A stretch of DNA of 32,227 bases from Bacteroidota bacterium. Its GTDB lineage: Bacteria > Bacteroidota > Bacteroidia > NS11-12g > UBA9320. The translations under genes and the position numbers were made by a program. The notes under the pieces are model-generated. The model was not told the origin of the DNA. It ran no database searches and saw only the letters and a list, made by a program, of their open reading frames with translations. Shown here piece by piece: positions 1 through 32,227 of this stretch; position 1 is the first letter of the stretch, and every line of letters begins with the position of its first letter. The DNA lies in assembly GCA_947468275.1 (NCBI GenBank), contig CANIKO010000022.1, forward strand, positions 1 through 32,227, written 5' to 3'.

Positions 1-802
1 CAACCAAGGAGGCATTGTCGCCTAACTTGCCGGCTACCGAATGAATTTTTGTGGTTTCCAACGCTTCATGAAGTGTCATAGGTGGCAGAATAGTTGGCAA
101 TCGCTTGGCCAACATCGTTTTTCCAGCGCCCGGCGGGCCAATCAAAATAATATTATGTCCGCCAGCTGCAGCTATTTCCATAGCCCGTTTTATGTTTTCC
201 TGCCCTTGAACATCGGCAAAGTCAACTGCAAAAACTCCGTTTTGATCTTCATAATCTTTTCGTGGGTCAGCGATTGTTCGTTCTATAACTGAATCACCAT
301 TTAAAAAACCAACCAATTGTGCCAGATTTTGAACCCCATACACTTCCAAATCCTTTACAATGGCCGCTTCTCGAGCATTTTGAGCAGGAAGTATTATTCC
401 TTTAAAACCGTCTTTTATGGCCTGCACGGCAATAGGCAATGCTCCTTTTATAGGCAATACTCCGCCATCTAAGGACAATTCACCCATTATTACAAACTGT
501 TCCAACTTGTCGGCATTAACTTGGCCAGATGCCGCCAAAATGCCTGTTGCTATTGATAAATCATAGGCAGAACCTTCTTTGCGAATATCGGCGGGAGCCA
601 TATTTACAACTACTCGTTCGCGGGGCATTTTAAACCCATTGTTTTTAACAGCAGTTTCTATTCTAAGTTGGCTTTCCTTTACAGCATTATCAGGTAATCC
701 CACCATAAAATAATTCAATTGGCCTTGACCAATATTTACTTCAATGGTTATTTTATGGGCATTTACTCCAAACACTGCACTACCATAAGTTTTTACCAGC
801 AT
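1..802 (-). CDS. comM: YifB/ComM-family Mg chelatase-like AAA+ ATPase, C-terminal part cut by window edge
   Basis: The frame is open from an ATG at 800-802 to the window edge (267 complete codons), so the gene continues beyond base 1. The N-terminal half (about residues 1-170) matches the ChlI/Lon-S5-like domain of YifB, starting MLVKTYGSAVFG and containing VNMAPADIRKEGSAYDL. The AAA+ part follows, with Walker A GPPGAGKT near residue 220. The missing part should carry Walker B and the C-terminal helical domain. The ComM/YifB family forms hexameric helicases that promote branch migration during natural transformation in some bacteria; a role here is inferred from family only. It is the first gene of the minus-strand block, separated from the downstream methyltransferase by 245 bp. 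Confidence 0.93.
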   Translation of the reverse strand, partial: MLVKTYGSAVFGVNAHKITIEVNIGQGQLNYFMVGLPDNAVKESQLRIETAVKNNGFKMPRERVVVNMAPADIRKEGSAYDLSIATGILAASGQVNADKLEQFVIMGELSLDGGVLPIKGALPIAVQAIKDGFKGIILPAQNAREAAIVKDLEVYGVQNLAQLVGFLNGDSVIERTIADPRKDYEDQNGVFAVDFADVQGQENIKRAMEIAAAGGHNIILIGPPGAGKTMLAKRLPTILPPMTLHEALETTKIHSVAGKLGDNASLV

Positions 803-1047
803 ATTACAAAAATAATAGATACACGATTAATTCGCTAATTACCAAGATCACTCAAAATAATTAAACTGTTATTGGGGAAGTTTTCAAGTTATAAAATCCC
901 ATCTAACGGCATTTTACTACTATTTTCAAATTAAAAAAGGTTAAACTATCCTCTTTCAGAAGACTCTATAATTAAAACATATTTTAAAATCTAGCAGATA
1001 ATCTCTTATTTATATATCTTTTAATTAATGGAGAAGCGAAATTTTTA

Positions 1048-1698
1048 TTACTTTTTCCGAGCTATACTAATTCCGTCTCTGATAGGTAAAAGTATTGTTT
1101 CAAATGAATTATCCGCTACTATCATTTCATTAAATTGATGAATAATTTTAGTTTCCAAGTCATTTTGTAATTCATAAGTATCGATTACTTTTCCGCTCCA
1201 CAAAACATTGTCGGTCATAATAACTGCTCCAGATTTCAGTTTATCTTTAAGAAGATTAAAGTATTGAGGGTAATTTTGTTTATCTGCATCAATAAATACC
1301 AAATCAAAATGTACTGTTTCTAATATTTGAGGAATGATTTTTAAAGCATCCCCAATATGAAGTCTAATTTTATTTTTAAGTCCTGCGGTTTCAATGTTGT
1401 TTAAAATGTCGCTTTCCAACTCCTCATTAAATTCAATCGTATCAATTTTACACCCAGATTTCAAGCCTTCGGCCATACAGATTGCAGAATAACCAGTATA
1501 AGTTCCTATTTCCAGAATATTTTTTGGTTGAAGCATCTGAACAATCATTTTTAAAAACCGACCTTGTAAATGTCCAGAAAGCATCCGAGGATTTATTTGT
1601 GTTAGGTGGGTTTGTCGTGAAATTTCTTTAAGACATTTCGGTTCTGCCGAACTGTATGTTTCACAATAATCTGAAAGCTTTGAGTCAATATAATTCAT
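1048..1698 (-). CDS. Class I SAM-dependent O-methyltransferase (caffeoyl-CoA OMT-like)
   Basis: A 216-residue protein of the usual length for the small cation-dependent O-methyltransferase family (Methyltransf_3). The SAM-binding motif I is EIGTYTGYS at about residues 63-71. The acidic strand TIEFNEE follows near 87-93. The metal/SAM region FDLVFIDADKQNY lies at 131-143 and TDNVLWSG at 162-169, all typical of the family. It probably transfers a methyl group to a hydroxyl of a small aromatic substrate, but the substrate cannot be told from sequence. It starts 6 bases after the stop of the upstream phosphoesterase gene, so the two are probably co-transcribed. Confidence 0.9.
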   Translation of the reverse strand: MNYIDSKLSDYCETYSSAEPKCLKEISRQTHLTQINPRMLSGHLQGRFLKMIVQMLQPKNILEIGTYTGYSAICMAEGLKSGCKIDTIEFNEELESDILNNIETAGLKNKIRLHIGDALKIIPQILETVHFDLVFIDADKQNYPQYFNLLKDKLKSGAVIMTDNVLWSGKVIDTYELQNDLETKIIHQFNEMIVADNSFETILLPIRDGISIARKK

Positions 1699-1704
1699 CA
1701 GATT

Positions 1705-2778
1705 TTATTTAATATCAATAACTGTTTCTATCATTTTATGGTCGGAGCTAAAGCTTTTGGAGGCTAAATAATTATAAGAAACCATAGACGTATCATGAAA
1801 AATATAATCAATTCTTAATGTGGGCAATGGCCCTGTATAGGTTCCTCCTATTCCATTTCCGCTTTCCATAAAACAATCCTTCATATTTTCACTTAGGGTA
1901 TTGTAGGCAAACGATTGAGGTGTATCGTTAAAATCACCGCACAAAATAATTGGTTTGTGGCAAGCTTTCATGTTCTCTTTAACTAAAATAGCCTGTTCGC
2001 CTCGTTTTATAAATGCAGTTTTTAACCTCTCATAAATATTTTTTGATACCTGAATAGTACTCTCGGTGTCTTCTCCTATTTTCTTTAATAAGGCATAATC
2101 GGTTCGGGCTAGTTTTAGCGATTGAAGGTGAATATTATAAATTCTTATTATTTTAGAATCAACTTTTATATCAGCATACAAACAGAGGTTTACCGAGTTA
2201 TATCCAAAATCAAAATCGCCATAATCCACAATTTTATTTTTTGAAAAAACAATTATTCCATACCTCGATTTCCCCGATTTGCGTTTTAACGTTCGTAAAT
2301 AATGGTATCGTAATCCTGTGCTTTTCTTTATTTCTTTAATAGCTGTAGAACCATTTACATCCAAATTATAAAATTCCTGAATACACAATACATCCGGATT
2401 TTTTTCGGCTATTTCTGTTAAAAACTTATCAAAAAAATTGGCGTCTTCATATATCCCAAAAAGCTTGGCATTAAATGAAACAACTTTTAGTTTTCCTTCT
2501 CGAACCGGTGATGTTTCGGCCCCAAAGGTTACTAATTTATTAATACTACTAATACCCAATACCAAAGCCGCCAGATTAAAAACAAATCGCAGTTTCTTAA
2601 CAATTAACCAATAGATAAGAAACAACAGATTTAGAAACAAAAAAACGGGATGGAATAATCCAAAAAAAGCTGCAGGCCAAAATATAGATGGGTTAATGTA
2701 AGGCGCAGCATACGCTAATAACAGTCCTGCTATTACAAGATAGTTAAGGTATTTGAGGATTATATTAACTACTATCAA
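1705..2778 (-). CDS. Endonuclease/exonuclease/phosphatase (EEP) family protein with N-terminal membrane segments
   Basis: 357 residues. The first roughly 85 residues hold about three hydrophobic helices, so the catalytic domain is probably membrane-tethered. EEP-fold motifs follow in order: VSFNAKLFG (Asn), CIQEFYNLD (metal-binding Glu), YNIHLQS (His), LCGDFNDTP (Asp/Asn), RIDYIFHD and SSDHKMIE (Asp-His pair). The catalytic set is therefore complete. The family cleaves phosphodiesters or phosphomonoesters in nucleic acids, lipids or nucleotides; the substrate is unknown. The start is TTG at 2776-2778, directly after an in-frame TAA. No ATG lies within the N-terminal membrane region, so TTG is the best start. 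Confidence 0.88.
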   Translation of the reverse strand: MIVVNIILKYLNYLVIAGLLLAYAAPYINPSIFWPAAFFGLFHPVFLFLNLLFLIYWLIVKKLRFVFNLAALVLGISSINKLVTFGAETSPVREGKLKVVSFNAKLFGIYEDANFFDKFLTEIAEKNPDVLCIQEFYNLDVNGSTAIKEIKKSTGLRYHYLRTLKRKSGKSRYGIIVFSKNKIVDYGDFDFGYNSVNLCLYADIKVDSKIIRIYNIHLQSLKLARTDYALLKKIGEDTESTIQVSKNIYERLKTAFIKRGEQAILVKENMKACHKPIILCGDFNDTPQSFAYNTLSENMKDCFMESGNGIGGTYTGPLPTLRIDYIFHDTSMVSYNYLASKSFSSDHKMIETVIDIK

Positions 2779-2925
2779 TTACTAATTTAGAAATACGAAT
2801 TACGGCCTTTAATTACCTGATTTAAGAAGAATTTATTCACTTTATGATGCCTGAATGCCAATTTTTATTTGAGTGTAACCTCTTTTATTCGAAGACCTAC
2901 CTAGGATAAATTATTATTAAACAAT

Positions 2926-2953
2926 ACTCAAAGCCTTCATTATACTTTTGAGT
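2926..2953 (-). terminator. Possible weak terminator hairpin downstream of the 3019-3738 gene
   Basis: ACTCAAA at 2926-2932 pairs with TTTGAGT at 2947-2953 around a 14-base loop. It lies about 65 bases downstream of the minus-strand stop at 3019 and is followed in that direction by an AT-rich run. The stem is short and the T-tract is interrupted, so this is tentative. Nothing else was recognised in the gap 2779-3018. Confidence 0.25.
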
Positions 2954-3018
2954 CTGGCTTTTTTGAAGAGGTCGGTAATATTTTTAACGCTTTTTAAACG
3001 GTATATTATAATGGTATC

Positions 3019-3738
3019 CTAAATTAAAGTACCAATATTTATCTTTGAATCCCAATAACCATTATTATCTCCTATACCTGATTGCCCACTACCACCAGCT
3101 TCTTCTCTTTTATAATAATAATTAACGATGGTTTTAACAGAAGCTAAACGGATTATCCCAAATGACATACTACTACGTCCTTTCAATTTTAAATCTGCTC
3201 CAGTTTTGAAAATCAAACCAAAACTATTTTTGTAATGTGAGGTTAAATGGATTTCTGTATAAATATTATTTCCTGTATCAACATTATTAATTTCGTCTAA
3301 TCTAATCGGATAATGCCTATTTACAATTCCTAATTCTATAAAGAAATTATAATCCTTGATTTTTTTAGGATGAAATGAACTGCCTAAAAACAGGCCATTT
3401 AACCAACTGTATTCCGAAAAGTCGTAAGCAATTGGAAGATTTATATAATTATAGTTAAATGAAAAAAGATCTTTTGCGTAACCTGTCATTAATACTGGAT
3501 AAAACTTGGTGGAACCTAACATTAACGTTGGATTAGAATATTTAATTTCTAACAAAACAGCCTTTGCATTTTTGTTAGTAATGTCCTTATAGTGATCTTT
3601 GACACTTTTCCACCTATCTGCTCTTATATTAATATTATTCGATTCCGTTCCAAACAATAATGAGGAACTTATAGTAAGATTTTGACCTGATAATGATTGC
3701 CAAATCAATAAGAAACTAAAAATTATACTATACTTCAT
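3019..3738 (-). CDS. Exported protein of unknown function
   Basis: 239 residues, not recognised. It begins with a signal peptide (MKYSIIFSFLLIWQSLSGQ; probable cleavage after SG near residue 18). The rest is rich in aromatic and beta-forming residues (FSFNYNYINLP, SSFHPKKIKDYNFFIELG), as in small outer-membrane or periplasmic beta proteins of Bacteroidota. No catalytic motif is seen. It starts 6 bases after the stop of the upstream rhomboid gene, so it is probably the last gene of the mrp-rhomboid transcript. Whether it is a rhomboid substrate or unrelated cannot be judged. Confidence 0.7.
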   Translation of the reverse strand: MKYSIIFSFLLIWQSLSGQNLTISSSLLFGTESNNINIRADRWKSVKDHYKDITNKNAKAVLLEIKYSNPTLMLGSTKFYPVLMTGYAKDLFSFNYNYINLPIAYDFSEYSWLNGLFLGSSFHPKKIKDYNFFIELGIVNRHYPIRLDEINNVDTGNNIYTEIHLTSHYKNSFGLIFKTGADLKLKGRSSMSFGIIRLASVKTIVNYYYKREEAGGSGQSGIGDNNGYWDSKINIGTLI

Positions 3739-3744
3739 TTTTTA

Positions 3745-4653
3745 TTATTCACTTGCCCTAAAAAGAATTTCCTTTTCTTCCTTAGTTAGGCTGTCATATC
3801 CCGAGTTGGATATTTTATCTAAAATGGCATCTATTTCATCCTGATTGGGTTTTGCATTTCGTCTATTATGACGGGTATTGGCTCTTTTGGTTTCAGTATT
3901 TGAATAAACTTTTTCGCGATATATTTTTTTTTCATCGGGCTTACTGGTTTTAGGAATTATTTTATTCAGATTATTAAATAATTTACTAAACGGATTATTT
4001 ACTCTACCTTGAATTGATAAAATATAAACCATCCCAAAAAATGCACCGCCTAAATGGGCTATTCCTCCACCTGGGTTTCCGTCAGGTATACTTGCAATAT
4101 CTAATAAAATTAATCCCAAAGCTAGCCATTTTAGTTTAACCCTAAAAACACCAAATAGCATTATTTCATAATGTGGTACTAAAGTAGCTGCTGCTGCTGT
4201 AATGGCCATTACACTTCCCGATGCACCAACCAAAAGTCCAAACGATTTGGATGCGGCAAATACAGGAAAAATGTTATAACTAATTAAAAAAACCAATGCC
4301 CCAATAATGCCACCACCCAAGTAGGTTATCCATACTTTTTTCGACCCTACAAAATCATGCAAAATGGTTCCCATAAAAAAGAACATAAGCATATTAAATA
4401 GAATATGAAAAATACCGGTATGCATAAACTGGTATGTAATTGGTGTCCATAATCTTAATAAAAATAATTTTAAATCGCCGGGAACATAAAGATAATTTAT
4501 AGCCTCATTTGCAAAATCTGAAAGATTAAAAAAGAACATAAAAAGCCTGAAAACAGAAACTACGGCAAATACCAAAATATTTATCAGCAGCAGTTTATTA
4601 ACGGCTGATGAACTGTTTAACAGTTTATATTTTATCTCTTCCCAAAGGGTCAT
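3745..4653 (-). CDS. Rhomboid-family intramembrane serine protease (second of a pair)
   Basis: 302 residues with six or more hydrophobic segments. The catalytic serine is in VGASGSVMA (Ser145) and the catalytic histidine in IAHLGGAFFG (His200). The oxyanion-helping HxxxN motif is HILFN (83-87). The last 80 or so residues form a hydrophilic cytoplasmic tail rich in Lys/Arg/Asn with a short acidic C-terminal helix, a common layout for Bacteroidota rhomboids. The family cleaves single-pass membrane proteins inside or near the membrane. It lies two bases downstream of a second rhomboid gene (4656-5336), which indicates an operon. Substrates are unknown. Confidence 0.92.
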   Translation of the reverse strand: MTLWEEIKYKLLNSSSAVNKLLLINILVFAVVSVFRLFMFFFNLSDFANEAINYLYVPGDLKLFLLRLWTPITYQFMHTGIFHILFNMLMFFFMGTILHDFVGSKKVWITYLGGGIIGALVFLISYNIFPVFAASKSFGLLVGASGSVMAITAAAATLVPHYEIMLFGVFRVKLKWLALGLILLDIASIPDGNPGGGIAHLGGAFFGMVYILSIQGRVNNPFSKLFNNLNKIIPKTSKPDEKKIYREKVYSNTETKRANTRHNRRNAKPNQDEIDAILDKISNSGYDSLTKEEKEILFRASE

Positions 4654-4655
4654 AA

Positions 4656-5336
4656 TCAGTAAAACGTATTTCTGTCGGTTTTATTCCAATACAATACTAA
4701 TAAAAAGCCAAAAAGTAAGCCACCAACATGGGCAAAATGTGCAATGTTATCGTTATTGCCATTGGCCACTCCAAGATATAGTTCGATTAATCCGTAACCA
4801 ATGGCCAAATATTTTGCTTTAATAGGAAAAGGAATAAACATAATGTATAATTCGGTATTGGGAAAAATGGTGGCAAAGGCGGCCATTAAACCCATTATTG
4901 CTCCCGATGCACCAATAGTTACTTTATTATAAATATGAGAAACCCCCTCGGAAATTTCAGCTACTTTATTTCTTGGCATTAAAAATCCTGTTTCGTTATA
5001 CACTTTTAATGCATCCACAAAAAATATAAATATGGCCGACCCTGCCACACAGAAGAGGTAAAAAAACAGAAACTTTTTTTCACCCCAAATTTGCTCTAAT
5101 CGGCTTCCAAAAATATACAGTCCAAACATATTTAGCAGTAAATGCATGATACCGCCATGAACAAATTGATAGGTAAAAATTTGATACGGTCTAAAATCAG
5201 GGCTGTCGAAATAGTGCAAACCCAACATTGACGAAACATCAAATCGCATTAGCATTGATAAGATAAAAACACCAGCATTTATATAAATAAGGTTTTTGCA
5301 AATCGGTGGCAACGGAGCCATTTGACCAAATCTCAT
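4656..5336 (-). CDS. Rhomboid-family intramembrane serine protease (first of a pair)
   Basis: 226 residues, a compact six-helix rhomboid. The serine motif is IGASGAIMG (Ser144). The histidine motif is HFAHVGGLLFG (His203). FVHGGIMHLLLNM at 58-70 supplies the HxxxN signature with Asn69. Unlike its neighbour it has almost no C-terminal tail. The start ATG at 5334-5336 lies 57 bases after the mrp stop. The two rhomboids keep the same catalytic layout but differ clearly in sequence, so they are old paralogues rather than a recent duplication. They may act together or on different substrates. Confidence 0.93.
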   Translation of the reverse strand: MRFGQMAPLPPICKNLIYINAGVFILSMLMRFDVSSMLGLHYFDSPDFRPYQIFTYQFVHGGIMHLLLNMFGLYIFGSRLEQIWGEKKFLFFYLFCVAGSAIFIFFVDALKVYNETGFLMPRNKVAEISEGVSHIYNKVTIGASGAIMGLMAAFATIFPNTELYIMFIPFPIKAKYLAIGYGLIELYLGVANGNNDNIAHFAHVGGLLFGFLLVLYWNKTDRNTFY

Positions 5337-5393
5337 TTTATAAAGTATTAAGACATTTAATTATTAGATTTTCGTCATCCATGCTTTTAAGGG

Positions 5394-6461
5394 TTATACC
5401 GCTAGCGATACATTGTTTTTAATAGAAACTTGTTGTGCCAAAGATTCTGTTAATGAAATCAGCTGTTCTGTAAGAAGATTATGTTCATCAAAAGGATTAA
5501 TTCCTGTATCAGCCTTTGAACGCAGATTTTCGAATATTGGCACATGTCCAATTACTGGCACATCAAATTCTTTCGACAATGTTTCTGCTCCCCCTTCTCC
5601 AAAAATAAAATACTTTTTATCTGGTGCATCTGCTGGTACAAACCAACTCATGTTTTCAACTATTCCCAATATTGGGGCTGTAGCTCCCGGCATTTTAAAC
5701 ATACTCATGGCTCTTCTACAATCAGCAATTGACATTTCCTGAGGGGTAGTAACCATTACGACTCCAGTTAATGGTAAAAGCTGAGTTAACGTTAAATGAA
5801 TATCACCTGTACCTGGAGGAAGATCAATTATCAAATAATCCAATTCGCCCCAAAGAGCATCATTTACAAATTGTTTAAACGCTGTGGAAATCATCGGACC
5901 GCGCCAAACCACGGGCTGATCCTCACGAATCATAAACCCTATTGACAAAATTTTAATCCCGTCACGTTCAGCCGGAATCATTTTACCTGTATCAGATGCC
6001 ACAATTTGATGACCTCTTAATCCCATCATGATAGGTATGGAAGGCCCATAAATATCTGCATCCAGTAATCCAACTTTTGCACCTTTGTGTGCAAGCCCAT
6101 AAGCCAAGTTTGCCGCTATTGTGCTTTTTCCAACACCGCCCTTTCCTGATGCAATTGCTATAATATTTTTAACATTAGGTAGTACTTCAGTGGGCTCACG
6201 CTTGGTAGTTACTTGAGAACTCATTTTTATTGTAATGCCTTCCACTTCTTTCACAAAATGTTTTACAGCATTATTACATGCCCGTTCTATCATATCTTTC
6301 ATTGGACAGGCCGGTGTGGTTAGTTCTACGGTAAACGAAACATTTTTTCCGTTTATCTCAATTTCCTTAACCATTCCAAGAGTTACTATATCCTTATGAA
6401 GATCTGGGTCGTCTACATAACTTAAGGCTTGAAGAATGTCTTTAGGGGTTATCTCGCTCAT
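5394..6461 (-). CDS. mrp: Mrp/ApbC (NBP35-type) iron-sulfur cluster carrier ATPase
   Basis: 355 residues. An N-terminal MIP18/DUF59 domain (about 1-85) contains the conserved TPACPMK (Cys52). The P-loop ATPase domain follows, with the deviant Walker A GKGGVGKST at 106-114, LLDADIYGPSIP, and YLIIDLPPGTGD. The family binds and transfers Fe-S clusters to apoproteins in the cytoplasm. The CPxC pair that ligates the bridging cluster in many homologues should follow VENMSWF, but here the segment reads VPADAPDKKYFIFGEGG with no cysteine. I recall this as common in Bacteroidota Mrp. It heads the probable operon with the two rhomboids. Confidence 0.93.
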   Translation of the reverse strand: MSEITPKDILQALSYVDDPDLHKDIVTLGMVKEIEINGKNVSFTVELTTPACPMKDMIERACNNAVKHFVKEVEGITIKMSSQVTTKREPTEVLPNVKNIIAIASGKGGVGKSTIAANLAYGLAHKGAKVGLLDADIYGPSIPIMMGLRGHQIVASDTGKMIPAERDGIKILSIGFMIREDQPVVWRGPMISTAFKQFVNDALWGELDYLIIDLPPGTGDIHLTLTQLLPLTGVVMVTTPQEMSIADCRRAMSMFKMPGATAPILGIVENMSWFVPADAPDKKYFIFGEGGAETLSKEFDVPVIGHVPIFENLRSKADTGINPFDEHNLLTEQLISLTESLAQQVSIKNNVSLAV

Positions 6462-6469
6462 TTATATTT

Positions 6470-6477
6470 CAAATTTA
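6470..6477 (-). promoter_or_regulatory. Bacteroidota-type -7 element upstream of mrp
   Basis: On the minus strand this reads TAAATTTG, an exact match to the TAnnTTTG -7 consensus of Bacteroidota promoters. It lies 8 bases upstream of the mrp ATG, giving a very short leader. No clear TTG -33 box is visible at the right distance, so confidence is modest. Confidence 0.35.
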
Positions 6478-6544
6478 ATTTATATTTTATTATTAAGGTC
6501 ATTTGGAATCCCTTGTTTTCTTCCATATCCTTATTACTTATTTT

Positions 6545-6856
6545 TTAGGGATTTCTTTTAAATATGTTAACTATTCTGCTGAAAAAACGTTTTTCAAATG
6601 CAAAGAAAAAACTAAACTTTCCGAAAATAAAACCATAAATCAACAATAGGATATTGTAAAAAACTAATAGTGCTAGAGTATAACAAACGCCTCTTAAAAA
6701 TCGGGGTTCTATACTTGGAATTCCTAAAGCTTCAAAAATTGGTTTTTTAATATAAAGGGATGTAAAACCGGTAAAGGTAAAAACAAGTAGTATTATAAAA
6801 ATATCACTTGTGGACTTGGCTCCCCATCGATGTTTCAGTTTTTCGATAAAGTTCAT
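6545..6856 (-). CDS. Small membrane protein, DUF6787-like
   Basis: 103 residues. It starts MNFIEKLKHRWG, followed by two hydrophobic helices (about residues 18-38 and 52-78) and a basic, aromatic C-terminus. The opening KLKxRWG and two-helix layout recall the DUF6787 family of Bacteroidota, whose function is unknown. It lies upstream of mrp on the same strand, with 83 bases between them. Two membrane helices with a positively charged end suggest an inner-membrane protein. There is no enzymatic motif. Confidence 0.72.
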   Translation of the reverse strand: MNFIEKLKHRWGAKSTSDIFIILLVFTFTGFTSLYIKKPIFEALGIPSIEPRFLRGVCYTLALLVFYNILLLIYGFIFGKFSFFFAFEKRFFSRIVNIFKRNP

Positions 6857-6874
6857 TGGTGCGAAGGTAAGCTA

Positions 6875-6899
6875 ATTTTAGATTTTAGATTTTAGATTT
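6875..6899. repeat. Short tandem heptamer repeat (GATTTTA)
   Basis: The unit GATTTTA or a close match occurs about three and a half times in a row just upstream of the small membrane protein gene at 6856. It is a low-complexity microsatellite in a 141-bp divergent intergenic gap. Length variation here could alter promoter spacing, but no such effect can be shown from sequence. Confidence 0.6.
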
Positions 6900-6997
6900 C
6901 CTTCTACTATAAAAACTAATAAATAAGAGAATCATCCATTCAAATAATTTAAAAATTGAATATAAATTAATTAATAAAAAGACGTTAGTTTGAAGTT

Positions 6998-8224
6998 GTG
7001 CTCAAGGCCTTTCTTTTTATAATTCTGCTGGCAGTTTTTAACTTAAACAACTTTGCCCAAAACCGACAATTTGCTCAAAAAACAATCGACACCTTGTCTT
7101 CAAACGCCTTTTATGGAAGGGGATATGTGAAGGGTGGTGATAAAAAAGCCGCACTATTTATTTTGCAATTTTATACAACAATTGGGTTAAAACCCTTTAA
7201 AAATTCAACGTATCTCTATCCATTTTCTTTTATGGTAAACACCTTTTCAAGTAAATGTAAAGTGAAAATAGATGGAAAAATATTGACTCCAGGATTAGAT
7301 TATATTCTAAATCCGGGGTGTCCGTCAATAAGGAAAAAGTTGTTTATTCGGCCAATTTTGGACCACAAAACCTATCCTGAAAAAAGAAAAAGGTCAGCGC
7401 TATTGTACGATACATCTTACAAGCTTGAGAAACAAGAATTAGCCAAAGCCGGCACTTTTAATTTAAAAATAGCTCTACAACGGAAACTTACCTGGAGCGT
7501 TGCTACTTCAAAAGACAGCCGTGCGGGGATTGAAATTTTAAAGACCTCTTTTCCTAATAACTCTAAAAAAATCAAGGTAAATATCCGTTCTAAAATGGTA
7601 TATCATGATGCCAATAATGTAATTGGATATATTGAAGGAACAGAAATAAAAGATTCCTTTATCGTTCTCACCGCTCATTACGACCATTTGGGAATGATGG
7701 GAAAAACCATGTTTCCGGGAGCTAATGACAACGCTAGCGGTGTAGCTATGATGATGGATATGGCAAATTATTTCAGGAAAAATCCTTGTAAATATTCAAT
7801 CGCTTTTATTGCCTTTGCAGGCGAAGAACCCGGTTTGATTGGAAGCAAAAGTTACACCGATAATCCATGGGCCGAATTGCCACTGGGTAAAATTAAATTT
7901 TTAATTAATCTGGATTTGATGGGGAGTGGTGAAAAAGGGATAGCGGTAGTAAATGCTACTATTTTTCCTGATTATTTTAACAAATTGCAGATAGCTAATG
8001 GAAATGCAGATAAAAAATATTTACCTGGCTTTAAAAGTCGCGGAAAAGCTGCCAACAGCGATCATTACTGGTTTGTAGAACGAGGGGTTAAAGGCTTTTT
8101 CTTTTATTTAATGGGAGATTATAACCATTACCACGATATTGAAGATAACGCCAAAAATCTAAAACTCGGCGAATTTTACGACAAATCGTTTTTATTAATT
8201 CGCGACTTCATTCTGTTGATTTAG
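6998..8224 (+). CDS. Exported M28-family zinc aminopeptidase
   Basis: 408 residues with a signal peptide (MLKAFLFIILLAVFNLNNFAQ). The two-zinc M28 ligand set is complete: His227 in TAHYDH, bridging Asp244 in GANDNASG, catalytic Glu276 and ligand Glu277 in GEEPGL, Asp306 in INLDLMG, and His379 in NHYHDIED. The family removes N-terminal amino acids from peptides, here in the periplasm or outside the cell. The start is GTG at 6998; an in-frame TAG at 6986 rules out extension and there is no nearby ATG. The stop overlaps the stop of the convergent small lipoprotein gene by two bases. Confidence 0.92.
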   Translation: MLKAFLFIILLAVFNLNNFAQNRQFAQKTIDTLSSNAFYGRGYVKGGDKKAALFILQFYTTIGLKPFKNSTYLYPFSFMVNTFSSKCKVKIDGKILTPGLDYILNPGCPSIRKKLFIRPILDHKTYPEKRKRSALLYDTSYKLEKQELAKAGTFNLKIALQRKLTWSVATSKDSRAGIEILKTSFPNNSKKIKVNIRSKMVYHDANNVIGYIEGTEIKDSFIVLTAHYDHLGMMGKTMFPGANDNASGVAMMMDMANYFRKNPCKYSIAFIAFAGEEPGLIGSKSYTDNPWAELPLGKIKFLINLDLMGSGEKGIAVVNATIFPDYFNKLQIANGNADKKYLPGFKSRGKAANSDHYWFVERGVKGFFFYLMGDYNHYHDIEDNAKNLKLGEFYDKSFLLIRDFILLI

Positions 8225-8355
8225 AATTTTAAAGGACACTTGCAGCCACTGCTATAGTAGCCTTTTGGGCTTCTTTGGCGTTTGGTAGCACCACACGACG
8301 AGAAAAGAAATACTCCCAACAAACCTACCACAACGATTAATCTTATTTGTTTCAT
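8221..8355 (-). CDS. Small lipoprotein, 44 residues
   Basis: An ATG at 8353-8355 opens a 44-residue frame. It begins MKQIRLIVVVGLLGVFLFSSC, a basic start, hydrophobic core and lipobox FSSC (Cys21). The mature part is very short and basic, with a GCKCP motif near the C-terminus giving two more cysteines. A promoter-like pair precedes it (8375-8406). It is convergent with the M28 peptidase gene and overlaps its stop codon. I do not recognise a named family. The signal, lipobox and promoter together support a real gene, probably an envelope lipoprotein of unknown role. Confidence 0.72.
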   Translation of the reverse strand: MKQIRLIVVVGLLGVFLFSSCGATKRQRSPKGYYSSGCKCPLKF

Positions 8356-8374
8356 CTTAATTTTAAGAACGATG

Positions 8375-8406
8375 CAAAGGTCTAATTATTACCTCAATTT
8401 ATCAAA
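8375..8406 (-). promoter_or_regulatory. Promoter of the small lipoprotein gene
   Basis: Minus strand: a -33 TTTG (complement of 8403-8406), 20 bases, then GACCTTTG (8375-8382), one mismatch from TAnnTTTG. The ATG follows 19 bases further on. Spacing fits Bacteroidota promoters. Confidence 0.5.
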
Positions 8407-8415
8407 TTTTTAAAA

Positions 8416-9069
8416 TCAGCTTAAGGTATAAAACTCTGTTTTTTCTGTTGTGTGGTTTCTTATTAGGCCGGTACTAATTAAATTTACTAGGATTTTAGAC
8501 GCTCGATATCTGCTTAAGTTTAACATTTTACTGTACTGCTTTAGAGTAATTTTCTCGTTTTGGGCTAAATACTCAAACAAGGCTTTTTCCTTTGATGAAT
8601 AATTGATTTGTGTGCCATGTGCCTGATTTTGCCTTCTTAAAACATCCACTACTATTTTGCTAGCCAGCAAACTTTTATCGGCGACACGAATATAAACCCA
8701 CCAGTTTCCCTCTTCATCTTTTGCATAATAGGGTTTGTCTTTACCTTCCAATACACGGCATTCCAAAATTAATTTCCCATCTATTTCCCACTCCTCTATT
8801 TCTATTTTTACTTCGGGTTTGCAAAAAAAAGAAGCTGCTAAATCCAGCATATATTTTTCATCTTCGGTTCGTATGCCGGCTACTGTTTTATTATCCCGGA
8901 TACCTACTAACAAAGTGCCGCCTTTATGATTGGCAAAGGCCGCCATGGTTTTAGCAATTTTTGAAGCACTGGAAATAGTTTGCTTAAAATCGAGAGTATC
9001 ATCCTCGCCTCTGATTAGCATTTTAAGAATGTGGGGCTGCATAGTATTTACCCTTCGGTTTGTGTGCAA
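8416..9069 (-). CDS. AlbA_2 (Schlafen-like) DNA-binding domain protein with C-terminal winged helix
   Basis: 217 residues. The N-terminal half is an AlbA_2 / divergent AAA_4 domain: LDFKQTISSASKIAKTMAAF then NHKGGTLLVGIRDNKTVAGI. The C-terminal roughly 65 residues look like a winged helix-turn-helix (ITLKQYSKMLNLSRYRASKI). Such proteins are presumed transcription regulators or nucleic-acid binding proteins. Two starts are possible: ATG at 9069, or ATG at 9042, the tenth codon, which lies after a purine-rich GAAGGG and gives a start (MQPHILKML) closer to relatives. It is divergent from the GldM-like gene, with about 107 bp between the reading frames. Confidence 0.82.
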   Translation of the reverse strand: MHTNRRVNTMQPHILKMLIRGEDDTLDFKQTISSASKIAKTMAAFANHKGGTLLVGIRDNKTVAGIRTEDEKYMLDLAASFFCKPEVKIEIEEWEIDGKLILECRVLEGKDKPYYAKDEEGNWWVYIRVADKSLLASKIVVDVLRRQNQAHGTQINYSSKEKALFEYLAQNEKITLKQYSKMLNLSRYRASKILVNLISTGLIRNHTTEKTEFYTLS

Positions 9070-9176
9070 GTTATACTATGTAAAACGTATGTTAATGGAA
9101 AATTGTTTACATGTTTTGCACGGAGGTATTTTTAATTCCGCCTATTATTTTGTAAACTTTGAAAAAATAAGATATA

Positions 9177-10178
9177 ATGAAAAAAATCATTCTTCTTTTC
9201 GCTCTTTTCTTTTGTTCGACAAGTTTTGCTCAAAAATTTTCTATAAAAAGCGACAATGGAAATGTTTTCTTTATAGACAAAAGCCATACTCTTAAAATAA
9301 AAGTGGAAGGCTATGATAGTTCCAAAGTTTTAGCCACCTCCTCTGCATTAGGAATACTGTCGGGTGAAGATGGCAGATATACAGTGAATCTTGACTTTGG
9401 ACACTTAGGCCAAAACAATGTGGGTGATAGTGTCAGAATCGATGTATTTGTTATTAAAGAAGATGGTAATTATATGATTGGGGGGGAAACGTTTTTTATA
9501 GCAAGAAAAAATGATTTTGGAATGGGCATTGACAAATATAGGTCAGGTGATTATCTAACCATTTCCGAATTTAATACCCTTGAAAAAATTGGGATAGCAA
9601 TGGACGATGCTTGGACAGAAAAAGTAGGAAATGGGTATAAGGTTGTACGGTATGAATGCATTGTGGTTCCCGAAAATGGAAATGCCGAAGGCCTTACCGG
9701 CACTAATGAAAACCTGTCAAACCAACTTAGGAAAATTGTTGATAGAGTAGGTGTAGGTTGTAAAATAATTTTTGATGATATTGTGTTAAAAAATGCCACT
9801 GATGATTCCAAAAAAGGTAGCAGAATATTCCTTAACCTAACTGAAAAAAGAGGAACCTATTTATATCCATTTGCAGAAAAAGAATCCTACACCATTGATG
9901 AATTGATGGATATTGAAAACCTTACAGCCCAAGTTGGACCTGATTCTCCGCTTGGAGGAACTGTTTACCAAATTATCAGCTATGAAGTATTATTGGTACC
10001 CAAAGTTGGACTTACTGGGGCTTTTATGGTAACTAACAATAAATTCTCAGAAGGATTAAAAAAGAACATTAAAGAAAATATGAAACCTGGTGACAAAATC
10101 CTGATGGACAATATTAGATATATAAGACCTGATGGAACCTATGGTAACTGCTCTCCGGTAGCGATATTTATAAAATAA
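9177..10178 (+). CDS. Exported protein with GldM C-terminal-like repeats
   Basis: 333 residues with a signal peptide (MKKIILLFALFFCSTSFAQ). The body resembles the periplasmic C-terminal part of the gliding/T9SS protein GldM: an Ig-like start (LKIKVEGYDSSKV, SGEDGRYTV), then two similar modules of about 105 residues. Each module ends in a block like GCKIIFDDIVLKN and GDKILMDNIRYIRPDGTYG, and the protein closes with CSPVAIFIK. True GldM is over 500 residues with an N-terminal membrane helix and sits in an operon with gldK, gldL and gldN. None of these is present here, so this is a stand-alone relative, probably periplasmic or surface exposed. The family call is by motif resemblance only. Confidence 0.6.
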   Translation: MKKIILLFALFFCSTSFAQKFSIKSDNGNVFFIDKSHTLKIKVEGYDSSKVLATSSALGILSGEDGRYTVNLDFGHLGQNNVGDSVRIDVFVIKEDGNYMIGGETFFIARKNDFGMGIDKYRSGDYLTISEFNTLEKIGIAMDDAWTEKVGNGYKVVRYECIVVPENGNAEGLTGTNENLSNQLRKIVDRVGVGCKIIFDDIVLKNATDDSKKGSRIFLNLTEKRGTYLYPFAEKESYTIDELMDIENLTAQVGPDSPLGGTVYQIISYEVLLVPKVGLTGAFMVTNNKFSEGLKKNIKENMKPGDKILMDNIRYIRPDGTYGNCSPVAIFIK

Positions 10179-10180
10179 AT

Positions 10181-11416
10181 CTATTCCTTCTCTTGCTTAT
10201 AAATTAATAAACTCATGGTTTCGGTCTTAAAAATTTCAGCCGCCATGGTTTGTATTTGACTGGCTTGAATGGAATCTACCTCGGCCAAAACTTTTTCTAA
10301 AGGTTCTACCTCGCCAAAATCAAGATAACTCCTTCCCATCATCAGCATTAATCCCTGATTGCTTTCTTCCGACATAATCAATTGGCCTTTGAATTGTGTT
10401 TTATAAAGTTCCAATTGCTTAGCCGAAAACGGTTTTGACGCAAATTTCAGCAGCTCCTGCTTTACAATTTTTAATGATTTTTTAAGGTTTTCCTCATCCG
10501 CTGTCCATTGAATATAAAATAAACCGGCATCAGAATAATAATTGTACGAAGCATCTACGCCATAGGTCAATCCGTTTTTTTCGCGCAACGAAATATTTAA
10601 AATAGAATTCAACGCCGGACCTCCTAAAATATTGGCCAACAACAAACCTGTCATCCTTTGTTTATCATACATATTGGCCGCCAAATTGCCGTAAACCACA
10701 TGACATTGGTGATGTTGAGTGGCTTTTTCAATGGTAAAAGGAGTATAAGAATGTGGTGCTTTTCTAACTACTTCCTCCTTGTTTAATTGTGTTGTATCAA
10801 ATGCATTTACACACCAATTTTTTATTTTATAAAGACTTAATGGACCGGAATATGAAATGACCATGTGTCCTTGATTGTGAAGTTTATTTACAAAACGGAT
10901 TAAATCGCTCCGCGAATAACTTAATACTTGTTTTTTTAACCCAAGAATATTGGCTCCCAAAGCATGATTAGTAAATACTCGTTCATAAAATTCGTCTACT
11001 ATCATTTCTTCCGGGCTGTCGGCATACATATCTATTTCATCAGCAATCACCTTTTTTTCCTTTTCAAGTTCAGCTTCCGGAAACACAGAATGCAAAGAAA
11101 TATCAGCTAAAAGATCTATCGCAAGTTTTGTATGGTCGCTAATTAATGAGGCATATAAACAGGTTTTTTCTTTAGTTGTATAGGCGTTCATTTCACCACC
11201 TACCATTTCAATACTGTTTAAAATCAGTCGCCAGTTTCGTTTTTCGGTACCTTTAAAAAGCATGTGCTCCAACAAATGAGCTAGCCCAACTTCCTGGTCG
11301 TTTTCATCACGACTTCCGGTATTAAACGTTACACCAAAATGCGACAAGCGGGTAGAAAGCACCTGTTTGTAGATTAGTTTTATTCCGTTGTTTAGGTCTT
11401 CTGTTATGAAACTCAC
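10181..11416 (-). CDS. M16-family zinc metallopeptidase (processing-peptidase-like)
   Basis: 411 residues. The inverted zinc motif HxxEH is HLLEH (His47, Glu50, His51). The distal ligand lies in VIADEIDMYADSPEE (probably Glu127), and the R/Y region LTYGVDASYNYYSDAGLF is conserved in the C-terminal half. All catalytic residues are present, so it should be active, unlike the inactive partner subunits of some M16 pairs. There is no signal peptide, so it is probably cytoplasmic. The start is GTG at 11416; an in-frame TAG lies just upstream. The stop is two bases from the stop of the convergent GldM-like gene. Confidence 0.92.
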   Translation of the reverse strand: MSFITEDLNNGIKLIYKQVLSTRLSHFGVTFNTGSRDENDQEVGLAHLLEHMLFKGTEKRNWRLILNSIEMVGGEMNAYTTKEKTCLYASLISDHTKLAIDLLADISLHSVFPEAELEKEKKVIADEIDMYADSPEEMIVDEFYERVFTNHALGANILGLKKQVLSYSRSDLIRFVNKLHNQGHMVISYSGPLSLYKIKNWCVNAFDTTQLNKEEVVRKAPHSYTPFTIEKATQHHQCHVVYGNLAANMYDKQRMTGLLLANILGGPALNSILNISLREKNGLTYGVDASYNYYSDAGLFYIQWTADEENLKKSLKIVKQELLKFASKPFSAKQLELYKTQFKGQLIMSEESNQGLMLMMGRSYLDFGEVEPLEKVLAEVDSIQASQIQTMAAEIFKTETMSLLIYKQEKE

Positions 11417-11483
11417 TATTATTTTCTATACTTTATTTACACACCCCATGAGGGCAATTGCTTCGACAGAAATTTCTCACAGT

Positions 11484-12431
11484 TTAGAGTTTTTTTGTTT
11501 CTAATTCTTTTAAAGCAATATTATACTCCTCAACTATTTCTTTGATTATTTCAGCAGCAGGTTTTATATTTTTAAGGTATCCGCTTATTTGTCCTATCTC
11601 TAATTCTCCTTCTTCCAAATCTCCTTCAAACATTCCTTTTTTTGCTCTTCCTCTTCCAAGTAGTGCTATAAGCTCTTCTTTGGAAACACAATCCATTTCA
11701 GCTTGCTTTACGGCATCATAAAATTTGTTTTTTAATAATCGCACCGGCGTTAATTGTTTTAAGGATAATTCCGTGCTTCCATCAGTAGATTGCAAAACCG
11801 CATCTTTAAAATTTTGATGTGCGGAAGATTCTTCACTCAATACAAATCGGCTTCCCATTTGAACTCCTTCAGCTCCAAGAGCCATCGCCGCCAACATCGT
11901 TCGTCCTGTTCCAATTCCCCCGGCAGCTATTACAGGAATTTTTACAGCATTCACAATTTGAGGGATTAAACAAATAGTTGTGGTTTCTTCCCGTCCATTG
12001 TGTCCTCCGGCTTCAAAACCTTCAGCTACTATGGCATCGGCTCCACAAGCCTCTGCTTTTTTAGCAAATTTTTCGTTGGCAATAACATGAACAACAGTTA
12101 TTCCATTATCTTTTAATAATTGCGTATAAGTAGCTGGATTTCCAGCTGAAGTAAACGCAATTTTAACCCCTTCGTTTATTAGAGTTTGAATGTGTTTTTC
12201 AATATCTGGGTATAATAAAGGAAGATTTATTGCGAAAGGTTTATCTGTTGCTGCTTTGCATTTTTTAACGTGTTCCAATAATATTTCAGGATACATACTA
12301 CCTGCACCAATAATTCCCAAACCTCCAGCATTACTAACTGCTGAAGCCAATTCCCAACCGCTGCACCAAATCATACCGGCCTGAATTATAGGATATTTGA
12401 TTTTAAATAGTTCAGTTATACGATTTTGCAT
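11484..12431 (-). CDS. Nitronate monooxygenase / FabK-like FMN-dependent oxidoreductase
   Basis: 315 residues with a TIM-barrel flavoprotein signature. It opens ITELFKIKYPIIQAGMIWCSG; then NAGGLGIIGAG, the phosphate-binding and active-site segment EGFEAGGHNGREET, and the FMN-phosphate loop IAAGGIGTGRTMLAAMALGAEGVQMG. Nitronate monooxygenases oxidise alkyl nitronates such as propionate 3-nitronate; the related FabK reduces enoyl-ACP. The two are hard to separate by eye. There is no neighbouring fab gene, so the nitronate monooxygenase label is preferred. It lies 54 bases downstream of gcvT on the same strand. Confidence 0.85.
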   Translation of the reverse strand: MQNRITELFKIKYPIIQAGMIWCSGWELASAVSNAGGLGIIGAGSMYPEILLEHVKKCKAATDKPFAINLPLLYPDIEKHIQTLINEGVKIAFTSAGNPATYTQLLKDNGITVVHVIANEKFAKKAEACGADAIVAEGFEAGGHNGREETTTICLIPQIVNAVKIPVIAAGGIGTGRTMLAAMALGAEGVQMGSRFVLSEESSAHQNFKDAVLQSTDGSTELSLKQLTPVRLLKNKFYDAVKQAEMDCVSKEELIALLGRGRAKKGMFEGDLEEGELEIGQISGYLKNIKPAAEIIKEIVEEYNIALKELETKKL

Positions 12432-12485
12432 GATATTTAGTTTAACCCTGTCCAGCCTAGTAGGCTATTCAAGGTTGTATGCATT

Positions 12486-13580
12486 CTACAAAAATGGCGT
12501 TTTCACCACTTCGGCTTTCAATTCTTTGCCACGTATTTCAATAAATATTTCAGAACCTGGTTTTGAATGTTCGCTTTTTACATAACCCATGCCTATTGGT
12601 TTATTTAATGTAGGGCTTTGGGTTCCGCTAGTTACTTCACCTATTTCATTGCCTTTGCCGTCAGTAATTTTGTAATATTGACGAGGAATTCCTCTTTCGA
12701 TTAGATCAAAACCAACCAATTTTTTTGTAGGCTTATTATCCTTTATGGCTTTGTGATATGCTGAATTAGTAAACTCCTTTTCAAATTTTGTAATCCAACC
12801 CAAACCTGCTTCTATGGGTGAAGTTTCATCATTAATATCATGACCATAAAGACAAAATCCTTTTTCTAATCTCAAGGTATCTCTGGCGCCTAAACCGCAA
12901 GGAATAATTCCAAACTCTTGTCCTGCTTCTAATATGGCATTCCAAAAATGCTCGGCATCCTCGTTCGTCATATAAATTTCAAATCCTCCTGCCCCAGTAT
13001 AACCAGTATTCGAAATAATAATATCATCCTTACCTGCCATCTTACCAATTTTAAAGGTATAATATTCCATTTCTGAAAGGTTAACATCAGTTAGTTTTTG
13101 TAAAACTTTTATAGCATTTGGTCCTTGAACTGCCAACAAACTCATTCCGTCGCTCATGTTTAGCATTTCCACTCCGGCTGTATTGTGTTTGCTAATCCAA
13201 TTCCAGTCTTTATCAATATTTCCTGCATTTACCACCAAATAATATTCGTTTTCGGTGTGACGATAAACCAAAAGGTCATCTACTATCCCACCGGTATCAT
13301 TTGGCAAACAACTGTATTGTACTTTGCCATCAGTAAGTTTTGAAACATCATTACTAGTAACACGTTGCAATAGCTCCAACACCTTTGGGCCTCTTAATCT
13401 AAACTCACCCATATGCGACACGTCGAACATGCCTACATTATTACGAATGGCATGGTGTTCGGGCATTAAGCCACTATATTGAACAGGCATATTAAAACCT
13501 GCAAATGGCACCATTTTTCCACCTGCAGCTATATGTACATCGTTTAAGGGAACTAATTTTAATGTTTGAGATTCTGACAT
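12486..13580 (-). CDS. gcvT: Aminomethyltransferase, glycine cleavage system T protein
   Basis: 364 residues, full length for GcvT. Conserved blocks are [25 protein letters not shown], the catalytic [14 protein letters not shown] with Asp101, and [11 protein letters not shown]. The C-terminal [15 protein letters not shown] is also present. It transfers the methylene group from the aminomethyl-lipoyl H protein to tetrahydrofolate, releasing ammonia. The other cleavage genes (gcvH, gcvP) are not in the window, which is usual in this phylum. A TATCTTCG element lies about 17 bases upstream. Everything from 13581 to the carB gene at 14540 is non-core DNA. Confidence 0.97.
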
Positions 13581-13596
13581 AATTATAAATTTTGGG

Positions 13597-13604
13597 CGAA
13601 GATA
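13597..13604 (-). promoter_or_regulatory. Possible -7 element of gcvT
   Basis: Reads TATCTTCG on the minus strand, one base from TAnnTTTG, 16 bases upstream of the gcvT ATG. No matching -33 box was found. Confidence 0.3.
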
Positions 13605-13722
13605 ATATTTTGCTTTAAGCTTTTTAGAAATACAGATTTATATGTTCTTATAAAGAGTGGCTTTGTGTTTCAATAAATTAATTATCTACCTTAATTCGTG
13701 TCCCACGAACCAAAAATCTCAA

Positions 13723-13874
13723 TCTACCTACTCAAATACATACTCTTCATGCTATACAATTCCCTGAACAATGGGTCTTTTATATCCTTCACAAACAAAA
13801 TAGCCTCCCCGGTTGATTTCATTTCAGGGCCTAATTCTTTGTTTACTCCCGGAAATTTATTGAAAGAGAAAACG
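13723..13874 (-). pseudogene. Duplicated 3' end of carB (remnant)
   Basis: This 152-bp stretch aligns without gaps to the 3' end of carB (14539-14690), with only four mismatches. It encodes the last 49 residues of CarB plus the TAG stop. The four differences lie in three neighbouring codons (Glu, Leu, Tyr) and are all silent. There is no upstream carB sequence and no start codon, so it is not a gene. On its carB-proximal side it abuts the stop of the broken toxin gene with two bases between. It and the intact carB end form direct repeats around the toxin-antitoxin cassette. Confidence 0.92.
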
Positions 13875-13876
13875 CA

Positions 13877-14184
13877 TTATTTTTCATGCAGCGTTTTGGG
13901 TTGGTTTTTTCTATTATCCCTTACGCTAATCAGCTTTATCGTATCATCGCTAAATGTATAATATAGAGAGGTTAATTTGGCAATAACGCATCGACGAACA
14001 GATTTTGATTTTAAAGATAAACGGAAAGTCTCGGGATTTGATTGAATTATTTCAAGGTGTTTATCAAATTTTTGTGCAAACTTTTAACATCCTTTTGCGG
14101 AAAATTATTTTCCAAATAGCTAAAAATTTCTTTCAGTCCTTCTAATGCTTCTTCCGCCCAAATTAATTTATAGGTATTTTTCAT
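13877..14184 (-). pseudogene. RelE/ParE-family toxin gene, frameshifted
   Basis: The ATG at 14184 begins MKNTYKLIWAEEALEGLKEI, typical of Bacteroidota RelE/ParE toxins. After 45 residues the frame hits TAA at 14047-14049. Moving one base into the next frame restores a typical C-terminal half (IIQSNPETFRLSL, SVRRCVIAKLTSLYY, DDTIKLISVRDNRKNP-like) ending at a TAA at 13877-13879. The whole spans 308 bases, one short of a 102-residue gene, so a single-base deletion near 14050 is the simplest explanation. The toxin is therefore probably inactive, unless frameshifting or a sequencing error applies. Its start overlaps the antitoxin's end by 17 bases. Confidence 0.82.
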
Positions 14185-14401
14185 AAATACCTTTTGCTGT
14201 TTCATGCGAATGAACCCGCCCTTCTTCAATGTCCTTCAAACCCCTTTGGATGGATTCTTTATCTTCCGATGAAATCTCGTCCCACCAATCAGGTGTTTTG
14301 CTATATTCATCATGAATTTTTCTTAATTTTTCAATAATGGAAGAATCATTAATTGTTGCAATCCATTCAATTAACCCGAGTTTTTCAGATTGTATATTCA
14401 T
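14168..14401 (-). CDS. Type II toxin-antitoxin system antitoxin
   Basis: 77 residues, intact. The N-terminal half (LIEWIATINDSSIIEKLRKI) is a helical dimerisation/DNA-binding-like segment. The C-terminal half (DWWDEISSEDKESIQRG, then HSETAKGIYEKYL-like) is the usual acidic toxin-wrapping tail of the small antitoxins paired with RelE/ParE toxins in Bacteroidota. The pair is transcribed antitoxin first, with a 17-base overlap, which is classic for translational coupling. With the toxin frameshifted, this is probably an orphan antitoxin. It has a convincing promoter at 14417-14447. Family assignment is from pattern and context. Confidence 0.8.
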   Translation of the reverse strand: MNIQSEKLGLIEWIATINDSSIIEKLRKIHDEYSKTPDWWDEISSEDKESIQRGLKDIEEGRVHSHETAKGIYEKYL

Positions 14402-14416
14402 GTTAAATCCTTTTCA

Positions 14417-14447
14417 CAAAAATAATGAATTTGCATAGCCTAACAAA
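14417..14447 (-). promoter_or_regulatory. Promoter of the antitoxin-toxin pair
   Basis: Minus strand: TTTG (complement of 14444-14447), a 19-base spacer, then TATTTTTG (complement of 14417-14424), an exact TAnnTTTG. The antitoxin ATG follows 15 bases later. It lies within the inserted segment, so the cassette brings its own promoter. Confidence 0.65.
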
Positions 14448-14539
14448 TCACTCAACAACCAAGCCTCACGATGATACCATACTGCAAAATGTTTATATAG
14501 AGATGCAGCAAAAAAACACCTTTTTATCGAATCGGTCTT

Positions 14540-17356
14540 CTACCTACTCAAATACATACTCTTCATGCTGTAAAGCTCCCTGAACAATGGGTCTTTTATA
14601 TCCTTCACAAACAAAATAGCCTCCCCGGTTGATTTCATTTCAGGGCCTAATTCTTTGTTTACTCCCGGAAATTTATTGAAAGAGAAAACGGGTTGTTTTA
14701 TGGCAAATCCTTCCTGATGCGGAGTGATAGTAAAATCTTTTAATTTATTTACTCCTAACATTACTTTGGTGGCAATGTTTATATAAGGAACTTTATAGGC
14801 TTTGCAAATAAATGGAACCGTTCGCGATGCACGGGGGTTGGCTTCTATCACATATACCTTTTCGTTTTTCACTGCAAACTGTATGTTTAATAATCCTTTT
14901 ACATTTAAGGCAAAACAGATTTTGCGTGAATATTCCTCCATCAGTTTCATTACATTTTCCGATAAACTGAAAGGAGGTAAAACGGCACTTGAGTCACCGC
15001 TATGAATACCAGCTGGCTCAATATGTTCCATCATACCAATAATGTGAACGTCGTCTCCATCGCAAATACTGTCACTTTCGGTTTCTTCAGCCCGGTCAAG
15101 AAAATGGTCAATCAACACGCGGTTGCCCGGCATATCGCCTAACAGTTTTATAACCGCCTGTTCTAGTTCTTCATCATTGATTACAATTTTCATTCCTTGT
15201 CCACCTAACACATAAGAAGGACGAACCAACACAGGATAACCCACCTGATGAGCTACAACTATAGCTTCATCGGCATTTTCGGCCACGCCATAAAGCGGGT
15301 ATGGGATGTCCAATTCTTTTAATAAATCGGAAAAACGGCCCCGGTCTTCGGCCACATCCATATCGTTAAATGTGGTTCCTATTATTTTAACGCCACTGGC
15401 TTCTAATCTTTCAGCTAATTTAAGAGCAGTTTGTCCACCCAACTGAACAATCACCCCAACTGGTTTTTCAAGTTCTATAAGTTCAATTAAATGTTCCCAA
15501 TAAACGGGTTCAAAATAGAGTTTATCGGCAATATCAAAATCGGTACTTACAGTTTCAGGATTACAGTTTACCATAATGGCTTCAAATCCTGCTTCTTTAG
15601 CAGCCATAATTCCATGCACACAACTGTAATCAAACTCTATCCCTTGTCCTATGCGGTTAGGTCCACTTCCCAAAACTATTATTTTTGGTTTATCGCTAAC
15701 AATACTTTCGTTTTCCCCATCAAAGGTGCTATAAAAATAATTGGTTTTTGATTCAAACTCAGCCGAGCAAGTGTCTACCATTTTATAAACACGGTTTATT
15801 CCAAACTCTTTGCGCTTGGCGTATACCTCATCATCGGTGCAATTGCGCATGGCATAGGCAATTTGAAAGTCGCTGAATCCTTTTTCTTTGGCTAATCTTA
15901 AAACCGCAGGGTCTATATTATTGATGGAATATTTGGTTAAGATTTTTTCCATCTTTACCAATTCATTTATTTGTTCCAAAAACCAACGATCAATACGGGT
16001 TATTTTTTGAATGGAAGTTAATGGTACACCTAAAGAAATGGCATCTTTAATATGCCAAAGCCTATCCCAACTTGGTTTTTCAAGGCTTTCTAAAATAGGA
16101 TCCAGTTTATGCAAATCCAATCCATCGCAGCCCAAGCCGCGGCGGTTGGTTTCCAAACTCTGACAGGCTTTTTGCAAAGCTTCCTGAAAGCTTCGGCCAA
16201 TGGCCATTACTTCCCCCACTGATTTCATTTGAAGCCCCAACTGTTTATCGGCACCTTTAAATTTATCAAAGTTCCAACGAGGAATTTTTACAATGGTGTA
16301 ATCAATAGCTGGTTCAAAAAACGCAGAGGTGGTTTTAGTTACCGGATTTTTCAATTCGTCCAAATAATAACCAATGGCTAATTTTGAAGCTATTTTAGCA
16401 ATTGGATACCCCGTAGCTTTTGAAGCTAAAGCTGAAGAACGGCTTACACGGGGATTAATTTCTATCGCAATTAAGTCATCGTTTTCAGGATTTATGGCAA
16501 ATTGCACATTGCAACCACCTGCAAATGTTCCAATATTTCGCATCATTAAAAAGGCGGCATCCCTCATTTTTTGATAAGCGACATCACTCAAAGTCATGGC
16601 AGGGGCCACGGTAATGCTATCGCCTGTATGAATTCCCATCGGATCAAAATTTTCAATCGTACAGATTACAGCTATATCGTCTTTGCCATCGCGCAGCAAT
16701 TCCAACTCAAATTCTTTCCAGCCCAAAACGGCTTTTTCCACCAACACCTCATGAATAGGTGAGGCTTCTAACCCGGCTTTAAGGGCAGTATCCAGTTCAG
16801 ATTTGTTCCAAACAAAGCCTCCGCCATATCCTCCTAAAGTGAATGAGGGGCGAATAACTAAAGGATATCCAATATCTTGGGCAAATTCTTTTCCTTCTAA
16901 AAAGGAGTTCGCCACTTTACTTGGGGCCACGGGAATACCTAAATTCACCATCAACTTTCTGAAAAGTTCACGGTTTTCGCAAGTATCAATAGCGGCAATA
17001 TCTACCCCAATAATTCTCACATTGTATTTTTCCCATATACCAAGCTGATCGGCATCCATACATAAATTAAGTGCAGTTTGCCCGCCCATAGTTGGCAACA
17101 CTGCATCAATATGGCGTTCTTCTAATATTTTTATAAGACTATCCGTAGTTAATGGCCATAAATAAATATGGTCGGCCATTACAGGGTCAGTCATAATGGT
17201 AGCCGGGTTGCTGTTAATTAAGGAAACTTCAATGCCTTCTTCCCTTAAACTTCGGGCGGCTTGGCTTCCTGAGTAATCAAATTCGCAGGCTTGTCCGATA
17301 ATAATAGGTCCGCTTCCGATTATTAAAACTGATTTTATTGAGAGGTCTCTAGGCAT
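14540..17356 (-). CDS. carB: Carbamoyl-phosphate synthase large subunit (short form)
   Basis: 938 residues. Two homologous ATP-grasp halves are visible: residues 1 to about 400 (VLIIGSGPIIIGQACEFDYSG, RPSFTLGGYGGG) and about 554 to 938 (VLGSGPNRIGQGIEFDYS, RPSYVLGGQGM), joined by the oligomerisation region. It makes carbamoyl phosphate from bicarbonate, two ATP and ammonia supplied by CarA, for arginine and pyrimidine synthesis. E. coli CarB has about 1073 residues; the missing part is the C-terminal MGS-like allosteric domain. I recall this short form as usual in Bacteroidota. The last 49 residues are duplicated at 13723-13874. carA is not in the window. Confidence 0.96.
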   Translation of the reverse strand: MPRDLSIKSVLIIGSGPIIIGQACEFDYSGSQAARSLREEGIEVSLINSNPATIMTDPVMADHIYLWPLTTDSLIKILEERHIDAVLPTMGGQTALNLCMDADQLGIWEKYNVRIIGVDIAAIDTCENRELFRKLMVNLGIPVAPSKVANSFLEGKEFAQDIGYPLVIRPSFTLGGYGGGFVWNKSELDTALKAGLEASPIHEVLVEKAVLGWKEFELELLRDGKDDIAVICTIENFDPMGIHTGDSITVAPAMTLSDVAYQKMRDAAFLMMRNIGTFAGGCNVQFAINPENDDLIAIEINPRVSRSSALASKATGYPIAKIASKLAIGYYLDELKNPVTKTTSAFFEPAIDYTIVKIPRWNFDKFKGADKQLGLQMKSVGEVMAIGRSFQEALQKACQSLETNRRGLGCDGLDLHKLDPILESLEKPSWDRLWHIKDAISLGVPLTSIQKITRIDRWFLEQINELVKMEKILTKYSINNIDPAVLRLAKEKGFSDFQIAYAMRNCTDDEVYAKRKEFGINRVYKMVDTCSAEFESKTNYFYSTFDGENESIVSDKPKIIVLGSGPNRIGQGIEFDYSCVHGIMAAKEAGFEAIMVNCNPETVSTDFDIADKLYFEPVYWEHLIELIELEKPVGVIVQLGGQTALKLAERLEASGVKIIGTTFNDMDVAEDRGRFSDLLKELDIPYPLYGVAENADEAIVVAHQVGYPVLVRPSYVLGGQGMKIVINDEELEQAVIKLLGDMPGNRVLIDHFLDRAEETESDSICDGDDVHIIGMMEHIEPAGIHSGDSSAVLPPFSLSENVMKLMEEYSRKICFALNVKGLLNIQFAVKNEKVYVIEANPRASRTVPFICKAYKVPYINIATKVMLGVNKLKDFTITPHQEGFAIKQPVFSFNKFPGVNKELGPEMKSTGEAILFVKDIKDPLFRELYSMKSMYLSR

Positions 17357-17379
17357 GGATTAAAAATTGTGCAAAACAA

Positions 17380-17387
17380 CAAAATTA
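17380..17387 (-). promoter_or_regulatory. -7 element upstream of carB
   Basis: Reads TAATTTTG on the minus strand, an exact TAnnTTTG, 23 bases upstream of the carB ATG. No well-placed TTG -33 box is seen. Confidence 0.35.
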
Positions 17388-17452
17388 AAGGCTGCTAAAC
17401 AAATCTAATTGAGTTGATTTGTTTAATTTAGTCGCCTTAATAATGTTAAAAA

Positions 17453-17797
17453 ATGTCAAATCAGAATGTATCTCTAAGCCAAGCCCAACAACAAGTGGAT
17501 GGGTGGATTAAAACCGTAGGTGTAAAATATTTTAGTGAACTTACCAACACCGCCATTTTGATGGAGGAGGTGGGTGAACTGGCTAGAATAATGGCCCGAA
17601 AATATGGCGACCAATCCTTTAAAAAATCAGAATCGGATAAAGATTTGGCCGATGAAATGGCTGATGTACTTTGGGTTTTGATTTGTTTAGCCAATCAAAC
17701 CGGAGTAAATTTAACAGAGGCATTTATTAATAATATGGAAAAGAAGACGGTGAGAGATGCAGAAAGACACAAGGCTAATGAAAAACTAAAAGAATAG
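17453..17797 (+). CDS. MazG-like nucleotide pyrophosphohydrolase
   Basis: 114 residues, a single all-alpha NTP-pyrophosphatase domain. The Mg-binding signature is EEVGE (38-42) with the partner motif DEMADV (67-72). Such proteins hydrolyse non-canonical or excess (d)NTPs to the monophosphate and pyrophosphate. Full MazG has two such domains; this is the short one-domain form. It is divergent from carB with a 96-bp gap and convergent with the SRPBCC gene, leaving 7 bases. Confidence 0.9.
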   Translation: MSNQNVSLSQAQQQVDGWIKTVGVKYFSELTNTAILMEEVGELARIMARKYGDQSFKKSESDKDLADEMADVLWVLICLANQTGVNLTEAFINNMEKKTVRDAERHKANEKLKE

Positions 17798-17804
17798 TTC
17801 CTTT

Positions 17805-18263
17805 TTAGAGTTTCCCGAAGGTATTTTCCAAAACCAATTTTCGATAAGCAAAAACCGTTTCCATTTGGCGTTTTCCAAATAAGTGGTAGGCCAATACCCC
17901 AAGCAATCCAAGAGGAAATTTTAAAGTCACTTCATCCAAAACTTTTGTTCCACCTTCTACTTTTATTAAGGAATGCTTGTGTTGCCAAAAAGCAAAGGGT
18001 CCGGTAAGTTGGGTATCGATAAAATAATCAGGGGCTTTTATTTCGGTAATTTCTGACAAAAACGAAGACGGAAAAATTCCGAAAAGTTTAATCTTTATCT
18101 TCAAAACTTTACCTTCAAAAATGGGCATCAATCCATTTTCTGATTCCATTTTTATCTTCATTTTAGGATTGGTTAATACTATTAAATTAGCAGGATTGGA
18201 GAAAAATTCCCAAGCCTGTTCCAAGGAAATTGGAAGATTTTGTTCAGAATGAAAAGTGTCCAA
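17805..18263 (-). CDS. SRPBCC-family (START-like) protein
   Basis: 152 residues. The pattern PISLEQAWEFFSNPANLIVLTNP, then a beta-rich core (FIDTQLTGPFAFWQHKHSL) and a C-terminal helix, is the helix-grip fold of the SRPBCC superfamily, which binds hydrophobic ligands. No specific ligand can be named. The start is TTG at 18261-18263, immediately after the TAA of the lipoprotein gene, with no base between. The first internal ATG is inside the domain, so TTG is the best start and translation is probably coupled to the upstream gene. Confidence 0.82.
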   Translation of the reverse strand: MDTFHSEQNLPISLEQAWEFFSNPANLIVLTNPKMKIKMESENGLMPIFEGKVLKIKIKLFGIFPSSFLSEITEIKAPDYFIDTQLTGPFAFWQHKHSLIKVEGGTKVLDEVTLKFPLGLLGVLAYHLFGKRQMETVFAYRKLVLENTFGKL

Positions 18264-18890
18264 TTATTTTAAGGTATAACTTTTCAATTCAGTTATGGAA
18301 GTAACGCCGGAAGTAATAGCATCGCTTTTAATCAAACCTACTTTTGGAGCATAATAAGCATCCGCCGTGTATCCTGATATTGGAACAGTTAATTTAACAT
18401 GAACCACATTCGTATAGGTCGTTCCGTTTATGGTTTGGGTCAATCCATTTTCTTTTACTTCATAATTATAAACCACTGATGTGCCGTTTGGGGAAACGGT
18501 AGCACTCCATTTTTTACCAACTTCTGAGCTATCCTTTAAATAAATTAGTTCTTCATATCCTCCAGCAGTTTTGGCTATCAGTAAATAATAATTACCATTT
18601 TTATAGGTGTAATAATTACTAGTTGTAACCCCAAGGGTTGTAGAATGAAAAATCTTATAATTTTTTGTAAAAGCCAATTTAGTTGAGTCAGTTACTGTTA
18701 CAACTGTTGTGTTGGTGGAGCCATCGGCGCTATACTCCCAGGAGGAACCTGTATTAAGATTTAAATATTGGCCGGCATTAGAAACCGGTATTATATCTGA
18801 ACTACTGTTCTCTCTACAGGCATTAAAGGTGAAGGCAGAAACAACGATTATTAATGACACTATAAATTTGTTGATTTTGTTTAAGTTCAT
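18264..18890 (-). CDS. Lipoprotein of unknown function
   Basis: 208 residues. A type II signal peptide ends in the lipobox FNAC (Cys25), followed by a Ser/Asp-rich linker. The mature domain is beta-rich with short strands and many Thr, Tyr and Gly (GSSWEYSADGSTNTTVVTV, GYTADAYYAPKVGLIKSD). The latter resembles the 'AYYAPGVGLVK' strand of small Bacteroidota lipoproteins thought to adopt a lipocalin- or LolA-like beta sheet. I do not recognise a defined family. It is first in a two-gene unit with the SRPBCC protein and has a good promoter. Confidence 0.75.
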   Translation of the reverse strand: MNLNKINKFIVSLIIVVSAFTFNACRENSSSDIIPVSNAGQYLNLNTGSSWEYSADGSTNTTVVTVTDSTKLAFTKNYKIFHSTTLGVTTSNYYTYKNGNYYLLIAKTAGGYEELIYLKDSSEVGKKWSATVSPNGTSVVYNYEVKENGLTQTINGTTYTNVVHVKLTVPISGYTADAYYAPKVGLIKSDAITSGVTSITELKSYTLK

Positions 18891-18912
18891 GATTTTTATA
18901 TTTCTTAGGGGT

Positions 18913-18946
18913 CAAATATAGTTAGCTATTTGCAAATTTTACAAAA
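18913..18946 (-). promoter_or_regulatory. Promoter of the lipoprotein-SRPBCC unit
   Basis: Minus strand: TTTTG (complement of 18942-18946), a 21-base spacer, then TATATTTG (complement of 18913-18920), an exact TAnnTTTG. The ATG of the lipoprotein gene follows 22 bases later. Confidence 0.6.
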
Positions 18947-19079
18947 TAATAGAATTGCAATAAATTATTAGCTACCCTGTATTATTCCGTTTCTAAATCA
19001 ATTTAACCCGTTTATCAATTCAATTTATTCGTTAATAAATGAGGCATTAACTTAGCATTAGATTTTAGAACAAAGAGAT

Positions 19080-19643
19080 ATGAGACGGACAATAAATCAA
19101 TCGATTTTAGTAGTAATAGTAGCAAGTTTTTCTTTGTCAGCATTTGCTTATGGGGATGATGTGAAAAAATCAAACACTAAAAAAAACATTCACTTTAGCC
19201 CCTTTAATAACAAACCATATACTGCTAGCATAAAAAATCAGGTTGATACCCTTGTTTTCGATAAAGCCATTGAGGATACTTTAACATTTGATAATAAAAC
19301 AAAGGATGATACCTTGATTTTTGCTGATGATGAAAAACAAATGATGGGTAAACCAGATAATAACAATAATGGCAATGATTTTTCATTAACAGATTTATCA
19401 AAATCTATAGCTTTAAATCCCGTCATCTATCCCAATCCCTCGTTTGGAGAAGCCCGCTTAGAAATGAGTTCAGTAAATAACTCAACTACAGAAATTATAA
19501 TAACCTCGCATGACGGAACCATTATAAAAAGAGAGTTTACAAAAGATTCCAGCTACGAATTAACCAATTTGGCTGCTGGCAAATATATTGTTACCATTAA
19601 AAACGGAAACCAAACGGTTCAAAAGCGACTATTTGTGAAATAA
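19080..19643 (+). CDS. Secreted protein with T9SS type A C-terminal sorting domain
   Basis: 187 residues. A signal peptide (to about residue 24, ending SAFAYG) is followed by a linker with three DTLxF motifs at 56, 66 and 77 (DTLVF, DTLTF, DTLIF). A low-complexity Asn/Asp stretch comes next. Residues about 112-187 form the T9SS type A sorting domain: VIYPNPSFGEARLEM, ITSHDGTIIKREF, LAAGKYIVTIKNGNQTVQK-RLFVK. The protein should be exported by Sec and then through the outer membrane by T9SS. There is almost no cargo domain apart from the DTL repeats, which is odd. It lies 15 bases before the pseudokinase start and may be co-transcribed with it. Confidence 0.88.
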   Translation: MRRTINQSILVVIVASFSLSAFAYGDDVKKSNTKKNIHFSPFNNKPYTASIKNQVDTLVFDKAIEDTLTFDNKTKDDTLIFADDEKQMMGKPDNNNNGNDFSLTDLSKSIALNPVIYPNPSFGEARLEMSSVNNSTTEIIITSHDGTIIKREFTKDSSYELTNLAAGKYIVTIKNGNQTVQKRLFVK

Positions 19644-19658
19644 GCCTTATAATTGCGT

Positions 19659-20219
19659 ATGCAAGATGAGGCCCATACTTTACGTTCTTTGACGTTATTT
19701 GTGTCGTCACACTTTATATTCAATGTGCTTGGAAAATTACAATCTGAGATATTGAGCGGAGAAAAACGGGAAGCTGTTTCTACCTTAACCGATTATTCAA
19801 AACTACTTCGCCAAGCCTGCTCTTTTGGCTCAAAAGAAACAATTTCACTAGCCGAAGAAAAACAGTTTTTAGAAACCTATTTAAAACTGGAAAAAGCACG
19901 ATTTGGTGATAAACCTTTCTTGTGTTCCATTATTGGGTTTGATACGGAGGTGGTTTTTATAGAACCTTTCATAATACAACCCTTTGTTGAACTGGCGCTA
20001 CTCGGAAGTTTGGGCTATGAAAACAATACTATAAATGTCATATTTAATGCTGCTCAAAACTCCATTCGCATTGAATCTGTAATGCTAAACACGGAAATTC
20101 ATGAAAAGCTTGCAGGAAAATGCGAAGTAGCCAAACAAAGGTTAAACTATTTTAACTATACATATCACATTTCAGAAACAGAACCCCGATATTTACAAAA
20201 AATTTCATTAAATCCATGA
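19659..20219 (+). CDS. Degenerate LytS-type histidine kinase core (probable pseudokinase)
   Basis: About 186 residues from ATG 19659 (an in-frame TTG at 19653 is also possible). SSHFIFNVLGKL matches the phospho-acceptor motif MNPHFIFNSL of LytS kinases and keeps the His. The helix LAEEKQFLETYLKLEKARFGD matches the conserved EHDWLKTYLELENLR of the kinase encoded at 21869. The N-box Asn is lost: FIIQPFVELALLG replaces LQPYVENAIIHG. The DNGIG G1 box is not recognisable, although the AKQRLNYFN segment resembles TKDRLAILN. There are no membrane helices or sensor domain. Expected to be cytoplasmic and unable to bind ATP. The stop overlaps the start of the SIMPL gene by four bases. Confidence 0.72.
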   Translation: MQDEAHTLRSLTLFVSSHFIFNVLGKLQSEILSGEKREAVSTLTDYSKLLRQACSFGSKETISLAEEKQFLETYLKLEKARFGDKPFLCSIIGFDTEVVFIEPFIIQPFVELALLGSLGYENNTINVIFNAAQNSIRIESVMLNTEIHEKLAGKCEVAKQRLNYFNYTYHISETEPRYLQKISLNP

Positions 20220-20950
20220 ACCGTTCAAATCTAGTAATTGCAGTAGTCTTAGGCATTTCATTCATTGTTGGAAGCTGGTTTATAAGCACCATGCTTAAAA
20301 AGAAAAACGAAACCAACGATGTGATAGAAGTAACCGGATTAGCTGAAGAAAATTTCAGTTCTGATTTAATTGTTTGGACCGGCTCTTTCAATAGACTTAC
20401 CATGGATTTAAAGGAATCCTATAAACTATTAAAAACAGATGAAAACGTTGTAAAAACCTACCTTAAGGAAAAGGGAATTAGCGATAACGAAATGGTTTTT
20501 TCATCCGTAGCCATCAATCAAGATTATGAATATGTAACTGAACAAGGCGGAGGAAGTCGCCGGGTGTTTAACGGTTACCGATTGGTTCAAACAGTACGGC
20601 TTGAATCTAAGGACGTTCCTAAAATAGAAAAAATATCGCGCGAAGTTACCGAACTTATTGATCGTGGAGTAGAACTAAACTCAGATTCTCCGGCATATTA
20701 CTATACCAAATTGGCCGATTTAAAAATAAAAATGATAGCCAATGCCACCAAAGATGCCCGCGAACGGGCCGAAAAAGTAGCTGAAAACGCCAAGGCAAAA
20801 CTTGGACAATTACAACAAGCAGATATGGGTATATTTCAAATTACGGCACAAAATTCGTCAGAAGAATATTCTTGGGGAGGAACTTTAAATACAACTTCCA
20901 AAGAAAAAACGGCATCTATTACCATGAAGTTAAAATTTTCAACCCATTAA
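20216..20950 (+). CDS. SIMPL (DUF541) domain protein, membrane-anchored
   Basis: 244 residues. One N-terminal hydrophobic helix (LVIAVVLGISFIVGSWFIS) anchors or exports a SIMPL/DUF541 domain. Characteristic points are VIEVTGLAEENFSSD, the central VTELIDRGVELNSDSPAYYYT and the KDARERAEKVAENAKAKLGQ helix. Family members include E. coli YggE, linked to oxidative stress, and bacterial cell-surface proteins of unclear function. The ATG overlaps the stop of the preceding pseudokinase gene (ATGA), implying translational coupling. Confidence 0.9.
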   Translation: MNRSNLVIAVVLGISFIVGSWFISTMLKKKNETNDVIEVTGLAEENFSSDLIVWTGSFNRLTMDLKESYKLLKTDENVVKTYLKEKGISDNEMVFSSVAINQDYEYVTEQGGGSRRVFNGYRLVQTVRLESKDVPKIEKISREVTELIDRGVELNSDSPAYYYTKLADLKIKMIANATKDARERAEKVAENAKAKLGQLQQADMGIFQITAQNSSEEYSWGGTLNTTSKEKTASITMKLKFSTH

Positions 20951-21040
20951 TCCAATGGGTTCTAGTTGAAAGGAGGTACAGATTGAAAACCGTTAAATTG
21001 CTTAATTATTAAAGTGTTATCAGGTTTTTCAGTATAACGT

Positions 21041-21077
21041 ATTAACCTAATAACAAATAACCCATTAACCTAATAAC
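21041..21077 (+). repeat. Direct repeat ATTAACCTAATAAC upstream of the first LytTR regulator gene
   Basis: Two exact 14-base copies at 21041-21054 and 21064-21077, 23 bases apart start to start. The second ends 7 bases before the ATG of the response regulator. LytTR regulators bind paired direct repeats about 21-22 bases apart, so these could be an autoregulatory site, but the position so close to the start and the AT-rich context make chance or another role possible. Confidence 0.4.
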
Positions 21078-21084
21078 CACACCC

Positions 21085-21825
21085 ATGATAACCGCACTTA
21101 TTGTAGACGACGAAGCAGCAAGCCGCAATGGTTTAGCACAGCTTATCAGCGAATTTATTCCTGAAGTGAAAGTAGTTGGAAAAGCGGATTCTGTTCGCAG
21201 TGCCGTAGACCAAATAAATGCTTTGAACCCGGATATTGTTTTTTTGGATGTGGAAATGCCTGGCAAAGATGGGTTTGATTTAATACACGAAACCGAGCCG
21301 GCTGATTTTGAAGTAATATTTACCACCGCTCATGAGCAATATGCCTTAAAGGCTATAAAAGCCAGTGCCATTGATTATTTGCTAAAACCAATAAATCCAG
21401 AAGAACTGGCAAATGCTGTAAAAAAAGTTCAGGAAAAAAAGGAATCGGGCAATAAAAAACTGGAAACCTTTATGAGCCATGTTGGTGATAAAAAAAGGGA
21501 ACCGCAATTGGCCATCAGTACCATGGAAGGTTTAATATTTATAAAACTTGCCAATATCTTGTATTGCCGTGGCGACGGGGCTTATACCTTTTTCTTTTTA
21601 AAAACCGGTGAAAAAATAATTGCTTCAAAAAACCTGAAAGAATTTGAAAGCATACTGTGTGAACACGGGTTTTTCCGTACTCATAAATCTTATATCATTC
21701 AATTGGCCGAAATGAAGCGCTACATAAAAGGCGATGGCGGCCATGTGATTATGAGCAACGGCGAAACAGTGGATGTTTCAAAACGCCGAAAAGAAAGTTT
21801 TGTGCACGCTTTGGCTGAATTGTAA
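21085..21825 (+). CDS. LytTR-family response regulator
   Basis: 246 residues. Receiver domain about 1-120: acidic pair Asp9-Asp10, phospho-acceptor Asp55 in FLDVEMPGKDGFD, and the conserved lysine in YLLKPINP. The LytTR DNA-binding domain spans about 140-240 (LANILYCRGDGAYTFFFL, FFRTHKSYIIQLAEMKRYIKG). It should be phosphorylated by a LytS-type kinase and bind promoter direct repeats. The gene for a full LytS-type kinase starts 43 bases after its stop, an obvious cognate partner. Confidence 0.95.
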   Translation: MITALIVDDEAASRNGLAQLISEFIPEVKVVGKADSVRSAVDQINALNPDIVFLDVEMPGKDGFDLIHETEPADFEVIFTTAHEQYALKAIKASAIDYLLKPINPEELANAVKKVQEKKESGNKKLETFMSHVGDKKREPQLAISTMEGLIFIKLANILYCRGDGAYTFFFLKTGEKIIASKNLKEFESILCEHGFFRTHKSYIIQLAEMKRYIKGDGGHVIMSNGETVDVSKRRKESFVHALAEL

Positions 21826-21868
21826 TAATTTATGTAATGGCTCAAAAAATATCATTTACCCCAAGCTG

Positions 21869-24800
21869 ATGTTGACTAGAGCTATCCTGTTTTCTTTACT
21901 TTTATTTTTTGGGCAAATATCACAAGCCCAGAAAGACCTTATTCGATTTCAAAATATTACCATTGATAATGGGCTGGCTCAAGGTTCCATTACCGGAATA
22001 GTGCATGGAAATGATGGCTATATTTGGATTGCTACAGCCGATGGGCTGCACCGCTACGATGGCTACAACTTTAAAATTTATAGAAACAACCCACAAGATA
22101 AAAATTCACTTCCTGATAATTATATCAGTTGCCTATTTGAAGACAGTAAAGGAAATCTAGTTATTGGATTATTTAGCGGCGAAGTGTGCGTTTTGGATAA
22201 GAATAATTCAACGTTTAAAGAACTAAAAATAAATCAAGGCCAAAATCTGGAAACGGCCGATCCTGTAACCTGCATTAATGAAGACGGCAAAGGAAATTAC
22301 TTGATAGGCTATGATGGCGGAGGCTTAGTAAAATATGACCCCACCAAGCAACAAACCAAAACCTTTAAAACAGGACTATCAGCCGAATTACAAAGCAATA
22401 CTATTAAGTGTATTATTAAAGACAACTACACCGGCAATTTTTGGATTGGTACTTCCATGGGATTGTGCGAGTATAATCCAAACATGGAGTCTATCAAACA
22501 ATTTAAAACCACCAGTAAACTAGATTCTCAAAGTATTACAACCGTATTAACTCCTGAACCTGATAAGATTTTTATAGGAACTTATGGCCAAGGGATTTAT
22601 CAATATATCCGTGGGGGAGATTCGGCAATAAGAATAAAATTACCAAAAAGCAAAGGCACCCGAATTATTTCTTTTCTTAAAAAAACACCTAACCGACATG
22701 AAATCTGGATTGGAACTTCAGGAGGAATTTATAAATGGGAAGGGCAAAGTATTACGCTTTATACCAATAATCCTTTAAATCCGGAAAGCTTGGTGGATAA
22801 TAATACGCAAACAGCTACCATTGATAAATTTGGCACATTGTGGGTTGGTACAATGAATGGATTAAGCCGTTTTGATCGAAGGCTTAAGCTTTTCAATTTA
22901 TTTAGGGAATTTAAATGGAAAGACTCTCTTCTTAATAACGTTGTTTACAGTATATATGAGGATCATTCCAAAGCAATTTGGATGGGAACCCAAAGTTCGG
23001 GTATTATAAAATTTAATCCAGTAACAGAAGAAATAATTGCCTGGCCGGTAATCACTGCCCCCGGCATTGAAACCAAAATGGTGAGGGCCATTTATAAAGA
23101 CCGTTCTGGTCAGTTATGGATAGGCTCGAGAGATAAAGGATTGTTTAAATTTTACCCCGAACAAAATCGTTTTGAAGAGGTTAACGGAGCGAAAGGGTTT
23201 GAGATAAGCAGCATTACCATCCGAAGTATTTTTGAAGATAACGATGGAACAATGTGGGTTGGAACAGCCAATGGACTCAATAAATACAACAGAAAAACCA
23301 ACCAATTTGAAGTTTACAGAGCCATAAAAGAATCACCAAACAATAATAGTATTTACCAAATAAGTGAATCATTAGATGGCAAATCTCTCTATCTAGTTTG
23401 CTTTCGGGGTGGATTTCAAATTTTTAATAAAACGGATAAAACCTTTAAATTATTCACTACTAATTTGCCCATTAAAAATAACATTGGAAAAAGCTACGCT
23501 ATGTGTTTTGAAATGCTGGGCCAAGACAGTGTAATGGTGGGAACCTATGGTGGTGGCTTAAGTATAATTAATCTTATAAGCGGCAAATCGAGAAGCATTA
23601 CTGAAAAACAAGGGCTAGCTAATAACTCGGTTTACGGAATTTTAAGAGATGGAAATACGTTTTGGCTGTCCACAAACCGGGGTTTGTCAAGTTTTAATAT
23701 AAAAACTAATGTTATCCGAAATTTTGGATTAAAAAATTACATACAAAGCAATGAATACAATGAAGGGGCCTATTGCAAAACCAGTGACGGAACCTTTTAT
23801 TTTGGCGGGGTTAACGGGTTTAATTATTTCAAACCATCTCAATTTCCATCAGAAAATGAACACTATAAAACAGAAATTACTGGCATCAAAAAAGGAGAAA
23901 CAGAAGTTCCTTTTTTTATAGATAAAAATGGAGAACGGTTTATAAAACTGAACTATAATGACAATCTCATTTCATTTGAATTTGCAACCCTTAATTTTAT
24001 TTCTACCAACGTAAATCAATATGCTTATAAATTGGAAGGATTTGATGACAACTGGATAAAATCTGGAAATCGCACCACGGCATATTACACTAAGTTGTCG
24101 CCGGGCAATTATACGTTTCGAGTAAAGGCGCTTACCGCAGATTCACTCTCCCAATATGCAGGTGCCTTTATTCATATTATTATTGAACCCCCTTTTTGGC
24201 AAACGTGGTGGTTTTATTCCATTATCGTTTTAATTGTTTTCGGTATTATTTATTTGGTGATAAAATGGAGAACCCGTGTTATCAATAAAAACTACAGTCA
24301 CAAATTAGCTGAACTGGAACTAAAGGCTTTGCGAAGCCAAATGAATCCGCATTTTATTTTTAATTCACTAAATAGCATCCAATATTTTATCCTAAAAAAA
24401 GAACCAAAGGATGCCTATAATTATCTCACCAAATTTAGTAGCCTGATGCGTATGATACTTCAAAATTCAAAGTACAAATCCATTAGTCTGCAAGCTGAAC
24501 ACGATTGGCTAAAAACCTATTTGGAACTTGAAAACCTGCGGATGGAAAACACACTGGATTTTAGTATTACCATTGACAAAAATTTACATCCTGATCATAT
24601 CTATGTTCCAACAATGGTATTACAACCGTATGTAGAAAATGCCATTATTCATGGGTTATTGCCCAAAGAAGGCAATAGAAAACTTACCATCGAAATACTT
24701 GCCGAAGGACAAAACATAAAATGTATAATTACTGATAATGGTATTGGTCGGGCTGCATCGCAGGAGCTTAACAAAACCCGCCTGAAACATCATGAAAGTA

Positions 24801-24958
24801 CAGCTATGAACTTAACAAAAGACCGATTGGCAATACTGAATATTGAAACCGGAAATGGTGTAGGACCAAATGTTATTGATATGTTTGACGAAAACGGAAA
24901 TTCAATTGGAACCAAGGTCGAACTGATATTACCTTTGATTATTCAAAATGATGTGTAA
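21869..24958 (+). CDS. Two-component sensor histidine kinase with beta-propeller and Y_Y_Y sensor
   Basis: 1029 residues from ATG 21869, which opens a clear signal peptide (MLTRAILFSLLLFFGQISQAQ); a longer frame from 21773 only overlaps the upstream gene. A periplasmic ligand-sensor propeller built of Reg_prop repeats follows (for example GNDGYIWIATADGLHRYDGY, LWVGTMNGLSRFD), to about residue 690. A Y_Y_Y domain (YAYKLEGFDDNW, LSPGNYTFRVKA) precedes one membrane helix at about 780-800. The LytS-type core is MNPHFIFNSLNS with His828, N-box Asn924 in VLQPYVENAIIHG, and G-box DNGIG at 956. It lacks the receiver and AraC domains of hybrid systems and should phosphorylate a separate LytTR regulator. 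Confidence 0.94.
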   Translation: MLTRAILFSLLLFFGQISQAQKDLIRFQNITIDNGLAQGSITGIVHGNDGYIWIATADGLHRYDGYNFKIYRNNPQDKNSLPDNYISCLFEDSKGNLVIGLFSGEVCVLDKNNSTFKELKINQGQNLETADPVTCINEDGKGNYLIGYDGGGLVKYDPTKQQTKTFKTGLSAELQSNTIKCIIKDNYTGNFWIGTSMGLCEYNPNMESIKQFKTTSKLDSQSITTVLTPEPDKIFIGTYGQGIYQYIRGGDSAIRIKLPKSKGTRIISFLKKTPNRHEIWIGTSGGIYKWEGQSITLYTNNPLNPESLVDNNTQTATIDKFGTLWVGTMNGLSRFDRRLKLFNLFREFKWKDSLLNNVVYSIYEDHSKAIWMGTQSSGIIKFNPVTEEIIAWPVITAPGIETKMVRAIYKDRSGQLWIGSRDKGLFKFYPEQNRFEEVNGAKGFEISSITIRSIFEDNDGTMWVGTANGLNKYNRKTNQFEVYRAIKESPNNNSIYQISESLDGKSLYLVCFRGGFQIFNKTDKTFKLFTTNLPIKNNIGKSYAMCFEMLGQDSVMVGTYGGGLSIINLISGKSRSITEKQGLANNSVYGILRDGNTFWLSTNRGLSSFNIKTNVIRNFGLKNYIQSNEYNEGAYCKTSDGTFYFGGVNGFNYFKPSQFPSENEHYKTEITGIKKGETEVPFFIDKNGERFIKLNYNDNLISFEFATLNFISTNVNQYAYKLEGFDDNWIKSGNRTTAYYTKLSPGNYTFRVKALTADSLSQYAGAFIHIIIEPPFWQTWWFYSIIVLIVFGIIYLVIKWRTRVINKNYSHKLAELELKALRSQMNPHFIFNSLNSIQYFILKKEPKDAYNYLTKFSSLMRMILQNSKYKSISLQAEHDWLKTYLELENLRMENTLDFSITIDKNLHPDHIYVPTMVLQPYVENAIIHGLLPKEGNRKLTIEILAEGQNIKCIITDNGIGRAASQELNKTRLKHHESTAMNLTKDRLAILNIETGNGVGPNVIDMFDENGNSIGTKVELILPLIIQNDV

Positions 24959-25012
24959 AGGAAAATTTAAATTGGAAATTTAAGACAGAAAACATATATT
25001 CAATTTTCAACT

Positions 25013-25437
25013 CTCAATTTTCAACACCTAACGGATGCAAAATAGAAAATTTGATTTAGAGGACCGATTTGTGGATTATACATGCAGGATGATTGATTTG
25101 GTAGAAGCCTTGCCTAATTCAAGAGCAGGACTTTATAGTGCAGGACAGTTAATTAGGTCTTGCCATTCACCCACCTTCAATTATGGTGAAGCCCAAGCTG
25201 CTGAATCTCCTAAAGATTTTGTTCATAAAATGAGTGTCGTCTTAAAAGAATCAAAAGAATGCAGAACGGCACTAAAAATTATCCGTAAAAAAGAATTGAT
25301 AAAGCCTATATTAAAACTTGAAGATGTTTATAAGGAAACAGAGGAACTAATTGCCATTGTTGCTAAAAGCATTGCCACAGCTAGAAAAAACAATAACCTT
25401 TAATCACGCGAAGCCAAATTGAGCGTTGAATATTGAG
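25013..25437. mobile_element. IVS-like element: four-helix-bundle gene between imperfect inverted repeats
   Basis: CTCAATTTTCAAC at 25013-25025 and GTTGAATATTGAG at 25425-25437 are inverted repeats matching at 12 of 13 bases and flank the four-helix-bundle gene (25035-25403). Each side also has a second, weaker copy (direct repeat CAATTTTCAAC at 25001-25011; TTTATTGA after 25442). In 23S rRNA, such intervening sequences have pairing ends. Here the unit sits between the sensor kinase and the second regulator. No transposase is present, so mobility is inferred. Confidence 0.5.
25035..25403 (+). CDS. Four-helix bundle protein (23S rRNA-intervening-sequence-protein-like)
   Basis: 122 residues, almost wholly alpha-helical. 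The family pattern is clear: FDLEDRFVDYTCRMIDLVEALP, then GLYSAGQLIRSCHSPTFNYGEAQAAES, then FVHKMSVVLKESKECRTALKI. Relatives are encoded inside 23S rRNA intervening sequences or stand alone in many Bacteroidota genomes; their function is not established. Here it is inserted in a two-component locus, with inverted repeats on both sides. It might be a passenger rather than part of the pathway. Confidence 0.88.
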   Translation: MQNRKFDLEDRFVDYTCRMIDLVEALPNSRAGLYSAGQLIRSCHSPTFNYGEAQAAESPKDFVHKMSVVLKESKECRTALKIIRKKELIKPILKLEDVYKETEELIAIVAKSIATARKNNNL

Positions 25438-25467
25438 CATTGTTTATTGAACATTATTTAAGAAAAA

Positions 25468-26193
25468 ATGAGAAGAGCAGTAATAGTAGACGACGAACCC
25501 AAAAGCATTGAGGTTTTAAAAACCTTGGTGGAATGTTTTATCGAAGGAATTGAAATTGTGGGAACCGCCAATGATATTGAAACCGCTATTCAGGTAATTG
25601 AAAATACAAACCCCGATATTGCTTTTTTAGATATTACCCTAAAAGAAGGGGATTCTTTCCAAATACTGAAACGTCTTAAAAAAATAGATTTTGACGTGGT
25701 TTTTATAACCGCATATGATGAATATACTACCCGGGCATTGCGCTATTCGGGCATTCATTGTTTGTATAAACCCATCGATATTTCAGAGTTTGAAAATACT
25801 TTAGCACAGTTAAATACACGAAATGAGCAAACCGGTGATGCCATCGAAATAGCCCGTCAACTGCTGCAAAGTAAGTTTACCCAAATACCAGTAATTACGG
25901 AGAAGGGATTGCTCTACATTACTCCTGAGCAAATAAATTATATGGAATCCCACTATGGCGGAAGTCAAATTTATTTTAACGATTATAAAAGTTTGGTTAC
26001 CAATAAGCCCTTGGCTGATTTAGAGGCGGTGATGGAGAATAGCTCGTTTGTATTAATCCGAAACAACCTTTTAATTAATCTTAAAAATATTGTGGTTGAA
26101 AAAACCAAACCTGGCAAAGTTATTTTCAATTCAGGGGCCGAACTTCGGATAGAACCCGAGGAAGTAAATAAATTATTGCGGATGTTGGGGTGA
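25468..26193 (+). CDS. LytTR-family response regulator (second)
   Basis: 241 residues. The receiver domain has Asp9-Asp10, phospho-acceptor Asp55 in FLDITLKEGDSF and lysine in CLYKPIDI. The LytTR domain covers about 135-240 (INYMESHYGGSQIYFNDY, FVLIRNNLLINLKNIVVEK). It differs clearly from the regulator at 21085 in its DNA-binding half, so the two probably bind different sites. There is no separate kinase gene of its own, so the kinase at 21869 or the pseudokinase at 19659 may serve it. Confidence 0.94.
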   Translation: MRRAVIVDDEPKSIEVLKTLVECFIEGIEIVGTANDIETAIQVIENTNPDIAFLDITLKEGDSFQILKRLKKIDFDVVFITAYDEYTTRALRYSGIHCLYKPIDISEFENTLAQLNTRNEQTGDAIEIARQLLQSKFTQIPVITEKGLLYITPEQINYMESHYGGSQIYFNDYKSLVTNKPLADLEAVMENSSFVLIRNNLLINLKNIVVEKTKPGKVIFNSGAELRIEPEEVNKLLRMLG

Positions 26194-26243
26194 AATTAGA
26201 TATGAGATTTTATTCCAAGATTGAGCCACAAAAAGTTTCTCTT

Positions 26244-26500
26244 CTTCTTTTTCCTTGATGAAAAAGAAGCAAAAAATCAAGTCAGAAAAATGCTTCCTCC
26301 CGCAAATCCGGGTCGCGGCCCGCGTTTCTGACAGGCCATCGCACGGCTGCAAACTAACAAAACTTTTGTTTAATAGGAAAAATATGAAGTTAAGGTGCGT
26401 TGGGATGCCAAAAATACGGGCGTGTGTTAGATAATGCGGAGGGAGTATATTTTTGGCTTGATTTTTTTGGTTACTTTTTTCATCTAAGGAAAAAAGTGAC
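26244..26500. repeat. Hairpin-ended inverted-repeat element (about 257 bp)
   Basis: This fills most of the 424-bp gap between the second regulator and the next gene. The left end is a hairpin (26244-26252 pairs with 26261-26269, nine perfect pairs). The right end is a hairpin (26470-26480 with 26490-26500, eleven pairs, one G-T). The ends are inverted copies of each other: each hairpin with loop CCTT(A)GATG is followed inward by an A-run and ATCAAG. The similarity continues inward for about 60 bases (TCCTCCCGCA versus TCCCTCCGCA). The interior is richer in GC and non-coding. It looks like a non-autonomous repeat or MITE. A related half copy lies at 29478-29535. Confidence 0.75.
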
Positions 26501-26617
26501 AAAATTATAAAGGATAGGAAATCCCGGCTATTTAGTCCACATAACCCCTCCAATTTATTCACAGAATCCCCAATTCAAATTCATTTCATTTAATTTCACA
26601 AAAAAATATTGGCTGAA

Positions 26618-27172
26618 ATGAAGATTATTGGTATTACAGGAACTTTGGGCGCTGGCAAAGGAACCATAGTGGATTATTTAACAGCCCATCACGGATTCAA
26701 GCACTTTTCTGTTCGAGGGTATTTAATAAAAATAATTAACAAAAAAAGATTGGATGTGAACCGCGATAATATGGTAGCAGTAGCCAATGAACTTAGAGCC
26801 ATTAACAGTCCAAGCTTTATTGCCAAAGAGTTATTTAAAGAGGCAATGGAAAGCGGACAAAATTGCATAATTGAAAGCATCAGAACCTTGGGCGAAGTTA
26901 ATGCCCTGAAAGCCAAAGGAAATTTTAGCTTATTTGCTGTGGATGCCGACCGTAAACTGCGTTACGATCGCATTTTAGAGCGAGCCTCTGAAACCGATAA
27001 AATAACCTTTGAAACCTTTGTAGAAAATGAAGAACGGGAAATGAATTCCACCGACCCAAATAAACAAAATATAGGTGCCTGTATGCAATTGGCTGATTAT
27101 AAATTTACCAACGATGGAAGCATTGAAGAGTTATATAAAGAGATAGATGGGGTATTGGGTATTGGAAAATAG
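26618..27172 (+). CDS. P-loop nucleotide kinase-like protein (AAA family / dephospho-CoA kinase-like)
   Basis: 184 residues from ATG 26618 (a TTG three codons earlier is possible). The Walker A motif is GTLGAGKGT at 8-16, right at the N-terminus as in NMP and dephospho-CoA kinases. Other family blocks are FSVRGYLIKI, VNRDNMVAVANELRA, CIIESIRTLGEV, the Arg-rich lid DADRKLRYDRILERA and the C-terminal STDPNKQN and ADYKFTNDGS. Not a classical CoaE by length. I recall this family beside dCMP deaminase genes, as here (82 bases between). A role in nucleotide phosphorylation is inferred. Confidence 0.82.
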   Translation: MKIIGITGTLGAGKGTIVDYLTAHHGFKHFSVRGYLIKIINKKRLDVNRDNMVAVANELRAINSPSFIAKELFKEAMESGQNCIIESIRTLGEVNALKAKGNFSLFAVDADRKLRYDRILERASETDKITFETFVENEEREMNSTDPNKQNIGACMQLADYKFTNDGSIEELYKEIDGVLGIGK

Positions 27173-27253
27173 ATATTTATTTGCCGAATACAGAACCTAT
27201 TTACTGGAAATTTTAAGTTTCCAATTTTAAAAAAGTTAGCAAAAAACAAAACC

Positions 27254-27757
27254 ATGACAGATAAAAAAGAAGTTCATTACATGCGCCCAACTTGGGACGA
27301 ATATTTTATGGAGGTGATGGAAGCCATTAGCAAACGGGCCACCTGTGGTCGTGGCCGCAGCGGCTGTGTGATAGCTCGCGATAATCAACTTTTGGTTACA
27401 GGCTACGTAGGCTCGCCAGTCGGTCTTCCGCATTGCGATGAAGTGGGACACCAAATGAAAAAAATGATTCATGAGGATGACAGCATCACCGAGCACTGCG
27501 TTCGCACAGTGCATGCCGAACAAAATGCCATTTGCCAAGCGGCCAAAAACGGCGTGGCCTTGGATGGCGCCACCCTTTATTGCCGCATGACTCCTTGCCG
27601 GGTGTGTGCCATGCTAATTATCAATTGCGGTATAAAACGAGTGGTTTGTGAACGCAAGTACCATTCAGGTGGCGAAAGTGAAGCCATGTTTAAAACCGCA
27701 GGTGTGAAGCTGGAATTTTTTCATGAAGAAGTGCAGACTTATGAGAAGCTAAAATAG
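27254..27757 (+). CDS. dCMP (deoxycytidylate) deaminase
   Basis: 167 residues. The cytidine-deaminase zinc site is complete: HAEQNAI with His87 and catalytic Glu89, then TPCRVCAM with Cys115 and Cys118. Family-typical segments upstream are RPTWDEYFMEV near the start, and SPVGLPHCDEVGHQM. It deaminates dCMP to dUMP, a source of dTMP. It lies just downstream of the P-loop kinase-like gene on the same strand, suggesting a nucleotide-metabolism unit. Confidence 0.93.
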   Translation: MTDKKEVHYMRPTWDEYFMEVMEAISKRATCGRGRSGCVIARDNQLLVTGYVGSPVGLPHCDEVGHQMKKMIHEDDSITEHCVRTVHAEQNAICQAAKNGVALDGATLYCRMTPCRVCAMLIINCGIKRVVCERKYHSGGESEAMFKTAGVKLEFFHEEVQTYEKLK

Positions 27758-27835
27758 AACTTTACTTTATATCCAAGGGCTTAAAAACCGCTTTTTTTAT
27801 GCTTTTTGTATTTCTCTATTTAGAACAAGACCTAT

Positions 27836-27843
27836 TACCTTTG
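27836..27843 (+). promoter_or_regulatory. -7 element upstream of the DUF4139 gene
   Basis: TACCTTTG, an exact TAnnTTTG, 25 bases before the ATG at 27869. The nearest upstream TTG is 27 bases away, slightly too far, so only the -7 box is well supported. Confidence 0.45.
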
Positions 27844-27868
27844 TATTGAAAATTAATATGCTACTTTT

Positions 27869-29431
27869 ATGAAAAAATCAATCCTGTTTCTTGAATCGGT
27901 TATTTTATTTATCTCCTTTGCCAATGCCCAGTTGCAAACCAAATCGGTATCCGTTTTCAAAAACAATAAAGCGTTTTTTATAAAGTCGGGGACCGTTTCG
28001 CCCACGGGAAATCAATATTGGCTTACCGGTGAAATACCTGCAGCTTTGTTTGGCACACTCTGGTTTCAAAGTCCAAATAATACTATAAAATCAGTGAGTA
28101 GCAACGAACAAAATATTGAAACACAGGGAACTCCCGTTAATCATTACGAAATATTAAAAGCCAACCTTAATAAAAAAGTGATCTTATTTCTTGGTACAAA
28201 CGAGTCGGCCGAAGGGGTGGTTCAATCTTTTTCGGACGATTATGACAAAGAAACTAAATCGTATTTTACCCCCTTGTTTGTTACTATTAAAGGCAATAGC
28301 CTATGGCAAAGCATAAAAATTGATGATATTAAACGCATTGGTTTTGCGGAAAACCCGGTAACAAGTGTTACTTCCTACGTAAAGAAAAAAGTGGTGACGG
28401 TAGAGTTTAATGATGGCAAATCTCAACCCTTAAATATGATGTATTTGGAAGACGGACTCAATTGGAGTCCCAATTATTTGCTTGAGCTCTCTTCTGAAAA
28501 CAAAGGAATACTAACCTTACAGGCTCAGGTAAAAAACGATGCCGAGGATATTAGCAACACCGATGTGAGTTTCGTGGTGGGCAATGCTAATTTTAAAGAG
28601 GCCAATAAACTGGCTTGGTTGGTGGATTTTTTACCAAGTATGCCGCCCGAATATTATGATGCAAATGCCTACTCAAATAGTGTGTCGTTTAAAAGTGCAG
28701 TGGCGGATGAAGCGGCTCCTCCGTCACCAGAAGGTGAAGGTGTGGAAGGTGAAACCTCCGAAGACTTGTTTTTTTATAACCTCAAAAACCTAAGTTTACC
28801 AAAAGGCTCACGGTCGCAGCTTGAGCTTTTTAGAGCTGAGGTAGAAATTGAACATGTGTATGAAGCTAATCTTAGCGAAATGATTCCCTATAATCTTGAA
28901 AATTATGTGTATCAGATTTATGCCTCCGAAGATCCCAATGCCAAAACCTACCATTCATTGAAGCTTAATAATCAAACCAAATACCCTTGGACTGCCGGGC
29001 TTTGCTTTGTGGTAAATGCTGAAAAAGGTTCAAAAAAACCCATTAGCCAGGATTTGATAACTTATACGCCAATCAAGGGCAACAACAGTTTGAAACTAAC
29101 CGAAAGCTCTGATATCAAGGTGTCACAAACCGAACGTGAATCTGAGCGCAAAACCAATGTTCGCAAACGGGGCGACATACAGTTTGATAAAATAACGGTG
29201 GATGCCGAAATTAAAATTAAAAACTATAAAGCCAAGGATGTTAAAATGAATATCACCCGCTTGGTATCGGGCGAACTTTTAAAATCGAGTGCCGACTGGA
29301 AAAAAACCGATAAAATTAATTACAGCAACTACCTCAACAAAACAACGGCTGTAATATGGGAAACCAATGTGAAAGCAGGAGATGAAAAGCTTATAAAATA
29401 TAGCTATACCATTGTGGTAAGGGCTAATTAG
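27869..29431 (+). CDS. Exported DUF4139 (mucoidy inhibitor-like) domain protein
   Basis: 520 residues with a signal peptide (MKKSILFLESVILFISFANAQ). The core features of DUF4139 are visible: MMYLEDGLNWSPNYLLELSSE, then LTLQAQVKNDAEDISNTDVSFV. In the C-terminal half there are LSLPKGSRSQLELF and a terminal beta region with KINYSNYLNKTTAVIWE-TNVKAGDEK. This domain is found in proteins distantly like MuiA; the biochemical role is unknown. A Pro/Glu-rich linker (APPSPEGEGVEGE) separates the two halves. Probably periplasmic or outer-membrane associated. Confidence 0.75.
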   Translation: MKKSILFLESVILFISFANAQLQTKSVSVFKNNKAFFIKSGTVSPTGNQYWLTGEIPAALFGTLWFQSPNNTIKSVSSNEQNIETQGTPVNHYEILKANLNKKVILFLGTNESAEGVVQSFSDDYDKETKSYFTPLFVTIKGNSLWQSIKIDDIKRIGFAENPVTSVTSYVKKKVVTVEFNDGKSQPLNMMYLEDGLNWSPNYLLELSSENKGILTLQAQVKNDAEDISNTDVSFVVGNANFKEANKLAWLVDFLPSMPPEYYDANAYSNSVSFKSAVADEAAPPSPEGEGVEGETSEDLFFYNLKNLSLPKGSRSQLELFRAEVEIEHVYEANLSEMIPYNLENYVYQIYASEDPNAKTYHSLKLNNQTKYPWTAGLCFVVNAEKGSKKPISQDLITYTPIKGNNSLKLTESSDIKVSQTERESERKTNVRKRGDIQFDKITVDAEIKIKNYKAKDVKMNITRLVSGELLKSSADWKKTDKINYSNYLNKTTAVIWETNVKAGDEKLIKYSYTIVVRAN

Positions 29432-29477
29432 CCGAACCTCAAAAGTCGTTTTTTTAATCGGCCTTACTTTTTATACT

Positions 29478-29535
29478 TTTCTTTTTCCTTAGATGAAAAA
29501 GAAACAAAAAATCAAGGCAAAACGATGCTTCCTTG
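29478..29535. repeat. Half copy of the hairpin repeat element
   Basis: The hairpin 29478-29486 / 29496-29504 (nine perfect pairs, loop CCTTAGATG) and the following sequence to TGCTTCCT match the left end of the 26244-26500 element. The outermost base pair differs between copies (C-G there, T-A here), a compensatory change. There is no right-hand inverted partner, so this copy is partial. It lies 46 bases downstream of the DUF4139 gene. Confidence 0.7.
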
Positions 29536-29647
29536 CTCTGTCCATCTCACCCCCGCCGTTTTGCCACACCCACCTCACCTTCACCCGATATCTTATTTGA
29601 AAGTTTTGAAACCCTAGAAATATAAAATATTTAATGGTTATAATAAT

Positions 29648-29655
29648 TACTTTTG
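29648..29655 (+). promoter_or_regulatory. -7 element upstream of the 29715 gene
   Basis: TACTTTTG, an exact TAnnTTTG, 59 bases before the ATG at 29715. No clear -33 box. Confidence 0.35.
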
Positions 29656-29714
29656 TGGTAATATCTTTATCTGCTAATACATAAAATCTAAACACACCTT
29701 ATAAAAAAATCCCA

Positions 29715-30071
29715 ATGGCAGAAAATCAACCCTCACGAAAAAAGTTTTTGCAATATCTTGGCTTAACTGCCGGGGCTAGTGTGTTAAGTAAAACTGCTGC
29801 AGCCGGTTTTGTGGATCATACCGAAATTCTTAAACTCACACCGGTTCAACAAGCGTTTATGCTTCATTACGAAAAATGGATGGATGCCTTTATAGAGGTC
29901 ATCCGAGTTCAAAAAACCGATCCTGATAATATTGAAAACAATACCAAAATGATCGCCTTAACCGAATGGGCCGAAGAAATGAAACCTGAAATTTCCGAAT
30001 TTATGAAGGACAAGACCTTTTCACTTATTTATTTGGTGTGCATTGATCGCATGAGCAAAGAAATAAAGTAA
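29715..30071 (+). CDS. Small exported or membrane-attached protein of unknown function
   Basis: 118 residues, not recognised. The N-terminus (PSRKKFLQYLGLTAGASVLS) resembles a twin-arginine signal (S-R-K-x-F-L instead of S-R-R-x-F-L) followed by a weak hydrophobic stretch and Ala-rich region. The rest is helical, mixed-charge and ends KEIK. Tat export is possible but the second Arg is Lys and the hydrophobic core is short. It is followed by a strong bidirectional terminator, so it is a monocistronic gene. Confidence 0.65.
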   Translation: MAENQPSRKKFLQYLGLTAGASVLSKTAAAGFVDHTEILKLTPVQQAFMLHYEKWMDAFIEVIRVQKTDPDNIENNTKMIALTEWAEEMKPEISEFMKDKTFSLIYLVCIDRMSKEIK

Positions 30072-30094
30072 TTACGCCCATATTGCTTCGGCAT

Positions 30095-30130
30095 AAAAAA
30101 ACCTCCTTGTTTGCACCAGGAGGTTTTTTT
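30095..30130. terminator. Bidirectional intrinsic terminator
   Basis: A perfect 13-bp stem: 30095-30107 (A-run then ACCTCCT) pairs with 30118-30130 (AGGAGG then T-run) around a 10-base loop. A- and T-runs at the ends give a U-tract in both directions. It separates the plus-strand gene ending at 30071 from the convergent minus-strand gene ending at 30200. Confidence 0.92.
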
Positions 30131-30199
30131 TAAAGCATTTTTTTAAGGAGCTCAGAAGCGCTTGCATCTACTCAATGGCTAAACCCTTGATTTTAATCT

Positions 30200-32122
30200 T
30201 TAATAAATTCTAAATAGCTTGGCCGATGTAGTAGAGGTAAAAACCAAACGGAAACGACCAATAGCGTTAGTTGGAGTTATAATTAAGTTATCCGTTCCCG
30301 ATATGATTGGTGCATGAACCGTGATTCCTGTTCCAGCCACCAAGGTTACTGAATTGGACCCTCCTGTATTTTCTACAGAAAATTCGAATGAAGTTCCTTG
30401 ACCAACAGAACTTCCCAACGCCGCAGAGATGTCAGTTGCCGTTGGCAAAGTAATATTAACAGCGGCAGCAGTAGTAGAGGCGATATAGCCGGTAATGATA
30501 TCGGCTGCTGTGGCAGTGGCAGTAGTGTTTATGGGTACGACAGCCGGATTAATATTAATCAGATTTCCTTTGGTCTTTACATTCGTTACCGAAGTATTGC
30601 CGAGCTGAATGGTATTGCTTGCTGCAACACTTGCCCCATTACCAATGGCAGTGGCATTGGTTAATGCACCGCTTGCTACACCAGCACCATAACCAATAGC
30701 GGTGTTTTCGGTGCCTGTGGTGTTACCTTGGAGGGCTTGATAACCATTGGCGGTGTTGGAGTTACCAGTGGTGTTGGCGGAAAGGGCATGATAACCATTG
30801 GCGGTGTTTTTAGAGCCTGTAGTGTTGGAGAAAAGGGCATAGTTACCATTGGCGGTGTTATAATTTCCTGTGGTGTTGTAGAAAAGGGCAATAAAACCAT
30901 TGGCGGTATTGTTGGTGCCTGTGGTGTTGGCTATAAGGGCCATAAAACCATTGGCCGTGTTAGAAGATCCTGTGGTGTTGGAGGCAAGGGCATTTGAACC
31001 ATTGGCGGTATTATAGACGCCATAAGTGTTGGAGGCAAGGGCCAGATCACCAATGGCGGTGTTGGTACCAACACTTCCTGCACCCATACCAACGGTTATT
31101 CCATTCACTTTTAAATCATAAGCGCCTAAATTTACTGCACCGGTGGCTCCGGTATAAGGTACGCCGCCTGCCGAAGAAACCCAGGTGGTTCCGTCTGAAG
31201 TTAATACGTAGCCACTTGTGCCAGGTGCAACTGCCTGCACCGCACCGGTGCCATTTCCCAATAACACGTTATTTGCGGTTAAAGTTGCTGCTCCTGTTCC
31301 GCCGTTGTCAACAGGTAAAATGCCGCTATAGGCTGTTGCTGTTACAGCGCTCCAGGTGGGTGTACCACTACCGTTGGTGGTTAATACCTGACCATTCGTT
31401 CCGTCTGTATTAGGGTAAGTAATCGCTCCCGCAGTTACGGTGCCACTGGTTTTTACATTCATTACCGAAGTATTGCCGAGCTGAATGGTATTGTCTGCTG
31501 CAACTATTGCACCATACCCAACTGCAGTGGCATTGGTTAATGCACCGCTTGCTACATCAGCACCATATCCAATACCGGTGTTGTTGGTGCCTGTGGTGTT
31601 GGAGTAAAGGGCCATAAAACCATTGGCCGTGTTTTGAGAACCTGTGGTGTTGGAGACAAGGGCTTGATAACCTGTGGTGGTGTTGGCGGCGCCTGTGGTG
31701 TTGTTGTAAAGGGCATAGGGCCCATTGGCCGTGTTTTCGGAGCCTGTGGTGTTGGAGTAAAGGGCTTGAGAACCATTGGCCGTGTTGTTGGTGCCTGTGG
31801 TGTTGGAGAAAAGGGTTTTAACCCCTATTGCTGTATTGGTAGCAAAAGCGCCTTTCCCTTGGCCAACGGTAAGCCATTCGCCGGTGTTGCCGGTAAATGT
31901 TTCTATCGCTTTATTATCGGTATTGTAAATTTGCAAGCCCGTGGCTGGCGTTGAGATGGCATCGCGCTGTGCGGTGGTCATACGTGGGGGCAAAAACCCT
32001 TTGGTAGTAGAGGTTACCTCTAATTGGGAGGAGGCCGCTGGCGAAGCGGTACCAATACCCACTTGGGCTTGGGTTACATAGACTGCAAGCAGCAGCGCCA
32101 TACTTAAAATGATTTTTTTCAT
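30200..32122 (-). CDS. Large surface protein with two blocks of 17-residue repeats
   Basis: 640 residues. Signal peptide (MKKIILSMALLLAVYVTQAQ), then the common N-terminal segment of Bacteroidota fibre-like proteins (VGIGTASPAASSQLEV, GFLPPRMTTAQRDAI). Two blocks of a 17-residue repeat (51 bp), pattern NTANGxxALxxNTTGxx, follow: about five units in the first block and about seven in the second. Each block ends in the same cap (ASGALTNATAxGxGAxVAAxNTIQLGNTSV). The repeats resemble YadA-head-like beta-roll segments. A trimer-like or fibre-like surface adhesin role is inferred. There is no T9SS sorting domain or S74 chaperone. The C-terminus ends FTSTTSAKLFRIY. Confidence 0.78.
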   Translation of the reverse strand: MKKIILSMALLLAVYVTQAQVGIGTASPAASSQLEVTSTTKGFLPPRMTTAQRDAISTPATGLQIYNTDNKAIETFTGNTGEWLTVGQGKGAFATNTAIGVKTLFSNTTGTNNTANGSQALYSNTTGSENTANGPYALYNNTTGAANTTTGYQALVSNTTGSQNTANGFMALYSNTTGTNNTGIGYGADVASGALTNATAVGYGAIVAADNTIQLGNTSVMNVKTSGTVTAGAITYPNTDGTNGQVLTTNGSGTPTWSAVTATAYSGILPVDNGGTGAATLTANNVLLGNGTGAVQAVAPGTSGYVLTSDGTTWVSSAGGVPYTGATGAVNLGAYDLKVNGITVGMGAGSVGTNTAIGDLALASNTYGVYNTANGSNALASNTTGSSNTANGFMALIANTTGTNNTANGFIALFYNTTGNYNTANGNYALFSNTTGSKNTANGYHALSANTTGNSNTANGYQALQGNTTGTENTAIGYGAGVASGALTNATAIGNGASVAASNTIQLGNTSVTNVKTKGNLININPAVVPINTTATATAADIITGYIASTTAAAVNITLPTATDISAALGSSVGQGTSFEFSVENTGGSNSVTLVAGTGITVHAPIISGTDNLIITPTNAIGRFRLVFTSTTSAKLFRIY

Positions 32123-32160
32123 ACGGTGGAAATTGAAATTTTGGGGTGGCTTATAATTTT

Positions 32161-32227
32161 TTACTTTTTAATGAACGTTTCTACCATTTTCTTTAATTCA
32201 TCTATTTGTTTTGTTTGCGCATCAGCC
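32161..32227 (-). CDS. C-terminal end of an unidentified protein (partial)
   Basis: Minus-strand frame open from the window edge to a TAA at 32161-32163, giving 21 residues: ADAQTKQIDELKKMVETF then IKK. The heptad pattern (I, L, M, F) suggests a short terminal coiled coil. Such tails end many fibre-like proteins with an S74-type chaperone domain in Bacteroidota, so it may be a related surface protein next to the repeat protein. The gap to that gene is 38 bp, suggesting a shared transcript. Confidence 0.55.
   Translation of the reverse strand, partial: ADAQTKQIDELKKMVETFIKK

Follow-up and report, generated by a model that had tools for sequence, protein, structure and literature searches.

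A short LytS-derived protein lacking the ATP motifs is a candidate histidine phosphotransferase of a LytS/LytTR operon in Bacteroidota

The window, i.e. the whole stretch of 32,227 nucleotides analysed here, encodes a short protein that keeps the histidine hairpin of LytS kinases and lacks their ATP motifs, in one operon with a complete LytS kinase and two LytTR regulators (RR1 and RR2; Table 1). We consider a phosphorelay built from LytS/LytTR parts, running from the kinase through RR2 and the short protein to RR1, to be the best explanation of this set, at a probability of about one half; both the transfer and its direction are inferred. The short protein would descend from a LytS kinase that lost its ATP lid and ATP motifs, and would now act as a histidine phosphotransferase. 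The kinase would autophosphorylate and pass phosphate to the receiver of RR2, in the manner of Spo0F; RR2 would hand it to His18 of a putative short-protein dimer, in the manner of Spo0B or ChpT; and His18 would pass it to the receiver of RR1, the member of the set with a well-preserved DNA-binding domain. Such a relay fits because the acceptor histidine is invariant, the ATP motifs are lost, a companion receiver is losing its output domain and one regulator has an intact output. The proposed direction follows from RR1 being the regulator that keeps DNA binding.

Table 1. Features of the operon and of the short gene in the window
Feature	Coordinates	Strand	Basis or remark
Small acidic protein carrying a C-terminal T9SS sorting domain; opens the block	19080..19643	+	Domain and locus comparison
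Short protein of LytS descent that lacks the ATP motifs; candidate Spo0B/ChpT-like histidine phosphotransferase	19659..20219	+	Pfam, model, conservation
His18 codon, predicted phospho-acceptor	19710..19712	+	Identical in 20/20 relatives
Leu codon (CTG) at the N-box Asn position, after E111	19992..19994	+	Asn kept in 6/20 relatives
SIMPL (DUF541) gene	20216..20950	+	4-nt overlap with the short gene; sited here only in one genus among the loci compared
RR1: receiver and intact LytTR DNA-binding domain, proposed terminal output regulator	21085..21825	+	Pfam, alignment
Reg_prop/Y_Y_Y sensor LytS histidine kinase, proposed phosphate source	21869..24958	+	N-box and DNGIG intact
RR2: conserved receiver and decaying LytTR domain, proposed intermediate receiver (Spo0F-like)	25468..26193	+	Pfam, alignment

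The short frame encodes 186 residues from the ATG at 19659, or 188 from a TTG at 19653. Its Pfam match is to His_kinase (PF06580; residues 9–85, E 1.6e-14, 54.3 bits against a cut-off of 25.2), and neither HATPase_c nor any other Pfam family matches up to E 1. NCBIfam gave no match up to E 0.01 for this protein or for two distant relatives. The protein carries the sequence SSHFIFN, which contains H18, so the HFIFN phospho-acceptor motif described in an earlier note on this DNA is indeed present. Leucine replaces the N-box Asn, and DNGIG is missing. The earlier note had called the protein a LytS-like pseudokinase on account of these two losses. This description is supported, since DNGIG is absent from all 20 short proteins while the histidine hairpin is kept; the Asn is lost from the window protein and from 14 of the 20 overall but retained in six. 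The lid region is shortened in all 16 proteins measured. All 18 short proteins of alignment A2 match His_kinase at E up to 1, and to the same limit none of the 18 matches HATPase_c, Spo0B or HPt.

Relatives of the short protein were sought in 58 related genomes, in 108 genomes of the order and in the neighbourhoods of RR1 orthologues. The protein was found in 20 genomes, the window's included, which belong to two families of one order (13 in f1, genera g1, g3, g6 and g8; seven in f2, genera g13, g18, g21, g23 and g24), and its gene holds the same position in one operon throughout. Among 18 relatives the identity to the window protein drops as low as 19%, yet S17, H18, N22, Q28, E78, R81 and E111 are identical in all 20, and the proline that precedes the histidine in the neighbouring LytS kinases is serine in all 20. 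This conservation of residues and locus is far above chance. The homologues, which share the gene order, show more than the random decay that would have told against the pseudokinase. A profile search across the order found no further short frame of the same kind among the matches listed.

We compared the 20 short proteins with 15 neighbouring kinases and 22 other LytS cores in a phylogenetic tree. The short proteins form one clade, with an ultrafast bootstrap of 98, which is split by family. Four other LytS proteins from the same order join this clade with a support of 100, whereas the neighbouring kinases do not; at the deeper nodes support is 30–35, the root is arbitrary and the short branch is long. 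A recent truncated copy of the neighbouring kinase is therefore unsupported, as the short clade falls outside those kinases at that level of support. Because it forms a single clade apart from the neighbouring kinases, the short protein appears to be an old paralogue inherited with the locus rather than a fresh truncation.

To define the range, we used samples of 395 genomes of the class and 296 of the phylum, both including members of the order, with at most 8–11 candidates scored per genome. Outside the order, every frame that the short profile matched with an E of 1e-32 or less has at least 276 residues; the divergent members G081 and G082, which score just 92.5 and 64.4 bits with the short model, would have escaped this search. 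In all 22 loci fetched outside the order, an RR1 relative follows its kinase, and no short gene occurs within the roughly 3.7 kb, or less, that was fetched. The frame of 276 residues is a separate case, found in genome G169 of family f54 (L184:7700-8524, minus strand). It encodes a 274-residue protein in which a hydrophobic stretch at the N terminus accompanies a LytS core containing NSHFVFN; the N-box Asn of this core is replaced (VERS) and DNG is missing. The gene overlaps that of a LytTR regulator (6921-7703) by 4 bases, no second LytS-like gene was found in the 16 kb fetched, and a 71% identical fragment occurs in G733. It looks like another, membrane-anchored pseudo-LytS.

Within the short gene the hairpin is under the strongest selection; in the second domain constraint has relaxed, although the domain persists. 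In three pairs among G000, G004 and G005, all of the window's genus, dN/dS is 0.12–0.16 for the hairpin and 0.48–0.94 for the second domain, values that are imprecise because dS is low (0.10–0.15). Between G008 and G018, where dS is near saturation, dN is 0.041 in the hairpin and 0.249 in the rest; hairpin dN/dS is 0.02 in the g3 pair. In all four pairs, hairpin dN is 2–6 times lower than that of the rest. Mean pairwise identity among the 20 short proteins is 36% in the hairpin and 21% elsewhere, compared with 76 and 49% among the 15 neighbouring kinases. As a separate observation, RR2 and the kinase have a dS of 0.56–1.09 in the same genomes in which that of the short gene is 0.10–0.15 (the window against L037 and L038), hinting at recent recombination around the short gene.

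An AlphaFold2 model of the short protein, built on a 16-sequence alignment, has a pLDDT of 88.5 and a pTM of 0.86. Helices at residues 2–15, 18–32, 36–57 and 64–82 are followed by a GHKL-like domain, and H18 lies at the start of the second helix. Since the predicted hairpin and second domain fill the whole model, they leave no room for a sensor or membrane part, as the earlier note had proposed. Only three residues separate the strand 135–141 from the 20-residue helix 145–164. In the core of the neighbouring kinase, modelled by the same calculation, 21 residues separate the strand 161–168 from the helix 190–204, and DNGIG occupies 168–172, with the strand ending at its Asp; the mean pLDDT of this model is 75.5 but about 54 in the strand-to-helix part, which is thus of low confidence. 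The alignments show the same difference: the distance from the N-box Glu to a conserved α5 position is 50–59 residues in 16 short proteins and 63–64 in 14 kinases. No ATP lid is recognizable in the model of the short protein, whose predicted histidine hairpin and lid-free GHKL domain recall the phosphotransferase ChpT.

We compared this fold with known structures. The best Foldseek matches of the short model are kinase cores (GanS and AgrC). Phosphotransferase chains (4fmt, 4fpp, 4qpj and 4qpk) make up seven of the best 50, with 4qpk_A giving the highest query TM score, 0.59, whereas the kinase-core control has no such chain among its best 50. The entry 4fmt is named ChpT in these matches, and we take 4fpp, 4qpj and 4qpk to be ChpT as well. 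In VIA-align, GanS has a Z score of 14.5 (r.m.s.d. 4.8, 163 residues aligned) and 4qpj_A one of 12.4 (r.m.s.d. 4.5, 170 aligned); Spo0B is absent among the matches listed, which excludes nothing. At the sequence level, the A2 profile found GanS (6swj) alone among PDB sequences up to E 1, with no match to Spo0B or ChpT. The fold alone does not part active kinases from phosphotransferases, and the top structural matches are active kinases.

The gene order at the locus is short gene, RR1, kinase, RR2. The earlier note had correctly placed the complete kinase and both LytTR regulators in the same plus-strand block, downstream of the short gene. It had also taken the short gene to be translationally coupled to the SIMPL gene, whose membrane protein might tether the product. 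The ATGA overlap at 20216–20219 exists, but SIMPL lies between the short gene and RR1 in only six of the 20 loci, all of genus g1 (the contig of G006 ends after SIMPL), and it overlaps the short gene only in the window and G004, being 2–3 bases away in the other four. In the remaining 14 loci SIMPL is absent from this position and the short gene adjoins RR1 directly, with a gap of −23 to 12 bases. SIMPL is therefore unlikely to be a general tether, since the coupling is confined to one genus. Other neighbours vary as well. The T9SS-tailed protein that opens the block has a DTLVF/DTLIF-like acidic motif; many f1 loci have a similar gene ahead of the short gene or RR1, including loci from which the short gene is missing, and the protein could be a ligand or target of the kinase. 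A gene for a 23S rRNA-intervening-sequence-like protein (25035–25403) separates the kinase from RR2 only in the window and G004 among the loci compared. G001, of the same genus, has the T9SS-tail protein, SIMPL and RR1 but no short gene. Its locus is split over two contigs, one with these three genes (L153:5100-7132) and one with the kinase and RR2 (L054:4900-8714), where the neighbour is an unrelated protein of 1598 residues.

The two regulators differ in which domain is preserved. All 22 aligned copies of RR2 share the receiver residues D, D, D, T and K, and that of G003 agrees by eye; RR1 has the same residues in 32 of 32, save for Ser in place of Thr in three. The receivers of the two regulators form separate groups in a tree. 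Outside the closest species, the output domain of RR1 is 49–69% identical to that of the window, as conserved as its receiver or more so, and Pfam LytTR matches 11 of the 11 copies scanned at 56.5–69.7 bits. The output domain of RR2, by comparison, is only 13–28% identical outside the genus, while RR2 receivers are 42–59% identical. Of 20 RR2 copies scanned (those of G003, G004 and G005 were left out), nine exceed the LytTR cut-off of 22.6 bits, the best at 47.3, six fall below it and five have no match up to E 0.1. The LytTR domain of RR2 is thus decaying while its receiver stays intact, and RR2 might still bind DNA in some genomes, given the nine that pass the cut-off. No RR2 relative outside the order exceeds 210 bits, compared with at least 247 for the seven order genomes with RR2 in the sample, which are themselves in or near the model.

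RR2 also accompanies the short protein wherever both genes can be read. The locus is present in 35 genomes of the order (34 of the 38 matched, plus G006); G051, G052, G071 and G075, with sole RR1 matches at 35–43% identity, were left out. Contig ends make four loci unreadable (G006, G014, G058 and G080), and 31 can be read for both genes. Among these, 19 have the short gene and RR2, none has the short gene only, three have RR2 only and nine have neither, where absence mostly means absence at the locus rather than from the genome. The association has a Fisher p of 1.1e-5 with no correction for descent; eight of the nine loci without either gene belong to genus g10, the other being G009, so there are few independent losses. 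The three genomes with RR2 alone (G001, G007 and G010) keep an intact RR2 receiver. They count against an obligate relay and suggest that RR2 has some role without the short protein.

The kinase helix after the histidine is nearly identical with or without the short protein and RR2; a changed docking helix at loci lacking the short protein was not seen, and there is no sign of a re-tuned partner choice. Nor was a better LytTR domain seen in RR2 where the short protein is absent (16.2, 24.2 and 21.6 bits). A FastTree tree and RR2-like letters in g10 suggested that the RR1 receiver had been rewired once the short protein was lost, but on the branch concerned the stem lengths of receiver and output domain are 0.657 and 0.352, an ordinary ratio of 1.87 against 1.73 overall. 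The nearly unchanged docking helix and the failed rewiring test, like the genomes with RR2 alone and the nine RR2 copies with LytTR above the cut-off, argue against the relay.

The earlier note had offered three roles for the short protein. Among them, a phosphotransfer intermediate is best supported because the histidine, the Asn at +4 and the companion receiver RR2 are conserved, whereas a dimer partner and a decoy fail to explain the unvarying histidine. The dimer partner can be stated more precisely: by pairing with the hairpin of the LytS kinase, the short protein would tune or block its activity, as RetS does with GacS. Hairpin family and operon are common to both proteins, and a chain of the RetS–GacS complex stands at rank 21 of the Foldseek matches. 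However, such a modulator has no evident need of an invariant acceptor histidine and +4 Asn in 20 of 20 proteins, it predicts no link with RR2, and in the tree the short proteins do not arise from among the neighbouring kinases; we regard it as improbable. That the gene is merely a functionless kinase duplicate in decay is very improbable. The poor conservation of its second domain (21% mean identity, and a dN/dS of 0.48–0.94 in the three within-genus pairs) would suit this, as would the fact that several lineages, among them the congeneric G001, lack the gene at the locus, but invariant residues in 20 genomes of two families, a single well-supported clade and the low hairpin dN/dS, both within the genus and in the g3 pair, mean that conservation has already largely refuted it.

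The same conserved residues could instead serve to remove phosphate. The kinase would then phosphorylate RR1 directly, and the short protein would damp the response, either by shifting the phosphate of RR1 onto RR2, which would act as a sink of scant or no output, or by hydrolysing it. A conserved histidine and +4 Asn are equally expected here, a decaying output domain is what a sink would show, and RR2 can occur without the short gene; at loci lacking both, whose kinase helix is nearly unchanged, the kinase presumably phosphorylates RR1 itself. A degenerate kinase that acts as a bifunctional phosphotransferase and was once proposed to be a phosphatase is described in PMC5898713. The direction of such a drain, however, is fixed by no sequence feature, and for a pure phosphatase a second receiver as steady companion would be superfluous. 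We rate drainage or hydrolysis as rather unlikely, and retain the relay from kinase through RR2 and the short protein to RR1.

This proposed relay resembles known systems in part. According to PMC6136694 and PMC11210211, the four-protein phosphorelay of Bacillus with Spo0F, Spo0B and Spo0A likewise combines an acceptor-histidine hairpin protein, a companion receiver and a terminal DNA-binding regulator, and the former states that Spo0F and Spo0B are, in nearly every species, either both encoded or both missing. In contrast, the window set is made of LytS and LytTR families, lies in one operon with its kinase and would come from a bacterium of another phylum, with the T9SS tail and the Reg_prop kinase pointing to Bacteroidota; RR2 keeps a remnant output domain that distinguishes it from Spo0F, RR2 occurs without the short gene in three of 31 loci, and the short protein has no sequence match to Spo0B. 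The ChpT proteins found in Caulobacter and its relatives also combine a hairpin with a Bergerat-like domain, and they give the best whole-model TM score among the best 50 Foldseek matches. According to PMC3433190, the place of the lid in ChpT is taken by extra turns of α5, which together with a small additional helix shut the pocket; this replacement of the lid resembles the model of the short protein. Unlike the window set, for which a separate receiver protein is proposed, ChpT follows a hybrid kinase; its kinase family also differs, and there is no sequence match. Degenerate HWE kinases of the PhyT (PhyP) type in alphaproteobacteria are, according to PMC5898713, likewise suspected phosphotransferases encoded beside their target regulator, but PhyT is membrane-anchored, with a putative periplasmic sensor and an HRxxN motif, whereas the short protein is of LytS type and consists only of hairpin and second domain. 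The kinase and RR1 belong to the family of LytS/LytTR systems such as BtsS/BtsR, from which all four window proteins descend. The standard arrangement in that family is one kinase and one regulator, to which the window locus adds two partly decayed members.

Kinase-derived phosphotransferases are thus already known, but neither a LytS-derived one whose operon also encodes a LytTR regulator with an output domain in decay, nor the present locus, was found in the open PMC literature, as judged from titles and the beginnings of abstracts. To our knowledge, the transition from two-component system to phosphorelay by way of a kinase-derived phosphotransferase has few cases (Spo0B, ChpT and PhyT), all in other kinase families. 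We tentatively suggest, at somewhat less than even odds, that duplications within LytS/LytTR signalling gave rise, in Bacteroidota-like bacteria, to one more complete four-protein phosphorelay, encoded in one operon: one kinase copy would have turned into the phosphotransferase by losing its ATP site, and one regulator copy would be turning into the intermediate receiver as its DNA-binding domain is lost. If so, the species at various stages of RR2 decay and the lineages without both parts would show a relay being built and dismantled. The locus would offer an independent case of phosphorelay origin in the LytS/LytTR world, in which the order of events is readable, and testable with four proteins, because related species have both extra parts, one or none. 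It would also mean that proteins annotated with His_kinase only can be conserved signalling parts rather than debris.
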